Shown one piece after another: positions 1 through 64,000 of a stretch of DNA of 64,000 nt (positions within the stretch are counted from its first letter, which is position 1; each line of letters begins with the position of its first letter). The stretch covers positions 186,001 to 250,000 of the forward strand of contig NZ_SNQG01000006.1 in NCBI RefSeq assembly GCF_004378255.1. Reading direction: 5' to 3'. Below the pieces are notes generated by a model, which worked only from the letters and a program-made list of their open reading frames with translations, was not told where the DNA came from and did no database searches. The translations under genes were made by a program, and so were the position numbers. This DNA is from Mucilaginibacter phyllosphaerae (GTDB taxonomy: Bacteria; Bacteroidota; Bacteroidia; Sphingobacteriales; Sphingobacteriaceae).

Positions 1-55
1 CAAAAACTCAGATTATTTTGTTTCAATTAAAAATTTCATGCTTGTGAAATTTTAT

Positions 56-64
56 TAGATTTGC
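56..64 (+). promoter_or_regulatory. -7 promoter element of secDF
   Basis: TAGATTTGC matches the Bacteroidota sigma-ABfr -7 consensus TAnnTTTGC, 50 bases before the secDF start. No -33 TTG at the usual spacing was seen, so only the -7 half is supported. Confidence 0.5.
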
Positions 65-114
65 CGTCTTATTTAAAAAGCTTATAAACTAATTAATTAC
101 ATATTTAATTCGCG

Positions 115-3114
115 ATGCAAGGTAAAGGGGTTATTAAATTTTTCGCCATTCTGCTGGCTGTTGTGTGCTTATACCAGCTTTCATTCACCTGGGTGGCCCA
201 CAAAGTTGAGAATGATGCCAAAGCGTATTCTAAAGGCAATCTTGAAAAGGAGAAGGCCTATCTTGATTCTGTTTCTACACTGCCGGTTTACCCGGTACTC
301 GGCCATACTTACCAGTATTGTGTTGACAGGGAGCTTGCCCTGGGTTTAGATTTAAAGGGAGGTATGAACGTTACGATGCAAATTTCGTTACGTGAGCTGG
401 TTACCACGCTATCCAACAACAGCGCCGATGTTGCCTTTAACCAGGCATTAACCAATGCGCAGGCAAGAAGCGTTACCGAGCAAAAAGACTACATTACCCT
501 GTTTGTTGATGAATACGAAAAGCTGGCCCCTAATGCCAAGCTTGCTTCTATATTTGCAAACAGCAGCAACCAGGATAAATTAAAATACAATTCATCTAAC
601 AGCGATGTTGAGGCTTATTTGAAAGACCAGGCCAATACGGCGGTACAGCAGTCATATACCGTGTTGCATACCCGTATTGATCAATTTGGTGTTACGCAGC
701 CAAACATCCAACTGCAAAAAAGCACCAACCGCATTTTAATTGAATTACCGGGTGTAAAAGAGCCCGAGCGTGTACGTAAATTATTATCCGGTACGGCAAA
801 GCTTGAGTTTTACCAAACTTTTGATAACAGCGAAGTTTATGGTTTGCTTAACAACATTAACGGCATTATAGCCGCTAAAAACAAGGCTGCTAAAAAAGAT
901 ACCGCAGTTGCCAAGGCTGATACCGCCAAAGCGACAAAAACTGCCGCACTTGCACCAAAAGATTCAACTGCTGCTGCAAAACAGGCAAACTCATTAATCA
1001 ACAAATTAAAAAATAACACCGCTAAAGATTCTGCAGGCTTAAATAACAAAAGCCAACTGGCAGACCAGGCACCGTTATTTGCGGTACTTGCCCCTATGGT
1101 TTACCAGGGACAGGATGGACAGGCGCAATTAGCACCGGGCCCTATTGTTGGCCGTGCTGCGCAAAAAGATACAGCAAAAGTTAACAACTACCTGCACAGT
1201 GCAGATATCAAATCTGTTATTCCGCAAAACTTAAAATTCCTTTGGGGGGTAAAACCAGAGAAAGGCACTAAAATATTTGAACTTTATGCGATCAAATTAT
1301 CCGGTGCAGAAAATGGCCCGGTATTACAGGGCGACGTGATTAATGATGCACGTGCCGATGTAGACCAGCAAAAAGGTGGTTTTGAGGTTACCATGTACAT
1401 GAATTCGCAAGGTGCCCAAAAATGGAAAACCGTTACAGCCGAAGCATCTGCAGGTACCAACAAAAGGGCTATCGCTATTGTGTTGGATGACAACGTTTAT
1501 TCTGCCCCTAACGTTCAAAACGAGATCTCGGGCGGTGTATCATCAATCTCGGGCGGTAATTTCACCCAGGAGGACACCAAAGATTTAGCTAATATTTTAA
1601 AGGCAGGCCGTTTACTGGCACCTGTACACATTATTGGCGAGGCAGTTGTAGGCCCGTCATTAGGCCAGGAAGCCATCAGCGCAGGTTTACTTTCTTGTAT
1701 CCTGGGTTTAGTAGTTATCCTGATCTTTATGGTGGCCTACTACAAACGTGCAGGTACTGTAGCTGTAATTGCGGTATTGATCAACGTATTCTTCCTGATG
1801 GGTGTATTGGTAAGTATCCGCGCAGTATTAACACTGCCTGGTATAGCCGGTATCATTTTAATATTAGGTGTGGCGGTAGATGCCAACGTACTGGTTTACG
1901 AGCGTGTTCGCGAAGAGCTTGGCTTGGGCAAATCTATCCGTATAGCAGTTGCCGATGGTTTTAAACATGCTTTACCATCTATCCTTGATGCCAACATCAG
2001 TACATTCTTAACCGGTGTGATCTTATTTTTATTCGGATCAGGCCCGATACAGGGTTTTGCAACCACTTTGATGATCGGTATCGTTACTACCCTGTTCTGT
2101 TCGTTACTGATATCAAGGCTGATATTTGAATACATGCTTGAAAAAGGCTGGGATATCACCTTCTCTCGCCCATGGAGCTCACATACTTTCAAAAACGCCA
2201 ATTACGGCTTTGTTAAAAACCGCTTTAAATTTTACGCCTTCTCGGGTATATTTATTGTAGCCGGTTTAATCTCCATGGCAACACAAGGTTTTAACTACGG
2301 TGTAGACTTTGGCGGCGGGCATACTTATGTAGTGAAGTTTAACCAGCCTGTTACGACAGAACAGGTACACGAGGCTGTTGACGCAACGCTTGGCCGCGGT
2401 ACCGAAGTTAAAACTTATGGTACTGATAAGATCAGCATCAATACCAATTACCTGATTGACGATAACTCGGCAAATGCTGACGACAAAGTACAAACTGCTT
2501 TGATCAAAGCGCTATCTGCCAACCCGGCAACTAAAATTGATGACAAAAACATCCTAAGCCACCAAAAAGTAGAGGCAACCATTGCTAACGAGGTAAAGGC
2601 GTCGGCAAAATGGACCATCATCCTGGCCATCATCGTAATCTCTGCCTATATATTGATCAGGTTCCGTAAATGGCAGTTCAGCTTGGGTGCTATGGTGGCT
2701 ACCGCGCACGATTCATTGCTGGTACTATCGTTCTTCTCGATCTTTAAAGATATCCTTCCGTTCTCTTTAGATATCGACCAGGCGTTTATCGCAGCATTGC
2801 TTACCGTTATTGGCTATTCAATTAACGATACCGTGGTAGTGTTTGACCGTATCCGCGAGTTTCTGGATCATCACCATGCAAAAACCGATGATCCTAAAGA
2901 GGTAATTAACCATGCCATCAACAATACTTTGAGCCGTACCATTATCACTGCATTTACGGTGGTATTGATATTAGTGATCTTGTTCATCTTCGGTGGTGAC
3001 GTTATCCGCGGTTTCTCATTCGCATTGTTAATTGGTGTAATTTTCGGTACTTATTCATCTATCTGTGTAGCAACACCTGTTATCATAGATTTTGGAAAGA
3101 AAGACCTGAAATAG
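115..3114 (+). CDS. secDF: protein translocase subunit SecDF (fused)
   Basis: Inner-membrane accessory of the Sec translocon that uses the proton gradient to pull proteins into the periplasm. At 999 residues it is the natural SecD-SecF fusion common in Bacteroidota. An N-terminal membrane segment lies at about 7-27 and the SecD motif LGLDLKGG at 76-83. A first membrane bundle around 520-690 contains GVAVDANVLVYERVREE near 585. The SecF half starts near 700, with VDFGGGH near 730 and the SINDTVVVFDRIRE motif near 902. An Ala/Lys/Asp-rich low-complexity stretch at about 248-305 interrupts the periplasmic SecD domain. The gene stands alone, with its own -7 element and a strong terminator after it. 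YajC, the usual partner, is encoded elsewhere at 16.4 kb. Confidence 0.97.
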   Translation: MQGKGVIKFFAILLAVVCLYQLSFTWVAHKVENDAKAYSKGNLEKEKAYLDSVSTLPVYPVLGHTYQYCVDRELALGLDLKGGMNVTMQISLRELVTTLSNNSADVAFNQALTNAQARSVTEQKDYITLFVDEYEKLAPNAKLASIFANSSNQDKLKYNSSNSDVEAYLKDQANTAVQQSYTVLHTRIDQFGVTQPNIQLQKSTNRILIELPGVKEPERVRKLLSGTAKLEFYQTFDNSEVYGLLNNINGIIAAKNKAAKKDTAVAKADTAKATKTAALAPKDSTAAAKQANSLINKLKNNTAKDSAGLNNKSQLADQAPLFAVLAPMVYQGQDGQAQLAPGPIVGRAAQKDTAKVNNYLHSADIKSVIPQNLKFLWGVKPEKGTKIFELYAIKLSGAENGPVLQGDVINDARADVDQQKGGFEVTMYMNSQGAQKWKTVTAEASAGTNKRAIAIVLDDNVYSAPNVQNEISGGVSSISGGNFTQEDTKDLANILKAGRLLAPVHIIGEAVVGPSLGQEAISAGLLSCILGLVVILIFMVAYYKRAGTVAVIAVLINVFFLMGVLVSIRAVLTLPGIAGIILILGVAVDANVLVYERVREELGLGKSIRIAVADGFKHALPSILDANISTFLTGVILFLFGSGPIQGFATTLMIGIVTTLFCSLLISRLIFEYMLEKGWDITFSRPWSSHTFKNANYGFVKNRFKFYAFSGIFIVAGLISMATQGFNYGVDFGGGHTYVVKFNQPVTTEQVHEAVDATLGRGTEVKTYGTDKISINTNYLIDDNSANADDKVQTALIKALSANPATKIDDKNILSHQKVEATIANEVKASAKWTIILAIIVISAYILIRFRKWQFSLGAMVATAHDSLLVLSFFSIFKDILPFSLDIDQAFIAALLTVIGYSINDTVVVFDRIREFLDHHHAKTDDPKEVINHAINNTLSRTIITAFTVVLILVILFIFGGDVIRGFSFALLIGVIFGTYSSICVATPVIIDFGKKDLK

Positions 3115-3176
3115 CATAAAACTGCTATGGGTTGATTCAGTGATTAATTAACCCATCACTCATAATATTATTTTTT

Positions 3177-3211
3177 AAAAGGCTTCAAAGAACATTTGGA
3201 GCCTTTTTTGT
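3177..3211 (+). terminator. intrinsic terminator after secDF
   Basis: A hairpin with arms GGCTTCAAA and TTTGGAGCC (one G-U pair) is flanked by AAAA and a run of six T, 63 bases after the secDF stop. Confidence 0.85.
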
Positions 3212-3237
3212 TTTACAACTATAGCCACTATCTGCAC

Positions 3238-3284
3238 TCCCTCCGGAAGGCAGGGTTTAAAGTTTCCCTTTCGGGAGGAGATTT
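3238..3284. repeat. imperfect CTCCC/GGGAG palindrome
   Basis: A CTCCCTCCGGAAGG arm faces CCCTTTCGGGAGGAG about 15 bases later, forming an imperfect inverted repeat just before the NADH dehydrogenase gene. A related CCTCCC...GGAGG stretch occurs at about 36311-36340, which suggests an interspersed element. Confidence 0.4.
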
Positions 3285-3322
3285 AGAGCCGGCTTTTATT
3301 CAAACAAAAAACAATAGTGCTC

Positions 3323-4636
3323 ATGAACCCCGTTGATCAATCAAAATTCCCAACAGTAGTTATTATAGGCGGCGGCTTTGGTGGCCTGCAGGTGGCCAAA
3401 CAACTGGCCGAGAAACCCGTTGAAGTTATCCTGATAGATAAACACAATTACCATACGTTTCAGCCACTGTTGTACCAGGTAGCCACCGGCAGCCTGGAGG
3501 CCGAGTCTATCGCCTTTTCGCTTCGTAAAAACTTTGAAGGGCAAAAAAATCTGCGTTTCCGGAATACCGAGGTTACGCGTATTGATGCCGAACGGAATAC
3601 CGTTGTAACCACTATTGGCGAGATACCCTACGATTACCTGGTGATTGCTACAGGCTCAACCACCAACTTTTTTGGCAATAAGGATATAGAGCATTATGCC
3701 ATGCCGATGAAATCTATCCCCGAAGCACTGAACCTTCGGTATATGGTGCTGCAAAACCTGGAAGAGGCCATTTTAAAGCCCGCTAAGGAAGAACGCGCAC
3801 CTTACCTATCCTTTGTATTGGTTGGCGCCGGCCCTACCGGTGTAGAGCTTGCAGGCGCCTTAGCCGAGTTGCGCAACCACGTACTGAACAAGGATTATCC
3901 CGAACTGATGAAAGAAGAGATGAAAGTTTACCTGGTAGACTTTTTGCCTAAAGTATTAGGCCCATTCTCTGACGAGGGATCAAAGGCTGCCGAAGATTAC
4001 CTGCACAAAATGGGCGTTGAGCTATTATTAAACGTAAAAGTAGAAAGCTACGATGGCCACGAGATAAAGTTTGAGGGCGGCAAAAGCATCCTTACCAAAA
4101 ACGTGATCTGGTCTGCCGGGGTGATGGGCGTGGTGCCCGATGGTGTATCTAAAGACGCTATTGAGCGTGGCAACCGTATTAAGGTAGATACCATTTGCCG
4201 CCTGGTGGGCAGCCCCAATATATTTGCCATTGGCGATGTGGCAGCCATGATAACCGAAGAAACACCAAAAGGCCACCCCGGTGTAGCGCAGGTAGCCATA
4301 CAAATGGGCGAAACTACCGGCAAAAACATCTACAAACTGATCAAAGGCGAGCCTGCCGTTCCGTTTAAGTATAACGACAAAGGATCGTTGGCTACCATTG
4401 GCCGCAATAAAGCCATTGCCGATATAGGCAAACTAAAATTCCAGGGCTTTTTTGCCTGGCTGATATGGATGTTTGTGCACCTGATATCCCTGATGGGCGG
4501 CCGCAACCGCGTTATTGTTTTTATTAACTGGGTAGCCAGCTATGTTACTTATAATGGCGGTAGCAGGTTGATTATACGTAACTTTAAGCGCGAAGAACTG
4601 GTGCAAAAGGACGAGCAGGTATCTAAACCCGACTAA
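3323..4636 (+). CDS. ndh: type II NADH dehydrogenase (NDH-2 family FAD oxidoreductase)
   Basis: Single-subunit, non-proton-pumping NADH:quinone oxidoreductase on the inner face of the membrane. Taking the ATG at 3323 gives 437 residues; a GTG two codons upstream is possible. The FAD-binding GGGFGG lies at 16-21 and the NADH-binding VGAGPTGVELAG near 167-178. An AIGD motif follows near 300, as in this family. The C-terminal hydrophobic stretch at about 375-410 fits the membrane-anchoring end of NDH-2. The HMG-CoA lyase-like gene starts only 3 bases after the stop, so the two are probably co-transcribed. Confidence 0.9.
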   Translation: MNPVDQSKFPTVVIIGGGFGGLQVAKQLAEKPVEVILIDKHNYHTFQPLLYQVATGSLEAESIAFSLRKNFEGQKNLRFRNTEVTRIDAERNTVVTTIGEIPYDYLVIATGSTTNFFGNKDIEHYAMPMKSIPEALNLRYMVLQNLEEAILKPAKEERAPYLSFVLVGAGPTGVELAGALAELRNHVLNKDYPELMKEEMKVYLVDFLPKVLGPFSDEGSKAAEDYLHKMGVELLLNVKVESYDGHEIKFEGGKSILTKNVIWSAGVMGVVPDGVSKDAIERGNRIKVDTICRLVGSPNIFAIGDVAAMITEETPKGHPGVAQVAIQMGETTGKNIYKLIKGEPAVPFKYNDKGSLATIGRNKAIADIGKLKFQGFFAWLIWMFVHLISLMGGRNRVIVFINWVASYVTYNGGSRLIIRNFKREELVQKDEQVSKPD

Positions 4637-4639
4637 CCA

Positions 4640-5497
4640 ATGGCCGAACATTTTAAAATAACCGAATGCCCCCGCGATGCCATGCAGGGCCTGCATAATT
4701 TTGTACCTACTGATGTTAAAGCGGCTTACATTAACCTGCTGTTACAGGTGGGTTTTGACACCATTGATTTTGGCAGCTTTGTATCGCCCAAATCCATTCC
4801 GCAGATGCGGGATACGGCCGAAGTTTTGGCCGGGCTTGACCTAAGCACCAGCCCATCTAAATTATTAGCTATTATAGCTAATTACAGGGGCGCAGAAGAT
4901 GCGGTGATCCATCCGGAGATCCATTACCTGGGCTATCCTTTTTCCATTTCAGAAACGTTCCAGCTGCGTAATACCAACACTACTGTGGAGCAGGCTTTTG
5001 ATAACGTAAAACGCATCAACAATTTGTGCGGCGCAAATAATAAAAGCCTGTTAATCTACCTGTCAATGGGTTTTGGTAACCCTTACGGGGATGAATGGAA
5101 CACAGATATTGTACAGCATTGGGCTCAAAAAATGACAGATGAGGGGATTGGGTACATCGCCCTGTCAGATACGGTAGGCATTGCCACACCAGAGCAGATC
5201 AGCAGCCTTTACCCTACCCTTAAAAATCAATCGCCAATAACTGAATTTGGGCTACACCTGCATTCTACCCCCGATACGTGGCAGGAAAAAATAGCCGCCG
5301 CTTATGAAAGTGGCTGCACTAAATTTGATGTGGCATTAAAAGGCTACGGTGGCTGCCCAATGGCCAAAGATGATCTTACAGGCAACATCGCTACCGAAAA
5401 CCTCGTAGCATTCCTGTTGCATCAAAACATCAACCTGGGGCTTGATCTGGATAAACTTGGCGAGGCTATGGCGTATTCCGGAAGAGTGTTTGGATAA
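4640..5497 (+). CDS. hydroxymethylglutaryl-CoA lyase-like protein
   Basis: Member of the HMGL-like TIM-barrel aldolase family, predicted to split HMG-CoA into acetoacetate and acetyl-CoA in leucine or ketone-body metabolism. The N-terminal ECPRDAMQG matches the metal- and substrate-binding start of the barrel (usually E-x-R-D-G-x-Q). The metal ligands LHLHST lie near 210. The lyase loop GGCPMAKDDLTGN with IATE near 236-252 is characteristic of HMG-CoA lyases, including the active-site Cys. At 285 residues it is of normal length. The gene follows ndh by 3 bases. A related carbon-carbon lyase specificity cannot be excluded, since residue 3 of the RDG motif is Ala here. Confidence 0.85.
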   Translation: MAEHFKITECPRDAMQGLHNFVPTDVKAAYINLLLQVGFDTIDFGSFVSPKSIPQMRDTAEVLAGLDLSTSPSKLLAIIANYRGAEDAVIHPEIHYLGYPFSISETFQLRNTNTTVEQAFDNVKRINNLCGANNKSLLIYLSMGFGNPYGDEWNTDIVQHWAQKMTDEGIGYIALSDTVGIATPEQISSLYPTLKNQSPITEFGLHLHSTPDTWQEKIAAAYESGCTKFDVALKGYGGCPMAKDDLTGNIATENLVAFLLHQNINLGLDLDKLGEAMAYSGRVFG

Positions 5498-5621
5498 TAA
5501 TGCCCTTATTGAAGCGATCTGTTTAAAGCTGGCCTTTAACTGTATGGGATCTACTTAAAAAATAGCTTCATACTTGATAATTAGGTATATAATCTTAATT
5601 CCCGACTTTAAAATCCTGAGT

Positions 5622-6047
5622 CTACTTCTTCACCATTTTATAATGCCGTATCCCTGCTTCGGTAAACTCCGGCCCGGTTTTTTCAAAACCAAATTTTTCG
5701 TACAGGCTTACCGCGGGGATTTGCGAGTTGAGGTAGATATAGTTAGCATCTGCCGGCAAACCGGCCAGAACCGTTTTTACCAATTGCTGCCCTACCCCAA
5801 AGCCCCGGTACTTTGCTAAAACTGCAAATCGTTCTAACTTATAGCCATCCGCTGTTTTGCGCCATCTTGCAGCACCTGCTGGTTCATCATCAACAGTTGC
5901 CAAATAATGTACAGACTCTTCTTCATTAGCTCTTTCCAGTTCGGCAGGGCAGTTTTGCCCCAAAACAAACACCTCATGCCTGATGGCAAACGCCTTTTCC
6001 AGATCGGCAAGGTTATTTATTTGCTTTACTTCTGTTTTTGATGGCAT
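5622..6047 (-). CDS. GNAT family N-acetyltransferase
   Basis: A 141-residue protein with the compact GNAT fold, transferring an acetyl group from acetyl-CoA to an unknown amine. The acetyl-CoA pyrophosphate-binding motif appears as RGFGVGQQLV near 80-90, preceded by the LERFAVL strand. The C-terminal SLYEKFGFEKTG is the usual tyrosine-containing end. It resembles the ElaA/YjcF type of small GNAT. The start overlaps the last 35 bases of the upstream iron-permease-like gene, so translation is probably coupled. The substrate is unknown. Confidence 0.85.
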   Translation of the reverse strand: MPSKTEVKQINNLADLEKAFAIRHEVFVLGQNCPAELERANEEESVHYLATVDDEPAGAARWRKTADGYKLERFAVLAKYRGFGVGQQLVKTVLAGLPADANYIYLNSQIPAVSLYEKFGFEKTGPEFTEAGIRHYKMVKK

Positions 6048-6513
6048 GCTGGTAATGAGATTTTGATTTTAACCCGGATAATTTTTCTTTATGGTTCTCT
6101 TCTGCTGCATCTATGGAGTGTGTGCAGGTGATATCGTCTTCTTTTTCTGCCAGATCAGATAGTTGCACATAAAATTTATGCAGCTGATCCAGTTCCTTTT
6201 CGGTAAGGTCCTCAATATCAACCATGCGGTTGCTGGCCCCCTGGTGCGAGGCAAGCAGTTCATTCAACTTCAGATGAATAGCCTTCGAGTCTTTATTCTG
6301 TGATTTTTGGATCAAAAACACCATTAAAAAGGTAATAATGGTTGTGCCCGTGTTGATGATGAGTTGCCACGTATCCGAATACTTGAATATAGGCCCGGTT
6401 ACCAGCCATATTAAAATGGTACAAATAGCTATAATAAACGCTGCCGAACTACCTGTAGCAGCTGTGGCCCAGTTAGCAAATCTTTCAAATAAATTTTTTT
6501 TACCCCTTGCCAT
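6013..6513 (-). CDS. low-affinity iron permease family protein
   Basis: A 166-residue membrane protein resembling the low-affinity iron permease (Fet4-like, PF04120) family. A basic N-terminus (ARGKKN) precedes two hydrophobic segments at about 23-42 and 49-68. The GSSAAFIIA and LIINTGTTIITFLMVFLIQ signatures are seen in bacterial members. The C-terminal half is soluble, charged and probably coiled-coil, starting NKDSKAIHLKLNEL. Bacterial members are only a fragment of the fungal transporter, and iron transport is not proven for them. The GNAT gene overlaps its 3' end by 35 bases. Confidence 0.8.
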   Translation of the reverse strand: MARGKKNLFERFANWATAATGSSAAFIIAICTILIWLVTGPIFKYSDTWQLIINTGTTIITFLMVFLIQKSQNKDSKAIHLKLNELLASHQGASNRMVDIEDLTEKELDQLHKFYVQLSDLAEKEDDITCTHSIDAAEENHKEKLSGLKSKSHYQHAIKNRSKANK

Positions 6514-6539
6514 TGTTTTTAAAATTTACATAATAACTA

Positions 6540-6578
6540 AAAAAAGGCGCCAATGTTATTTAACACAGGCGCCTTTTA
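6540..6578 (-). terminator. terminator after fbaA
   Basis: AAAAGGCGCC and GGCGCCTTTT arms are separated by 16 bases. On the minus strand the hairpin ends in a T run, 20-60 bases after the aldolase stop. It also separates the aldolase from the iron-permease gene. Confidence 0.75.
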
Positions 6579-6597
6579 TGGTTATAAGCTGCAGTAA

Positions 6598-7677
6598 TTA
6601 CAACTTGCTGTTTACATCAATACAATTAAGGTCGCCAAACGCCTCTGTAAGCCTTTTAACAAAGCTTTCCTCGGCTTTACGCAACCACACGCGCGGGTCG
6701 TAATGTTTTTTGTTCGGCGAGTCGTCACCATCGGGGCTGCCAATTTGTGTTTGCAAGTAGCCTTCTTTGGCCTGGTAATAATCCCTTATACCTTCCCAAA
6801 ATGCAAACTGCATATCGGTATCAATATTCATTTTTATAGCACCGTAAGATATCGCCTCGCGAATTTCTTCCTGGCTGGAACCAGAACCGCCGTGGAATAC
6901 AAAGTTGATCGGTTTATCGGCAGTAAGGTTATGCTTCTCTTTCAAAAACTCCTGCGAGTTGTGTAAGATAACCGGTTGCAATTTTACGTTACCCGGTTTG
7001 TACACACCATGTACGTTACCAAATGCAGCAGCAATGGTAAAACGGTGGCTAACTTTAGAAAGTTCTTCGTAAGCATAAGCAACTTCCTCGGGCTGGGTAT
7101 ATAAACGCGAGCTATCTACGTCAGAGTTATCTACGCCGTCTTCTTCGCCGCCGGTTACACCCAGTTCAATTTCAACGGTCATACCCATTTTGGCCATGCG
7201 CTCCAGGTACTTAGCAGATATTTCGATATTTTCTTCGATAGGCTCTTCAGAAAGATCCAGCATATGCGATGAGAACAGCGGCTTACCTGTTTCTGCAAAG
7301 AATTTTTCGCCATGCTCTAACAAACCGTCAATCCAGGGCAATAATTTTTTTGCGGCGTGGTCGGTATGTAAAATAACCGCAACACCATAATGCTCGGCTA
7401 ATAAATGCACGTGTTTAGCCGCAGATACACCGCCTAAAATGCAAGCCTGTAATTTTGAGTTATCTAATGATTTACCCGCGTAAAACTGCGCGCCGCCATT
7501 TGATAGCTGAATAATAACAGGTGACTTTACAGCCGCAGCCGTTTCCATTACCGCGTTGATAGTGTTTGTGCCGATAACGTTAACGGCAGGTAAAGCAAAC
7601 TGATGTTTTTTAGCTGCTTCAAATAGTTCCTGCACTTGGTCACCGTGCAGAACACCTTTAATATTTTTTAAATCCAT
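6598..7677 (-). CDS. fbaA: class II fructose-bisphosphate aldolase
   Basis: Zinc-dependent aldolase that interconverts fructose 1,6-bisphosphate with glyceraldehyde 3-phosphate and dihydroxyacetone phosphate in glycolysis and gluconeogenesis. The ATG at 7677 (MDLKNIKG) gives 359 residues, the length of E. coli-type FbaA. A longer reading from 7707 would extend into a repeat and is rejected. Zn-ligand motifs are HTDHAAK near 108-114 and FHGGSGSS near 265. GNVHGVY near 226 and the MNIDTDMQFAFWEG loop near 290 are also typical. It is transcribed divergently from accD, and an inverted repeat sits in the shared upstream region. Confidence 0.97.
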   Translation of the reverse strand: MDLKNIKGVLHGDQVQELFEAAKKHQFALPAVNVIGTNTINAVMETAAAVKSPVIIQLSNGGAQFYAGKSLDNSKLQACILGGVSAAKHVHLLAEHYGVAVILHTDHAAKKLLPWIDGLLEHGEKFFAETGKPLFSSHMLDLSEEPIEENIEISAKYLERMAKMGMTVEIELGVTGGEEDGVDNSDVDSSRLYTQPEEVAYAYEELSKVSHRFTIAAAFGNVHGVYKPGNVKLQPVILHNSQEFLKEKHNLTADKPINFVFHGGSGSSQEEIREAISYGAIKMNIDTDMQFAFWEGIRDYYQAKEGYLQTQIGSPDGDDSPNKKHYDPRVWLRKAEESFVKRLTEAFGDLNCIDVNSKL

Positions 7678-7706
7678 GAGCGTATGTTTGGGGCTCGAAG
7701 TTATCA

Positions 7707-7833
7707 TTTAGATATGAGATTTGAGATATTAGATGTAAGATTTTTAGCTTTTTATACTTTTTTAGTTCCCACATCTGCTTATTATTTACTAAACTTCTCT
7801 CTCAAATCTAATATCTCACGTCTCATATCTAAA
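7707..7833. repeat. 28-base inverted repeat between fbaA and accD
   Basis: The arms 7707-7734 and 7806-7833 are reverse complements at 26 of 28 positions (core TTTAGATATGAGA / TCTCATATCTAAA), separated by about 71 bases of A/T-rich DNA. They lie in the divergent promoter region. GAGAT-type repeats suggest an interspersed element rather than an operator. Confidence 0.8.
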
Positions 7834-7876
7834 ATATTTTGTTTCTTTGCAGTACTTGAAAGACTTAGAAATAGAC

Positions 7877-8758
7877 ATGGCGTGGTTTAAGCGAGAAATT
7901 AAAGGGATAATTACGACTACGGAGGAAAAGAAGGAAGCCCCTGACGGCATCTGGAATAAATGCCCAAACTGTAAAAAGCCTTTACACTACTCAGAGCAGG
8001 TTGAAAACCAATATGTTTGCCACTATTGTGGTTATCATTTGCGTATCGGCTCTAAAGAGTATTTTTCTGTTTTGTTTGATGATAACCAGTTTACCGAATT
8101 GTTTAGCAACCTGCATTCTGGCGACCCTTTAAACTTTACAGATGCCAAAAAATATACCGACAGGGTACGGGAAACTAAAAATAAAACCGGTTTAACTGAT
8201 GCCATCCGGGCCGCGCATGGCAAAATGAACGGCCAGGATTTAATGATAGCCTGTATGGATTTTAACTTCATCGGCGGATCTATGGGTTCTGTGGTGGGCG
8301 AAAAGATTGCCCGCTCTATAGACTTTAGCATTGCCAACAAAGTACCCTTCCTGATGATCTCTAAATCGGGTGGTGCACGTATGATGGAGGCTGCATTCTC
8401 GTTAATGCAAATGGCCAAAACATCGGCTAAACTGGCGCTACTTAGCCAGGCAAAAATTCCATATATCTCTTTATTAACCGACCCTACCACGGGTGGTGTT
8501 ACGGCATCATACGCCATGCTGGGTGATATTAACATTGCCGAGCCGGGGTCGCTGATTGGCTTTGCCGGCCCAAGAGTGATTAAAGAAACTATTAAAAAAG
8601 ATTTGCCGAAAGGCTTCCAAACCGCAGAGTTTGTACAGGAACACGGCTTTTTGGATTTTATAGTTGACCGCCGCGAAATGAAAGAGAAACTGGCATCATT
8701 CTTAAAAATGCTGGCACCGGTTGCCGCTAAAGAAGGAAAAACTGAGCCACAGGCTTAA
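7877..8758 (+). CDS. accD: acetyl-CoA carboxylase carboxyltransferase subunit beta
   Basis: Beta subunit of the carboxyltransferase that moves CO2 from carboxybiotin to acetyl-CoA, giving malonyl-CoA for fatty-acid synthesis. The ATG at 7877 ([10 protein letters not shown]) gives 293 residues; a TTG 30 bases upstream would only add an atypical tail. An N-terminal four-Cys zinc ribbon (CPNCKKP, then CHYCGYHL) lies at about 29-51. The crotonase-like core carries [11 protein letters not shown] and [16 protein letters not shown], which build the oxyanion hole. No accA is adjacent. TTTCTTTGC, one base off the -7 consensus, ends 27 bases before the start. Confidence 0.97.
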
Positions 8759-8776
8759 TTAGAAAATACAATCCAC

Positions 8777-8815
8777 AAAAAAGGCCATTCGTTAGTTTTA
8801 CGAATGGCCTTTTTG
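8777..8815. terminator. bidirectional terminator accD / 8838 gene
   Basis: A perfect 15-base-pair stem (AAAAAGGCCATTCGT at 8778-8792, complement at 8800-8814) with a 7-base loop has A/T runs on both sides. It sits between two convergent genes and can serve both. Confidence 0.92.
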
Positions 8816-8837
8816 CTTTGCCTGATTCAAAAGGAAG

Positions 8838-9128
8838 TTATATCCCTTCTGTGCCCGGCTCATGCCCTACCATACGGCCGGTGGTGCGGCCCTGCGGGCG
8901 GCTGGTGAAATCTGTTTTTGTTGCCGCACCTGTAGACGGGAACTCGTGCTGATCGGGCGGCGTTACATCATTTTGTTCGCTGTATGATGTATCGGCTCCC
9001 TCCTGCTGATGTTCCTGCTCGTTATGCTGGCTGTATCCGGTGCCTTCGTTATTTGATTGTTGTTCTTCAGGCGTTTCGTTTGGATTAGTGTCCGGAGTGT
9101 ACTCCGGGTTTCTTTCGTTGTTTTCCAT
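8838..9128 (-). CDS. hypothetical disordered Glu/Gln/Asn-rich protein
   Basis: This 96-residue protein has no recognisable family. It is almost wholly hydrophilic: Glu, Gln, Asn, Thr and Pro dominate, there is no hydrophobic core, no signal peptide and no Cys. The only Arg-rich stretch is near the C-terminus (SRPQGRTTGR). That composition predicts an intrinsically disordered cytosolic protein. A shared terminator with accD supports it being a real transcription unit. It is followed on the same strand, one gene upstream, by another disordered protein. The function is unknown; a stress- or hydration-related role is only a guess. Confidence 0.6.
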   Translation of the reverse strand: MENNERNPEYTPDTNPNETPEEQQSNNEGTGYSQHNEQEHQQEGADTSYSEQNDVTPPDQHEFPSTGAATKTDFTSRPQGRTTGRMVGHEPGTEGI

Positions 9129-9254
9129 GGTATTTAGTTTTTAATTGTTAATTAACAAACAATCAAAAACAAGGCCAGTTTTTTAATAGAAAGAAATTCA
9201 TTTCAAATAATCCATCGTGCCTTCTGAAATCCTAAACCCAGCACAACACCTTGT

Positions 9255-9650
9255 TTATACGGCCCCCGCAGAGTAATTACCGCCGGTGGTTGCCCCTGCA
9301 TCGTCATCCAGATCGGTATCATCATCTGCAGTTTCATCATAGTCATCCTCGTCACCGGCCAGGTCATCATCCTCCAGGTCGTCGCCCGTTGCCGAATCCA
9401 GATCATCGTCATCATCAGGGCTGTTTGAACCGCTCATGCTTTCGTTAGATGAGTAACTGCCTGGGATGTTACCACCGCCTTCGGTATCATCAAGCGCATT
9501 TTCATCAATACCCGAACCTGTATCGGTATCGTCGCTGTAGTTTTGGTTGGTGGTGTCGCCATTATCAGCTGTACCAAAAGAATTTGAGCCTCCGCCCTGA
9601 TCCTGATTATTCAAATCATCATTCAAGGCATTTTCATTAGTAGTTATCAT
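9255..9650 (-). CDS. hypothetical extremely acidic disordered protein
   Basis: No family recognised. The 131-residue product contains about 33 Asp and 7 Glu and not one Lys, Arg, His, Cys or Trp, so its net charge is about -40. The C-terminal half is built of D-rich blocks (PDDDDDLD, LEDDDL, ADDDTDLDDD) in Gly/Ser/Thr/Asn linkers. There is no signal peptide. The strict reading frame and its position beside another disordered protein support coding, but the low complexity makes this less certain than usual. Ca2+ binding or protein or nucleic-acid mimicry are possible, none shown. Confidence 0.6.
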   Translation of the reverse strand: MITTNENALNDDLNNQDQGGGSNSFGTADNGDTTNQNYSDDTDTGSGIDENALDDTEGGGNIPGSYSSNESMSGSNSPDDDDDLDSATGDDLEDDDLAGDEDDYDETADDDTDLDDDAGATTGGNYSAGAV

Positions 9651-9734
9651 AGGTTTAATTTTAAATGTACATTAATAACCTATAAAACCGACTAATTGTT
9701 TAATCAATTTTTCTAAATATGAAAATAAATTAAT

Positions 9735-10871
9735 TTAAATTACAACAGCACAAAGCTCTTTCAGCTTGGCAACTGTGTAATCCACCTCATCTTTGGTATT
9801 ATATTTGGAGAAAGAGAACCGTACGGATGGCCTGTCGGGATTGGCACCGATAGCCGTTAACACGTGCGAGCCAATATCCGTGCCCGAACTGCAGGCGCTG
9901 CCACCCGATGCCGAGATGCCGGCAATATCCAGGTTAAACAGCAGCATATCCGCCATTTCCATTTCCGGGAAGGAAACGTTTAACACCGTGTACAGGCTTT
10001 TAGAAGAGTCTGTTTCGCCGTTGAAGCTTACACCCGGAACGCTTTGCTCCAGTTGTGCCTTCATATAATCCTTCAGATCCTGAATATGGCTTTGATGGGC
10101 ATCCATTTCTGCATAGGCCATTTCAAGCGCTTTGGCAAGGCCTGCAATACCATAAACGTTTTCGGTACCGCCGCGCATGTTACGCTCCTGAGAGCCACCG
10201 TAGATCATCGGGTTGATTTTAACCTTATGGTTGATGTGTAAAAAGCCTACGCCTTTTGGCCCGTGCAGCTTGTGTGCCGCACAAACCATAAAATGCAATT
10301 TAAGCTTGCTCAGGTCGTGCTTGTAATGGCCAACTGTTTGCACCGTATCGCTGTGATACATGGCGTTGTAGGCCTCGCAAAGCTCGCCTACATGCTCGAT
10401 ATCGGTTAAGGTACCCAGCTCATTATTGGCATGCATCAGGGATACAAAGCTTCGGTCGTTATTTTTCAGCAGCGTTTCTACATGGTTATAGTCAACATTG
10501 CCTTTGCTGTCAACATCTGCATAGCTTAACTTAATAACGCCAGATCTTTGCATCGCCTGCAAGGTATGTAAAACAGCGTGGTGCTCCAGCTTGGTGGTAA
10601 TGGCATGCGTAAGTTTATGATCTACAATACCGCAGCGGATGGCCGTATTATCGGCTTCGGTACCGCCGCTGGTAAAAAATATCTCGGCAGGCGAAGTATG
10701 CAGTAAACCGGCGATGGTTTTGCGTGAACGCTCTATCAGTGTACGCACTTCGCGCCCGTGCGAATGGATGGATGAGGGGTTTCCAAACTGGCCTTCCATC
10801 ACCTTAAACATTTCTTTTAATACTTCGGGATCAAGAGCGGTAGTAGCGGCATTGTCAAAATAAACACGCAT
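9735..10871 (-). CDS. cysteine desulfurase (NifS/IscS family)
   Basis: PLP enzyme that removes sulfur from cysteine as a persulfide for Fe-S cluster or thio-cofactor synthesis. At 378 residues it has the full class V aminotransferase fold. FDNAATT is at 5-11, and HANNELGT holds cofactor-contact residues. The Schiff-base Lys is in CAAHKLHGPKG near 205, and the catalytic Cys in SACSSG near 330. The short CSSG loop is of the NifS/IscS type rather than SufS. The gene follows glmM on the minus strand after an 85-base spacer that contains repeat sequence, so they may share a transcript. No IscU or other cluster genes are next to it. Confidence 0.93.
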   Translation of the reverse strand: MRVYFDNAATTALDPEVLKEMFKVMEGQFGNPSSIHSHGREVRTLIERSRKTIAGLLHTSPAEIFFTSGGTEADNTAIRCGIVDHKLTHAITTKLEHHAVLHTLQAMQRSGVIKLSYADVDSKGNVDYNHVETLLKNNDRSFVSLMHANNELGTLTDIEHVGELCEAYNAMYHSDTVQTVGHYKHDLSKLKLHFMVCAAHKLHGPKGVGFLHINHKVKINPMIYGGSQERNMRGGTENVYGIAGLAKALEMAYAEMDAHQSHIQDLKDYMKAQLEQSVPGVSFNGETDSSKSLYTVLNVSFPEMEMADMLLFNLDIAGISASGGSACSSGTDIGSHVLTAIGANPDRPSVRFSFSKYNTKDEVDYTVAKLKELCAVVI

Positions 10872-10892
10872 GGTTGTAGTTATTAGTAAATG

Positions 10893-10910
10893 GTTGATTG
10901 GTGAGTGATT
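10893..10910. repeat. copy of the GTTGATTGGTGAGTG element
   Basis: The 15 bases GTTGATTGGTGAGTG at 10893-10907 recur exactly on the opposite strand at 24209-24223 in the ychF leader. This marks both as members of one interspersed family. Confidence 0.6.
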
Positions 10911-10956
10911 CCTATCTTTCAGACATGTCGTCTTCCCGACTTTTCAGCTCTTTCAA

Positions 10957-12348
10957 CTATTCGTTTAAATTCAATATTTCTTTTATATCTGTTATGATCT
11001 TGTTGGCCAGGTTATCTGCAACCGTTTCCGAATCACCTTCGGAGTAAATGCGGATGATAGGCTCGGTATTTGATCTGCGCAGGTGTACCCATTGTTTATC
11101 AAACTCTATTTTTAACCCATCAATGGTAGAGTGCGGCTGTTTCTGATACTTTTCTTCCACCTTTAACAGCAAGGCATCAATATCCATTTCGGGCGTTAGG
11201 GTTATTTTATTTTTAGAGATAAAGTACCCCGGGTAAGATGCCCTCAGCACAGATACAGGCTTGCCATAATTAGCCAGATGGGTAAGAAACAAAGCAATCC
11301 CCACCAAAGCATCGCGGCCGTAATGCAGTTCGGGATAGATCACCCCGCCATTGCCTTCGCCGCCAATAACGGCATTTACTTCCTTCATTTTATTTACCAC
11401 GTTCACTTCGCCTACTGCTGCAGCATGATATTCGCCACCGGCGCTTTCGGTAACATCGCGCAGGGCGCGGGTAGATGACAGGTTGGATACCGTATTACCC
11501 TTTGTGTTTTTCAAAACATAATCGGCAACGGCAACCAGGGTATATTCTTCGCCAAACATGCTGCCATCCTCGCAAACAAAGCAAAGGCGGTCAACATCAG
11601 GGTCAACGGCTATACCGAGGTCAGATTTTGTTTTTAAAACCTCTTGCGACAAGGCAACCAAATTCTCGGGCAACGGCTCGGGGTTATGCGGAAAATGCCC
11701 GTCGGGCTCGCAATAAAGCTCGTGGATAACTTCTACGCCCAGGGCCCTTAGCAAAGCAGGTATAAAAATACCGCCTGTAGAGTTCACACAATCAATAGTC
11801 ACCTTAAAATTGGCTTTTTTAATTGCTGCAGCATCTACCAAAGGCAGGGCCAAAACCTTGTCGATATGTTTTTGCAGATAGCTGTCATCATTAGTAACCT
11901 TGCCCAGGTCGTTCACATCGGCATAAATAAAATCGCTGTTTTCGGCAATTTCTAAAACTTCCTTGCCATCCACATCGCTGATGAATTCGCCTTTTTCGTT
12001 CAATAACTTAAGGGCGTTCCATTGCTTGGGGTTATGGCTTGCGGTAAGGATAATGCCCCCGGCAGCATTTTCATCAGGCACGGCAACCTCAACAGTTGGC
12101 GTGGTAGAAAGGCCCAGGTCTATCACATCTATACCCAAACCCTGCAGTGTACCAATAACCAGGTTATTCACCATACTGCCGGATAGGCGGGCGTCGCGGC
12201 CCAAAACTATTTTTTTGATACCGGTACGCTTAACCGCCCAGCTGCCGTATGCAGATGTAAACTTTACAATATCCAAGGGGGTTAGGCCATCGCCGGCTGC
12301 GCCGCCTATGGTACCCCTGATGCCCGAAATTGATTTTATAAGTGTCAA
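10957..12348 (-). CDS. glmM: phosphoglucosamine mutase
   Basis: Converts glucosamine 6-phosphate to glucosamine 1-phosphate for UDP-GlcNAc and hence peptidoglycan and lipid A. The 463-residue protein has the four-domain alpha-D-phosphohexomutase layout. The phosphoserine loop TASHNPKQWN is near 102, and the Mg-binding DPDVDR near 245. The sugar-binding loop GGEGNGGVIYP is near 333. The phosphate-binding RRSNTEPIIRIY is near 425. Bacteroidota GlmM-type mutases look alike with phosphomannomutase, so a broader substrate range is possible. It has its own -7 element and is divergent from the PAP2 gene. Confidence 0.88.
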   Translation of the reverse strand: MTLIKSISGIRGTIGGAAGDGLTPLDIVKFTSAYGSWAVKRTGIKKIVLGRDARLSGSMVNNLVIGTLQGLGIDVIDLGLSTTPTVEVAVPDENAAGGIILTASHNPKQWNALKLLNEKGEFISDVDGKEVLEIAENSDFIYADVNDLGKVTNDDSYLQKHIDKVLALPLVDAAAIKKANFKVTIDCVNSTGGIFIPALLRALGVEVIHELYCEPDGHFPHNPEPLPENLVALSQEVLKTKSDLGIAVDPDVDRLCFVCEDGSMFGEEYTLVAVADYVLKNTKGNTVSNLSSTRALRDVTESAGGEYHAAAVGEVNVVNKMKEVNAVIGGEGNGGVIYPELHYGRDALVGIALFLTHLANYGKPVSVLRASYPGYFISKNKITLTPEMDIDALLLKVEEKYQKQPHSTIDGLKIEFDKQWVHLRRSNTEPIIRIYSEGDSETVADNLANKIITDIKEILNLNE

Positions 12349-12368
12349 AACGTACTAATTATTGAGCC

Positions 12369-12377
12369 GCAAAAGTA
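12369..12377 (-). promoter_or_regulatory. -7 promoter element of glmM
   Basis: On the minus strand TACTTTTGC matches TAnnTTTGC exactly, 21 bases before the glmM ATG. Confidence 0.6.
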
Positions 12378-12482
12378 ACAATATTAAGTGATAGCTTGTA
12401 AAAAACCAGCACTTTATGCGTCATTTTATTGGCTATATTTACAGCCAGTTGAAAACACTAAGTATAACACTATCATAAGCTG

Positions 12483-13052
12483 ATGCCCGATTTTCTGCTA
12501 AACTTTGACCGGCATTTATTTTACCTCATTAACCACAACCTGTCGAACCCGTTTTTTGACGGCTTGATGCCCCTGATGCGCAACCCCAAATTCTGGATCC
12601 CGCTGTATCTGTTCATCATCATTTTCAGCATCTGGCGATATAAAAAACAGGGCATACTACTGGTTATTTTTTTGGCCCTTGCCGTTGGCTTTGCAGATTT
12701 TACCAGCGCCGGCATCATTAAACCTTATATTACACGCCTGCGCCCCTGCCGCGACCCGCTAACCGCATTAACCGATATAAACCGCGTTGCCTGCGGCACG
12801 GGCTACAGCTTCCCATCTACCCATGCTACCGACCACTTTGCCATAGCCTTGTTTTTAGGCTTGTTATTTTATAAGCGATGGAAATGGGTGTTACCTGCCG
12901 CTATATTATGGGCAGCCATTATTTGCTTTGCCCAGGTATATGTAGGCGTACACTACCCGCTGGATGTTACAGGCGGGGCTATTTATGGCAGCTTAATTGG
13001 TGTGCTGTTTGCTTTTGGATTTAGAAAGGTTGTGCCCGGGTTCAAAGCGTAG
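12483..13052 (+). CDS. PAP2 superfamily phosphatase (membrane)
   Basis: A 189-residue membrane phosphatase of the PAP2 (phosphatidic acid phosphatase type 2) family, likely acting on undecaprenyl pyrophosphate or another lipid phosphate at the outer face of the inner membrane. Motif 1 appears as KPYITRLRP near 80 and motif 2 as PSTHATDH near 114, with Thr in place of the usual Gly. Motif 3 is VYVGVHYPLDV near 158 and keeps the catalytic His and Asp. The Ser-Arg normally opening motif 3 is Ala-Gln here. Five to six hydrophobic segments surround the motifs. The gene is divergent from glmM; the exact lipid substrate is not decidable. Confidence 0.85.
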   Translation: MPDFLLNFDRHLFYLINHNLSNPFFDGLMPLMRNPKFWIPLYLFIIIFSIWRYKKQGILLVIFLALAVGFADFTSAGIIKPYITRLRPCRDPLTALTDINRVACGTGYSFPSTHATDHFAIALFLGLLFYKRWKWVLPAAILWAAIICFAQVYVGVHYPLDVTGGAIYGSLIGVLFAFGFRKVVPGFKA

Positions 13053-13142
13053 ATCAAGCATTTACATCAAGAAGTAAACTCATAATCTTATGGTAAGCGT
13101 CCTTAACCATTTGTCGGTTATAGTATTTTATAAGCTCGACTG

Positions 13143-13172
13143 ACATAAAAAAAGCGCTTATTAAGCGCCATA
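13143..13172 (-). terminator. terminator after marR-type gene
   Basis: On the minus strand GGCGCTTAATAAGCGC forms a tight hairpin followed by seven T, 45 bases after the stop of the MarR gene. Confidence 0.8.
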
Positions 13173-13216
13173 TAATTTTCTTGATTCCTGATTCTAAAAC
13201 CCCTGATCCTCTCAGC

Positions 13217-13666
13217 TTACCCTCTCATCTTATCCAGCAGATCGCTTAGTTGGCCTGCTTCTTCTTCGGTAAGGTTTTGCTTAAAAAAATCTTTGGTTTT
13301 TAGTTCTGCATCCATTTTTTTCAGGATTGCCAGGCCTTCATCGCTGATGCGGATATCAACGGCACGGCGGTCGCGGGAGTTGGTGCAGCGCGACACCAGG
13401 CCTTTTTGAACCAACCTGTCTACAATACGGGATGCATCCGACATTTTGTCTACCATCCTATCCTTTAATAAATTAACGGTGGCCGGCTTGGGGTATTGCC
13501 CCCGCAGGATACGCAGGATATTGAATTGCTGTTGGGTAAGATTAAATTTCTCGAATTTAGGGCGCATGTGGTTGTTGATCCAACCAGAGGTATAGGCCAG
13601 ATTGATCACCATTTTATGGTAATTATCTTCAAAATTGGTACTTTTTATATCTTCCTCTATTCCCAT
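13217..13666 (-). CDS. MarR family transcriptional regulator
   Basis: A 149-residue winged-helix DNA-binding protein of the MarR family, usually a ligand- or redox-sensitive repressor acting as a dimer. The N-terminal dimerisation helices are followed by LTQQQFNILRILRG near 45, a recognition helix region around 65-90, and a wing containing SRDRRAVDIRISDEG near 100-114, the family's most conserved part. There is one Cys (CTNSRD), which could sense oxidants, but this is a guess. A -7 element precedes it and a terminator follows. No obvious target gene is adjacent. Confidence 0.92.
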   Translation of the reverse strand: MGIEEDIKSTNFEDNYHKMVINLAYTSGWINNHMRPKFEKFNLTQQQFNILRILRGQYPKPATVNLLKDRMVDKMSDASRIVDRLVQKGLVSRCTNSRDRRAVDIRISDEGLAILKKMDAELKTKDFFKQNLTEEEAGQLSDLLDKMRG

Positions 13667-13680
13667 GATTTAACTATGCG

Positions 13681-13689
13681 GCAAATATA
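13681..13689 (-). promoter_or_regulatory. -7 promoter element of the marR-type gene
   Basis: TATATTTGC on the minus strand fits TAnnTTTGC and ends 15 bases before the MarR start. It abuts the stop codon of the DUF5522 gene. Confidence 0.5.
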
Positions 13690-13691
13690 AC

Positions 13692-13853
13692 CTATTTATT
13701 TTTTTCTTTTTTATGCGGCTGCTCTCCACGGTAATTCCAGGGGCAGTGCAGGCACTTATTTTTACAGCAATATCCGCGTTTTAAGTGATATTCTTTTGTA
13801 AAAACAAAGTTACCATCGGCGTTAACATAATAATCAACGTTCTCCTGCAGCAT
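13692..13853 (-). CDS. DUF5522 small Cys-cluster protein (53 aa)
   Basis: Short gene read from ATG 13851-13853 to TAG 13692-13694. The protein begins MLQENVDYY and contains NADGNFVFT. The conserved block YHLKRGYCCKNKCLHCP at about 22-38 is the hallmark of DUF5522. The CC-x3-C-x2-C pattern suggests a bound metal, probably zinc or Fe-S. Its start codon overlaps the upstream exonuclease stop as TGATG, so the two are translationally coupled. The C-terminus is a Lys-rich tail. The function of DUF5522 is unknown. The family match rests on the motif, without a search. Confidence 0.85.
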   Translation of the reverse strand: MLQENVDYYVNADGNFVFTKEYHLKRGYCCKNKCLHCPWNYRGEQPHKKEKNK

Positions 13854-14791
13854 CAGTTTAGCAATTTTACAAAAATACGGTTATTAAAATAATTTTTAAG
13901 ATGGGTGCCGTTACCATGCAGCGTCCAGATCTGTTGTGGGCCGGTTTGTTCTATGGTTTTGATAATGTCGTTCCAGTCGGCATGGTCGGATATGAAAAGG
14001 GTATCCTGGCTGTTTACCTGCAGGTTTTTCCAGCCGGATGCAAACAGGCGTTTCACCCCCGTGGCCCTTATATAGCTTTCAAACGTAAACGGCGGCACAA
14101 TGTACACCCACTCCTCCTGCGTTTTCATCAGCTTGCGGCCATATACCTGATGATCGCCCAATTCAAACCCCATTTTTTGGTAGATGGCATTAACAGGCAT
14201 AATACGATGATGCACCAGTATCTTTTTTTGCGGGGCATGTTCATTGATCATCCGGATGAGCCGCTGGCTTTTACCCAGGCTGTAGGCCCCCAGCAAAATG
14301 TTTATTTTAATATCGTTTAGTTTTTTGATCTCCGCTACCGGGTTGGGGTGGGCAGTACCGGGGTCGGCAAAGGTACTTTCGGTGATCAGCACATCGGCCT
14401 TTACAAACTGGTATGGTTCGCAGGTAGCATCGGGCTGTAGTTTATAATCGCCGGTGTACAGGTAGCGTGTGCCTTTATATTCCATTAAAACCTGTGCAGA
14501 GCCCGGCATATGGCCCGCCGGGATAAAAGTTATCTGCACATCGCCAACGGTAAACGGCGAGTGATAAGCCGCCATACGGCTTGTTTTAGCCGCGCCTTTG
14601 CCATATCGCAATTGCATAAAGGCGTAGGTAGCAGGGGTAGTGTAAACGTTTATGTTACCGCTTACGGCGTGGTCTGCATGGGCGTGCGAGATCACAGCAT
14701 TGCTTACCGGCTGCTGCGGATCCAGATAAAAATCGGCATAACGGCAATAAAGGCCGTTGGTGTTAAAGGCAATAAAATCGTCTAAGATCAT
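13853..14791 (-). CDS. MBL-fold exonuclease (ligase-associated / CPSF-like)
   Basis: A 312-residue metallo-beta-lactamase-fold nuclease resembling the ligase-associated DNA exonucleases and the N-half of mRNA 3'-end processing factors. The metal-binding HAHADHAVSG is at 36-45. GHMPGSAQV near 98, TGDYKLQ near 117 and ITESTFADPG near 137 are the further metal and active-site motifs. ISDHADW near 270 is the C-terminal His motif. In many bacteria this gene sits with an ATP-dependent DNA ligase and a helicase; neither is present here. It overlaps coaE by 4 bases and the DUF5522 gene by 1 base. Confidence 0.85.
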   Translation of the reverse strand: MILDDFIAFNTNGLYCRYADFYLDPQQPVSNAVISHAHADHAVSGNINVYTTPATYAFMQLRYGKGAAKTSRMAAYHSPFTVGDVQITFIPAGHMPGSAQVLMEYKGTRYLYTGDYKLQPDATCEPYQFVKADVLITESTFADPGTAHPNPVAEIKKLNDIKINILLGAYSLGKSQRLIRMINEHAPQKKILVHHRIMPVNAIYQKMGFELGDHQVYGRKLMKTQEEWVYIVPPFTFESYIRATGVKRLFASGWKNLQVNSQDTLFISDHADWNDIIKTIEQTGPQQIWTLHGNGTHLKNYFNNRIFVKLLN

Positions 14792-15390
14792 GAATTTTGC
14801 TGGGCGAGCGACAGGTACAGTTGGTGCAGTTTCAGCACTTGCGGTATTACCGGCTGCGTATCGTCATTTATAATTACATCATTGGCCAGGGCCAGTTTTT
14901 TCTGTTCGGTAAACTGGCGGTCGTTGCGGCTGTTCACTTCGGCAGCGGTTATGCCGTCGCGCCGGGTAACGCGCTTGATGCGCAGATCTAAAGGCGCCGT
15001 AACCATTACCGCCCTGTTACACATTTTGTAGGAGTCGCTTTCAAAAAGCAGGGCGGCCTCCTTAAGTACATAAGGCACATTTTTTTGCCCTGCCATCCAA
15101 TTATCAAACGCCCTGAATGTAGCCGGATGCACCAAAGCATTTAATTTTATCAATTCATCAGGGTTATTGAATACAATACCGGCTATATATTTGCGGTTCA
15201 GGCTGCCATCGGCAAAGTAAGCCTGATTGCCAAAGGTTTGTTTAATACCTGTAATCAGCAGGCTATCTTCAATCATCACTTTTTTGGCTTCGTCATCCGC
15301 GTAAAATACGGGGATGCCCAATACCTCAAATATCTTGCAAACCGTTGTTTTACCGCTGCCTATATTACCGGTGATGCCTACTTTAAACAT
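14788..15390 (-). CDS. coaE: dephospho-CoA kinase
   Basis: Catalyses the last step of coenzyme A synthesis, phosphorylating the 3'-OH of the dephospho-CoA ribose with ATP. The 200-residue protein has a P-loop GNIGSGKTT at 7-15, the FYADDEAKK motif near 30 and the CoA-binding LVHPATFRAF near 87. The EAALLFES loop near 112 and RVTRRDG lid near 140 follow. All are standard for CoaE. Overlaps of 1 base with the upstream YbbR-like gene and 4 bases with the downstream exonuclease show a tight operon. Confidence 0.96.
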   Translation of the reverse strand: MFKVGITGNIGSGKTTVCKIFEVLGIPVFYADDEAKKVMIEDSLLITGIKQTFGNQAYFADGSLNRKYIAGIVFNNPDELIKLNALVHPATFRAFDNWMAGQKNVPYVLKEAALLFESDSYKMCNRAVMVTAPLDLRIKRVTRRDGITAAEVNSRNDRQFTEQKKLALANDVIINDDTQPVIPQVLKLHQLYLSLAQQNS

Positions 15391-16337
15391 TACTTTTTAA
15401 CAATAAAATCAACATTTTGCGGTATTATCTTCACCACTTTACTGTATGATGGCAGGCGGGTTACCTTTACAAGCAAAGTGCTGTAGCCGTTGTGGCGCCA
15501 TTGGTCAAGGTCGGCTACGGCCTCAAAATCGTCTTCGTTCAGGTCTGGGTAATTGGTAAGCGATGTGGTAAGCGTAACCTTTACCTTTTGCGGAAACACC
15601 TTTACATCATAATAATTATGGTTGTTGATGAGCTTAACCGGCACCTCCACCGTTTTTTCGGTGTATTCATCAATGGGGATATTTACCATTACACTTTTAG
15701 GCAAAATATCTAAATTACCTTCCCTAACGTTCTGCAGGCTTACCCGCCCGCTAAAATCCTCGTTGGCGCCGTTCATCTTTACGGTATCGGTTTTCCAGGA
15801 AGTGATCCTGGCCAGCATTTCTGCAGGGCCGCTAATGGTAACGTAACGCGGCTTAATAATAATATGGTCTGATTGTGCAAACTGCTTTTGATAACTAATG
15901 GCGCTAACCAGCTCTACCGGTACTTTTTTAACCGTGCGGCTGCTAAAATCAAAAAACAAGGTATCGGGGCTTACAGATATGATCTCGTGATCAAGATCTT
16001 TTTTGGCATTGATCTGTTTAAGCTGCGCGGTAAGCACCACATAATTTTTGGCATCCAGGGTGTGCAGGTCAACATTTATTACTTTTTTATCCTCGTTAAA
16101 CTTGGCAAATAACAATTGCCAGCCGGTGCCCTGTACAATGGTGTTTACGGTATCTGACTGTAAAGGATGAAAAGCGCGCTTTTGCGGGGCGTTCCTGAAG
16201 GTTACCACCTGCTTAATGGTAAACTTGTAGGGGTTGGATAAAGCTGTAAACAACCAGGCAAAAATGGCAAATACCAGGCAGGTAACAAAGGCTGATAACC
16301 GCCGGCGTTCAATTGCTGATAATTTGATTATTGCCAT
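15390..16337 (-). CDS. YbbR/CdaR-like domain protein
   Basis: A 315-residue membrane-anchored protein with YbbR-like repeats. An N-terminal segment at about 16-36 (AFVTCLVFAIFAWLFTAL) anchors it and the rest is extracytoplasmic. YbbR-type beta domains are recognisable from about 130, with strands such as KKVPVELVSAISY and VTISGPAEMLARI, and again at KTVEVPVKLIN near 215. In Firmicutes CdaR regulates the diadenylate cyclase CdaA, but no cdaA is adjacent here, so that role is not implied. It sits between yajC and coaE, an arrangement widely seen in Bacteroidota. Confidence 0.8.
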   Translation of the reverse strand: MAIIKLSAIERRRLSAFVTCLVFAIFAWLFTALSNPYKFTIKQVVTFRNAPQKRAFHPLQSDTVNTIVQGTGWQLLFAKFNEDKKVINVDLHTLDAKNYVVLTAQLKQINAKKDLDHEIISVSPDTLFFDFSSRTVKKVPVELVSAISYQKQFAQSDHIIIKPRYVTISGPAEMLARITSWKTDTVKMNGANEDFSGRVSLQNVREGNLDILPKSVMVNIPIDEYTEKTVEVPVKLINNHNYYDVKVFPQKVKVTLTTSLTNYPDLNEDDFEAVADLDQWRHNGYSTLLVKVTRLPSYSKVVKIIPQNVDFIVKK

Positions 16338-16356
16338 TTTTTGAGGTAAAGCAGAA

Positions 16357-16420
16357 AGCGAAAAGCTGAAAGCATTAGTGAAAAGATATATCTTTTTTAC
16401 GCAGCCTTCAGCTTTTCGCT
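16357..16420. repeat. nested palindrome between yajC and YbbR-like gene
   Basis: Perfect 14-base arms AGCGAAAAGCTGAA (16357-16370) and its complement (16407-16420) enclose a second palindrome, AAAAGATATATCTTTT at 16381-16396. It lies between co-oriented genes, so it could attenuate transcription. Similar GCGAAAAG sequence recurs at 63050-63076. Confidence 0.75.
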
Positions 16421-16441
16421 TAATATAATTTTTACGGGGCT

Positions 16442-16765
16442 TTAGCTTTTTGCTGCCGGTGCAGGTGTGTTAAGCAGCTTGGAGGCTTCTAAAGACACAG
16501 CAGACTTATCGAAACGGATGCGGCCGCCGCCTTCTGTTTCTACTAAAAAGGTGGTATCGGCCACTTCATAGATCTTGCCGTGGATACCGGCAGTGGTAAC
16601 TATTTTGTCGCCCTTTTTTAATTCCTCTACATACTTTTTCTGGTCCTTTTGTTTTTTAACCTGCGGGCGGATCATGAAAAAGTAAAACACTACGGCAATT
16701 AAACCGAACATGATCAATTGCTGAATGCCCATTCCTCCGGCCTGTAATAAAACTGTTGCTATCAT
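16442..16765 (-). CDS. yajC: preprotein translocase subunit YajC
   Basis: Small inner-membrane partner of SecDF in protein export. The 107-residue product has one membrane helix at about 13-33 (IQQLIMFGLIAVVFYFFMI) followed by the family signature RPQVKKQKD. The soluble domain carries GDKIVTTAGIHGKI near 53, which is diagnostic. It sits in the run DUF1573-yajC-YbbR-coaE. secDF lies 13 kb away, so the subunits are not in one operon. A short Ala/Pro-rich tail follows the domain. Confidence 0.96.
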   Translation of the reverse strand: MIATVLLQAGGMGIQQLIMFGLIAVVFYFFMIRPQVKKQKDQKKYVEELKKGDKIVTTAGIHGKIYEVADTTFLVETEGGGRIRFDKSAVSLEASKLLNTPAPAAKS

Positions 16766-16830
16766 TTAACTTAATTATTGAATTTGTGATTGATTGAATG
16801 AGCGGTTAAACCGCATGCACTCCTATTATA

Positions 16831-17277
16831 TTATTTATTAGGAGTTGTTGTGGTTACTTCGCCAATTAAATGCACCATGCTTTGCGCAGGTACTGTATTT
16901 GATGTAATGGTGATCTGCTTATCCTGCAAACCCATTTTACCGGCGCTGTTAAAGGTTACCTTTATTTCGCCGCTGGCACCGGGCGGTATCGGCGCTGTTG
17001 GCCACTCGGGCTTGGTGCAGCCACAGGTTGCAATGGCATCCTTAATAATTAAAGGCGATTTACCCGTGTTGGTAAATTTAAAGGCGTAGCTAACTTTTGC
17101 GCCTTCGGTAATTTTACCAAAATCGTGCGTTTCCTTTTCAAACTTCATTACCGGTGCATTGGTAGCGCTTGTGTTGCCCGCATCAGATACGGCGGCAGAA
17201 GCACGCTGGCCCGTTTGGTTGCAGGCGGTTGTAAAAAACAAACCGGCAACTATTACATATAAAAACAACTTTTTCAT
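16831..17277 (-). CDS. DUF1573 domain lipoprotein
   Basis: A 148-residue exported protein whose signal peptide ends in the lipobox LFFTTAC, with lipidated Cys19. The DUF1573 domain at about 42-140 is an Ig-like beta fold marked by ETHDFGKITEG and KFTNTGKSPLIIKDA. A conserved CGCTKPEWP motif near 95 follows. DUF1573 is common in Bacteroidota envelopes, but its function is unknown. Placement between nusB and yajC is conserved in the phylum, which may point to an envelope-biogenesis role, though this is inference. Confidence 0.9.
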   Translation of the reverse strand: MKKLFLYVIVAGLFFTTACNQTGQRASAAVSDAGNTSATNAPVMKFEKETHDFGKITEGAKVSYAFKFTNTGKSPLIIKDAIATCGCTKPEWPTAPIPPGASGEIKVTFNSAGKMGLQDKQITITSNTVPAQSMVHLIGEVTTTTPNK

Positions 17278-17393
17278 TTAATATTAATTTACTGTCCCGA
17301 TAAAAGTACCGGATTGTTGGTTTATTAAATTTTAGGGAATATTAACGTTTCAAATAAGTTTATTCTCCACTTAAATTCACCGCCCACACTTCC

Positions 17394-18341
17394 TTATTCT
17401 ATCAAGCCCCTGCCTGCTTTTTTAACTTTGTTTTGGGCTTTAAGCTCAAACAAAATCTTGTCTAATATACCGTTTATAAACGAATTACTTTTTGGCGTGC
17501 TAAACTCTTTAGAGATCTCCAGATACTCGTTAATGGTAACCTTAACCGGGATAGACGTAAAATTAATAAATTCTACAATGGCCATCTTCATCAGCAGAGT
17601 ATCCATCATGGCGATCCGGTCGGGCTCCCAGTTTTGGGTTTTTTCTGCAATAAGCACCTGATAAGCGGCATCGTGGCGAATGCTTTGCTCAAACAGGTTC
17701 ACTACAAACTCCCTGTCCTCTACCCAGTTACCGCTAATTTCGGCCAGTTTATTCTCTTTGTAATTATCCGACGAGAAGTTTTTAAAAGTTTTGGCAATTA
17801 AGGCCTGCAGCACTTCGCGGTCTACCGGCCAGTAAATAAACTTATCTTCAAAAACCTGCTCGGCTAATGACGATTTAAGGATCACCTTTTTAAAGATGAA
17901 CTTAATGATGTCTTTATCGGTTTGTAAGGTATCATCCGTTTTTGCCACGTATTCGGCATACTCGGGCGAATTTTTAAGGGTAGTGAATAATGATTTTGCC
18001 AGTTCGGGGTCAAAGGACCACTCCACTTTATACTTTTTAAGGGCTATCAGGTAGTCCCTGTTATCCTTTAACGACAGGATGAAACGGTTGCTCAAGATCT
18101 TAACGCTGGCGTTCAGATCATCTGCTGTTGGTAAATGCTTGTTGGCCCGCTCGGCTGCATCTGTTTCGGTATAATCAATAACCTCGCTTATCAGCGATAG
18201 CATCCAGATATACATTTCAAAAACCTGGTCTATACTGTGCAGCAAATGCTTTTCATGAGATTTGATGTCTTTAGTATCCGACTGGTGGAACGCGTACAGC
18301 GATTGTAACACTTTTACCCTAAGGTGCCTTCTGTTTAACAT
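17394..18341 (-). CDS. nusB: transcription antitermination factor NusB
   Basis: RNA-binding factor that pairs with NusE (S10) at boxA to promote rRNA antitermination. The protein is 315 residues, about twice the E. coli length. The N-terminus MLNRRHLRVKVLQSLYAF is the typical NusB start, and the C-terminal part from about 230 carries the conserved helices. These include DRIAMMDTLLMKMAIVEF and IPVKVTINEYLEISKEFSTPKS with FINGILDKI. The long all-helical central insertion is normal for Bacteroidota NusB. It follows the Glu/Leu dehydrogenase by 48 bases, which contain a short hairpin. Confidence 0.92.
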   Translation of the reverse strand: MLNRRHLRVKVLQSLYAFHQSDTKDIKSHEKHLLHSIDQVFEMYIWMLSLISEVIDYTETDAAERANKHLPTADDLNASVKILSNRFILSLKDNRDYLIALKKYKVEWSFDPELAKSLFTTLKNSPEYAEYVAKTDDTLQTDKDIIKFIFKKVILKSSLAEQVFEDKFIYWPVDREVLQALIAKTFKNFSSDNYKENKLAEISGNWVEDREFVVNLFEQSIRHDAAYQVLIAEKTQNWEPDRIAMMDTLLMKMAIVEFINFTSIPVKVTINEYLEISKEFSTPKSNSFINGILDKILFELKAQNKVKKAGRGLIE

Positions 18342-18389
18342 GTTGTAAGAACGATTATGGCCCGTTAAAACCCGGGCTATGATAAATTT

Positions 18390-19475
18390 TTAATAGGTTG
18401 ATTTTACTTTTTTAATATCAGCAATACGCTTTTCGGCAATTTTGTTTGCGGCATCGGTAGTAGAAATTTTTTCGAGCTTAGATAATTTTAAAACATTACG
18501 CGTTGCCTCGTAAATATTTTCGGTAAGCTGCAGGGTACGTTTCTTACTAAAGCCCATCAATTCCGAGTAGCAATTAATAATGCCACCGGCATTAATAACG
18601 TAATCCGGCGCAAATAGTATGCCTTTTTCCAACAACATTTCGCCATGCTGATGCTCGTCCTGCAACTGGTTATTGGCAGACCCTGCAATAATGCTGCATT
18701 TAAGCTTGCCAATGGTTTCGGTGTTAATGATGGCCCCCAACGCGCAGGGCGAAAAAATATCTGCATCAATATCAAATATCGAGTTATTTGAAACCGCTTC
18801 TGCCCCGTATTTTTTAGATACCTGGCGGGTGCGCTCGTCATTAATATCGCTGATGTAAACTTTAGCATTCTCATCGCGCAGCAGCTTAACCAGGTTTTCG
18901 CCCACGTGGCCGATGCCCTGCACAATTACCGATTTACCCGTTAGGCTATCTGTACCAAACTGCTCCCTTACACAGGCTTTAATGCCCATATAAACGCCTT
19001 TAGCCGCAATTGGCGATGGGTCGCCGCTGCCGCCCAGGCTCTCGGGGATGCCGGTAACATGCTGGGTTTCCATGCGGATGTACTCCATATCGCGCGGGTT
19101 GGTACCCACATCTTCGGATGTGATGAACTCGCCGTTAAGATTTTTAATGAAGCGGCCAAACTTGCGCATCATGGCCTCGGTTTTGTCTTTGCGCGAGTCG
19201 CCGATGATCACCGAATAGCCGCCGCCCATGTTAAGCCCGGCAATCGCACACTTATACGTCATGCTTTTAGATAGGCGCAGCACATCGTTCAGCGCATCCC
19301 CTTCAGATTTGTAGGCCCACATACGCGTGCTGCCGAAAGCAGGGCCCAGTGTGGTATCATGTATGGCTATAATTGCCCTTAAGCCGGTATCAGGGTCGCT
19401 GCAAAAAACAACTTTTTTGTGCCCGAAAACATCGAGCTGGTTAAAAATTTGATCTGTTGGTTGCTGAACGGACAT
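18390..19475 (-). CDS. Glu/Leu/Phe/Val dehydrogenase family protein, catalytic Lys replaced
   Basis: A 361-residue homologue of NAD-dependent leucine dehydrogenase, which deaminates branched-chain amino acids. The substrate-carboxylate Lys is kept (MTYKCA, K75), as is the catalytic Asp in TSEDVGT (D122). The NAD-binding GIGHVGENL motif near 202, the CALGAIIN loop and INAGGIIN near 318 are also kept. The catalytic Lys of the family signature GGGK, however, is Tyr87 (GGGYSV, codon TAT at 19215-19217). Either the enzyme has altered or no dehydrogenase activity, or it has a different role. The reading frame is intact and a good promoter precedes it, so it is not a decaying gene. Confidence 0.85.
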   Translation of the reverse strand: MSVQQPTDQIFNQLDVFGHKKVVFCSDPDTGLRAIIAIHDTTLGPAFGSTRMWAYKSEGDALNDVLRLSKSMTYKCAIAGLNMGGGYSVIIGDSRKDKTEAMMRKFGRFIKNLNGEFITSEDVGTNPRDMEYIRMETQHVTGIPESLGGSGDPSPIAAKGVYMGIKACVREQFGTDSLTGKSVIVQGIGHVGENLVKLLRDENAKVYISDINDERTRQVSKKYGAEAVSNNSIFDIDADIFSPCALGAIINTETIGKLKCSIIAGSANNQLQDEHQHGEMLLEKGILFAPDYVINAGGIINCYSELMGFSKKRTLQLTENIYEATRNVLKLSKLEKISTTDAANKIAEKRIADIKKVKSTY

Positions 19476-19505
19476 TGAGATACGGCAAGTGTATTTAATT
19501 GCCCT

Positions 19506-19537
19506 GCAAAAGTAGAGGTTTTTTTTATTGTGGCAAA
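19506..19537 (-). promoter_or_regulatory. promoter of the Glu/Leu dehydrogenase gene
   Basis: On the minus strand TTTG (19534-19537) is followed after 19 bases by TACTTTTGC (19506-19514), which fits the Bacteroidota TTTG/TAnnTTTGC promoter at normal spacing. It lies 31 bases before the ATG. Confidence 0.75.
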
Positions 19538-19540
19538 GTT

Positions 19541-19680
19541 AAAGTCGGAAAGTCTACAGTCCGGAAGCCAATAGAACTTAGATTGTAGCTATTTTTACTT
19601 TAGAGTTACCATTAAACCTGTACTTTTGGAAAACAAGGCGGTATCTTCCAGTCTTTCGGACTTTACTGCCTTTCCGGACT
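19541..19680. repeat. inverted clusters of AGTCCGGAAAG-type units
   Basis: The units AAAGTCGGAAAG and AGTCCGGAAG at 19541-19567 are mirrored by AGTCCGGAAAG and AAAGTCCGAAAG on the other strand at 19653-19680. Both flank the divergent upstream region of the dehydrogenase and the ABC exporter. Confidence 0.6.
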
Positions 19681-19687
19681 AATACTC

Positions 19688-21469
19688 ATGAAAGATCTCG
19701 CATACCTCAATAAGTTCTTCTATAAATACCGCTGGCGCCTGGTGCCGGGCGTGCTGTTTGTAATTATATCCAATATATTCGGGGTGTTGCCCGCGCAGGT
19801 TATCCGGGTAGCGTTTGACCTGGTTACCGAAAACATTGGTGTTTACCAGCTGTTCGACGGCTTTAACAGGCAGCAGGTTATCTACGATATTTTTGGCTCC
19901 AGCCTGTTGCTTTTTGGCCTGTTGGTGCTGATACTTGCCCTGCTGCGGGGCTTGTTCCTGTTTTTTATGCGGCAAACCATCATCCTGATGTCGCGGCATA
20001 TCGAGTATGATCTGAAGAACGAGATCTATGCACATTACCAGCTTTTATCCCTGGCCTTTTACCGCCGCCACAACACCGGCGACCTGATGAACCGCGTTAC
20101 CGAGGATGTAAGCCGTGTGCGCATGTACCTGGGGCCGGGCATTATGTACACCATCAATACGGTTATCCTGTTTATACTGGTGATATATGCTATGCTAACG
20201 GTGAATGTAAGGCTGGCGGTATTTTCGGTATTGCCCCTGCCCGTGCTGGCGGTTATTATATTTTATGTAAATACCATTATCGAGCATCGCAGCGAGAAGA
20301 TCCAGCAGCGATTGTCGGGCTTATCCAGCTTCGTGCAGGAGAATTTCTCGGGTATCCGCGTCATCAAATCATACGTACGCGAGGCTTTTGTAAGAGAAAA
20401 GTTTGCCGCCGAAAGCGAAGATTATAAAACTCAAAGCATGGCCATGGCTAAGGTGCAGGCCCTCTTCTTCCCATCTATGCTGCTGCTGATAGGCCTTAGC
20501 AATGTTATTACCATGTATATTGGCGGCGTAGAGGTGATGAAGGGCAATATCACCCCGGGCAATATCGCCGAATTTATTGTTTACCTGAATATGCTGGCCT
20601 TCCCGGTGATCTCCCTGGGTTGGGTAACCTCGCTGATACAGCGCGCGGCGGCATCCCAAAAACGCATTAACGAATTTTTGCATGAGGAGCCGGAGATCCA
20701 ATCGCCGATAGTTGCCGGCCATATGCTTACCGGTAAAATAGAGTTTAGCAACGTTACCTTCAATTATCCGGATACGGGCATTACGGCGTTAAAAAACGTC
20801 TCGTTTAGGGCGAACCCGGGCGAAATAGTGGCGATTATTGGTCGTACAGGGTCGGGCAAATCCACCATCGCCAATTTAATTATGCGCATGTACGATACCA
20901 CCGGCGGCGAGATCCTGATAGACGACAAACCCTTAACCAGGCTAAACCTTAACAACTACCGCTCGCAGATCGGCTTTGTGCCGCAGGAGGTTTTCCTGTT
21001 CTCGGATATCATATCGCATAACATAGCCTTCAGCGCCGATGTTTTGGATATGCCGCGGGTAGAACAAGCCGCCAAAGATGCTGCCGTTTACAACAACATT
21101 ATGGAGCTGGAAAAAGGCTTCGAAACGCTGATAGGCGAGCGTGGCGTAACACTTTCGGGCGGGCAAAAACAGCGTGTAAGTATTGCAAGGGCCATTGTAA
21201 AGCATCCGCAGGTACTGATATTTGATGATTGCCTGTCGGCTGTGGATACCCGCACCGAAGAGGAGATACTAAGCAACCTTGGCCGTATCATGCATGGTAA
21301 AACCAGTATCATTATATCGCACCGCATATCTACCATCAAAAACGCCGATAATATTTTAGTGCTTGATAACGGCGAAATAGTTGAACAAGGCACCCACGCC
21401 CAACTGATGAATAACAAAGGCCCGTACTTTGAACTGTATGAAAAACAACTGCTTGAAGAAGAAGAATAA
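19688..21469 (+). CDS. ABC exporter, fused permease/ATPase (MsbA/LmrA type)
   Basis: A 593-residue half-transporter that works as a homodimer or heterodimer in the inner membrane. A six-helix ABC transmembrane domain covers about 15-310. The ATPase follows: Walker A GRTGSGKST near 385, Q-loop FVPQEVFLFS near 430, signature LSGGQKQRVSIARA near 492, Walker B VLIFDDCLSAVDT near 512 and H-loop IISHRIST near 545. The residue after the Walker B Asp is Asp rather than Glu, a substitution that slows hydrolysis and is often seen in one half of heterodimers. No second half is adjacent. The substrate is unknown; lipid or drug export is typical. Confidence 0.92.
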   Translation: MKDLAYLNKFFYKYRWRLVPGVLFVIISNIFGVLPAQVIRVAFDLVTENIGVYQLFDGFNRQQVIYDIFGSSLLLFGLLVLILALLRGLFLFFMRQTIILMSRHIEYDLKNEIYAHYQLLSLAFYRRHNTGDLMNRVTEDVSRVRMYLGPGIMYTINTVILFILVIYAMLTVNVRLAVFSVLPLPVLAVIIFYVNTIIEHRSEKIQQRLSGLSSFVQENFSGIRVIKSYVREAFVREKFAAESEDYKTQSMAMAKVQALFFPSMLLLIGLSNVITMYIGGVEVMKGNITPGNIAEFIVYLNMLAFPVISLGWVTSLIQRAAASQKRINEFLHEEPEIQSPIVAGHMLTGKIEFSNVTFNYPDTGITALKNVSFRANPGEIVAIIGRTGSGKSTIANLIMRMYDTTGGEILIDDKPLTRLNLNNYRSQIGFVPQEVFLFSDIISHNIAFSADVLDMPRVEQAAKDAAVYNNIMELEKGFETLIGERGVTLSGGQKQRVSIARAIVKHPQVLIFDDCLSAVDTRTEEEILSNLGRIMHGKTSIIISHRISTIKNADNILVLDNGEIVEQGTHAQLMNNKGPYFELYEKQLLEEEE

Positions 21470-21601
21470 GCCTAAACGCAACTCTTTACAGTTTATACGC
21501 GTAAAAGTTTCTATAAGTATTTAATTATTGCTTAATTAAATACTTGCAATTGTATTTTTATATATATTTAGGCCACCAAAACTATTACAAGAAAAAAACT
21601 T

Positions 21602-21922
21602 ATGAGAGATTTTGACAACAGAGAGCGTGAAGAAGTGTACTCCAAAAAAGTGAGGGCCGGGAAGAGGACTTATTTTTTTGATGTAAAGGCAACCAGGTCT
21701 AACGATTATTATGTAACCATTACAGAGAGCAAAAAACGTTTAGAGGATGGCGTTTTTGTAAAACATAAAATTTTCCTTTACAAAGAGGATTTTGAAAAAT
21801 TTGCCGAGGGGTTAAAAGACACCGTAGATTATATTAAAGACCACCAGGAAGTGGTAGAAAAGCGTTACGAATTTAGCGAAAATGCCGAAGTAGCTAAAGC
21901 AGACGAAGATTTCTCTTACTAA
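21602..21922 (+). CDS. PUR family DNA/RNA-binding protein (DUF3276)
   Basis: A 106-residue protein of the bacterial PUR-alpha-like family, which binds single-stranded nucleic acid. The core KKVRAGKRTYFFDVKATR at about 13-30 and DYYVTITESKKR at about 33-44 form the PUR beta sheet. KIFLYKEDFEKFAEGL near 58-73 is the following helix. The C-terminal tail is acidic. The family is nearly restricted to Bacteroidota and Spirochaetes. It is monocistronic, with a strong terminator after it. The in vivo target is unknown. Confidence 0.92.
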   Translation: MRDFDNREREEVYSKKVRAGKRTYFFDVKATRSNDYYVTITESKKRLEDGVFVKHKIFLYKEDFEKFAEGLKDTVDYIKDHQEVVEKRYEFSENAEVAKADEDFSY

Positions 21923-21950
21923 TAACCACGCACAAACAAACCTAACTTAT

Positions 21951-21990
21951 AACAACAAACCCCGCCTTTAAAAAGCGGGGTTTTGTTGTT
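21951..21990 (+). terminator. terminator after PUR gene
   Basis: The arms AACAACAAACCCCGC and GCGGGGTTTTGTTGTT pair around a 9-base loop. The G/C core with T runs lies 29 bases after the stop and may also end the convergent DUF5362-like gene. Confidence 0.88.
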
Positions 21991-22011
21991 TACAGATATT
22001 TTATAAATATA

Positions 22012-22491
22012 TTACTGGGCCAAATGTGCTGCATTTGCACCAACAAATATCATCGCAAAAAAGAATAATATCATAAATGCGATATATACGATGCTAAAAA
22101 TACCCCAAAGCTTAAAAAATGATTTTAGCTTACCTAAAGCCGATGTTACATCTACTAAATTACTATAAGTGATACCTTTTTTAATGCGATCACCAAACTG
22201 GTAAAGGTATAAGGCAAAGAAAAAGCTTACTGCCGCCAAAAGCAAATACACGGCGGTAACTACGCCACCCATGCCTGCTGCCCCCGCTAAAAGAGGATTC
22301 ATTGCGGCCATTGTTGTAAACATAGTGCCTACAAACAAAGCCATTAAACCAATAAATACAGTACCTATGAAACCTAATATGCCTAAAAAATAAGCCCATT
22401 GCCCGGCCTTTTGTAAGTAATACTGCGCTTGTTCTGTTATGATCATTTGTGGCTCTGGAGCCGCCTGGGGGATTGTTTCTTCAATTTCCAT
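22012..22491 (-). CDS. DUF5362-like membrane protein
   Basis: A 159-residue membrane protein with a short Glu/Pro-rich N-terminus (IPQAAPEPQM) and four hydrophobic segments at about 33-57, 70-97, 112-118 and 127-150. The GQWAYFLGILGFIG opening and the LYQFGDRIKKGI loop resemble the DUF5362 family found across Bacteroidota. No catalytic residues are evident. It is convergent with the PUR gene and 124 bases from mgtE. The family assignment is from the motif pattern only, and the function is unknown. Confidence 0.7.
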   Translation of the reverse strand: MEIEETIPQAAPEPQMIITEQAQYYLQKAGQWAYFLGILGFIGTVFIGLMALFVGTMFTTMAAMNPLLAGAAGMGGVVTAVYLLLAAVSFFFALYLYQFGDRIKKGITYSNLVDVTSALGKLKSFFKLWGIFSIVYIAFMILFFFAMIFVGANAAHLAQ

Positions 22492-22559
22492 TGTATTGAT
22501 AAGGTGTTTAAATTTTATTAAAGATATTAATTATCTAAACCGAAACAAGGAAATTTATA

Positions 22560-22590
22560 ACAAAACACCCCGCTAAAAAACAAGGTGTTT
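22560..22590 (-). terminator. probable terminator after mgtE
   Basis: The arms AAACACC and GGTGTTT are 14 bases apart. On the minus strand the hairpin ends with TTTTG, about 26 bases past the mgtE stop. The stem is short. Confidence 0.5.
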
Positions 22591-22615
22591 GCTGTATATA
22601 GTTTAAATATCACTG

Positions 22616-24040
22616 TTAACGGGCCAGCGCGGCAACATGCTTTGATACTACCGGATGCAGGGGCGCTGCAGGGTGCAAAATATCGTGCATAATGATGGAT
22701 GCGATAGAGAAGTATATAATCAACCCGGTTACATCAACAAGCGTGGCTACAAACGGCGCCGAAGAAGTGGCCGGATCCGCGCCAAGTTTTTTCAGCAAAA
22801 GCGGAAGCATAGAGCCTGATAACGACCCCCACAACACTACCCCGATGAGCGAAAAGCCAACGGTGAACGCAATAAGCAGCCAATGCGGCCCATAAACATT
22901 GCTAAACTCGCTCCATATTGTAATGCGTAAAAACCCGATGATACCCAAAATTACGCCCAGCATCAGCCCCGAAAGCAGTTCGCGGCGCATTACACGCCAC
23001 CAGTCGGCCACGGTAACTTCGCCCAGGGCCATAGCCTGAATAATTAACGTTGATGCCTGCGAACCGCTGTTACCCCCGCTTGATATGATAAGGGGTAAAA
23101 AGAATGCAAGGGCAACCACAATACCTATCTCATCTCCAAAATAGCCCATGGCCGTAGCGGTAAGCATTTCGCCCAAAAAAAGTATAATTAACCACCCTAC
23201 ACGTTTTTTTACCAGGCGGAAAAGATTGATATCCAGGTAAGGCTCGTCCAAAGCTTCGGTACCCCCAATTTTCTGGATGTCTTCGGTATATTCTTCGTTG
23301 GCTATCCAAAGAATGTCATCTACCGTAACAATGCCCAGCAAAATATTATCATCATCGGTTACCGGCAATGCGGTACGGTTATTCATCCGGAATACATTGA
23401 TGGCTTCCTCCTGCGGGTCGTTGGCGCTAAGGGCTATCAGGCGGCCGTCCATCAGGTCGCTTATTTTGGTTTCCGGTGCCACCAGCAAGATCTCGCGGAT
23501 GCGGATATCATCCAGCAGGATACCGTTATCGCCTATTACATAAATCACATCGATGGTTTCGGAGTTTTTACCGTAACGGCGTATGTGCGACAGCACCCGG
23601 TTAACATCCCAGCTTTTTTTAACCGCAATATAATCGGGTGTCATTAAACGGCCAACGCTATCCTCTTTATAGCCTAACAGCGACAGCGCTTCTTTACGGT
23701 CATCCGGCGACAGGTGCAGGATCAGCTTGGTTACCGCATCGCCATGCAATTCGCTAAAAAAAGCGGTACGGTCATCGGGCGGCAATTCGTTAATGATCTC
23801 GCTCACCTTTTTGCCCGAAAGTTTTTTGATGATCCGCTCCTGCGTAGGGAAATCCAGGATCCGGAAAACATTAACCGCGCGGTTAATAGACAGGATCTCG
23901 ATGAACTTGGGGCCATGCTCGGGCAGCTCGTCAATAAGCTCTTCCACGTCAGATATGTTGAGGTTATTGAGAAACTCCTGCAGCTGCGTAGTGTCATCCT
24001 GCTTCAGTAACAATTCTATTTGCTCAACCATCTCTTCCAT
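22616..24040 (-). CDS. mgtE: magnesium transporter MgtE
   Basis: Mg2+ channel of the inner membrane whose cytosolic domains close it when intracellular Mg2+ is high. The 474-residue protein shows the family order. A superhelical N domain at about 1-130 includes ELPPDDRTAFF. A pair of CBS domains at about 135-255 contains VTVDDILWI. Five membrane helices from about 285 follow. The pore region SGGNSGSQASTLIIQAMALGE near 328 is the selectivity signature. It is divergent from ychF. Confidence 0.96.
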   Translation of the reverse strand: MEEMVEQIELLLKQDDTTQLQEFLNNLNISDVEELIDELPEHGPKFIEILSINRAVNVFRILDFPTQERIIKKLSGKKVSEIINELPPDDRTAFFSELHGDAVTKLILHLSPDDRKEALSLLGYKEDSVGRLMTPDYIAVKKSWDVNRVLSHIRRYGKNSETIDVIYVIGDNGILLDDIRIREILLVAPETKISDLMDGRLIALSANDPQEEAINVFRMNNRTALPVTDDDNILLGIVTVDDILWIANEEYTEDIQKIGGTEALDEPYLDINLFRLVKKRVGWLIILFLGEMLTATAMGYFGDEIGIVVALAFFLPLIISSGGNSGSQASTLIIQAMALGEVTVADWWRVMRRELLSGLMLGVILGIIGFLRITIWSEFSNVYGPHWLLIAFTVGFSLIGVVLWGSLSGSMLPLLLKKLGADPATSSAPFVATLVDVTGLIIYFSIASIIMHDILHPAAPLHPVVSKHVAALAR

Positions 24041-24135
24041 AAGCCTTTTTTTACATGTAATTAACCTATTTTGCCCCCTTTTGTTGCGCTGGCAAAAGTC
24101 GTTTATTTTTTCAAATTACAAGGCTTTTTTTCTGT

Positions 24136-24144
24136 TATCTTTGC
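24136..24144 (+). promoter_or_regulatory. -7 promoter element of ychF
   Basis: TATCTTTGC is an exact TAnnTTTGC match, 92 bases before the ychF start. The implied start near 24151 makes a leader that contains the hairpins at 24156-24215. Confidence 0.65.
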
Positions 24145-24155
24145 GGCTTAAAAAA

Positions 24156-24215
24156 GTGAGTAGTTGATTAAGTTAAGTAGTGAGTGGTTAACTACTCACC
24201 CAATCAACCACTCAC
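24156..24215. repeat. nested palindromes in the ychF leader
   Basis: GTGAGTAGTTGATT (24156-24169) pairs with AATCAACCACTCAC (24202-24215) with one G-T pair. Between them lies the palindrome 24180-24199 (GTGAGTGGTT / AACTACTCAC). The same sequence motif occurs at 10893, so this is a repeat element placed in a 5' leader. Confidence 0.8.
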
Positions 24216-24236
24216 CAATCAACTAAATAATAACAA

Positions 24237-25340
24237 ATGGGTTTACAATGTGGTATAGTGGGTTTGCCAAACGTGGGCAAGTCTACACTTTTTAACTGTT
24301 TATCAAATGCTAAGGCACAGGCGGCTAACTTTCCGTTTTGTACTATTGAACCGAATGTAGGTGTTATCACGGTGCCTGATGAGCGCCTTACCAAGCTTAC
24401 AGAGATTGTTAACCCTAAAAGCATTGTGCCCAACACCATAGAGATTGTGGACATTGCCGGCCTGGTAAAAGGCGCCAGTAAAGGCGAGGGTTTGGGTAAC
24501 CAGTTTCTGGGAAATATCCGTGCCACCAACGCCATTATCCATGTGCTGCGCTGTTTTGATAATGATAACGTGATACATGTCGACGGCTCGGTAGACCCCA
24601 TCCGCGATAAAGAGATCATCGATACCGAACTACAGCTGAAGGACTTAGAATCGATAGATAAGAAGATTCAGAAGGTAGAAAAAATGGCCAAAACCGGCGG
24701 CGATAAGGATGCTAAAAAAGCTTATGAAGTAGCGCTGGTTTATAAAAGCCACCTGCTTTCGGGCAAATCGGCACGTACTGCGCCCGTGGCCGAAGAGGAT
24801 AAAGAATATATAGAAGACCTGCACCTGCTAACCGCAAAACCGGTACTATATGTTTGTAATGTAGACGAAGGATCTGTTGCTACAGGTAACGCTTATGTAG
24901 AAAGGGTAAAAGAAGCCGTAAAGGATGAAAACGCCGAGGTACTGATCATTTCTGCACAGATCGAGGCAGAGATCTCTGAACTGGAATCATTTGAAGAACG
25001 CCAGGAGTTTTTGAACGACCTGGGCCTAACCGAATCAGGCGTTAACAAGCTGATCAAGGCGGCTTACCGCCTCCTTAACCTGGCTACCTACTTTACTGCC
25101 GGTGTGCAGGAAGTTAGGGCCTGGACCATTACCCAGGGCTTTACAGCGCCACAGGCTGCAGGGGTTATCCACACCGATTTTGAAAAAGGCTTTATACGTG
25201 CAGAGGTTATCAAGTATGATGATTTTGTGAAATTTAACGGATCTGAAGCAGTGATAAAAGAGAACGGCAAAATGAGCGTAGAGGGTAAAAGCTATATTGT
25301 TGCCGATGGCGATATTATGCACTTCAGGTTTAACGTATAA
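24237..25340 (+). CDS. ychF: redox-regulated ATPase YchF
   Basis: Obg-related P-loop NTPase that prefers ATP and binds ribosomes; in E. coli it modulates oxidative-stress responses and leaderless translation. The 367-residue protein begins MGLQCGIVGLPNVGKST, the standard YchF start with the G1 loop. DIAGLVKGASKGEGLGN near 73 is the G3 region, and the NKxD motif is replaced by CNVDE near 206, as in the ATP-binding subfamily. The C-terminal TGS domain starts near 280 with YFTAGVQEVRAWTI. A long hairpin-rich leader precedes it. Confidence 0.97.
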   Translation: MGLQCGIVGLPNVGKSTLFNCLSNAKAQAANFPFCTIEPNVGVITVPDERLTKLTEIVNPKSIVPNTIEIVDIAGLVKGASKGEGLGNQFLGNIRATNAIIHVLRCFDNDNVIHVDGSVDPIRDKEIIDTELQLKDLESIDKKIQKVEKMAKTGGDKDAKKAYEVALVYKSHLLSGKSARTAPVAEEDKEYIEDLHLLTAKPVLYVCNVDEGSVATGNAYVERVKEAVKDENAEVLIISAQIEAEISELESFEERQEFLNDLGLTESGVNKLIKAAYRLLNLATYFTAGVQEVRAWTITQGFTAPQAAGVIHTDFEKGFIRAEVIKYDDFVKFNGSEAVIKENGKMSVEGKSYIVADGDIMHFRFNV

Positions 25341-25370
25341 AGCATCGTTTATACTGTAATAACGAACACC

Positions 25371-25438
25371 GAATTTTGAATGTTGAATAACGAAATACTT
25401 CAACATTCGAAATTGGACATTCAATATTCAATATTATA
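25371..25438. repeat. GAATGTTGAA palindromic element before tRNA-Arg
   Basis: The arms GAATGTTGAA (25378-25387) and TTCAACATTC (25399-25408) are perfect complements. They are followed by two further TTCAATATT-type units up to the tRNA promoter. The sequence is A/T-rich and of interspersed-repeat type. Confidence 0.7.
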
Positions 25439-25440
25439 AA

Positions 25441-25449
25441 TACCTTTGC
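25441..25449 (+). promoter_or_regulatory. -7 promoter element of tRNA-Arg
   Basis: TACCTTTGC matches TAnnTTTGC exactly and ends 5 bases before the mature tRNA 5' end. Confidence 0.7.
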
Positions 25450-25454
25450 AAAAT

Positions 25455-25526
25455 GTTCTCGTAGTTCAATGGATAGAATTATGGCCTCCGAAGCCGTCGA
25501 TATGAGTTCGAATCTCATCGAGAACA
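25455..25526 (+). tRNA. tRNA-Arg (anticodon CCG)
   Basis: The cloverleaf was folded by eye. The acceptor GTTCTCG pairs with CGAGAAC, and the D arm is GTTC/GAAT. The anticodon stem ATGGC/GCCGT has loop CTCCGAA giving anticodon CCG (codon CGG). The T arm is ATGAG-TTCGAAT-CTCAT and the discriminator is A. The 3' CCA is not encoded (CTGA follows), so it must be added by the CCA enzyme. A hairpin terminator follows within 45 bases. Confidence 0.95.
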
Positions 25527-25531
25527 CTGAT

Positions 25532-25570
25532 AAAACCGCTTTAAGTAAAATAAGGCGGTTTTTGTTTTTT
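25532..25570 (+). terminator. terminator after tRNA-Arg
   Basis: AAAACCGC and GCGGTTTTT arms with a 15-base loop are followed by GTTTTTTT, directly after the tRNA. Confidence 0.85.
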
Positions 25571-25641
25571 TAGGGTTATTTACCTATAAAATATAGAATA
25601 ATTATAGTAACCGATTAATTAGTCTACCTTTACGCACACAC

Positions 25642-25983
25642 ATGGAAGAAAGAAAATACTTAACAACCTGGAGGAAATATATCCCGGTGATTCGCCTTCA
25701 TTTGAAGAGGAGCCTGAATGAGGACCAAAGTTTTAAACTCAACATCACCGATTTTGAGTCGGCCGGCGACAGGGGGAAATCAGGTTACACATTTAGCCTT
25801 GCAATGGAAAACGGCAAAGTAACCAACAACATCAGCGGCTCTGCAGTAGCCCGCGACCTTTTTGAAGCCCTAAAAAACGACGAGGCTATTAAAGACTTTA
25901 TACAGGATAAGAACATAAAAATAAGCGTAGGTAAATCCTTTTTACTTACTATAAAAACCACACATGTATCTGCCTATAAATAA
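25642..25983 (+). CDS. conserved hypothetical protein, 113 aa
   Basis: Not recognised. It is a soluble 113-residue protein with mixed charge, beginning MEERKYLTTWRKYIPVI and alternating predicted strands and helices (SFKLNITDFESAGDR, SGYTFSLAMENG, ISVGKSFLLTI). There is no signal peptide, Cys or membrane segment. A clean start 110 bases after the tRNA and a strong terminator after the stop indicate an independent real gene. No functional inference is possible from its neighbours. Confidence 0.75.
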   Translation: MEERKYLTTWRKYIPVIRLHLKRSLNEDQSFKLNITDFESAGDRGKSGYTFSLAMENGKVTNNISGSAVARDLFEALKNDEAIKDFIQDKNIKISVGKSFLLTIKTTHVSAYK

Positions 25984-26002
25984 GCAATAGCCATATATTA
26001 AG

Positions 26003-26036
26003 AAAGCCATTTGCATTTTGCAAATGGCTTTTTTTG
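26003..26036 (+). terminator. terminator after the 25642 gene
   Basis: A perfect 13-base-pair stem AAAGCCATTTGCA / TGCAAATGGCTTT with a 3-base loop is followed by a T run, 20 bases after the stop. Confidence 0.92.
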
Positions 26037-26118
26037 TGGAAAATTCATATTTGGCTATGCCACGGCCGGGTAGCCCTGCCCATATCCATGTATTGCTCTC
26101 CGGTTATTTTAACACTAC

Positions 26119-26514
26119 TTATGGCAGTTTAAATTCAAACCTGTACTTAACATTTTTACCGGTCTGTATCTGTTCGGATACTATTTCGCCATCCACCTTT
26201 ACAAAGGTAGCTAACCGGCTTGCAGGTGTGGTTTTTGGCAGGCTAACGTCTACTGTAAATTTTACATCCTGGCCGGATGGCAGTTCGATAATTTTATTGA
26301 ATTTACCGGTGTACTTTTGTTCGATGTATTTAACATTGCCCTTATTAATATAAGTAATGGTAGCTGCAGTGCCTGCAGGGATATCGGCCATATACTCCAC
26401 CTGGTAGGTTGGTTTTTGCGGAATCTTTAACGCACCGCGGTTCATGTTGTAGGTGGTGTAACTGCAGCCGGCGGCCACAACTGAGATCAATAGCAGGTAA
26501 ATAAGTTTTTTCAT
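26119..26514 (-). CDS. hypothetical lipoprotein, 131 aa
   Basis: The family is not recognised. The signal peptide MKKLIYLLLISVVAAGC ends in a clear lipobox (VAAGC, lipidated Cys17), placing it in the envelope. The mature part is predicted beta-rich, with strands such as QVEYMADIPAGTAATITYI and VKFTVDVSLPKTT. One half resembles the small immunoglobulin-like domains of Bacteroidota lipoproteins. It is a single gene, with the kinase terminator just upstream of its start. The role is unknown. Confidence 0.75.
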   Translation of the reverse strand: MKKLIYLLLISVVAAGCSYTTYNMNRGALKIPQKPTYQVEYMADIPAGTAATITYINKGNVKYIEQKYTGKFNKIIELPSGQDVKFTVDVSLPKTTPASRLATFVKVDGEIVSEQIQTGKNVKYRFEFKLP

Positions 26515-26540
26515 GTTTCGAATGTAGAGAATTGATGTTT

Positions 26541-26582
26541 AAAAAATAAGGTGTCTATAAAACAACAGACACCTTATTTTTT
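26541..26582 (-). terminator. terminator after the histidine kinase gene
   Basis: A 16-base perfect stem (AAAAAATAAGGTGTCT at 26541-26556, complement at 26567-26582) has a 10-base loop and A/T-rich flanks. It lies 49 bases past the kinase stop. Confidence 0.88.
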
Positions 26583-26630
26583 GCTTAGTTGCGTGCAGCA
26601 ACTCCATAAATCAATATAAAAAGGTAATTA

Positions 26631-27836
26631 CTACGGCTGCACCTGCGGCAGGCTAACTTCAAAGTTGGCCCCGTTACCCGGGTGCGAATAAATTTGCATG
26701 GTGCCTTTTAAAGTATCTACCAGGTGCTTTACCAGGGCAAGGCCAAAACCGTACCCCTGCTCGCCCCCGGTGCCGTTGGTAGATTCGGCCTTACCGCTCA
26801 AAATAGTATCAATAGCCTGCTGGTTTAAACCAACGCCGGTATCTGTTACATTTATTTGCAGCAGGTTTTGGGTGGCTTCTATCTTCAGGCTCAAATCTAC
26901 CGTTACTTTACCGCTTACGGGGGTAAACTTCATGGCGTTTGAGATGAGGTTGCCGGTTATTTGCAGCAATTTATTTTTAGAGAACGGAATTTTCGATGAA
27001 TTTACAGAGGTGTTTATTGTAAACTGGATCTTTTTATTGATGGCCTGCGGCGTATAAAGTTTTTCTAATTTATCTTTAAATACAACCAGGTTAAACTCAT
27101 CGGCCTTAAGATCGCGCTGCGGTTTATCCATTGTCAGGATCTCGTCGGCAAGTTCCAGTAACGACCGCCCGCTACGCTGGATCAGATTGATAAATTCCAG
27201 CACCTCCTCTATCTCATTTTCATGCCCTTGCTCGCTGATCACCTGCGCCAGGCCGATTATCCCACCCAGCGGGCCGCGGATATCATGCGCTACCTTCTTT
27301 TTGGTTTCGTTAGCTTCGTGCAGTTTGTTTTTTAACCCCAGTATAAGCCGGTGTGCATTTAAGCGGTTAACTATTTCGTCGGCAATTATTTTCAGAAGTT
27401 CAACCTTCTCCGGCGATAGGGTTTTAAGGTCCTTATCCAGCATACATAAAGCACCCAGATTATGGCCCTCATCGGTTTTTAGCGGGATGCCGTAATAGTA
27501 TCGCAGTTTTGGCCCGTCGGCCACGTAAAACTTATCCTTAAAACGCTCGTCGGCTTTCAGGTCGGTTACCTCAAAGTGGTCGGCAGGGGTAGCAATGGTG
27601 TACTGGCAAACAGAATCTTCGCGCGGCATCTGGTCCAGGTCAAGGCCGTGGTTGGTTATGGTCCATTGCGTAAAAGAATCTATCAGGTTAATCAGCGTTA
27701 TTTCGGTACCGGCAACTTTAGCAGCCAGCTTGGCCAGGTCTTTAAAATTTTCCTGGAAACTGCTGTAATCAAGGTCGTAATCAGAAAGGCTGATGATCCT
27801 TTCCATTTCGTTATCAGGGATCGGTTGGTTATTCAT
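26631..27836 (-). CDS. GAF-domain sensor histidine kinase, soluble
   Basis: A 401-residue cytosolic kinase. An N-terminal GAF domain at about 25-165 carries a Cys-containing SVCQYTIA and GALCMLD. A HisKA helix has the phospho-acceptor motif VAHDIRGPLGG near 186. An HATPase domain shows N-box NLISNAMKF, G1 DTGVGLN and G2 GYGFGLALVKHL. There is no membrane segment or receiver domain. The GAF type suggests sensing of a small molecule, redox state or light, but the ligand is unknown. No response regulator is adjacent, so its partner is elsewhere. Confidence 0.9.
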   Translation of the reverse strand: MNNQPIPDNEMERIISLSDYDLDYSSFQENFKDLAKLAAKVAGTEITLINLIDSFTQWTITNHGLDLDQMPREDSVCQYTIATPADHFEVTDLKADERFKDKFYVADGPKLRYYYGIPLKTDEGHNLGALCMLDKDLKTLSPEKVELLKIIADEIVNRLNAHRLILGLKNKLHEANETKKKVAHDIRGPLGGIIGLAQVISEQGHENEIEEVLEFINLIQRSGRSLLELADEILTMDKPQRDLKADEFNLVVFKDKLEKLYTPQAINKKIQFTINTSVNSSKIPFSKNKLLQITGNLISNAMKFTPVSGKVTVDLSLKIEATQNLLQINVTDTGVGLNQQAIDTILSGKAESTNGTGGEQGYGFGLALVKHLVDTLKGTMQIYSHPGNGANFEVSLPQVQP

Positions 27837-28004
27837 TTAGTTTAAATATAGTATCGGAACTAAAGCAGGTATAATGATAATAATTACTTGTCAAAAAATC
27901 GTCCAAAACCTTACAATATTCCTATTGGTTTTAAAAACATCTTTCGTAATGTAAATAAAGCAAACAATTTTATACCCTTATAGCTTTTAATAAAAAAACA
28001 TATC

Positions 28005-28355
28005 ATGATCAGGATAATGCTGCTCTCTATCTTTACGCTCATCCAAACCAGTAACAAGCGTGTAGTTTCTGTTTATACAATTGATGCCAATAATGCCAGT
28101 TATCAACAGCAAATTAAACTTTTGAATGAAGATAAAGCCGGCCTTACAGAAAGGGACGTGATCATCAAAACCTATATTTACAGCGACCAAACGGCAGATA
28201 AATTTAAAGAAAGCCGCATTAAAGGTTATTTTACCATTACACTTACCGGTAAAGATGGCGGCGAAAAGTACCGCAGCACACAACCCGTAACACTGCAAAA
28301 ACTTTACAGCACTATAGATGCTATGCCGATGCGTAAAGATGAAGTTAAGCAATAA
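28005..28355 (+). CDS. DUF4174 domain protein
   Basis: A 116-residue protein matching DUF4174 in layout. RVVSVYTIDANNASYQQQIKLL is the thioredoxin-like first strand and helix. GLTERDVIIKTYI and GYFTITLTGKDGG follow, and a final helix ends SLTDAMPMR-like (here STIDAMPMRKDE). The N-terminus is short and hydrophobic (MIRIMLLSIFTLIQ), perhaps a weak anchor or signal. DUF4174 has a thioredoxin-like fold without the CxxC active site, and its function is unknown. It is convergent with eutC, only 12 bases away. Confidence 0.8.
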   Translation: MIRIMLLSIFTLIQTSNKRVVSVYTIDANNASYQQQIKLLNEDKAGLTERDVIIKTYIYSDQTADKFKESRIKGYFTITLTGKDGGEKYRSTQPVTLQKLYSTIDAMPMRKDEVKQ

Positions 28356-28367
28356 TGGCTGCAAGTT

Positions 28368-29126
28368 TTAGCTGCCTAATAAACCTTGGTTATCCTTCAG
28401 TTGCACACCGGATAATTTGCGCCTGAAACTTTCCTGCACCAGGTAAAATATCTTATCGGCCGCGGTGGCAATGCCGAGCCCACCGGGGCGGATGTTAGAG
28501 ATACAGTTACGCGAATTATCCTTTAAACCGGGCCTGGGCTGATAAGTTAAATAAGCGCCCATGCTATCTGCTGCACTAAGGCCGGGGCGTTCGCCTATTA
28601 ATACTACAGATAGCTTTGCCTGCAATTCGTGCGCTATATCATCCCCTATGGCTACCCTGCCCTGCTGCACCAAACACAGAGGGCCAACTTTTAAACCAGC
28701 AGCCAGTAATTTAGGTATCAGTACCTGCAGCAAAGCCATAATATGCTGGTTAAGGGCTATGGCCGACAGGCCGTCGGCTATCACAATCACTATATCGTCG
28801 CCGGTTATCTGGTCGGCCAGGCGGTTTAGCGATTCCTGGTTGGGTTTGCGGCCCAGGTCCGGGCGCTGCAGGTACCGGGCGCGGTTATCGGCCATGCTGT
28901 GCAGCTGTAACACCGGGCGATGGAACTGCGCCAGTTCATCCTCCAGCCGTTCGGTATCCATTATAGAGTACACGGCATCACGGGCATGCGCGTGGGCCAG
29001 CTTAAACTCCAGCGATTGCCGGGTAGGGATACTATTCCCCGTGGCGCCTATCGCAATACGCGCGGCCGTAAATTCTTTTAAAAAATTTAAGGGCTGTTCT
29101 TCTACAACATGGGTTATTTTATCCAT
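28368..29126 (-). CDS. eutC: ethanolamine ammonia-lyase small subunit
   Basis: Small subunit of the adenosylcobalamin-dependent lyase that splits ethanolamine into acetaldehyde and ammonia. It helps hold the B12 cofactor at the EutB interface. The 252-residue protein has the family stretches FTAARIAIGATGNSIPT near 17, LAHAHARDAV near 44 and RPDLGRKPN near 88. VIVIADGLSA near 113, GERPGLSAADS near 180 and RNCISNIRPGG near 208 are further EutC signatures. Its start overlaps the end of eutB by 13 bases, so translation is coupled. Confidence 0.96.
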   Translation of the reverse strand: MDKITHVVEEQPLNFLKEFTAARIAIGATGNSIPTRQSLEFKLAHAHARDAVYSIMDTERLEDELAQFHRPVLQLHSMADNRARYLQRPDLGRKPNQESLNRLADQITGDDIVIVIADGLSAIALNQHIMALLQVLIPKLLAAGLKVGPLCLVQQGRVAIGDDIAHELQAKLSVVLIGERPGLSAADSMGAYLTYQPRPGLKDNSRNCISNIRPGGLGIATAADKIFYLVQESFRRKLSGVQLKDNQGLLGS

Positions 29127-30502
29127 AGGTTCCCGGTATTTTTAAGCAAGCCGGCAGCAGCAGTTGCCGCCCGGTTGCCTTGTTCATCAAATATCCCCTG
29201 TTTGATCAGCCATTGTTCAAATTCCGGCGCGGGTTTAAGGCCAAGCGCTTTACGCAGATACAAAGCATCATGAAACGAAGTGCTTTGGTAATTCAGCATA
29301 ATATCATCACTGCCGGGTATGCCCATCATAAAGCTGCAGCCCGCCACGCCCAGCAGGGTAAGCAGGTTATCCATATCGTCCTGGTCGGCCTCGGCATGGT
29401 TGGTGTAGCAAATATCCATACCCATGGGCAGGCCAAGCAGTTTGGCGCAAAAGTGATCTTCCAGCGCTGCGCGGATGATCTGCTTGCCATCGTACAGGTA
29501 CTCGGGCCCGATAAACCCAACTACCGAATTAACCAGTAACGGTTTAAATTTTTTTGCCACCGCGTAGGCCCTTGCCTCGCAGGTTTGCTGGTCTACCCCG
29601 TGATGGGCATCGGCAGATAATGCGCTGCCCTGCCCCGTTTCAAAATACATTACATTTTGGCCAACCGTACCACGGTTTAACGACAGCGTTGCCTCATAAG
29701 CCTCCTGCAACAAGCCCAAACTAATACCAAAACCGGTATTAGCCTTTTGCGTACCTGCAACAGATTGAAAGCAAAGATCTACAGGTGCGTTTTTATTCAC
29801 CAGATCAAGCGTGGTGGTTACATGGCTTAATACACAGCTTTGGGTAGGTATATCAAACTGCTGCCTAAGGTTATCTATCAAAGTTAAGATCTTGTAAACT
29901 GCCGACGGGCTATCCGTTGCCGGGTTAATACCAATAACGGCATCCCCGCTACCATAAAGCAGGCCTTCAATTAAGCTGGCGGCAATACCGCGGGGGTCAT
30001 CTGTGGGGTGGTTAGGCTGCAGCCGGGTAGCAAAATGCCCCTTAAGCCCTATCGTGTTGCGGAAACGGGTAACCACACTGCATTTTTTGGCCACCGCGAT
30101 CAGGTCCTGGTTACGCATGATCTTGGATACGGCAGCCACCATCTCGGGGGTTAGGGCATCGGCTATGGTTTTTAAAACCTGGGTACCGGTTTCGTGTTTT
30201 AGCAGCCAGTTGCGCAGCTCGCCAACGGTAAGATGGCTTATCAGATCAAAACCTGCGGCATCGTGGTTATCTATAATGAGCCGGGTTACCTCATCTTCTT
30301 CGTAAGGAATTACAGCCTCGGTCAAAAAAACCTTCAGCGGCACGTTTGCCAGGGTTATTTGTGCGGCAACCCGTTCCTCGTAGCTTTCGGCAGTTAAGCC
30401 TGCCAGCGCGTCTCCCGTGCGGAATGGCGATGCCCTGGCCAGCAGTATCCGCAGGTTATCAAACCTGTAAACCTTACCAAGAATGGTATGCTGATACGGC
30501 AT
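29114..30502 (-). CDS. eutB: ethanolamine ammonia-lyase large subunit
   Basis: Catalytic TIM-barrel subunit of ethanolamine ammonia-lyase. At 462 residues it is close to the E. coli length. Recognisable EutB elements are LAGLTAESYEERVAAQ near 33, FRNTIGLKGHFATRLQPNHPTDD near 150 and GLLYGSGDAVIGINPATDS near 180. MYFETGQGSALSADAHHG near 292 and GMDICYTNHAEADQDD near 370 follow. No EutA reactivase, EutDEJ enzymes or microcompartment shell genes are nearby, so the acetaldehyde must be handled by unlinked enzymes. The cofactor must be supplied as cobalamin. Confidence 0.96.
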   Translation of the reverse strand: MPYQHTILGKVYRFDNLRILLARASPFRTGDALAGLTAESYEERVAAQITLANVPLKVFLTEAVIPYEEDEVTRLIIDNHDAAGFDLISHLTVGELRNWLLKHETGTQVLKTIADALTPEMVAAVSKIMRNQDLIAVAKKCSVVTRFRNTIGLKGHFATRLQPNHPTDDPRGIAASLIEGLLYGSGDAVIGINPATDSPSAVYKILTLIDNLRQQFDIPTQSCVLSHVTTTLDLVNKNAPVDLCFQSVAGTQKANTGFGISLGLLQEAYEATLSLNRGTVGQNVMYFETGQGSALSADAHHGVDQQTCEARAYAVAKKFKPLLVNSVVGFIGPEYLYDGKQIIRAALEDHFCAKLLGLPMGMDICYTNHAEADQDDMDNLLTLLGVAGCSFMMGIPGSDDIMLNYQSTSFHDALYLRKALGLKPAPEFEQWLIKQGIFDEQGNRAATAAAGLLKNTGNLWIK

Positions 30503-30591
30503 AATTTATCGCTCAAATGATTTTTCTACTAAGATAATCCGTTCGGCGTTAAAAAATCAGCAGGAAACAACTTTTATCAAAATTGTAATTA

Positions 30592-30628
30592 AAACAAAAC
30601 GGGCACCGCCCAAACCGGCAGGCACCCG
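30592..30628 (-). terminator. terminator after the cupredoxin gene
   Basis: On the minus strand the arms CGGGTGCC and GGTGCCCG (two G-U pairs) are followed by TTTTGTTTT. It lies 22 bases past the cupredoxin stop and separates it from eutB. Confidence 0.75.
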
Positions 30629-30650
30629 CTCCTCATTTAATCTGCCTTTA

Positions 30651-31025
30651 TTAGTTAGATACAACTACAGTACCCGTCATAGAGGAATGGAAATTACAGT
30701 GGTAGGTGTAAGTACCTGCGGTTTCAAACTTACGGCTGTAGGTTGCGCTTGTTGCCATGCTGTTGCTGTCGAAACTGCCTGCGTTATCCGTTACGGTGTG
30801 CGGTGTCGAGTCGGCGTTTGTCCAGGTTACCGTACCTCCTTTTTTAATGGATACCGATGAGGCGGAAAACGCAAAATTTTTGATCTCGACGGATACCGAA
30901 GCAGCGGGCGGCGTTGCCGGGGGCGCAGGTTCGGGATTACTGCCTGATGACGACTTTGAACAGGCTGCAAATGCCATCACCACCACGGCGAACAGCACCG
31001 ATAGCCCTAAGATATACTTTTTCAT
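30651..31025 (-). CDS. plastocyanin-like cupredoxin lipoprotein
   Basis: A 124-residue blue-copper protein anchored in the envelope. The signal peptide ends in AFAAC, lipidated Cys22. A Ser/Pro/Ala linker follows, then a cupredoxin beta-sandwich at about 45-124. The type 1 copper ligands are all visible: His in TPHTV near 79, then Cys, His and Met in the C-terminal loop YHCNFHSSM near 109-117. It is predicted to carry electrons in the periplasm or on an outer leaflet. It stands between the ethanolamine permease and eutB on the same strand, but a terminator separates it from eutB. No link to ethanolamine use is known. Confidence 0.92.
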   Translation of the reverse strand: MKKYILGLSVLFAVVVMAFAACSKSSSGSNPEPAPPATPPAASVSVEIKNFAFSASSVSIKKGGTVTWTNADSTPHTVTDNAGSFDSNSMATSATYSRKFETAGTYTYHCNFHSSMTGTVVVSN

Positions 31026-31123
31026 ATTAAATGTTTTAATGTGTTTAATATGATTACGCCCGCATTTACCGGATGGTTGCTTTGGTTGTATAAAATTTTA
31101 AGAATTTATTTTGGCCAAGCCGG

Positions 31124-32470
31124 TTAGTTATTTACAACGCCGCCTTTTTCAAGCAGTGCATCGTCCATAATTTTTGCTTTGTGCTTACCCAGTAATATAA
31201 AAATCACGATGGCAGCAGCCAGCCCGGCAAAAAATATCAGGCTGAGTTGAAAGTTATAATACATAATGGCAAGCATGCAAACAGTAGATATAGCCAGCGC
31301 TACAGCCGGAAAAACCGGATATAACACCGCTGTAAAGGGCCGCTCCATACCAGGTTCTTTTTTACGGAGGATGAACAGGCTGATCATGCTCATCATGTAC
31401 ATTACCACCGCCCCCAGTACCGACAGGATAATGATTTGCCCTGTAGTGCCGGTAAATAAGGCTATAAAACTAACTGCTCCGCCCGCTATGATTGCCCAAT
31501 GCGGCGTTTTAAATTTTTGATTGACCGATGCCAGTCCCCGCGGCAGGTAACCGCTACGGGCCATGGCAAATACCTGCCTGGACGATGCCAGTATGGTACC
31601 GTGGAAAGACGCTATCAGCCCGAACAGGCCGATGCTGGCAAATACCTTGGTTAAGCCGCTGGCTTTGCCCAGCACAATGGCAATTGCCTCGGGCAGCGGG
31701 TAATCCAGGTTGCTTAGTTTGCGCCAATCGGTAATACCGCCGGTTAATATCATCACCCCTAAAGCTAAAAATACCAGGGTTGCCAACGCCGAGATATAAC
31801 CGCGGGGGATATTCTTTTTGGGCTCCTTAACCTCTTCGGCAACCATGGCAACCCCCTCTATAGCCAGATAAAACCAAACGGCAAAAGGTAATGCCGCAAA
31901 TACACCGCCCCAGCCAAAAGGCATGGGGTTAGCCACATAATTAGTCATTTTAAACGATGGGCCAACTATCCCCATAAACAGCAGCAGCTCCAGCACGGCC
32001 AGTATGGTAATAAATACCGAAAATGTTGCCGACTCCTTTACGCCCGAGATATTCAGTAAAATAAAAACTACATTAAATGCCATGGCCGATGGTAACACCC
32101 CTATCTGCGGGTGCAAAAAATGCAGGTAAGCCCCCAAGGAAAAAGCAATGGCAGGCGTGGCAAATAAAAAATCTATCAGCGTGGCGTAACCGGCTATTAA
32201 ACCGCCAAAAGGCCCCATAGCCCTGTAGGCATAAGCAAAGGCCCCGCCTGCATGTGGTATGGAGGTGGTGAGTTCGGTATAGCTAAAAATAAAGGTAACA
32301 TACATTACCGTGGTTATCAGCGTAGCTATTAAAAACCCGATCGTGCCGGATACCCCCCAGCCCAGGTTCCATCCAAAATATTCGCCGGATATGACCAGGC
32401 CAACAGCAATGGCCCAAAGATGTATGGGCTTTAAAACCCGTTTAAGTTGTTTGGCGTCTGTATTTTCCAA
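31124..32470 (-). CDS. eat: ethanolamine permease (APC superfamily)
   Basis: A 448-residue importer with about 12 membrane segments, resembling the ethanolamine permease (Eat/EutP-type) branch of amino acid/polyamine transporters. The N-terminal LKPIHLWAIAVGLVISGEYFGWNLGW is characteristic. YTELTTSIPHAGGAFAYAYRAMG near 65 and AVWFYLAIEGVAMVAEEVKEPKKNIPRG near 195 are further APC and subfamily signatures. It heads a minus-strand run ending in eutBC, which strongly supports ethanolamine as the substrate. The 193 bases upstream are divergent from the PAP2_C gene and A/T-rich. Confidence 0.9.
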   Translation of the reverse strand: MENTDAKQLKRVLKPIHLWAIAVGLVISGEYFGWNLGWGVSGTIGFLIATLITTVMYVTFIFSYTELTTSIPHAGGAFAYAYRAMGPFGGLIAGYATLIDFLFATPAIAFSLGAYLHFLHPQIGVLPSAMAFNVVFILLNISGVKESATFSVFITILAVLELLLFMGIVGPSFKMTNYVANPMPFGWGGVFAALPFAVWFYLAIEGVAMVAEEVKEPKKNIPRGYISALATLVFLALGVMILTGGITDWRKLSNLDYPLPEAIAIVLGKASGLTKVFASIGLFGLIASFHGTILASSRQVFAMARSGYLPRGLASVNQKFKTPHWAIIAGGAVSFIALFTGTTGQIIILSVLGAVVMYMMSMISLFILRKKEPGMERPFTAVLYPVFPAVALAISTVCMLAIMYYNFQLSLIFFAGLAAAIVIFILLGKHKAKIMDDALLEKGGVVNN

Positions 32471-32633
32471 TGGCGTAATTTATCAATTTTACAACGCCTT
32501 AATATAGGTATTAAAAATATTTAAACAAATACAACTTTTATCAGTCAAATTAGTAACAAATATTTCCTATCAGCATCTATTCTAACAATAATGCAATATT
32601 CTGTTAACTCCTGCTTAATATTAGGGGTTTTAG

Positions 32634-32642
32634 TAAATTTGC
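32634..32642 (+). promoter_or_regulatory. -7 promoter element of the PAP2_C gene
   Basis: TAAATTTGC matches TAnnTTTGC and ends 21 bases before the GTG start at 32664. Confidence 0.5.
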
Positions 32643-32663
32643 GCGCTTTTAATTATTGTATAA

Positions 32664-33323
32664 GTGTTAGAATTAGGTAAACCTTCTATTAAACAAGCCT
32701 GGACTACTGCCCTGCAATCGCCCAAAAAACGTGATAAACTGCTTATTGGTTCGTTTATTATTGCTATACTGTTGCCTACCCTGCCCATCTTTTTTAATTT
32801 TATACAAAAACGCCAGGGCGTGGTATTGCATGATTGGGTACTGGCACACATCCCTGCCTATGATGTTTCGCTGCTGATTTTTACCATTATATGGGGAATG
32901 GCCTTGCTGATATTTGTGCGAGCCTTGTACAACCCGGTTATCTACATCAATTATGTGTGGACGCTGATCTTCATCAACCTTGCCCGGATGCTCACCATTT
33001 ACTGCATTGCGCTTGACCCGCCCGTTGGCCTTATACACCTGGTTGACCCGCTTACCGGCGTATTTTACGGCAACACCGTCATCACCCGCGACCTGTTTTT
33101 TTCGGGCCATACCTCAACCCTGGTACTGATATTTTTATGCCTCGAAAAACGTAATGATAAAATACTGGGCTTTATTGCCATTGTAGCCGTAATGATGTTA
33201 CTACTGGTACAGCATATTCATTATACCATAGATGTAGTAGCCGCCCCCGTTTTAGTGTACCTGATATTTTTACTGGTGCAAAAATTCCTGAAACTGGATA
33301 AGCTGAAGAACAGCGAAAATTAA
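32664..33323 (+). CDS. PAP2/sphingomyelin-synthase-like membrane protein
   Basis: A 219-residue protein with six predicted membrane segments, starting at GTG 32664. A PAP2_C (sphingomyelin synthase-like) catalytic core is visible: the DLFFSGHTSTLVLI motif near 145, with the catalytic His, then VQHIHYTIDVVAAPVLVY near 180 with the second His and Asp. In eukaryotes this family transfers phospho-head groups between ceramide and phospholipids. Sphingobacteria do make sphingolipids, so a role in head-group transfer or lipid dephosphorylation is plausible but not shown. It is followed 91 bases later by trehalase on the same strand. Confidence 0.85.
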   Translation: MLELGKPSIKQAWTTALQSPKKRDKLLIGSFIIAILLPTLPIFFNFIQKRQGVVLHDWVLAHIPAYDVSLLIFTIIWGMALLIFVRALYNPVIYINYVWTLIFINLARMLTIYCIALDPPVGLIHLVDPLTGVFYGNTVITRDLFFSGHTSTLVLIFLCLEKRNDKILGFIAIVAVMMLLLVQHIHYTIDVVAAPVLVYLIFLLVQKFLKLDKLKNSEN

Positions 33324-33414
33324 TCGCCTGCCCGCCAACGTTAACCTGTTTGTTTTTACATCTGCAAAAGCTTACATTTAAGGACTGTTTTTGCCAATAA
33401 ATAGCCTTTACTAC

Positions 33415-34989
33415 ATGAATAAAAAATGGATAATAGCAGCGTTTATGCTGTTAAGTGTTTGTGTAAACGCACAGCAGAAAACGCCCCGCCAGTTGTTTCC
33501 CGGTTTGTTCGAATCGGTACAATCCTCAGATCTCTTTCCGGATAATAAAATCTTTGTAGACTGTACGCCCAAATACCCGCCGGCCCGGATCATGAAGGCC
33601 TATAACGAGCAATTAGGCAAGGCAGGCTTTGACCTGAAAGAATTTGTGACGGATAATTTCACAGTGCCATCGGGTGTTACACATGCCTTCCAAACCAATG
33701 TAGAGGATGGCATCCGTAAGCATATCGATACCCTGTGGCAGGTATTGCAGCGCAAGCCCGATGAGGCTTCAAAGCTTTCATCACTGGCGGCTTTACCCAA
33801 GCCCTATATTGTACCGGGTGGCCGTTTCCGCGAGGTGTACTACTGGGATAGCTACTTTACCATGCTGGGCCTGCAAGAGAGCAAACAAACCAAAGTTATA
33901 GGTAACATGATTGATAACTTTGCCTACCTGATAGATACCTACGGTTTTATCCCAAACGGTAACCGGGCATATTATTTAACACGTTCTCAGCCGCCATTCT
34001 TTTCGCTGATGGTAAGCCTGCTGGCCAAAAGCGAGGGCAACAAGATCCTGCTTAAATATCAGCCCCAACTGGTTAAAGAATATAACTACTGGATGCTGGG
34101 CGGAACAACCCTGGCAAAAAACCAGGCCATACACCGTGCCGTACGTATGGCCGATGGCACCCTGCTTAACCGATATTGGGACGAAAGCGACGAGCCACGC
34201 GAGGAAAGCTATATTAAAGATGTGGATGCCGCTAAAACCACCAAACAGACCCTGCCTGATTTTTACCATCATATCCGCGCGGCTGCGGCAAGCGGCTGGG
34301 ATTTTAGCAGCCGCTGGTTTAGCGATGCAAGTACATTGAGCACCATAGAAACTGCCGACCTGGCACCGGTAGACCTGAACTGCCTGCTCTACAACCTGGA
34401 GCTGACCATTGCCCGCAGTTACCAGCTTAAAGGCAACAACAAGCTTTATATGGCCTATACCGCCAAAGCCCAAACCCGCAAAAAAGCCATCCTGAAATAC
34501 TTTTGGGACGAAAAAACCGGCTGGTTTCAGGATTATAAATGGGCCACTAACAAACAGGCTAACATACCTACACTTGCGGCAGTTTTCCCGCTGGCGTTTA
34601 AAATTGCCACAGCTGCGCAGGCACAAAAAGTGGCAGATGGTTTAAAAGCTAACTTTTTAAAACCGGGCGGCCTGGTTACCACCTTAAACTTTAGCGGCCA
34701 GCAATGGGATGCGCCAAACGGTTGGGCACCTTTGCAGTATATGGCTATAGACGGCCTGGAAAATTACGGGCATAGCGAACTGGCTAAAGATATTGCTACC
34801 CGTTGGCTCCAATTAAATATTCGCGTATTTAAAAAGACGGGGAAACTGCTGGAAAAATACAATGTGGTTGATACGAGCTTAACCGCAGGCGGTGGCGAAT
34901 ACCCGCTGCAGGATGGCTTTGGCTGGACAAACGGGGTGTTGCTGAAACTGATGAACAGGTATCATTATGAAGAAAAACAGGGCGAGTAA
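33415..34989 (+). CDS. treA: alpha,alpha-trehalase (GH37), exported
   Basis: Hydrolyses trehalose to two glucose molecules, probably in the periplasm. The ATG at 33415 gives MNKKWIIAAFMLLSVCVNAQ, a signal peptide with likely cleavage after VNA; the in-frame TTG at 33391 would bury it. Both GH37 signatures are present: PGGRFREVYYWDSY near 133 and QWDAPNGWAP near 430. The catalytic Asp is in SGWDFSSRW near 298 and the catalytic Glu in GGGEYPLQDGFGWTNG near 500. At 524 residues it is of family size. The Tat-signal beta-propeller gene follows 29 bases later. Confidence 0.95.
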   Translation: MNKKWIIAAFMLLSVCVNAQQKTPRQLFPGLFESVQSSDLFPDNKIFVDCTPKYPPARIMKAYNEQLGKAGFDLKEFVTDNFTVPSGVTHAFQTNVEDGIRKHIDTLWQVLQRKPDEASKLSSLAALPKPYIVPGGRFREVYYWDSYFTMLGLQESKQTKVIGNMIDNFAYLIDTYGFIPNGNRAYYLTRSQPPFFSLMVSLLAKSEGNKILLKYQPQLVKEYNYWMLGGTTLAKNQAIHRAVRMADGTLLNRYWDESDEPREESYIKDVDAAKTTKQTLPDFYHHIRAAAASGWDFSSRWFSDASTLSTIETADLAPVDLNCLLYNLELTIARSYQLKGNNKLYMAYTAKAQTRKKAILKYFWDEKTGWFQDYKWATNKQANIPTLAAVFPLAFKIATAAQAQKVADGLKANFLKPGGLVTTLNFSGQQWDAPNGWAPLQYMAIDGLENYGHSELAKDIATRWLQLNIRVFKKTGKLLEKYNVVDTSLTAGGGEYPLQDGFGWTNGVLLKLMNRYHYEEKQGE

Positions 34990-35018
34990 GGTAATCCCCG
35001 GCATTATTTTATAATTCA

Positions 35019-36128
35019 ATGGAAAACTCAAGAAGAAACTTCATCAAAAATACGGCAGTAGCTTCTTTGGCAGTAGCAGCTGCTCCGGCAAAAGGTTTTG
35101 CGATATTGCATAACGATAAACAACCGGATGAACAAACCATTGGCCACAACGGCTATACGTATAAGGTTGATAAAAACTGGGCAAAGATCAGCATCAATAA
35201 CACGCCGCTGGCTAATTGCCACGAAATGGTGCAGGATAGCCAGGGCCGCCTGATCATGCTGGGCGACCATACGCATAACAATGTGTTGGTTTTCGATAAA
35301 TCGGGCAAGTTGCTTGATTATTGGGGAACATCCCTGCCCGGCGGGCACGGCCTGAGCATCAGCAAGGAGGGCGGCGAAGACTTTTTGCTATTGACCGACT
35401 GCGGCTGGGCTTTAGACCGTACCGGCAATACCTACGGCCAATCCGGCCAGGTATTAAAAACCACGGTGGATGGTAAACTGATATTTGCCATTGGCCACCC
35501 GCGCACTATTGGTATCTACAAGGATAACGAGCCCTTTAAACCTACCGAAACGGCTATTGCCCCCAACGGCGATATTTATGTAGCTGATGGTTACGGCTCT
35601 GATTACATCATTCAATACAACAGCAAGGGGCAATACATCCGGCATTTCGGCGGGCATAATAACAGCAATCCCGACCATAACCTGCGCAATGCCCACGGCG
35701 TAACAGTTGATACGCGCGACAAGAACAACCCTACGCTGATCTGCACTTCGCGTGAAGAAAATTGCTTTAAAGTTTTTACGCTGGATGGCAAATTCATTAA
35801 ACGGATAGATATGCCAGGCATGTACGTTTGCAGGGCGGTTATCAATGATAATAATATTTACGCGGGTGTTTGCTGGTCAAAAAATGCCCAGGGTAAACAG
35901 TTTGACGGATCGGGCTTTGTAACTATCTTAGATAAAGACAATAAAGTGATCTCTAACCCCGGCGGCGCTGCACCCAACTATAAGAATGGTGTATTACAGC
36001 AAACGCTGCAAGCGCCAAACGCAACCTTTATGCACGGCCATGATGTATGTATAGATGAAGATAAAAGCATTTACGTTTGCCAATGGAACGCCAACCATAC
36101 CGCACCGATAAAGCTGACAAGGGTGTAG
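35019..36128 (+). CDS. Tat-exported NHL/6-bladed beta-propeller protein
   Basis: A 369-residue protein with a Tat-type signal (SRRNFIKNTAVASLAVAAA, twin Arg at 5-6). The rest is a beta-propeller of the NHL/peptidylglycine monooxygenase-like kind. Repeated short blocks such as DSQGRLIMLGD, KSGKLLDYWG, APNGDIYVADGYGSDYI, SKGQYIRHFG and DEDKSIYVCQWNAN mark the blades. Several Cys and a conserved HGHDVC near the end may bind metal. Export already folded suggests a cofactor or early folding. It follows trehalase by 29 bases, so the two may be co-expressed. The activity is unknown. Confidence 0.8.
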   Translation: MENSRRNFIKNTAVASLAVAAAPAKGFAILHNDKQPDEQTIGHNGYTYKVDKNWAKISINNTPLANCHEMVQDSQGRLIMLGDHTHNNVLVFDKSGKLLDYWGTSLPGGHGLSISKEGGEDFLLLTDCGWALDRTGNTYGQSGQVLKTTVDGKLIFAIGHPRTIGIYKDNEPFKPTETAIAPNGDIYVADGYGSDYIIQYNSKGQYIRHFGGHNNSNPDHNLRNAHGVTVDTRDKNNPTLICTSREENCFKVFTLDGKFIKRIDMPGMYVCRAVINDNNIYAGVCWSKNAQGKQFDGSGFVTILDKDNKVISNPGGAAPNYKNGVLQQTLQAPNATFMHGHDVCIDEDKSIYVCQWNANHTAPIKLTRV

Positions 36129-36146
36129 GTGTTCTCAATTCGTCCT

Positions 36147-36279
36147 GGTCTAAGTTTTTAACTTAGACCTAAAATGTGTTAAGCTTTCAGCTTAACTAAA
36201 ATAAGATTGTAAAGTGTAGCGCATGGTTTCGCAAGCTGGAAGCTTGCTGTGTTTTGGGTATAAGTTGGAAACTTATACC
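36147..36279. repeat. mirrored pair of double hairpins (BIME-like element)
   Basis: Four perfect stem-loops with 3-base loops lie at 36147-36169, 36178-36196, 36231-36247 and 36257-36279. They form two two-hairpin units that are inverted copies of each other around a 34-base centre. Each unit pairs an AAGCT/AGCTT stem with a GGT..AAGTT/AACTT..ACC stem 8-9 bases away. Arm sequences differ between copies, but pairing is kept. It lies in a convergent intergenic gap, where it may also act as a terminator. Confidence 0.9.
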
Positions 36280-36355
36280 AGTGCCGAATTTAAGTTATAC
36301 GCTTTGTTAACCCCTCCCTGCACCCTCCCAGAGGAGGAATTGCACATTGACAATC

Positions 36356-37699
36356 TTACCTCACCGGCTTAGGGAATACCGGCAAACTTTCGTGCCCATC
36401 TGCATCTACAGCCTGCACGGCAAAAAGGTAATTATCTTTAGAGTAGCCGATGTTGGCGTTGGTACCGGTTACATAAAATTTCTTTTCCCAATAGGGGCTA
36501 ATGGTTTCGCGCATTAAAACGTAGTAACCTGCGGGCGATTTGCCTTTTGGTGCATCCCACTTTAGCTGCGTTTTATTGGTGAGGCCGCTGGTTACAATAC
36601 CCACATTTAGCGGCGACGCAGGCGCCAGGGCCAGGTTTGCCAGTACAGACAGGTTCATCCGGGCCACTTTTTGGGTATAATCGTAATCGGCAAAATCAGG
36701 CAGGTCGCCGTAATCCACACCCTTCTCTTTACGGATATCCTGGTGCTGGCGGTTAAAATCCTCATTCATTTCGGTGATACGTATCGCGGCATAACCTTGC
36801 TGAGAAAAGGGTGTGTGGTCGCCACCACGAAGATAGCGGTCGCGGCGATAGATCAGCTTTACGTCCAATTGCTCTACATAGCGCTCGGCAATTTCTTTAG
36901 TGTAGCGGGCTAATTCACGGGCCGGGCTATCATTTTCACCGCCTATTGAATTTCGGGTGGCTGCCTGCTTTTGTGTTTCGGCAGCGGGCACCCCTTCGCT
37001 AAATACACGCACGCTGCGATTATCTTTAAGGCCCGTTTCCATACCAACCGTATTACCTACAATATCGTTATTAAGCATCGCATCAACCTGCCAGCCTTCG
37101 GCTTTAGCGCGTTTAGCTACGTTTGTTGATCCGTACAGGCCTTGCTCCTCGCCTACCACTGCCATAAAAATAATAGTAGCCGGGAATGAATGTTTTGCCA
37201 TCACCCTGGCCAGTTCCATAGATACAGCCGTGCCCGAAGCATCGTCCACCGCGCCCGGCGCAAACGATTTTACGTTCATTACATCCGTCACCCTGGAATC
37301 ATAATGGCCGGATACGATATAGATCCGCTTATCTGCAGTATCTGTACCTTTCAGTATCGCCAGCACATTCTTCATAGGTGTAGGCTTGTCTATCCGGTCG
37401 CCCTGGGGTTGTGTAAATTCATCAAATGATACCTGCATACGGCCGTTTGATGCAGCGGCATATCTTTCATACTCAGCTTTTATCCAATTACGGGCAGCAC
37501 CTACGCCTTCGGTTTTACTGATGGTATCGCTTAAGGTATGCCTGGTTTTAAAGCTTACCAGTTTGCGCACAATGGTTTCTATGTTTTTGGCAGATACCTC
37601 ATCAATCATTTGTTTAATACCGGCATCTTGCTTAACAGTGGTTTGAGCAGATGCAGCTACAGTTATGAGGGAGATGATAAGCAGGCAGATACGTTTCAT
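36356..37699 (-). CDS. M28 family metallopeptidase, exported
   Basis: A 447-residue secreted aminopeptidase-like enzyme with signal peptide MKRICLLIISLITVAASAQ. The M28 di-zinc ligands are visible: His in SGHYDSR near 137, Asp in PGAVDDASGTA near 160, the catalytic Glu and a ligand in VGEEQGLYGS near 190. Asp in NNDIVGN near 217 and a late His in GGDHTPFSQQG near 300 complete the set. A fibronectin type III-like domain fills the last 90 residues (LKWDAPKGKSPAGYYVLMRE). Dipeptide or peptide substrates are not predictable. A TIGR03643-type gene lies 19 bases upstream on the same strand. Confidence 0.92.
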   Translation of the reverse strand: MKRICLLIISLITVAASAQTTVKQDAGIKQMIDEVSAKNIETIVRKLVSFKTRHTLSDTISKTEGVGAARNWIKAEYERYAAASNGRMQVSFDEFTQPQGDRIDKPTPMKNVLAILKGTDTADKRIYIVSGHYDSRVTDVMNVKSFAPGAVDDASGTAVSMELARVMAKHSFPATIIFMAVVGEEQGLYGSTNVAKRAKAEGWQVDAMLNNDIVGNTVGMETGLKDNRSVRVFSEGVPAAETQKQAATRNSIGGENDSPARELARYTKEIAERYVEQLDVKLIYRRDRYLRGGDHTPFSQQGYAAIRITEMNEDFNRQHQDIRKEKGVDYGDLPDFADYDYTQKVARMNLSVLANLALAPASPLNVGIVTSGLTNKTQLKWDAPKGKSPAGYYVLMRETISPYWEKKFYVTGTNANIGYSKDNYLFAVQAVDADGHESLPVFPKPVR

Positions 37700-37718
37700 A
37701 AAGCAATTTATAAATACT

Positions 37719-38012
37719 TTATCGCTTACTTATTTTATTTAAAGTTATCTGCCTTTGCAGGGTACATTTAAACCTGTCGGTACCATCTACCTGTAATTTG
37801 CTATGTTTGGTTTGCCTGCCCTGTACCCTTGCGCGCCACATTTTAAAACTGGATAGTTTCATTTGCCTGCGCATCAGGTCTATCACGTTTTGCTCGCTTA
37901 AGCCAAACTGCATTTTTATCGCATCAAAGGGCGTGCGGTCTTCCCATGCCATTTCTATGATGCGGTCGGTATCTGTTGCAGATAGATTAGTGATAATAGC
38001 TGGTTTGCTCAT
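37719..38012 (-). CDS. TIGR03643 family protein
   Basis: A 97-residue basic protein matching the TIGR03643 pattern. TDRIIEMAWEDRTPFDAIKMQFGLSE at about 15-40 is a helix-turn-helix-like segment. It is followed by VIDLMRRQMKLSSFKMWRARVQGRQTKH, a conserved Arg/Lys-rich block. The family is small and of unknown function, possibly nucleic-acid binding. The C-terminal 20 residues look unrelated to the family core. It sits between the M28 peptidase and a hairpin repeat at 38067-38146. Confidence 0.85.
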   Translation of the reverse strand: MSKPAIITNLSATDTDRIIEMAWEDRTPFDAIKMQFGLSEQNVIDLMRRQMKLSSFKMWRARVQGRQTKHSKLQVDGTDRFKCTLQRQITLNKISKR

Positions 38013-38066
38013 GCTTAATTAACGTATTTGTAAGTTTTTTGTTGAAGATTTTAACCACTATAGAAA

Positions 38067-38146
38067 CGCGATACTTCGCGTCTCCTTTAGGACGGGTAAG
38101 AATTATTCTTCGAACCAGATTTAAATTAGATACGCGAAGTATCGCG
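38067..38146. repeat. inverted pair of CGCGA-hairpins
   Basis: CGCGATACTTCGCGT at 38067-38081 and its exact reverse complement at 38132-38146 are 50 bases apart. Each arm is also a small hairpin by itself (CGCGA-TACT-TCGCG). A third palindrome (AAGAATTATTCTT) lies between. Confidence 0.85.
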
Positions 38147-38156
38147 CCGCTACAAT

Positions 38157-40196
38157 TTATTTAACTGTATAGGTTTCTTTCTTTACTCCTACTCCGGTTA
38201 TTTTTAAAGATTTCCAGTTGGCGGGTAATTTACTTTTGATCTGTACGATACCGGCTGGCGTAATATCCAAGCCACCAAAGCCCATTAACATCGCCTGGAT
38301 GATACCACCGGCACCTGTAGCAAAATAAGGGTTGGTACCACCCTTAGTTTCGGCAATTACCCGGAACGGCGGGTTAAGGTTAGGCTCGTATGCTTCCTTA
38401 AACCATTTGTAGGCTTTTTGGCCATCGCCTAAACGCGCGTAAAGCAATGCAAAAACGCCTTGTGTCATGGCAGGGGTACCTTCATTGGGTACACGGGTTT
38501 CATAATACTCCAGGTCTTTTTTGATCTGGGCGGGGTCGGTTATGGTTTTAAGCGGATAGGCTAACAGGTTAACATCCGCTTGTTTAATACCTTCGCCCTT
38601 GTATTGGGCATGCTCCTGTGTTACGCCATTGGCCATCTTCAGGATCGGGATATTATTAGCTACGTTCACCCAATCGGTATCTGCCTGCATGCCCAATATT
38701 TTGGCGGCCGCGGTAGCGTTCATCAGGTTGGCCTGTGCGGCAGCGTTGGTGAATGCATTATTGTCGATATTCTCGGCCCATTCATCAGCAGCAACTACAT
38801 TTTTAATATCATAGTGCCCGGGGCCGTTACGCTCTACCCGGCTTGCCCAAAAATCGGCGGTGGCAGATAGCAGCGGCCAGCCCTTTTCGCGCAGCCATTG
38901 TGTATCCTGTGTTACGCAATAATAAGCCCAGGCAGCGTTGGCAACATCGGCGCTGATATGGTGTTCAAACGGGCCGCTTAAGGCCCAAACCGGGGTTTCT
39001 TCTACCCCGCTATCAGCGCTCTCCCAAGGGAACATGGCGCCTTTATACCCATGCGAGAAGGCATTTTTACGTGCATTCTCCAAACGTTCAAAACGGTATT
39101 CTACCATAGATTTGGCTATCTCCGGGTGCATCACCAGCATAGCCGGGAACATCCACAGGTCCGTATCCCAAAATACATGGCCGTTGTAACCCAGGCCCGA
39201 TAAACCCATTGGCGATGGCGACAAAGCAGTACCCGCACGCGAGAAAGAATATAAATGATACAACATACTATGCACATCCTGCTGCGCCTGTGCATCACCT
39301 TCTATATGGATATCGCTTTTCCAAAGTTCATTCCAGGCCTTATTGTGAAACTGGATGAGCCTGTCTTTACCCTCCAGCTTGGCGAAGATGGTTAAGCGCT
39401 CGGCCTCGTTCAGCGGGTCTGCATGGTGGGCTGAGGTTATAGACGAGCCCGTTACACCATATTTATAGGTTTGCCCGGCAGCCATAACACGGCTAAACTT
39501 CATCAGGTGCATGTTATTATCCCACATTTCATGAATAACGCGCGGTTCTTTGCCATGCTCCTCGTTAAACAAAAACGATGTAGAGGCGCATAACTGCAGC
39601 TTACCCGTAGGTGATTTTGCAGTGGACGTTAACAGGCTGATGGTTACATGCGGCCTGTCTATCTCGTTATAGTAATTTTGTACTTCTTTAAGTGCATCCG
39701 GCGCTTCCATTACGCTGGCTGCGGTGATGTTAATGGCTTTTTTGGCGGTGATAGCCACGTCCATCAACACGGTAAAAGGCAGCTGGCGCAACGAGTAATA
39801 AGTGTATTTAATGGTTGCTTTATCGCCATAATCAAAGGTAGTGGTCATGGCGGCGTGCTGCATATCCAGCTCTTGCTTAAAATTGCTCACCATTTTGGCG
39901 TCGAGGCGTTTACCATCCACTTCCAGGTACATATTCAGCAGGTTAAAGCTGTTGAGGAAATTGCTTACCCGGCCGCGGCCGTAAAGGTCATAAGCGCCGG
40001 CCAATACTACATTTTTCACCTTAAAAGGCTCGGGCGAGGATACGATACCTATCATGCCATTGGCCACTGTGATGCCGTAGTAATTATTAGGGTCAATTTT
40101 ATCTGCCCTGATGATCCACGGACTAATATTTTGTGCCGATACATGCGCGGCAGCAAATAAAATTGCTAATACAAACAGGGTAGCTGCTCTTCTCAT
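38157..40196 (-). CDS. glycoside hydrolase family 65 protein, exported
   Basis: A 679-residue protein with signal peptide MRRAATLFVLAILFAAAHVSAQ. The GH65 layout is an N-terminal beta-sandwich (about 30-290), an (alpha/alpha)6 barrel (about 320-620) and a short C-terminal beta region. FWDTDLWMFP near 345 and ADEWAENIDNNAFTNAA near 468, with the catalytic-acid Glu, are barrel motifs. IKQADVNLLAYP near 535 and NPYFATGAGGIIQAML near 640 follow. Secretion argues for a hydrolase (trehalose, kojibiose or similar alpha-glucosides) rather than a cytosolic phosphorylase. The haloperoxidase-type gene is 10 bases upstream on the same strand. Confidence 0.88.
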   Translation of the reverse strand: MRRAATLFVLAILFAAAHVSAQNISPWIIRADKIDPNNYYGITVANGMIGIVSSPEPFKVKNVVLAGAYDLYGRGRVSNFLNSFNLLNMYLEVDGKRLDAKMVSNFKQELDMQHAAMTTTFDYGDKATIKYTYYSLRQLPFTVLMDVAITAKKAINITAASVMEAPDALKEVQNYYNEIDRPHVTISLLTSTAKSPTGKLQLCASTSFLFNEEHGKEPRVIHEMWDNNMHLMKFSRVMAAGQTYKYGVTGSSITSAHHADPLNEAERLTIFAKLEGKDRLIQFHNKAWNELWKSDIHIEGDAQAQQDVHSMLYHLYSFSRAGTALSPSPMGLSGLGYNGHVFWDTDLWMFPAMLVMHPEIAKSMVEYRFERLENARKNAFSHGYKGAMFPWESADSGVEETPVWALSGPFEHHISADVANAAWAYYCVTQDTQWLREKGWPLLSATADFWASRVERNGPGHYDIKNVVAADEWAENIDNNAFTNAAAQANLMNATAAAKILGMQADTDWVNVANNIPILKMANGVTQEHAQYKGEGIKQADVNLLAYPLKTITDPAQIKKDLEYYETRVPNEGTPAMTQGVFALLYARLGDGQKAYKWFKEAYEPNLNPPFRVIAETKGGTNPYFATGAGGIIQAMLMGFGGLDITPAGIVQIKSKLPANWKSLKITGVGVKKETYTVK

Positions 40197-40206
40197 AAAA
40201 GTGTGG

Positions 40207-41535
40207 TTACTTTATCTTCAGTTTAAGTTTTTCGTTCACCAGATCGCCTATCCTGCGGCCCGACATATTGCCCGCTACACAGGCATTTTTATAATGGATA
40301 CCACCATAAACGCGCGATAAGCCCGCCTCCTGCGCAGCCGCCCTGAACGAGGGGAAGGTACGCGCAGGAATGCCAAACTCCGATTCAGAAGAATCTGTGT
40401 AGGCCCTGTTATCGCCAAAAGCGTGGGTAAGCACCTCGGCAGCGGCAGCAGATATTACCGCATGGCCGCTAATATATTCCGGGAAGGGCGGGGTTTGGAT
40501 CCGTGGGCGCCACTCGGGGTCTATCAGCTTGGTGATCACGGTTTCGGGCCGCACACTGTTAGATTTATACTTTACATACCAGCAGTTGATAAAGGCATCA
40601 AACAAGGCGATGGATGCCTGGGTGTAGGCTGCAACCGTTGTGCCGAAGTCGGCCTTGGTAAGCTGGGATCCAATGCCGGCAATATTCATCCAGTGGCCGG
40701 CGGGGCCAAACTTTTTGGTAGCGAATGATGCATGGCCTATCACATTCAGCTTAAAAGCATTATCGTCCCAAAAATCGGCCATATTTTTTTGATCGGCGGT
40801 GAGGCTGTCGCCCAATTTTTTTACCTCCATCAGGCTTTTATAAAACACGCTGTTTTTATCCGTCATGTTGTACGGCGGCGGCTCGGGGGCGGGGATCTGT
40901 GATGCCGAATCTAACACCATCGGGCGGATCTCGCCCCAGTGCGGCTCCAGCGCCTGGGCATACATCGGCGGCGTAGGGATCCAGCGGCCATCCTTACGGT
41001 TAACCGTGTATTTGCTGGCCGACCGCGTTTGCGCGTAATTATCTTTTTTGCTCCAGTTAAGGATGTATTTGGCCACGCTATCCGAGTAGGCAACCGAGTT
41101 ATCGAACACATCCGAGGGCATCCCCGCATCCTTTGCTTTTTGCTTCAGCTCATCAACGTATATAGACATGCTGCCCTCGGGGAAGGTAACCGCATTGCCC
41201 ACATAACAAAAGGCCAACAGGGAAGCGAACTGAAAATCAATCTCTTTGCCTTTATCCGGCTGGGGGGCTTTGGGCAAATGTTTTATCTGCCCGGCTAAAG
41301 ATCGGTAATGTTTTGGGTCGCCGGCGGCAATAACCTCATAGGCGGCAATATTGGCATACACATAATTACGGGATGCAATAACCGGCGGGAAATTATTTTC
41401 CAGTACAATATCATTCAGTTTTTTTACGGTAACACGATAAAGCTCGGGGTTGTGGGTAACTTTTTGGTAGTCGGCTTTTTTACAGGATGCAAATACAAAA
41501 AGTGCACCTGCAAGCAAAAACAGGAAACGGTTCAT
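40207..41535 (-). CDS. vanadium-dependent haloperoxidase/PAP2-type lipoprotein
   Basis: A 442-residue exported lipoprotein (lipobox VFASC, Cys18) with the vanadium-haloperoxidase/acid-phosphatase fold in its C-terminal half. Vanadate- or phosphate-binding motifs are KYKSNSVRPE near 323, EYISGHAV near 355 (catalytic His) and SRVYGGIHYKN near 409, with the His that coordinates vanadium. The C-terminus ends in NMSGRRIGDLV. Related genes are frequent beside SusC/SusD-FG-GAP clusters in this phylum. Halogenating activity is not proven for these; phosphatase activity remains possible. It forms a probable operon with the GH65 gene 10 bases downstream. Confidence 0.88.
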   Translation of the reverse strand: MNRFLFLLAGALFVFASCKKADYQKVTHNPELYRVTVKKLNDIVLENNFPPVIASRNYVYANIAAYEVIAAGDPKHYRSLAGQIKHLPKAPQPDKGKEIDFQFASLLAFCYVGNAVTFPEGSMSIYVDELKQKAKDAGMPSDVFDNSVAYSDSVAKYILNWSKKDNYAQTRSASKYTVNRKDGRWIPTPPMYAQALEPHWGEIRPMVLDSASQIPAPEPPPYNMTDKNSVFYKSLMEVKKLGDSLTADQKNMADFWDDNAFKLNVIGHASFATKKFGPAGHWMNIAGIGSQLTKADFGTTVAAYTQASIALFDAFINCWYVKYKSNSVRPETVITKLIDPEWRPRIQTPPFPEYISGHAVISAAAAEVLTHAFGDNRAYTDSSESEFGIPARTFPSFRAAAQEAGLSRVYGGIHYKNACVAGNMSGRRIGDLVNEKLKLKIK

Positions 41536-41636
41536 AAATTTAAAATTGGCTTAAAAAACAGAGTGCCTGGGCCATCGTTTTTATTGAATCACTGGCTAAT
41601 GTAAGGATTTTTAGCCATAGGTAAGCACATATATTG

Positions 41637-41670
41637 TTTGATTTTAACCCGCTTAAATACTTACTTTTGC
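41637..41670 (+). promoter_or_regulatory. promoter of the 41728 gene
   Basis: TTTG (41637-41640) and TACTTTTGC (41662-41670) are 21 bases apart, fitting the Bacteroidota promoter. Its position rules out an upstream TTG-type start near 41638 and supports the ATG at 41728. Confidence 0.7.
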
Positions 41671-41727
41671 ACGGCAAAATACCCTTCGCTTTCTGTTTTA
41701 TTTTGCATCGAGAAGATTTGTGATATT

Positions 41728-42666
41728 ATGAAAAAACCTGTTCTTATTATATTAGGCCTGTTATTTTTAGCGTTGATAAGCGTTTACTTTATTATCCCTC
41801 AAAAAATAAAAACCAGCCAGGCAATAGAAATAGATGCTACCGATGTTAACGTAGCAAGATTTTTAGTTAGTGAGGCGCTATGGGCAAAATGGTGGCCGGG
41901 GCAGCATACCCCCGCCGATAGCAACCTTTATATATTTAACACCGCCCGCTACACCTTGCTGGAAGGCACCAACAGCGAAATGAAAGCGGCTATAAAGCGG
42001 GATAACATTACACTATACAGCCACATTACTTACGCCGCAACCGGGGATGGCATGTGCGAAGTAACCTGGACCAACGAAACCCAAAGCAGCCTAAACCCTT
42101 TTACGCGGGTGGCCGAATTTATAAAGGTTAAAAGCCTTAAAACAGATATTGATACTTTATTAAAAGGGTTTAAAAAATTCATGCAAACCGATAGCAATAT
42201 ATATGGCATGGATGTAAAGATATCGCAAATACAAAACCCTGTAGTGCTGGCTTCAACTACCGGCACACATGATTACCCTACGCCCGGGGTTGTTTATAGC
42301 CTGGTAGCCAAGCTTAGGCAGCAAATTAAAGCGCAAAACGCAACCGGTTTAGATTCGCCCATGCTTAACGTTCATCAGGGCGAGGCAGATGGTTACCAGG
42401 TAATGGTTGCCATTCCTGTTAACAAAGTAATTACACCCGGCAAAAATATGGTGATCAATAAACTGGTTAAAGGCGGCAATTTGCTGGATGCTACCGTTAA
42501 AGGCGGCCCAAAAACTATTTTAAATGCCTATACCCAGCTCAAAAACTACCAAAAGGCCCATCATTTAATATCACCGGCTATGCCTTATGAGGTGCTGGTT
42601 ACCAACAGGCTTGCCCAGCCAGATACGGCAAAATGGGTAACCCGCATATTCTGGCCCATATTTTAA
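41728..42666 (+). CDS. SRPBCC/GyrI-like membrane-anchored protein
   Basis: A 312-residue protein from the ATG at 41728, where a membrane segment MKKPVLIILGLLFLALISVYFI immediately follows. The central region (EALWAKWWPG, EVTWTNETQSSLNPFTRVAEF) resembles SRPBCC/START polyketide-cyclase-like lipid-binding domains. The C-terminal half from about 175 resembles the GyrI/AraC-effector-type small-molecule domain (GYQVMVAIPVNK, YEVLVTNRLAQPD). It probably binds a small ligand on the membrane, but no specific ligand can be named. It is convergent with the FG-GAP gene, 5 bases away. Confidence 0.78.
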   Translation: MKKPVLIILGLLFLALISVYFIIPQKIKTSQAIEIDATDVNVARFLVSEALWAKWWPGQHTPADSNLYIFNTARYTLLEGTNSEMKAAIKRDNITLYSHITYAATGDGMCEVTWTNETQSSLNPFTRVAEFIKVKSLKTDIDTLLKGFKKFMQTDSNIYGMDVKISQIQNPVVLASTTGTHDYPTPGVVYSLVAKLRQQIKAQNATGLDSPMLNVHQGEADGYQVMVAIPVNKVITPGKNMVINKLVKGGNLLDATVKGGPKTILNAYTQLKNYQKAHHLISPAMPYEVLVTNRLAQPDTAKWVTRIFWPIF

Positions 42667-42671
42667 GGTTA

Positions 42672-45600
42672 CTATTTGGTTAATTGCATCAGTCTGCCAT
42701 CATAAGTGGTTATGATAAAGCTGGTACCTGCTGCGGTTTTATATGGATAAAGATGCGTTATCTCCTGCGGGTTTATCATACCGTTTATCCAGTACTCGGG
42801 CGTAGCCATTTGTTTGGTTTGCTTATCGTAATGGGTGGTAACCAGGCCTAAGGCATCGTACTTGCCTTCGTAAGGCACCACGCCCCAAAAGTTACCGTTC
42901 AGTAAAACATCGCCGCGGGTATTGTTAAGCGCAATAATGTTACGGATAGGTGCCTGCTGATACAGGTATGGCAGCGGCTTTACTGTTTTGGCATTCAGGA
43001 TATCGCTGATAAAAACACTGGCAAACTGGTTGGCTTCCAGGCGGCCATCCTGCTTAATATTATCCTTAAAGATCTCATCGGTGGTTTTATCTGCCATTTT
43101 CTGAAAGCTTAAAAACTCCTTTTTAAGATAGGGCAACTCCTGCTCCAGATCGTTTTTAGGCCGGAACGGATAGTATTTATCTTTATAAAAATAAGATACG
43201 ATCAGATCGTTCTTACCATCGTCATCCACATCATTATTATAAGCATACAGGGGCTGCCTGCTGTTTACGTTGTATTTATTGTTTTCGCCCCAGTTACCGG
43301 CAATCAGGTCTGCCTTGCCATCGCCATCCACATCGGTAATGGTTGCGGCCTGCCACCAGCCCTTCTCATTATCCAGCAGCGGCAACGAGAATTTCACCAG
43401 CCTTTTACCCTTATTCAAAAAGATCTGTACCGGCTGCCATTCCGAGCTAATGATGATATCATCTGCCCCGTTATGGTCAATATCTGCTGTAGAAATGTTG
43501 GTGATAAAACGGATACTTTTCAGTTCGGCGTAATCGGCCTTTGCCGCAAGCGCAAAATTGCCGTTATTTTTATTGAGCAGTACGGCCGATGTTGCCGCCA
43601 TGGTATAATCCCTAAAATTGATGCTGCTGCTAAAAAACAGGTCTTTTAAGCCATCGCCATCAAAATCATAAGCCAGTATTTTTGATGCCAGGGTGTTTAT
43701 TTTTGGCAAGGCCTTATACTCAAATTTATAATTCCCCCTGTTGAGGTACAAGCGTGGCTGCACGGCCTTCTCCATCTCGATAAAAGGATGGTTGGTGTTG
43801 ATCACCACCAGGTCTGGCAGGCCATCGTTATTTACATCTGCCCATTGTGCCTCTATATCTCCCTGCTCTTTAGCCGGTGTAAAGGCATCTACGGCTATTT
43901 TTGTAAACTTCCCGGCCTTATCCCCGGCCAAAATATATTTCTCTTCGCCCGCTATGCCCCCCACGTAAATATCTTCTATCCCGTCCTTATTTACATCGGC
44001 AACCGCAATGGCGGGCGTATGCGGCAAATAAGTGTGCGGCAGCAGGTTGTAATAATTAAAATCGGGCGTTTCAAAAGGTGCTATGGCAGCTAAAACCCGT
44101 GCAGAAACAGGTGCGTAGCTAAACTGCTGTTTAGCTTTTATATAATTGTTAATAAGCCCGGCAACATCAGCGGCTACCTGTGTTTTGCCTTTATCATAAG
44201 CGATGACCGCTTTTTTACCCGGCGAAAAGTTTTTGATGATCTGATAGCTGTTGTCTGGCCAAAGCACCAGCAGTTCTACCGGCTTATCGCCGGGTAAAAA
44301 GGTAAACAACAGGTTATTGCCCTGCGTACTTTCATAAGCCGTGCTGGTTTGGATCTCCTGATGGTCTACCTGTTTAACGGAGCGCAGGTACAGCTTTGTG
44401 CCGATACCATCCGGGTTGGCTTTGGTATATTTTACACTGAGTTTGAGGAACAACGGTTTATCGTCCCCGCAGTTCTCCATCGTGGTGTTCTGGTAGATGT
44501 AAGCCGCCTCATCCATATTATTGGTCACCAGGTCCAGGTCGCCATCGTTATCCAGATCCACCGCTACCGAGCCGGCAGAGATAGAAGCATCCTGCATATC
44601 GTTACTTGCAGATACATCGCTAAACTTCAGGTTATCATCGCCGTGGTACAGGTAGTTATGCACCTGCCCATCCGGCATCAGGTTTATTTTTTCCCGGTCG
44701 AAAAACCGGCTTGTTTTAAAATCTTTGATCACGTTAGGGTCGCCCAGGTATTTCAGGTAATCCATATCGTTGAGGCGTTTTTTGATCCCGTTAGAAAAAA
44801 ACATATCCTTGCGCCCATCCATGTCAAAATCCTGCACCAGGGGCGACCACGTCCAGTCGGTAGCCGACATGCCCGCGTACAGGCTGATATCCACAAACTT
44901 TTTACCGTTGCCTACATTTAGCTGCAGGCTGTTTTTTGAGTACTGGTAATAATAGCCTGCATTAACCTCCTGGTTATAAATATCCAGCGGCTCATCATTA
45001 ATGGTAGATTTTAGCGCTTTGATCTCTTCGGGCAGCATATCCGTACTGATCACATCCAGGTAGCCGTCCTTATTTACATCGGTTAAGGTGTTCCCCATCG
45101 AAAACAGGCTGGTATGGCCAAAAGCGTTCTTCAGTTCTTCTTTAAAAGTGCCGTTCTTTTGGTTGATGTAGTAATAATCCTGCTCAAAAAAATCGTTGCT
45201 TACATAAATATCGTCCCATCCGTCGTTGTTCAGGTCGCCCACGCTCAGGCCCAAACCATAACCGATGGGCGCCTGGTAAATACCCGAGCCGGTAGTAACA
45301 TCTGTAAATTGATTGTTATCATTCCTAAACAGGTGGTCGCCTGCATCATGGTTCACTTTAAAACGCAGGGTAGAATCGCCGTAGGTATCATTGCTGTGTA
45401 CCGATGAGGTGAGCAGGAACATATCCAGGTCGCCATCCTTATCATAATCCATAAAAGATGCCTGCGTAGCAAATCCCGAAAAATCGAGCCCGTATTGGGC
45501 TGCCTCTTCTGTAAAGGTAAGATCGCCGTTATTGATATAGAGCTGATTTTTACCTTTAAAGCCTTTGTAGTTTGATACGACGCAAACATAAATATCCTTA

Positions 45601-46025
45601 AAGCCATCGCCATTGATATCTACCACGGTTACCCCTGTTTTCCAGTTGCCGGCACCGGCTACTCCTGCTTTGGCCGTAATATCCTGAAACTTAAGGTTAC
45701 CCTTATTAAGGTATAATTTGTTGCTGCCCTGGTTGGATGCAAAATAGATATCCTCCAGCCCGTCGTTATTAAAATCGGCCGTGGCAACGCCCGCTCCGTT
45801 ATAGAAGTACAGGTAATCGAGTATATTAACCGAATCTGTAGCGATGTTTTTATTTACAAAATCTACATTGGTTTGGCTTGCCGGCAGCAGTTTAAAGATA
45901 CCTTCGCCCTGTTTTTTGGTTTTGCAGGAGGTATAGATCGCCACACCTGCCAGTATTACACAGCAAACCAAGATGATTTGTTTATAGGGCCCGGCTTTGG
46001 ATATATGTTGTTTAGCTTTTGGCAT
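42672..46025 (-). CDS. FG-GAP/VCBS repeat, UnbV (CRTAC1-like) lipoprotein 1
   Basis: A very large (1117-residue) exported lipoprotein; the signal ends IYTSC with lipidated Cys34. It consists of about 13 FG-GAP/VCBS units with Ca2+-binding DxDxDGxxD loops (for example DFNNDGLED, DINGDGFKD, DYDKDGDLD, DLNNDGWDD, DVDGDGKAD). These are arranged as two seven-bladed-type propellers with an ASPIC/UnbV domain near 540-630 (NPDGIGTKLYLRS, GNNLLFTFLPGD). Such proteins are surface or periplasmic and are usually encoded with SusC/SusD. It follows its paralogue by 6 bases and ends the run. Ligand and function are unknown. Confidence 0.9.
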   Translation of the reverse strand: MPKAKQHISKAGPYKQIILVCCVILAGVAIYTSCKTKKQGEGIFKLLPASQTNVDFVNKNIATDSVNILDYLYFYNGAGVATADFNNDGLEDIYFASNQGSNKLYLNKGNLKFQDITAKAGVAGAGNWKTGVTVVDINGDGFKDIYVCVVSNYKGFKGKNQLYINNGDLTFTEEAAQYGLDFSGFATQASFMDYDKDGDLDMFLLTSSVHSNDTYGDSTLRFKVNHDAGDHLFRNDNNQFTDVTTGSGIYQAPIGYGLGLSVGDLNNDGWDDIYVSNDFFEQDYYYINQKNGTFKEELKNAFGHTSLFSMGNTLTDVNKDGYLDVISTDMLPEEIKALKSTINDEPLDIYNQEVNAGYYYQYSKNSLQLNVGNGKKFVDISLYAGMSATDWTWSPLVQDFDMDGRKDMFFSNGIKKRLNDMDYLKYLGDPNVIKDFKTSRFFDREKINLMPDGQVHNYLYHGDDNLKFSDVSASNDMQDASISAGSVAVDLDNDGDLDLVTNNMDEAAYIYQNTTMENCGDDKPLFLKLSVKYTKANPDGIGTKLYLRSVKQVDHQEIQTSTAYESTQGNNLLFTFLPGDKPVELLVLWPDNSYQIIKNFSPGKKAVIAYDKGKTQVAADVAGLINNYIKAKQQFSYAPVSARVLAAIAPFETPDFNYYNLLPHTYLPHTPAIAVADVNKDGIEDIYVGGIAGEEKYILAGDKAGKFTKIAVDAFTPAKEQGDIEAQWADVNNDGLPDLVVINTNHPFIEMEKAVQPRLYLNRGNYKFEYKALPKINTLASKILAYDFDGDGLKDLFFSSSINFRDYTMAATSAVLLNKNNGNFALAAKADYAELKSIRFITNISTADIDHNGADDIIISSEWQPVQIFLNKGKRLVKFSLPLLDNEKGWWQAATITDVDGDGKADLIAGNWGENNKYNVNSRQPLYAYNNDVDDDGKNDLIVSYFYKDKYYPFRPKNDLEQELPYLKKEFLSFQKMADKTTDEIFKDNIKQDGRLEANQFASVFISDILNAKTVKPLPYLYQQAPIRNIIALNNTRGDVLLNGNFWGVVPYEGKYDALGLVTTHYDKQTKQMATPEYWINGMINPQEITHLYPYKTAAGTSFIITTYDGRLMQLTK

Positions 46026-46031
46026 ATTTGC

Positions 46032-49000
46032 TTAACGTAATTTGTAAGCCTTAAGCTTATCATCGTTTAACCCAAACAGGTAATATTTTTCTCCGCGGCT
46101 GTTTTTGATCATCAGCGACGACCGCACCTGCCCGTTGAGCCAGATACCGCTTTTGGCAGGCGGAATATAAGCAAATCCGTTTTTGGTGTACTTATAAATT
46201 TGCCCGTAACTGGCATCTAAACGGCCAACCTCGGGCTTAAAGCCATAAAAGTTGCCGCCAAGCATTACAGATGGCGTACCGCTGTTATCAAAATCATTGC
46301 ACAAAATGGTGTTTACATTTGATAATTGTGCATTAAAAGGCATGGCTACACAGGTAAATTTATTGTTACCCTTGCTGATGAACACCGATGAGGCCAAATA
46401 GTTCATCTCGTGCACCTCGGCGCCTTTCAACATCTCATCTGTAAATACTTCGTTAAAGGGTTTGCCTGCATAATCGGCATATTTCAGATACTGTTTTTTC
46501 AGGATCGGCATCTGCCCTACCAGGTCGGGCTTCATATGGAACACGTAGGCCACCCCCTGCCTGTAAATAGATGTAACACATTCTTTGGTACCGTTACCGT
46601 CAAAATCTTTCACGTAGATCTTCATCGGTTCGGCGGCTGTTGCCTTAAATTTGGAGTTTAAGCCCAGGTTACCGGCCAGGATATCCGGCCGACCATCGCC
46701 GTTGATATCTGCAATAGCCAAACTGCTCCACCAGCCCTTGTAATTATCCAGCTGCCTGTCTTGCGTAAACTTGCCGTTGCTGTTACGGTAAATGCTGATA
46801 CCCATCCAGTTGCCGGCGATCACCAGGTCGGGATAGCCGTTGTTATCCAGGTCTGCCCACTGGGCGGCAGTTACCATGCCGGGTTTTGCATTGCCTAACA
46901 CCTGCCGGGTTACATCGGTAAAGTTGCCTTTACCATCGTTATGCATCACATACGAGTTTGGCGATTCGGCATAAGTGCCGGGTACGCTACGGCCACCAAT
47001 AAACAGATCCGGATGGCCATCCTTATCATAATCGCAGGCGGTTATCACCGATGCGTTAACAGCTACCTGAAGCGCCTTTTGCGCATTGCGGTGCAGGTTG
47101 CCCTTACCATCGTTTTCGTAAAAGCGCGGGTAGTAAATGTTGGTGCCTGCTTCTTCGGCATTGCCGCCTACCCCTATGATCAGGTCCTCATCGCCGTCGC
47201 CGTCAAAATCGCCAAAGGCGGCCCCGGCGTTTTCCAGGTAAACCTGTTTCTCAAAATCCGGCGGAACGTATTGCTTAAACCTGCCGTTTTTTTGCTGCAC
47301 GTAAATAGCCGCGGGGCTATCTTTAGAGCTGCCGAAGTAAAAATCTGTCAGCCCATCCTTGTTGATATCCCCTTTGGCCATATAAGGGTTTTCGGTAGAT
47401 AGCATTTGCAGCATCAGGCGTTCGTTATCAAAATCTATAAAGCCATCCTCGGTGTGTTTGGGGACAGAATCGAACAGGGTTTTCTCCGCCTCTGCAAACA
47501 AGGTTTTTACCGGCGGCTTTGTGAAGTTATATTGCAATTGAGCATCTGCCGCTTTGCAGGTATAAACTTTATTTACCTGCACATTTTTAACCACCTGGTA
47601 TTTACCGCCCGGCCAGATGACCTGCACCGAATCTACGTGCTTAATATCACCTAAACCAATATTAAGCAGGTTGGGCGATGTACTGCTTTGAAAACCACGG
47701 GTAGGCTGATTATACTGTACATGTAGGGTATTACCGGCAAAAACCTTTATCAGCGCGCCTACCCCAAACTTATTCATCCCCGCGCCCTGCAGCTTTACCT
47801 GCAGATAGTTATGATGCAGGTTTTGGGCATTATTTTTATAAACCGACAGGGGCCTGTTCACATTATTCACGATCAGGTCGTTATCCCCGTCGTTATCCAG
47901 GTCGCCGTAGGCGGCGCCATTGCTGAACGTGAGCTGATCGAGCCCGTAATCGTGGGCCTTATTGGTAAAAGTAAGGTCGTGATTATTTCTGTAAGCGTAG
48001 CTTGACTGCGGGGTCGAGATCATCTTTTCGTTAAAATCCTTATAATCGAATTTCTTCTTCTCGGCGATCTTGTCCATGTTTTCGCGGTTGCCCAAAAACT
48101 CCACATAATCCTGGTCGGTAAGGTCTTTATATATGCCGTTGGATACAAAAATATCCTTCCAGCCGTCGTTATCCATATCAAAAAACAGTGCGCCCCAGCT
48201 CCAGTCGGTTGCGCTTACACCGGCTTTAAAGGCAATTTCAGAAAAAGTGCCGTCGCCGTTATTCAGCTGCAGGCAGTTTTGCATAAACTGGTTAAAGTAG
48301 CCGTCGTGCTGTTTTAATTTTATCACATCAAATGATTCGAAGGAGGTCATCTGCTTCAAGCGCTTATCTCCCTCGGGCAGCATCTCTGTTGTAAATATAT
48401 CCAGGTTGCCGTCGTTGTTAATATCGGCAATGTCCGACCCCATCGAGGCCAGGCTGAGGTGCCCGGTTTGCTGCTGGATGTCTTCTTTAAATGTGCCGTT
48501 ATGCTGGTTAATGTACAGGTAATCGCGCTCAAAAAAATCATTGGAAACGTAAATATCCGGGTAGCCGTCGTTATTTACATCGGCTACGGATACGCCCAGC
48601 CCAAAACCAATATCGCTGGAAAATATGCCCGCCTGTTTGGTAATACTGGTAAAGTGGCCGCCATCGTTGCGGTATAAGCGTGCGCCGCCCAGTTCATCCA
48701 CCACGGCACGCAGGTTCTGGTTAAAATCAAAAGAGCCGATCGGGCGGAAGGAATTGTTGAGCACAAAGCAATCCAGGTCGCCATCGTTATCCAGATCAAA
48801 AAATATAGCCTGGGTAGACAGGCCGTTATCTACCAGCCCGTATTTTTCGGCCTCCTCCTTAAAGGTGCCGTTGTGCTGATTTATAAAAAGTTCGTTACCC
48901 TTACGGTCAATAATGTTGCCGCTGTGGCAAACGTAGATGTCCAGCCAGCCGTCGGCATTGATATCAACCATGGTAACACCGGTGCTCCAGTATTTGGTGC

Positions 49001-49328
49001 CCTTTACGCCTGCTTTTTGGGTAATATCCTCAAACTTCCAGTTGCCTTTGTTAAGGTATAGCTGATTACCGCCCTGGTTAGAGGTAAGGTAAATATCGTT
49101 TAAGCCATCATTATTGATATCGCCGATGGCAACTCCACCACCGTTGTAGTAATTGCGGAAGGTAAATACATTGGTACGATCCTGCTCATCTAATTTATTA
49201 ATAAAGTTGATGCCTGTTTTGCCGCTATCCTGGATAGAAAACAGGGGGTTTTCTACACCGTTTTTGCGGCAGGATATTAAGCTGATAAAAATAACAATCA
49301 GGGGTAAAAGGCTATTTTTTTTAAACAT
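46032..49328 (-). CDS. FG-GAP/VCBS repeat, UnbV (CRTAC1-like) lipoprotein 2
   Basis: A 1098-residue lipoprotein (lipobox SLISC, Cys20) with the same architecture as the downstream paralogue. Repeated Ca2+ loops include DINNDGLND, DINADGWLD, DLDNDGDLD, DVNNDGYPD, DMDNDGWKD and DFDGDGDED. An UnbV-type domain (FGVGALIKVFAG, LNIGLGDIKHVDS) lies near 530-590. Blocks such as IYVSNDFFE and YLYINQ-NGTFKE are nearly shared with the paralogue, so the pair arose by tandem duplication. Both are probably on the cell surface with the SusCD pair. A terminator-like hairpin separates it from susD. Confidence 0.9.
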   Translation of the reverse strand: MFKKNSLLPLIVIFISLISCRKNGVENPLFSIQDSGKTGINFINKLDEQDRTNVFTFRNYYNGGGVAIGDINNDGLNDIYLTSNQGGNQLYLNKGNWKFEDITQKAGVKGTKYWSTGVTMVDINADGWLDIYVCHSGNIIDRKGNELFINQHNGTFKEEAEKYGLVDNGLSTQAIFFDLDNDGDLDCFVLNNSFRPIGSFDFNQNLRAVVDELGGARLYRNDGGHFTSITKQAGIFSSDIGFGLGVSVADVNNDGYPDIYVSNDFFERDYLYINQHNGTFKEDIQQQTGHLSLASMGSDIADINNDGNLDIFTTEMLPEGDKRLKQMTSFESFDVIKLKQHDGYFNQFMQNCLQLNNGDGTFSEIAFKAGVSATDWSWGALFFDMDNDGWKDIFVSNGIYKDLTDQDYVEFLGNRENMDKIAEKKKFDYKDFNEKMISTPQSSYAYRNNHDLTFTNKAHDYGLDQLTFSNGAAYGDLDNDGDNDLIVNNVNRPLSVYKNNAQNLHHNYLQVKLQGAGMNKFGVGALIKVFAGNTLHVQYNQPTRGFQSSTSPNLLNIGLGDIKHVDSVQVIWPGGKYQVVKNVQVNKVYTCKAADAQLQYNFTKPPVKTLFAEAEKTLFDSVPKHTEDGFIDFDNERLMLQMLSTENPYMAKGDINKDGLTDFYFGSSKDSPAAIYVQQKNGRFKQYVPPDFEKQVYLENAGAAFGDFDGDGDEDLIIGVGGNAEEAGTNIYYPRFYENDGKGNLHRNAQKALQVAVNASVITACDYDKDGHPDLFIGGRSVPGTYAESPNSYVMHNDGKGNFTDVTRQVLGNAKPGMVTAAQWADLDNNGYPDLVIAGNWMGISIYRNSNGKFTQDRQLDNYKGWWSSLAIADINGDGRPDILAGNLGLNSKFKATAAEPMKIYVKDFDGNGTKECVTSIYRQGVAYVFHMKPDLVGQMPILKKQYLKYADYAGKPFNEVFTDEMLKGAEVHEMNYLASSVFISKGNNKFTCVAMPFNAQLSNVNTILCNDFDNSGTPSVMLGGNFYGFKPEVGRLDASYGQIYKYTKNGFAYIPPAKSGIWLNGQVRSSLMIKNSRGEKYYLFGLNDDKLKAYKLR

Positions 49329-49340
49329 TACAGGTGTACA

Positions 49341-49374
49341 AAAAATAAACGTAGCGAATTTCTTCGCTACGTTT
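49341..49374 (-). terminator. terminator or attenuator after susD-like gene
   Basis: A perfect 12-base stem (AAACGTAGCGAA at 49347-49358 with 49363-49374) is followed on the minus strand by a T-rich run. It lies 41 bases past the SusD stop and 13 bases before the next start, so it may lower downstream expression. Confidence 0.8.
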
Positions 49375-49414
49375 AAATCAAATATAAAAATTGGAAAATT
49401 AAATCAACAATTTA

Positions 49415-50959
49415 TTAATAACCTGCGTTTTGTTTCAGGTTAGGGTTGGTATCAACCGCACGTTGTGGTATTGGGTAAAGGGTGCGGGTTTTATCAGTTG
49501 TAGCAGGGCGCTGATCAACCGGATCGTTAAATTTCTCAAAACGGATCTGATCATTCCTTCTCCAGCCTTCCCAATACAATTCACGGCCACGCTCTGCAAG
49601 CATGTTTGCAGGGGTAACAGTGGCCAAGGCGGTGGCACCACGCGGTACGCGGATAGAATTCACCAGGGCTAAAGCTGTTTGGCCGTTAGGATCTGTACCG
49701 CCACGCATAATGGCTTCTGCTTTCATTAACACCACATCAGCATAACGTAAAATAACATAGTCATTTGATGTGTTATCATCATTAACGGTATTATCTGCTT
49801 TTGGCTGAGGGAAATATTTAAAAACCCTGATACCTTGCGCTTCTGTAGAATAGTTAAGATTAACCTCTGGTGTAAAAACAAGTGGTTTACCGCTACGTTG
49901 CGTTAATGCTTTGCCACCCGGGCCATATTGCTGGCCAACTGCAAAACCTGCCCTTAAACCAATCTTATCTGTTAAACCAGGATAGGCAACGCCTTTACGT
50001 TCATCGCTGTTCTCAAACGAGTTGTAAAAATCAGCCAATGTGGTAAAGCCATTCCAACCATCAGGTGTTTGGTTATAATGCAGGCCCATCCTCCAACGGT
50101 TTTTAGCAGGTGCGGGGGCATTAGTTTCAGTATTATAACGGCCAAATATATTACCATGAGATTGCTCTGAGTTATCCCAGGCAAAATCCTGAAAATACTT
50201 GCCTGCAGGCTCCAGTGAGTAACCCAGCGCTGTAACCTTATTAGCATACTCAATTACCTTATTCATATCTGCAGGGGCAAATGTAAACGGCCCGCCAACA
50301 GTAGCCGAAGTGTAAACTGCTTTGTTCAAATAAACTTTGGCTAAAAGTGCATCAGCTGCTGCTTTATTAGCAATACCAATATTAGCGCTTGTTGCAGGCA
50401 GGTTTGCTTCTGCAAACTCCAGATCTTTTATAATAAAATCTGTTGCTTCTGTACGGCTCATCACAGTTGGGATAGATGATGTTGGCGCATCCGGGTCACG
50501 GAATGGCTGCTGACCGTAAAGGTCAACAACCTGGAACATAAAATAAGCCCTTAAAAAGCTTGCTTCAGCTTTGATCTGTACATCTGTAGACTTGCTGATA
50601 ACCTGCGTTGCACGGAAAACACCTATGTTCAACTGATCCCAGGTATCATTAACCTGGTTGTGTGATGGTGTCCAGGTGTGCGTGTGCAGCTTACGCCAGG
50701 TACCAAAATCGCCCCAGTCTGTACCGCGGGTAGGGCCCATCATTTCATCTGTTGGGTGCTCTTGTAAAGCGTATGTATTTGCCTGGTCTGTTTGTCCGTT
50801 TAGCTGCGCATAAACAGCACCAAGTTCTGCAGCACCGATCGTTCCGTCACCTAATGATTTGGAGCCATACAGCTTCTCATCTAATTTTGCACAACTTGCT
50901 ACAGTTAAGCAAGCTATACCGCATATAATTGCCTTTGATATATTTTTTTTCATTGTCAT
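49415..50959 (-). CDS. RagB/SusD family nutrient-binding lipoprotein
   Basis: Surface lipoprotein that caps the SusC channel and captures the ligand. The preferred ATG at 50959 (MTMKKNISKA), 4 bases after the SusC stop, gives 515 residues; ATG at 50953 is possible. The signal ends LTVASC with lipidated Cys23. SusD/RagB domain marks are LRAYFMFQVVDLYGQQPFRDPDAP near 140 and ADALLAKVYLNKAVY near 205. The C-terminal NDYVILRYADVVLMKAEAIMRGG near 400 and LAERGRELYWEGWRRNDQIRF near 455 complete the fold. Members of this family bind glycans or other oligomers; the residues do not reveal the ligand. Confidence 0.95.
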   Translation of the reverse strand: MTMKKNISKAIICGIACLTVASCAKLDEKLYGSKSLGDGTIGAAELGAVYAQLNGQTDQANTYALQEHPTDEMMGPTRGTDWGDFGTWRKLHTHTWTPSHNQVNDTWDQLNIGVFRATQVISKSTDVQIKAEASFLRAYFMFQVVDLYGQQPFRDPDAPTSSIPTVMSRTEATDFIIKDLEFAEANLPATSANIGIANKAAADALLAKVYLNKAVYTSATVGGPFTFAPADMNKVIEYANKVTALGYSLEPAGKYFQDFAWDNSEQSHGNIFGRYNTETNAPAPAKNRWRMGLHYNQTPDGWNGFTTLADFYNSFENSDERKGVAYPGLTDKIGLRAGFAVGQQYGPGGKALTQRSGKPLVFTPEVNLNYSTEAQGIRVFKYFPQPKADNTVNDDNTSNDYVILRYADVVLMKAEAIMRGGTDPNGQTALALVNSIRVPRGATALATVTPANMLAERGRELYWEGWRRNDQIRFEKFNDPVDQRPATTDKTRTLYPIPQRAVDTNPNLKQNAGY

Positions 50960-50963
50960 GTTT

Positions 50964-53900
50964 TTAGAAACTTGCATTTACGCCTAATGTGAATATACGT
51001 GCTTTTGGATATGAAGTATAATCAATACCTTTTGATGCTACGTTATCCCTTTGTTTATCTGTATTGATCTCAGGATCTAAGCCAGAGTAGCTGGTAATCA
51101 GGAACAGGTTTTGCCCTGTTAATGATAATCTGAAAGTTTTAAACACACTTTCTTTTAAAGGGAAGGTATAACCAATTGTTGCATTGCTTAATCTCAGGAA
51201 ATCGCCCTTTTCCAGGAAACGGGTTGATACTTCGCCGGAGTTAAGTGCATTTTCAGCAGTTTGTGCAACTTCTTTTGTTACGTTACGGCCACTAACCAGG
51301 TTACCTTTGTAAAAGAATGCGTTAGCCGTGTTGTTATAAACCTGGAAACCTGTGGCAGCATTCAGGAAGAAACTTAAGCTCCAGTTTTTGTAGCTAAAGT
51401 TGTTAGTTAAGCTTGCTGTAAATTTAGGGTTAGGGCTACCTTGCACGCTTGAAACGTCTATACCTTGCGGATAAATACCAAAACCGTTTGCATCTAAGCC
51501 AGAGTAGTTAGGAACGTTAAATGTAAATAAGGGTAATCCATTTGCAATTAGCTGGGCATAAGCACCGGAAAGGCCCTGGCCATCAATATTACCTGTTATG
51601 ATGTTACGGCCTTTAAAGTTTTCAACCGTGTTTTTGATAAAGCTCATGTTGTAAGAAACGTCCCAGGTAAATGTTGGCGTTTGTATGGCAGCATAGTTCA
51701 AAGCAAATTCAAAACCTTTGTTGATAACGTTACCCGGCAGGTTTACGTAAATATAAGGTGATAATGCCGGTTGAGCGTTATACTGGTAAAACAACAAGTC
51801 GGATATTGATTTATTAAAGTAATCTACCGTACCTGTTAAGCGGCCCTTAAGTATCGAGAAATCGATACCTGCACCATAAGTGGTATTGGCCTGCCATTTC
51901 AAATCAGGATTGGCAAGGTATATCTGTGGGTTTGAGTTACCGTTGTAGTTGATCTGTTTAACAGGTAATGATCCGTAAGAAGGTATTTCCTGATTACCTG
52001 TTTTACCATAATTTAACCTTAAGCTCAGGTCATCAAAAAATCCGCCTTTAGGCATAAAGCTTTCGTTACTTATACGCCATTTTGCAGCGATAGCCGGGAA
52101 ATTACCGTATTTATTGTTAGAACCAAAGCGCGATGAACCGTCTCTTCTTAAAGTACCGGTAATGATGTAACGATCTTTGTATGAATAGTTTACCCTTGCA
52201 AAATAAGATTGTAATTTATAGCTTGAGCTATCACCAACAGGGTAAGCTAAATGTTGCTGAAAATCATTATAATCTTTAACTAAAACGCCTGGTTGAGATG
52301 ATTTAAAGCCAAATTCGTTGCGGCTAAAGTTTTTAAATGTTTGATATGAATAGCCCGCCAAAACAGTTAATGAACTGTTATCGCTCCATTTTTTATCATA
52401 GTTTAAAGTATGTTCTGTAGTGTAGTTAGTTAACTGGTTATATTGGTAAATAGCGGTACCATTACCGGTTGGAGACGGGAAATTTTGATCCCTAATGTTA
52501 ATAGCATCTGTGAAGCCTACTACTTTAGGGTCGTAAAATGTTTTCCTCAAACCTCTTGATATATCAGCACCAAAATTTCCTTTGTATGATAAACCTTCAA
52601 CTAACTTTACAGTCATACTTAAGTTATTTAAGTATCTGTTGATGTTATCCCTGTCATCAATTTGGTTAAGTAATGAAACCGGATTCCTGAAACCATTACC
52701 AATAGGGAAACCATTGGCATCGTAAGCCGGGTTAGCAATGCTAAAATAACGGCCTTGTGAATCAAATACAGGTGCGGTTGGGTTTAACTGTATTGCAGCA
52801 CCGATTAAGCTACCGTTAAAACCGGCATTGTTGGTAATAGGCGCAAACTGATCTTTTACATTAGAGAATGTTGATTGGAGATCAAACTTTAATCTTTCTT
52901 TAAAGAATGATTGGGATGCATTAATACGGCCATTAAGACGTTTTAATGCTGAATTTTTAACGATACCCTGTTGATCATCATAACCAACCGAAGCACGGTA
53001 ACTGCCGGTGTTGCTGGCACCGCCAAAACCCAGATTGTAATTTTGTGATATAGCTGTGCGGAAGATCTGGTCTTGCCAATCGGTGTTACCGCCGTAATCT
53101 ATACCGCCTTCGGCAACAGTACCTGCGTTAGAACCTACGCTGGCAACAGCCTTTAAAAAGTCTTCGCGGCCAAGTACATCATATCGTTTGGCAGTATTGG
53201 CAATACTGGTGTTTGCAGAGAACTGTACCCCCTGGCCTTTACGGCCTTTACGTGTGGTTATTAAAATTACACCGTTTGCACCACGGGCACCGTAAATTGC
53301 TGCTGATGATGCATCCTTTAAAACAGATATATTTTCAATATCAGCCGGGTTAATAAATGCTAAAGGATTACGTGCAGATGAAGAACCTGCACCCACACCA
53401 TAACCACCGCTTGTGCCGCCATTATCTAACGGAATACCATCTACTACATAAAGCGGGTTATCGTTAGAACGGATAGAACCTGCACCACGGATATTGATCG
53501 TTGCTGCAGCACCCGGCTCACCGCTTGACGGCGTTACCTGTACACCGGCAATACGGCCCTGTAATAACTGATCTGGTGTGGCAATAACACCTTTGTTAAA
53601 GTCCTTAGGGCTTAATGAAGCCACCGAACCTGTTGCATCTTTAATGCGTTGGGTGCCGTAACCAATTACAACAACCTCGTTTAGGTTAGTACTTGCAGAC
53701 TGTAGTGAAACGTTAACATTGGTTTGGCCATTTAAAGCAACTGTTTGGCTTTGGTAACCAATGTAAGAAAAATTAAGGCTTGTTACGCTTGCCGGTACCG
53801 ATAACTTATACGTACCGTCGACGCCGGTAAGTGTGCCGACACCGCCGGCGGCCCCAACAGATACGCCAATAAGCGTAGACCCGTCTTTTTTGTCGGTTAC

Positions 53901-53996
53901 TTTACCTGTAATTACCTTGTTCTGCGCCAGTGCCGGCTGAACAAAGAAACAGGTTAAAGCAAAAAAACATAATGTGAGTAAGTGTTTAAATTGCAT
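50964..53996 (-). CDS. SusC/RagA family TonB-linked outer-membrane receptor
   Basis: Outer-membrane transporter that imports a ligand delivered by its SusD partner, energised by TonB. Of 1010 residues, about 1-24 are the signal peptide. A carboxypeptidase-D-like domain (ITGKVTDKKDGSTLIGVSV) follows at about 29-112. Next comes the family signature LNEVVVIGYGTQ near 106-117, then the plug with GAGSIRSNDNPLYVVDGIPL near 168-187 and the beta-barrel. There is no N-terminal extension or FecR-type signalling domain. It is preceded by a 465-base gap and a DUF6377 regulator, and followed at once by SusD. Confidence 0.96.
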   Translation of the reverse strand: MQFKHLLTLCFFALTCFFVQPALAQNKVITGKVTDKKDGSTLIGVSVGAAGGVGTLTGVDGTYKLSVPASVTSLNFSYIGYQSQTVALNGQTNVNVSLQSASTNLNEVVVIGYGTQRIKDATGSVASLSPKDFNKGVIATPDQLLQGRIAGVQVTPSSGEPGAAATINIRGAGSIRSNDNPLYVVDGIPLDNGGTSGGYGVGAGSSSARNPLAFINPADIENISVLKDASSAAIYGARGANGVILITTRKGRKGQGVQFSANTSIANTAKRYDVLGREDFLKAVASVGSNAGTVAEGGIDYGGNTDWQDQIFRTAISQNYNLGFGGASNTGSYRASVGYDDQQGIVKNSALKRLNGRINASQSFFKERLKFDLQSTFSNVKDQFAPITNNAGFNGSLIGAAIQLNPTAPVFDSQGRYFSIANPAYDANGFPIGNGFRNPVSLLNQIDDRDNINRYLNNLSMTVKLVEGLSYKGNFGADISRGLRKTFYDPKVVGFTDAINIRDQNFPSPTGNGTAIYQYNQLTNYTTEHTLNYDKKWSDNSSLTVLAGYSYQTFKNFSRNEFGFKSSQPGVLVKDYNDFQQHLAYPVGDSSSYKLQSYFARVNYSYKDRYIITGTLRRDGSSRFGSNNKYGNFPAIAAKWRISNESFMPKGGFFDDLSLRLNYGKTGNQEIPSYGSLPVKQINYNGNSNPQIYLANPDLKWQANTTYGAGIDFSILKGRLTGTVDYFNKSISDLLFYQYNAQPALSPYIYVNLPGNVINKGFEFALNYAAIQTPTFTWDVSYNMSFIKNTVENFKGRNIITGNIDGQGLSGAYAQLIANGLPLFTFNVPNYSGLDANGFGIYPQGIDVSSVQGSPNPKFTASLTNNFSYKNWSLSFFLNAATGFQVYNNTANAFFYKGNLVSGRNVTKEVAQTAENALNSGEVSTRFLEKGDFLRLSNATIGYTFPLKESVFKTFRLSLTGQNLFLITSYSGLDPEINTDKQRDNVASKGIDYTSYPKARIFTLGVNASF

Positions 53997-54461
53997 AGTT
54001 TGTGGTTTAATTGATAATTGGTTATATAAAATTTTAGTACGTGTTTATTTTAAAAGTTGGTAAAACAGGCCTGCAGATAAAAAAATCGGCAAACAAATTT
54101 TACAATGCCGTGCAATGGTTAGTTACCCGGTAAAAAAACTTTAATAAAATGGTACAGTATATATTGGTTTATAATTGTGCTTTTTACAGCTGTGGGTTTG
54201 TATGCTTAAAAGCTAAACCGCTTTTAAAAACATTTTATCCCTATACAAAGATGTGTGTCTTGCGCATCATTCCCTACTACTTTAATGGAGTTATAAAAAA
54301 ATATAAGCTTTATAAATATCAAGTAACTGATTATCAATTACTTTAATTATAAAAAAAGCCGAAAAATATAACCTTTATCAAAGCATTTTTAAGCTATTTT
54401 AGTTAAAAAAGTATCTTATATAGTTCTTAAAGTATCTAAAATGATACCATTCATCTGCAAA
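53997..54461. other. 465-base intergenic region upstream of susC
   Basis: A/T-rich and without a convincing gene. It should hold the SusC promoter on the minus strand, but no clear TAnnTTTGC was found. The main structure is a 23-base palindrome at 54321-54343 with a single mismatch (AAGTAACTGAT/TATCAATTACTT). A weaker CGGCA...TGCCG hairpin lies near 54092-54115. Confidence 0.5.
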
Positions 54462-56081
54462 TCAGGATACGGTATCAACGGCCTTAATGTCCATAATACA
54501 CTGTTCAAACTGCTCGGGGTTTTTGGCCTTTGCCTTGATGCGCATTTTATAAACATAAATAGTATTTACCGAGTACTCCAATATTTTGGCAATTGTTTCG
54601 TTATCATTAATACCCATGCGGATGAGGGCAAAAATGCGCAGGTCAGTATTCAGTACTTCATGCTCGTGCGGCCAGATCTGGTCTTTCTCTTCAAACTGCG
54701 AATTAAATACCGAAATAAAGTTGGGGAAGATCTTTAAAAAAATGTGATCAAAGCTGTGGTATAACACCTCCCGCTCTTTTTTAATATTTATTTCGTTAAT
54801 GATCAGCCTGATATCTTCATACTTTTTGATAGACAGCTTGGTATCTACAGACATCTTCAGTTTTTCGAGCTTTAAGATATAACCGGATATGATCTTAAAA
54901 AACTGCCCGATGTACTCTTCCTTAATATGCGCATCCTCGCCCAGTTTATGATTAATATCTTTTAACTGTATGTTTTGATGCTCGATGATCCGTTCTTTAT
55001 GCTTTAACTTGCCCAACTGCTTATAGATCATCACCAGGAATAAAATTACCAGCGAGGCCAGCGCAGTTATGGCCAGCAGGTACATTAGTATGGTTTGTTT
55101 TTCTTTTTCGGAATGGTTAAGCTCTTCGGCCGCTACAACGGGTAGTATGGCCCCTATCTGTATCTTGCGCTGCCTTGCCCCGTAAAAATCGGCATCCTGC
55201 TTGGCCAGTTGTATAAAGGCATAAGCATCTTTTACGTTACCGGCTTTATACAATTGCTCGGCAAGGGTAAAAAGTGCAACGGTTTCTTTGGTGGATGACT
55301 TGATATCGGCAATGGCCGATTGAATAAGCAGGGGCAGTGCTTCCTGGTGCCGGTTAGAGTTTAAGTAACTGATGGCCAGCGAGCAGCTAATCATGGCGCG
55401 CAGGTGCATGGAAATGGGCTTGCCCGACCGCAGGATCTTGCTCAGTTCATCATCGCCCGTTAATTCGTTCCCTGCCTGCGCATCTTTTAAGCCGGTATAG
55501 TGCATCCAGTCGATAGAGCCCTTTTGGGTAAGGTTGATGGCAGAATCTATATAGGCATTGCTGGCCCTGATATACCCGGGAGATGAATACTTATCGTTAT
55601 TATACTTGGCCAGGTCGCTGTTACATCGGTACATGATAAAATAGTATTCGATCTTCATCGAATCGTTAAGCACCCTGGGGTTGATGGTACGCATGGCATC
55701 AAAGGTTTCTTTAAACATGCCCGACGACAACAGGATAAAACCCAGCTTGATCTGGCTGTAATACCCTCTTGACATATCGTTCATCAACGCGCTGAGATCT
55801 TTAAGCTTATTTACATATACGTAGGCCGAATCGTACTGGTAGGATTTATACTCGTCATAAAGCTTAACACACAGATCGTACTGCCGGGCGTAATCAAATT
55901 TCGAAGCGCTGCGCTGCTGTTTTTTAAGAAGAAGGATCCTGGCCTGTTTTTGGCCGTCGTAAATATCTTTACGGCTAATCTCTGCTTTTAAAACGCTTAT
56001 CAGGCTATCTGTACCGGCGCCGGCAGATACAGCAGGATAGGTAAGCATTAACGCAAATAATAACCTCAAAAAAAGTCTCAT
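54462..56081 (-). CDS. DUF6377 membrane regulator with LuxR-like HTH
   Basis: A 539-residue protein from ATG 56081 (MRLFLRLLFALMLTYPAVSAG, signal peptide). A helical, TPR-like periplasmic region spans about 25-310, followed by one membrane segment (MYLLAITALASLVILFLVMIYK) near 335-356. A coiled coil comes next, and a cytosolic C-terminal part ends in a LuxR-type helix-turn-helix (NDNETIAKILEYSVNTIYVYKMRIKAKA) near 495-525. This order (periplasmic sensor, membrane span, coiled coil, DNA binding) is typical of the DUF6377 proteins often found beside SusC/SusD loci. It probably senses the locus ligand and controls the SusC run 465 bases downstream. Confidence 0.85.
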   Translation of the reverse strand: MRLFLRLLFALMLTYPAVSAGAGTDSLISVLKAEISRKDIYDGQKQARILLLKKQQRSASKFDYARQYDLCVKLYDEYKSYQYDSAYVYVNKLKDLSALMNDMSRGYYSQIKLGFILLSSGMFKETFDAMRTINPRVLNDSMKIEYYFIMYRCNSDLAKYNNDKYSSPGYIRASNAYIDSAINLTQKGSIDWMHYTGLKDAQAGNELTGDDELSKILRSGKPISMHLRAMISCSLAISYLNSNRHQEALPLLIQSAIADIKSSTKETVALFTLAEQLYKAGNVKDAYAFIQLAKQDADFYGARQRKIQIGAILPVVAAEELNHSEKEKQTILMYLLAITALASLVILFLVMIYKQLGKLKHKERIIEHQNIQLKDINHKLGEDAHIKEEYIGQFFKIISGYILKLEKLKMSVDTKLSIKKYEDIRLIINEINIKKEREVLYHSFDHIFLKIFPNFISVFNSQFEEKDQIWPHEHEVLNTDLRIFALIRMGINDNETIAKILEYSVNTIYVYKMRIKAKAKNPEQFEQCIMDIKAVDTVS

Positions 56082-56387
56082 ATTTTGGTTGCAAAAGGGA
56101 ATTAAGGTTAACAATTATCCATCAAAATTTAAAAAAACAGCAACTGCGGGCCGCGGCCGGTTATTGTTAGTTACAGCAATACAAGGTATTACAGCTTTTT
56201 TAGTAAATTAAAATAAATAAGGGTAACCGGCTAAATCTTCCAAACGTAATATTAGTGATAATCTGCCAAATTTGTTTGCAGAGGCTGATTTTTATAAAAA
56301 CGCTAAAAATAAAGCCCGCCTCTTAAAAATAAGACGCGGGCCAATGTATGGTTCAGAAAAAACTGTTAAAATTAACGGAAGGGCGGG
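56082..56387. other. gap between DUF6377 and the 56388 gene
   Basis: Apart from the terminator at 56305-56342, it contains only A/T-rich DNA with a short G/C block near 56143-56162 (GCGGGCCGCGGCCGG). No gene is supported. Confidence 0.5.
56305..56342 (-). terminator. terminator after the 56388 gene
   Basis: On the minus strand the arms GCCCGCGTCTTA and TAAGAGGCGGGC (one mismatch) are followed by TTTATTTTT, 46 bases past the stop. Confidence 0.85.
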
Positions 56388-56792
56388 TTAGTTACACGTA
56401 GCGCCTTTTGTTATAGGCCCTGATCCGGATACGGTACCCTCGCGGGCGCATACGGTAGCGGTTTTACCTTTATCAAGATACTGGCTTGTAGCAATGCCGC
56501 CGCAGGTGGTATAATAAAATGTGCCGCCGGTAAACGCTGCCGAAATTAAATAACTGTAACAGGCCGGCGGCGGTGCCACAGCCGGGGCGGTATTATCTAC
56601 TTCCTTTACCTTGCTTACATCGGCTGCAGCAAATGTTACGGCGGGTGCTTCAACCAAAGCGGCAGGTTTGCTTATCCTGCTATCAGCCGCATTAGCGTTG
56701 GTAACTTTAGCAACATTAGCTAACGATTGGGCATGAATGGCACCTGCAAAACTACATAGCATTACAAGCAGCGCTAAAAGGTTCTTTTTCAT
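56388..56792 (-). CDS. small secreted hypothetical protein with Cys
   Basis: Not recognised. The ATG at 56792 gives MKKNLLALLVMLCSFAGAIHAQ, a good signal peptide cut after IHA; the in-frame longer start would bury it. The mature part of about 112 residues is Ala/Val/Pro-rich to about 80. The rest carries four Cys in the last 60 residues (PPACYSYL, YTTCGGIATS, TVCAREGT and the C-terminal TCN). The pattern suggests disulphides in a small cell-surface or periplasmic peptide. It resembles short Bacteroidota secreted peptides of unknown function. It lies 310 bases upstream of the DUF6377 regulator gene on the same strand, but a terminator intervenes. Confidence 0.75.
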   Translation of the reverse strand: MKKNLLALLVMLCSFAGAIHAQSLANVAKVTNANAADSRISKPAALVEAPAVTFAAADVSKVKEVDNTAPAVAPPPACYSYLISAAFTGGTFYYTTCGGIATSQYLDKGKTATVCAREGTVSGSGPITKGATCN

Positions 56793-56920
56793 AATAATTG
56801 GTTTTAATTGGTTAATAAGTAAATATAAATAACATTTCCTTTCAGTTACACCAAAAAATATGAATTTCTTTTTAGCGTACAAATTAAAACCTATAATTAA
56901 TCGGCACCAATCACAGCCGG

Positions 56921-57448
56921 TTAATAATCGGCCAGTACAATAATATTGCTGCTAATGGGGCTTATTTTTTCTAAACCTTTTAAAAAGCTTAACCCTACCA
57001 CAAAGCTAAAACCGGCAACTACGCCGCCCATCTCCTGTATCAGTTGGCTGGTGGCGGTTACGGTGCCCCCGGTGGCCAGCAAGTCATCGTGTATCATGAT
57101 CCGGTCGCCGGGGTTAAAGGCATCGGTATGTATCTCTATGGTAGCCTGGCCATATTCCAGTTCGTAAACCTTTTGGTTAACCGTGTGCGGTAGTTTACCG
57201 GCTTTGCGTACCGGTATAAAAGGCACACCCAGCCTGGTTGCTAATGACAGGCCGAACAAAAACCCGCGGCTTTCTACCCCGGCGATGGCATCGATCTGCA
57301 GATCCCCTATTTTGTTTAAAAAGGCGTCGTTTATTTGGGTACAAAGTTCGGGGTCTTTCAGTATCGGGGTAATATCCTTAAAGATGATACCGGGTTTAGG
57401 AAAATCGTGAATATCGCGGATAGCGGTTTTGATCTGCTGCTCTATCAT
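56921..57448 (-). CDS. apt: adenine phosphoribosyltransferase
   Basis: Salvages adenine with PRPP to AMP in the cytosol. The 175-residue protein has the type I phosphoribosyltransferase fold. The PRPP-binding loop appears as IMIHDDLLATGGT near 118-130. GVESRGFLFG near 60 and the KAGKLPHTV hood region near 83 are Apt-specific. FPKPGIIFKDITPIL at 17-31 is the classical N-terminal signature. It overlaps the helix-hairpin-helix gene by 4 bases (ATGA), so the two are in an operon. Confidence 0.97.
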   Translation of the reverse strand: MIEQQIKTAIRDIHDFPKPGIIFKDITPILKDPELCTQINDAFLNKIGDLQIDAIAGVESRGFLFGLSLATRLGVPFIPVRKAGKLPHTVNQKVYELEYGQATIEIHTDAFNPGDRIMIHDDLLATGGTVTATSQLIQEMGGVVAGFSFVVGLSFLKGLEKISPISSNIIVLADY

Positions 57449-58278
57449 TTATAAATTAAATAAGGCCCAATTTTACGCAAAATATCGGCATCTATAATGG
57501 CAATATTCTCTAAATCGCGCATGGAAATGTAATCGCCATGCTGGTTGCGGTATTCAATAATGGCATTTACCTGTTTATAATTAAGATAAGGCATCGGCCT
57601 CAGCTTATCAAACGTAACAGTGTTGATATTGATCTTACGGATGCGGCCGGCATCTGCCCGCACCTGGTTTTTGATCTCATCATATTTCAGGTCATCCATC
57701 CCAAACACCTCTTTCAGTTGCTCCTTATTCACAAAGCCGCCCAGCCGTTGGCGGTAGTAAAGGATGCGTTTGGCATAAGCCGGGCCAATGCCCTCAATTT
57801 TAGTCAGGGCTGACGAGTCGGCAGCGTTTAGTTCGATAACGATGCTGGGTTTGGCCCGGCTCTGCGGGATGATGATGAATGGCGCCAGCCGGGCATAATC
57901 AACTTTGGTAAGCCCGTAGATCTTTTGCAGGTCCGCCGCCTTACGAAACCGGCCGCCTTTTGCCGTGTAATTTTTAATGACCGCCGCTTGTTTTGCCGTG
58001 ATGCCCAGCTTTTGCCAGCCACCCGCCGTTATGGTGTTCGGATCGAACTTAAAAAGTACGTTGCGGGGCGTTTCGGGGGCGTTTAAAGGGCGCCGATTGG
58101 CGTTATTCAGCGCTGCTATTGCATTGTTAAATACAGTAACGTTTATTGTATTATCTTTGTGATACCACTGATAAGCATAAGGCGCTGCCAGCACAAGGGC
58201 TATCAGCACCAGTAACACCACCGTGCCGTTCCACTCTTTTTTGGTGAGGGCCAGGTGGTCTTTAAGCTGTGTTTTCAT
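57445..58278 (-). CDS. helix-hairpin-helix domain protein (ComEA-like)
   Basis: A 277-residue membrane-anchored DNA-binding-type protein. One hydrophobic segment at about 18-36 (GTVVLLVLIALVLAAPYAY) is followed by three ComEA-like helix-hairpin-helix units. These are near 70-125 (ITAKQAAVIKNYTAKGGRF), 140-195 (IELNAADSSALTKIEGIGPAYAKRILYYRQ) and 212-270 (ININTVTFDKLRPMPYLNYKQVNAIIEYRNQHGD). It could take part in DNA uptake or repair at the membrane, but no other competence gene is nearby. It is co-transcribed with apt and divergent from the acyltransferase gene. Confidence 0.88.
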   Translation of the reverse strand: MKTQLKDHLALTKKEWNGTVVLLVLIALVLAAPYAYQWYHKDNTINVTVFNNAIAALNNANRRPLNAPETPRNVLFKFDPNTITAGGWQKLGITAKQAAVIKNYTAKGGRFRKAADLQKIYGLTKVDYARLAPFIIIPQSRAKPSIVIELNAADSSALTKIEGIGPAYAKRILYYRQRLGGFVNKEQLKEVFGMDDLKYDEIKNQVRADAGRIRKININTVTFDKLRPMPYLNYKQVNAIIEYRNQHGDYISMRDLENIAIIDADILRKIGPYLIYK

Positions 58279-58344
58279 GATCAGGGTATATATAAAGCCG
58301 TTAAATTAATCATTTCTGAAGACTATTATCACGTTAATTGCAGC

Positions 58345-60099
58345 ATGAAAATTATAACCACAGAAGAGTTTGCCAAAGCCACCAAGCTGGACACCCTAAA
58401 AATGCCCGGATTAGCATCTATGCTGATGGAACTGATGAAGATCAATCAGGTAAATGAGCTTTTTGCACAGGCACAGCCCAAGCAAGGCCCTGATTTTGTG
58501 GATGCTATCTTAAAAGGCTGTGGCATAGAGGTTGAATTTGATGAGCGCGACCTGAGGCATATCCCTAAAGAGGGTGCTTTTATAGCTATAGCCAACCATC
58601 CCTACGGTGGTATCGAGGGGCTGATATTGCTTAAAATGCTAACCATGGTTAGGCCCGATGCCAAGCTGATGGCTAACTTCCTGCTGAAAAAGATCCCTAA
58701 CCTGAGCGAGTATTTTATAGCTGTAAACCCCTTTGAGAATGTAGAGCATTCATCCAGCATCAGCGGGTTGAAAAATACGCTCGAACTGTTGAATAACGGT
58801 ACCCCGATAGGTATTTTCCCGGCGGGCGAGGTATCTACCTTTAAACTGGAAAAACGCGAAGTTACCGACCGCCTGTGGCACCCTGTTGTGGGTAAGATCA
58901 TCGCCAAGGCTAAGGTACCTGTAGTGCCCATCTATTTTCATGGCAATAACGGCCTGTTGTTTAACTTACTGAGTATGATACATCCTACGCTCCGCACGGC
59001 TAAACTACCTTCAGAATTATTTAACAAGCAAGGCCAAACCATTAAGCTGCGTATTGGCAAGCCCATCAGAGTGGAGGATATCCCCGATAATAACAACAGC
59101 GCCAAAATATTGAACTTTTTGCGGGCTAAAACCTATGCGCTTGGTGCCGGTTTGGATGAAGAAAAAAAATTATTCAATCCGCGCAACCTGTTTAAGATCA
59201 AGAAACTACCGGAAGCCATAGTGCCAGAAACACCTGCGGATAAGCTGGAAAAAGAGGTTGACGGGCTTCGTGAGAACTACAAAGTATGGACCGAAAAGAA
59301 CTACGAAGTTTATATCACCGCTACCTCGCAGATCCCTACGGTTATCCGCGAGATAGGGCGTTTACGTGAGATCACCTTTCGCGAGGTTGGCGAGGGCACT
59401 AATAAAGCCACCGATCTGGACGAGTACGACATTTACTATCACCATCTTTTTATATGGGATACCGAAGCAAAGCGCATTGTTGGCGCCTACCGTATTGGTT
59501 TGGGCGACGAGATCTTCTACGGCGTAGGCAAAAAAGGCTTCTATATCAACGAGTTGTTTAAAATTAAAGAGCAGTTTACCCCTGTGCTTAAGAAAAGCCT
59601 GGAGCTTGGCCGATCGTGGATCCGCAAGGAATATCAAACCAAGCCCCTGCCTCTTTTCCTGCTATGGAAAGGCATTCTTAAGTTTGTGATAGATAACCCG
59701 CGCTACCGTTACCTGATAGGGCCGGTAAGCATCAGTAACTCGTTTTCGCAGTTCAGTAAATCGCTTATTGTAGATTATATCAACCGCAACCACTTTGACC
59801 ATGACATGGCCCAGTATGTAAAGCCACGCAAGAAATTCAAGGTAAATCTGGAGAACATCGATACCGACCTGCTGCTATCGGCCGGCGACAGTTTTAAGGG
59901 GCTGGATAACCTGATATCTGAAGTGGAAACGCATAACATGAAGGTACCCGTACTGCTTCGCCAGTACCTGGCGCTTAATGCCCATATCATCAGCTTTAAT
60001 ATCGACCCTAAGTTTGCCGATTGCCTGGATGGCTTCCTGGTGCTTGATCTGGAGAAAGTACCGCAGGATATATTGGAGAAACTGGGGAAGAATTTGTAA
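58345..60099 (+). CDS. bifunctional acyltransferase (OlsF-like: PlsC-type + GNAT-type)
   Basis: A 584-residue fusion, taking ATG 58345 (MKIITTEEF). The N-half is a lysophospholipid acyltransferase with NHPYGGIEG near 82 (in the position of the H-x4-D motif) and FPAGEVSTF near 158. The C-half, from about 330 to 560, is an OlsB/hemolysin-type N-acyltransferase with LREITFREVGEGT, DEYDIYYHHLF and GAYRIGLGDEI. This order matches OlsF, which makes ornithine lipids from ornithine in some Bacteroidota. The reaction therefore is probably N- then O-acylation of an amino acid, but the actual head group is not certain. Confidence 0.8.
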   Translation: MKIITTEEFAKATKLDTLKMPGLASMLMELMKINQVNELFAQAQPKQGPDFVDAILKGCGIEVEFDERDLRHIPKEGAFIAIANHPYGGIEGLILLKMLTMVRPDAKLMANFLLKKIPNLSEYFIAVNPFENVEHSSSISGLKNTLELLNNGTPIGIFPAGEVSTFKLEKREVTDRLWHPVVGKIIAKAKVPVVPIYFHGNNGLLFNLLSMIHPTLRTAKLPSELFNKQGQTIKLRIGKPIRVEDIPDNNNSAKILNFLRAKTYALGAGLDEEKKLFNPRNLFKIKKLPEAIVPETPADKLEKEVDGLRENYKVWTEKNYEVYITATSQIPTVIREIGRLREITFREVGEGTNKATDLDEYDIYYHHLFIWDTEAKRIVGAYRIGLGDEIFYGVGKKGFYINELFKIKEQFTPVLKKSLELGRSWIRKEYQTKPLPLFLLWKGILKFVIDNPRYRYLIGPVSISNSFSQFSKSLIVDYINRNHFDHDMAQYVKPRKKFKVNLENIDTDLLLSAGDSFKGLDNLISEVETHNMKVPVLLRQYLALNAHIISFNIDPKFADCLDGFLVLDLEKVPQDILEKLGKNL

Positions 60100-60636
60100 C
60101 ATTTCGCCAACACGTCATCGCGGAGGGCTGTTACTTTTTCTGGATATAAAGCAACCAAGATTATATAGCAAAAAAGGCTTTTACGGCGCATAAGGCCTGT
60201 GCCGTAATTCACTCAGAACCAAAAGAATCTTTTGCCCGCACAGCTCCAGCAAAAGCCCCCTATGCCTGCCCCGCGCAAGGCCAGCATCGTTCTTCCCGAT
60301 TTCGGACGAAGCTGATCTGCTGACATTGTAGAGAAAAAAATCATTCTGTAAATTCTATAATTCCGGTTCAGACAAATAGCAGATACTGTAGGCGAATGAA
60401 TGCACTCCGTTGGTTAACGGATCGCATGACAAAAAAGAAAAAGTCCAATAAATTGCAAAAATTCGCTTAATCCCGGTTCAGGACAATTCTCTGCGTTAGG
60501 GATAGAAGCGGGTACCGGCCCGGAGCGTAATGCCTGCAGGCGTATGAGTGAATAGCCCGACCGCAGGGAACGCCCAAATGTTAATTTTTGTCCGTCCGTT
60601 TCTAAGTGCGGACATTTTTGGACAAAAGCGGACAGG
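60100..60636. repeat. gene-free mosaic of repeat-like elements
   Basis: This 537-base stretch has no coherent reading frame. It contains two related direct repeats (60351-60375 and 60460-60486, core CCGGTTCAG). Hairpins lie at 60407-60420 (CCGTT-GGTT-AACGG) and near 60282-60305 (CTTCCCG-ATTT-CGG-CGAAG). A structured G/C-rich element runs from 60491 to 60575, and a cluster of GTCCG/CGGAC units from 60588 to 60635. Such DNA is typical of interspersed intergenic repeats. Confidence 0.75.
60491..60575. repeat. structured element GCGTTAGGGAT...GGGAACGCCC
   Basis: An outer stem GCGTT (60493-60497) pairs with AACGC (60569-60573). Inside lie CGGG..CCCG near 60509-60522, the perfect palindrome GCCTGCAGGC near 60532-60541 and CCC-7-GGG near 60556-60568. 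It could fold as a multi-branched RNA or be a mobile palindromic unit. Confidence 0.6.
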
Positions 60637-61173
60637 CTAATACTTCAATCCTAACCTTCTGGCTAACCTGTACAGCACCCACAGCGGGGTTACGTGCAGC
60701 AGTTTGGTGTCATCGGTAAAAGATTGATCGTTACGCTCTATTTTGCCGCCTATGTACTGGCCTGCAAGGGATATCATGAGTATGGCTACGCTGATGGCAC
60801 TTAATTCTGCACCGCCTGCCTTTTGATACAGTTCCAGCTGCATAATGCCATAACTAAAACCAAAAAACATAAACAACGCAAAGTAGGATAACAAGGGCGA
60901 CATTTTTAAATAATAATAAATGCCAAAGGCTATAATGAACGATGCCCAGTTAAAATAGCCGTTATACTTACCTATCAGGCCAATATGCGGGAAAGGGATA
61001 GCCCATGCCATGCCCAATAAGCCCAATACCATCAGCGGTACAAAAATGTAATGCAATACCAGGTTCACCGGGTTTTGATGGCTGGCATCTAAACGCTGAA
61101 AGTAAAAGTCTATTTTACGCTGATCGCCCGGCTTTGCGGGTTGGGGTTTAATATTGGTGTGTTGCTTTCCCAT
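60637..61173 (-). CDS. Mpo1/DUF962-like membrane dioxygenase family protein
   Basis: A 178-residue membrane protein of the Mpo1 (YGL010w, DUF962) family. Yeast Mpo1 is a Fe2+-dependent dioxygenase that alpha-oxidises 2-hydroxy fatty acids. The hallmark segment LDASHQNPVNLVLHYIFVPL at about 28-47 carries two conserved His (32, 41). About four hydrophobic segments follow, one carrying YYYLKMSPLLSYFALFMFFG. The C-terminal HVTPLWVLYRLARRLGL is typical. A role in hydroxy-fatty-acid or sphingolipid turnover is plausible in Sphingobacteria, but that is inference. It is downstream of rny after a strong terminator. Confidence 0.82.
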   Translation of the reverse strand: MGKQHTNIKPQPAKPGDQRKIDFYFQRLDASHQNPVNLVLHYIFVPLMVLGLLGMAWAIPFPHIGLIGKYNGYFNWASFIIAFGIYYYLKMSPLLSYFALFMFFGFSYGIMQLELYQKAGGAELSAISVAILMISLAGQYIGGKIERNDQSFTDDTKLLHVTPLWVLYRLARRLGLKY

Positions 61174-61178
61174 AAAAC

Positions 61179-61209
61179 AAAAAAGCCCTCTCCTATTGTG
61201 AGAGAGGGC
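61179..61209 (-). terminator. terminator after rny
   Basis: On the minus strand GCCCTCTCTC and GGAGAGGGC arms are followed by TTTTTTG, 20-50 bases past the rny stop. Confidence 0.9.
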
Positions 61210-61228
61210 CTATATAAGCTTTTATTAA

Positions 61229-62794
61229 TTACTTAGCAAATGCTACCGAACGGGTTTCCCTGATAACGGTAACTTTGATCTGGCCGGGGTAGGTCATCTC
61301 TGTTTGGATACGGTTAGAGATATCTGCCGCAAGCACTTCGCTTTGGGCATCACTTATCTTTTCGCTTTCTACCACAACGCGTAACTCGCGGCCGGCCTGT
61401 ATCGCAAAGGTTTTTTCAACCCCCGGATACGATAAAGCAAGCTCTTCAAGCTCTTTTAAGCGTTTGATATAACTTTCTACCACCTCGCGGCGTGCGCCCG
61501 GCCTTGCGCCTGATATAGCGTCACAAACCTGTATAATAGGCGATAGCATCGAGGTCATCTCCACCTCATCGTGGTGGGCGCCAATGGCGTTGCACACTTC
61601 CGGGTGTTCTTTATATTTTTCGGCCAGCTGCATCCCCAAAATAGCGTGCGGCAGTTCGGGGTTATCATCAGGCACCTTACCAATATCGTGCAGTAAGCCT
61701 GCGCGTTTAGCTAATTTTACGTTTAAGCCCAACTCTGCCGCCATGGTAGCGCAGAAGTTGGCTACCTCGCGCGAGTGCTGCAACAGGTTTTGCCCGTATG
61801 ATGAGCGGTAACGCATCCGACCTACCATCCTGATCAACTCAGGGTGCAGCCCATTGATACCTAGATCAATAACGGTACGCTCACCTATTTCTACAATCTC
61901 TTCTTCTATTTGCTTTTTGGTTTTGGCAACCACTTCCTCAATACGTGCCGGGTGGATACGTCCGTCGGTTACCAGGCGGTGCATGGCTAAACGGGCAATC
62001 TCGCGCCTAACCGGGTCAAAGCCCGATAGGATAATAGCTTCCGGGGTATCATCCACAATGATCTCGATACCGGTTGCTGCTTCCAGCGCACGGATGTTAC
62101 GCCCTTCCCTGCCAATGATACGGCCTTTGATCTCATCATTCTCGATGTTGAAGATGGATACCGTATTTTCGATAGCGCTTTCTGTAGCGGTACGCTGGAT
62201 AGTTTGGATAACAATTTTCTTAGCCTCTTTAGTAGCAGTAAGCTTGGCTTCATCTACAATATCTTTGATCTGAGCCATCGCCTTGCTGCGTGCTTCTTCG
62301 CGCAGGTTATCTACCAGCTGGTTTTTGGCATCCTCTGCACTCAGGCCTGCAATGGTTTCTAACTGGGCTACGTGCTGGTTCTTTAAATGATCTACCTCTT
62401 CCTGCTTTTTAACCAGAATATCGGTTTGGTTTTCCAGCTTTTTACGCGCGTTATCCAGTTCTGTCTCTTTACGGTTAAGGTTTTCCAGTTTTTGGTTAAA
62501 CGATTGTTCTTTTTGTTTGATACCGTTCTCGCGTTGGTTTAACACGTTATTTTTGGCGTTCACTTCCTGTTCGTGCTCTGCTTTAAGCTGTAAAAACTTC
62601 TCTTTCGCTTCTAACTGACGGTTCTTTTTCAGTATCTCGGCGTTGTTCTCCGCGTCTTTCAAGATCTTTTTAACTTTGCTTTGTGCTGCTACTTCCTGGT
62701 CTTTAAAAAGTTTACGAAGCAGGTACCGCCCTATGACTATTCCTGTCGGGATGCCCGCAAGCAAGCCGATAATGATGTATAATATGTTATTCAT
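61229..62794 (-). CDS. rny: ribonuclease Y
   Basis: Membrane-anchored endoribonuclease that starts mRNA decay. The 521-residue protein has an N-terminal membrane helix (about 3-25, [19 protein letters not shown]), a long coiled coil to about 195, a KH RNA-binding domain near 205-270 ([23 protein letters not shown]) and an HD domain near 335-430. The catalytic metal motif is HDIGKV near 368 with GAHHDEVEM near 400. It is preceded by the small-RNA gene and ended by a strong terminator. Confidence 0.97.
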
Positions 62795-62811
62795 TGGTTA
62801 TTTAGGTTATA

Positions 62812-62988
62812 AAATAAAAAAACCGCAACTAAAATCTAAGTGTTCATGTATTGTTAAAACTTCTTGTCGGATGGGGTGGATCACGGGTTACCGTTAAATA
62901 CACGATCAACGCATGCCTCTTTGTAATCCGAAGATATGGAAGCGTTAAGTTTTTAATAGTGAAAACTTAAAATTTAACTGCGGTTAAA
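62812..62988 (-). ncRNA. ssrS: probable 6S RNA
   Basis: Between zapA and rny the minus strand can form one long rod. The arm at 62965-62985 pairs with 62821-62841 over 21 positions: 17 Watson-Crick, 3 G-U and one mismatch. The G-U pairs are only pairs on the minus strand, which sets the orientation. The 3' arm runs straight into a T-rich end. An inner AACGC/GCGTT stem around a TTCG tetraloop lies within. Size (about 175 bases), the closing stem and the location after zapA fit 6S RNA, which inhibits RNA polymerase. Confidence 0.68.
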
Positions 62989-62996
62989 TCTTAATT

Positions 62997-63076
62997 GGCT
63001 CGTTTTAGCCAAAAGCTTAAAGGCTAAAGTTTAAAGCTTTTGAGGGCTTTGTACTTTTCGCTTTGTGCTTTTCGCT
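62997..63076. repeat. palindromes between zapA and the 6S RNA
   Basis: GGCT-CGTTTT-AGCC (62997-63010) is followed by AAAAGCTTAAA / TTTAAAGCTTTT (63011-63041). Then come two near-copies of CTTTTCGCTTTGT-type sequence (63054-63076), which match the GCGAAAAG motif of the 16357-16420 element. The zapA terminator is probably included. Confidence 0.5.
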
Positions 63077-63090
63077 TATTTTAAAGAACG

Positions 63091-63384
63091 TTATTGTTTC
63101 GAAAAAAAATCGTTCAGCAAATGATCCAGTTGATAAACCTTTTCGGCTACCTCGGTATCTTCCGTGGTAACTTTCTTATCCGCCTTTAATGATGATGTTG
63201 CATAATGCAGCACACACATCGAAAGCAGATCCTGTTTATCCCTAACCGCGTAATTTTCCTGATATTCTTTTATACGGTCGTTGATCAGCTTGGCTGCCCT
63301 TCTAATAATTTCCTCTTCTTCCATGTTTACCTTTAAGGGGTAAACTCTGTCAGCAATATTTATTTTTATTGAGATTTCTCCCAT
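63091..63384 (-). CDS. zapA: cell division protein ZapA
   Basis: A 97-residue FtsZ-ring stabiliser. The N-terminal globular domain (ISIKINIADRVYPLKVNMEEEEIIRRAAKLINDRI) with the beta-sheet and the first helix is diagnostic. The second half is the coiled-coil dimerisation helix. It follows the coiled-coil gene by 21 bases and precedes the probable 6S RNA, an arrangement recalling zapA-ssrS in gammaproteobacteria. Confidence 0.93.
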   Translation of the reverse strand: MGEISIKINIADRVYPLKVNMEEEEIIRRAAKLINDRIKEYQENYAVRDKQDLLSMCVLHYATSSLKADKKVTTEDTEVAEKVYQLDHLLNDFFSKQ

Positions 63385-63405
63385 TTGAGCTTTTCACTTT
63401 CTGCA

Positions 63406-63696
63406 CTACTTTTTAAGCAATACAATACACTTATCTATTTCCTGCACAAAGTCGTTAATTTTTTGCTTAATGTCAACACTTTTTTCATTTGTTTCTGAAA
63501 ACGACTTAGCAAGTTTCAATACACGAAGCTTTTCTTCCAGGTCTTTTGTTTTATTAGTACTGGCTTTAAGGGCCACATTCAATGCTTCACTCTCCAGTTT
63601 AAGCAAATCATTTTCTTCCTGCAATGCAGCACAAAGCTCAATCAACTGCTCTGTTTTTTCTACAACCTTACCTAATTGTTCTGCTACTGAGGCCAT
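63406..63696 (-). CDS. small coiled-coil protein upstream of zapA
   Basis: A 96-residue, all-helical protein without a signal peptide or recognisable domain. A heptad-like pattern runs through VEKTEQLIELCAALQEENDLLKLESEALNVAL and continues at TKDLEEKLRVLKLAKSF. It ends in VDIKQKINDFVQEIDKCIVLLKK, with one Cys per half. Its position between pheT and zapA, 21 bases from zapA, is seen in related genomes. By analogy with ZapB it may help in cell division, but this is only inference from context. Confidence 0.75.
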   Translation of the reverse strand: MASVAEQLGKVVEKTEQLIELCAALQEENDLLKLESEALNVALKASTNKTKDLEEKLRVLKLAKSFSETNEKSVDIKQKINDFVQEIDKCIVLLKK

Positions 63697-63788
63697 TATT
63701 AGTTATTAGAGGTTTGTGATTAAGAGGTTAGTTATTTGTTTTGATCATCTGTCAGATCTAATTACAAATCTCTAATCTCCTATCACTA
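63697..63788. repeat. inverted TTAGTGATTAGAG-type repeats upstream of the coiled-coil gene
   Basis: ATTAGTTATTAGAGGTTTGTG-type sequence after 63697 is mirrored near 63755-63788 by TCTCTAATCTCCTATCACTAATT, an imperfect inverted repeat. A/T-rich; it separates pheT from the coiled-coil gene. Confidence 0.45.
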
Positions 63789-63789
63789 A

Positions 63790-64000
63790 TTATTTCCTTA
63801 TCTCTGCTCCTGCTTCTTTGCCTAAATTATAAATTAATTTCTGCATCACGGCATCAACGGCCTTGTCTGTTAAAGTTTTTTCGGTGTCTTGCAGAGTAAA
63901 GCTTAGTGCGTATGATTTTTTGCCGGCAGGCAGCTTATCGCCCTGGTAAACATCAAACACATTCACCTCTTTCAGCAACTTCCTGTCCGTCCGTCCGGCT
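63790..64000 (-). CDS. pheT: phenylalanine--tRNA ligase beta subunit (C-terminal fragment)
   Basis: Only the last 70 or so residues lie in the window; the reading frame is open to the edge (…AGRTDRK then LLKEVNVFDVYQGDKLPAG). The fragment is the C-terminal FDX-ACB anticodon-binding domain of PheT, with KKSYALSFTLQDTEKTLTD and DAVMQKLIYNLGKE as its marks. The enzyme charges tRNA-Phe. The rest of the gene must extend beyond 64000. Confidence 0.93.
   Translation of the reverse strand, partial: AGRTDRKLLKEVNVFDVYQGDKLPAGKKSYALSFTLQDTEKTLTDKAVDAVMQKLIYNLGKEAGAEIRK

Follow-up and report, generated by a model that had tools for sequence, protein, structure and literature searches.

What kind of element is formed by the two mirrored double hairpins that lie between two genes of Mucilaginibacter phyllosphaerae, and by what means would it have come to lie there? 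The hairpins are located in the middle of the window, the 64,000-nucleotide stretch of DNA analysed here, and the original prediction, made from the letters of this stretch, described stem changes between the two copies that always occur in pairs, and took them to point to selection for structure or to a palindromic unit of the REP/BIME type. Direct reading, arm alignment and the single-stranded DNA (ssDNA) fold all agree with the described anatomy (Table 1). Each unit consists of a CT foot, a first hairpin (H1), a spacer beginning with YAAAA (8 nt in the left unit, 9 nt in the right one) and a second hairpin (H2), and the two arms of 49 nt each are 76% complementary. Every stem difference between the left and right units is indeed paired, namely C-G/A-T in H1 and T-A/G-C as well as T-A/C-G in H2. 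When folded as ssDNA, the region forms exactly the four hairpins with -29.1 kcal/mol, a value equalled by none of 200 dinucleotide shuffles (-12.4 +/- 2.5; z = -6.8).

Table 1 Features of the double-hairpin element and of its surroundings (positions in the window)
Feature	Position	Strand	Structure and sequence	Basis or remark
Trehalase-like gene	33391-34989			named by eye
NHL-repeat protein gene	35019-36128	+		convergent on element
Left double-hairpin unit, TT-type end	36145-36196	+	CT foot, H1, spacer TAAAATGT, H2	covariance model R1, 77.4 bits; direct reading
H1 of left unit	36147-36169	+	10 pairs, 3-nt loop; stem arms GGTCTAAGTT/AACTTAGACC	
H2 of left unit	36178-36196	+	8 pairs, 3-nt loop; stem arms GTTAAGCT/AGCTTAAC	
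Centre between units	36197-36230	.	34 nt	
Right double-hairpin unit, GC-type end	36231-36281	-	inverse of left unit	covariance model R1, 71.3 bits
H2 of right unit	36231-36247	-	7 pairs, 3-nt loop; GCAAGCT/AGCTTGC	
H1 of right unit	36257-36279	-	10 pairs, 3-nt loop; GGTATAAGTT/AACTTATACC	
M28-family peptidase gene	36356-37699	-		convergent on element
GH65-like gene	38157-40196			named by eye

The unit is a member of a family. A search of the genome to which the window belongs (4.42 Mb, 24 contigs) returned further copies, the best of which (E = 6e-29) is a second complete dimer. CTGGT is invariant in 12 units collected by hand from this genome, and AAAA after H1 is common to all of them; the covariance model R1, which was built on these 12 units, detects 33 units at E<0.01 and still 21 at E<=1e-5. 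The element is one of about 20-30 scattered copies in this genome. Since 27 of 30 inspected units overlap no open reading frame of at least 120 amino acids, the family is dispersed and mostly intergenic. A sample of 101 genomes of the genus contains 55 with at least one unit. Among 90 matches at other loci, 80 of them distinct and aligned with a fit to the structure, 96% of the cells pair and 13 of the 17 pairs are changed on both sides; none of 500 shuffles reaches the real value, and slid controls are 15-56% paired. The 12 units of the window's own genome give a similar picture by themselves. Copy number and conservation thus exclude a lone copy with unconserved pairing. The original prediction had taken kept pairing as a pointer to selection for structure; the pairing is kept in other species as well, but compensatory changes alone do not prove such selection, because template-switch repair of quasi-palindromes can yield an identical pattern. 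In one other genome (G013), one H2 has grown into a far longer palindrome (TAAAATCATGGAAGCATTCTGCTTCCGTGATTTTA; locus L202), as expected from this type of repair.

The search for a REP-associated tyrosine transposase (RAYT), which the original prediction had proposed together with a genome-wide copy count and a covariance search across Mucilaginibacter, identified a single gene above the cut-off of the Pfam family Y1_Tnp in the window's own genome. It is located on contig C14 beside aroC, between one unit (a) on one side and two units (b and c) on the other side. Its product comprises 183 residues apart from one premature TGA, at a codon specifying Trp in the closest relatives, and the relatives with 77-84% identity are intact. 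The protein scores 94.6 bits with the NCBIfam model REP_Tyr_transpos (NF047646; cut-off 80), and the best PDB match both of a profile of 38 RAYT relatives and of the predicted fold of the intact RAYT of a related genome (G041; pLDDT 91.9, E = 3e-8) is 4ER8, the TnpA_REP protein of E. coli. The RAYT consensus of 183 amino acids contains the motifs SNHVH, FWQQ and DYIHNNP, which read SHIH and YLHHNP in the own copy; by motif comparison (NH[LIV]H, WQ, YIH[QN]NP, about 179 amino acids) the protein appears to fit subclass 2.6 of TnpA_REP. As the only cognate RAYT found here carries a nonsense codon and mobility would be supplied by the RAYT, the unit is not "self-mobilising", as the original prediction had considered, even though its assignment to the REP/BIME type stands. 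The cognate RAYT looks dead, and current activity in this genome is unlikely unless another RAYT works in trans; given the premature stop, the copies probably survive as relics that are tolerated for their position between genes. The same genome contains two more RAYT relatives whose reading frames are broken or carry stops (C14:216315-216787 and C21:70058-70546), and its RAYT genes seem to be mostly broken. Beyond the window, in the region of C21:281598, there is a second, intact RAYT-like gene (180 amino acids, weak Y1_Tnp match) surrounded by numerous copies of another palindrome (AGACGCGAAGTATCGCGTCT) that alternate in orientation; gene and palindromes probably represent a separate RAYT/REP family.

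RAYT genes bracketed by units are also found in many relatives. Flanks of about 260 bp on either side of the gene were compared at 51 RAYT loci of related genomes, and at 44 of these loci the two flanks share an inverted repeat at E<1e-5, which was detected neither in flanks 700 bp further out (0 of 48) nor in shuffled flanks (0 of 255). When the upstream flank of one locus was combined with the downstream flank of a different one, the success depended on the identity of the RAYTs, with 88% at 70% identity or more, 40% at 60-70%, 4% at 50-60% and none below, although genomes and loci are kin and the association statistics therefore overstate independence. Since cross-locus matches drop as RAYT identity drops, the sequences of units and RAYTs co-diverge; CTGGTCTAAG and GCTGCCGCGAG are examples of H1 variants from different RAYT clades. 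At least two hairpins were present in 71 of 88 folded arms at RAYT loci. In a set of 75 RAYT loci whose genomes are named, almost all of them Bacteroidota, flank repeats were found at E<1e-4 in 61 cases (far flanks: 0 of 71), with a second hairpin in only about half; distant RAYTs often have one clear hairpin per flank, and the double hairpin is not claimed as a phylum-wide trait. The classical GT[AG]G foot precedes the stem in 2 of 176 hairpins and is thus absent, so that the units are no canonical GTAG REPs. The trinucleotide [GA]CT stands before the stem in 93 of these 176 hairpins versus 17 on the opposite side, a count that derives from kin sequences and is a lower estimate, as automatic hairpin picking at times took H2; its Fisher P value includes no correction for this kinship. 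CT is the usual cleavage dinucleotide of the TnpA_REP enzymes studied (PMC8266576), and the [GA]CT foot may be linked to it. A RAYT with 49% identity is also present in a record labelled as a gammaproteobacterium (Aggregatibacter segnis HK_296), reflecting either horizontal transfer or contamination.

The number of units follows the RAYT in part. Each of the eight genomes whose RAYT reaches 77% identity or more contains 14-30 units (median 19), and the median is 1 in genomes with a more distant RAYT and 0 in genomes without RAYT. Many units without a close RAYT are found in G116 (13), G108 (20) and G083 (43). The latter number is the highest seen; the best RAYT of G083 (57% identity) is flanked by a different unit type, and its units apparently form an orphan population.

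Neighbouring units are arranged head-to-head in 35 of 38 pairs, as counted by hand from the covariance-model matches, and all 14 non-redundant dimers recovered by pattern have two non-identical ends: in ten of them, an AAGCAT...GCTT core is paired with an AAGCTT...GCTT core, and in the other four the outer H2 stem is GC at one end and TT at the other. In the cognate clade, loci with an intact RAYT have the GC-type end upstream of the gene and the TT-type end downstream, the same pair of ends as in the window dimer. The window centre, read from the right unit, opens with GAAACCA, a motif that several intact RAYT loci also have next to their upstream unit; apart from this motif, it is unlike other copies. 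The centres of nine dimers compared in G013 share no sequence, so the ends of the dimers are conserved and the middle is not. On the evidence of the same nine dimers, the idea that dimers as a rule move with their centre unchanged was rejected, and with centres so poorly conserved the data do not establish that a dimer moves as a single fixed piece. A reading of the centres (about 35 nt, unique) as CRISPR-like spacers was set aside, the units being inverted dimers without arrays.

Other functions or origins have to be weighed against a RAYT-linked element. A bidirectional transcription terminator or a stabiliser of mRNA 3' ends, kept for its RNA structure, would suit a site between two convergent genes, and several other copies are likewise situated between convergent genes; moreover, the region folds strongly as RNA (z = -6.7), one long stem being preferred because the left and right units are complementary to each other. 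The only terminator-like match, however, is weak, has a poor T tract and is not above chance (0.9 expected in shuffles), units of the same kind bracket RAYT genes and occur at non-convergent sites, and orthologous gene pairs in relatives do without the unit. We therefore regard a primary role of this type as improbable; termination could be a secondary effect of the element. That the hairpins are chance palindromes in A+T-rich intergenic DNA has scarcely any probability left in view of the genome-wide copies (best E = 6e-29), the conservation of the structure in other species and the RAYT association, even if the window does contain other hairpins with stems of at least nine pairs. A search of Rfam gave sub-threshold matches only, with plant miRNA families on top because the stems are perfect.

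A further rival to the RAYT-linked reading is the view of the element as a remnant of an IS200/IS605-type insertion sequence, or as its MITE, without relation to RAYTs. With this family (IS608, ISDra2) and its MITEs it has in common a gene between two non-identical hairpin-bearing ends and the HUH/Y1 superfamily, and the predicted fold of the G041 protein finds matches among IS200-family structures as well. The protein encoded on C14, however, stays below the cut-off of the NCBIfam IS200/IS605 model (NF033573; 27.1 of 55 bits) and passes that of the RAYT model, the best structural match is a TnpA_REP, the bracketing ends are inverted copies of one unit, and the RAYT genes are few per genome and mutually divergent. 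An origin from IS200/IS605 is accordingly very improbable.

The element is, with high probability, a REPIN/BIME-like non-autonomous mobile element of the Bacteroidota RAYT branch (TnpA_REP subclass 2.6), and the window dimer is most likely a transposase-less (MITE-like) end pair of a units-RAYT-units element that was once copied by a RAYT. By analogy with TnpA_REP and IS200/IS605 enzymes (PMC3116915; PMC8266576), the RAYT would bind the unit hairpins in ssDNA, probably reading H1 most specifically, its catalytic tyrosine would cut near the [G/A]CT foot, and the cut piece would be joined to another single-stranded site.

Both REPINs and subclass 2.6 RAYTs were known before. Like the REPINs (Bertels and Rainey 2011, PMC3116915) and BIMEs of enterobacteria and pseudomonads, the units described here are inverted, extragenic, dispersed and RAYT-linked doublets with ends that are better conserved than the spacer; unlike these, they have two hairpins per arm instead of one, no GTAG tetranucleotide, copies in tens instead of hundreds, two ends that differ in H2 and, in the genome examined (G013), centres that share no sequence. 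In the literature searched on such repeats in Bacteroidota, only the study of Quentin et al. (2018, PMC6006769) was found to be directly relevant; it lists the subclass 2.6 TnpA_REP REPtrons of Bacteroidetes as RAYT group 5, and its main text mentions for them only "atypical" repeats with weaker structures, found by manual inspection. As far as described in that main text, the subclass 2.6 REPtrons resemble the present system in a RAYT of about 180 amino acids with NH[LIV]H, WQ and YIH[QN]NP-like motifs and in a gene flanked by structures without GT[AG]G, copies of which occur elsewhere in the genome. They differ from it in that the units described here have two strong hairpins, an H1 foot, a YAAAA spacer, an inverted asymmetric arrangement and a measured co-divergence with the RAYT; this double-hairpin, asymmetric and GTAG-less form with measured co-divergence was not found described in the literature searched, as represented for subclass 2.6 by the main text cited. 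Subclass 2.6 RAYTs are common in Bacteroidota, and their repeats were previously noted only as "atypical". The defined anatomy (foot, H1, YAAAA spacer, H2, asymmetric inverted ends) together with the co-divergence makes the enzyme substrate directly testable, and a covariance model is now available for the annotation of such units.

The history of individual sites can be followed among relatives, in which units are present or absent at orthologous positions. G059 and G080 have the gene order M28, EEP-family gene, NHL and no unit; at the window site the EEP gene is gone and the dimer is located at the M28/NHL junction; G116 lacks both EEP and NHL and has two units next to the trehalase gene; and G041 contains a complete units-RAYT-units element at the syntenic junction between the GH65-like and the trehalase-like gene, in the same gene neighbourhood. 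On the aroC side, an alkylation-repair-like gene (named by eye) is found without unit in G080 and with one unit in G059, and the window's genome has the RAYT and three units there and no such gene. G116 also has the copy at C21:157333, which G059, G080 and G072 lack. Site occupancy thus changes among relatives; four sites are too few for the claim that units cause rearrangements. The RAYT loci vary between species, yet one beside an atpG-like gene (named by eye) is common to several species, so that both movement and vertical stability appear to occur. With a complete element in G041, an end pair in the window and a bare junction elsewhere, the series of syntenic sites is relevant to two questions: whether REPINs originate as derivatives lacking the transposase, and whether RAYTs outside Proteobacteria have been domesticated or continue to move. 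Tentatively, and with the odds rather against it, one may combine these points to the effect that the Bacteroidota RAYT is still a two-ended mobile element, that units-RAYT-units moves between loci, that dimers lacking the RAYT are genuine MITEs whose left and right double-hairpin ends differ, and that neighbouring genes are lost or rearranged when the element inserts or recombines. The changes that would come under this reading are the loss of EEP at the window site and of EEP and NHL in G116, that of the alkylation-repair-like gene by aroC, and an inversion that brought together the flanks of another copy.

Several individual loci deserve mention. The flanks of a further dimer of the own genome (C10:715302-715411) lie 10-11 kb apart and in opposite orientation in G116 and G080, which suggests an inversion breakpoint at this element. 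By aroC in G116, a 155-amino-acid open reading frame (968-1435 of locus L231) takes the place of the relatives' alkylation-repair-like gene and has degraded H1-like hairpins on both sides, as though it had been carried or swapped between units. At two other sites of the own genome (C23:26948 and C14:243338), a unit is located at the junction of apparently truncated genes, which by eye are dGTPase-like on the left on C23 and RHS-like on the right on both contigs, the units lying at breakpoints or in pseudogenes.
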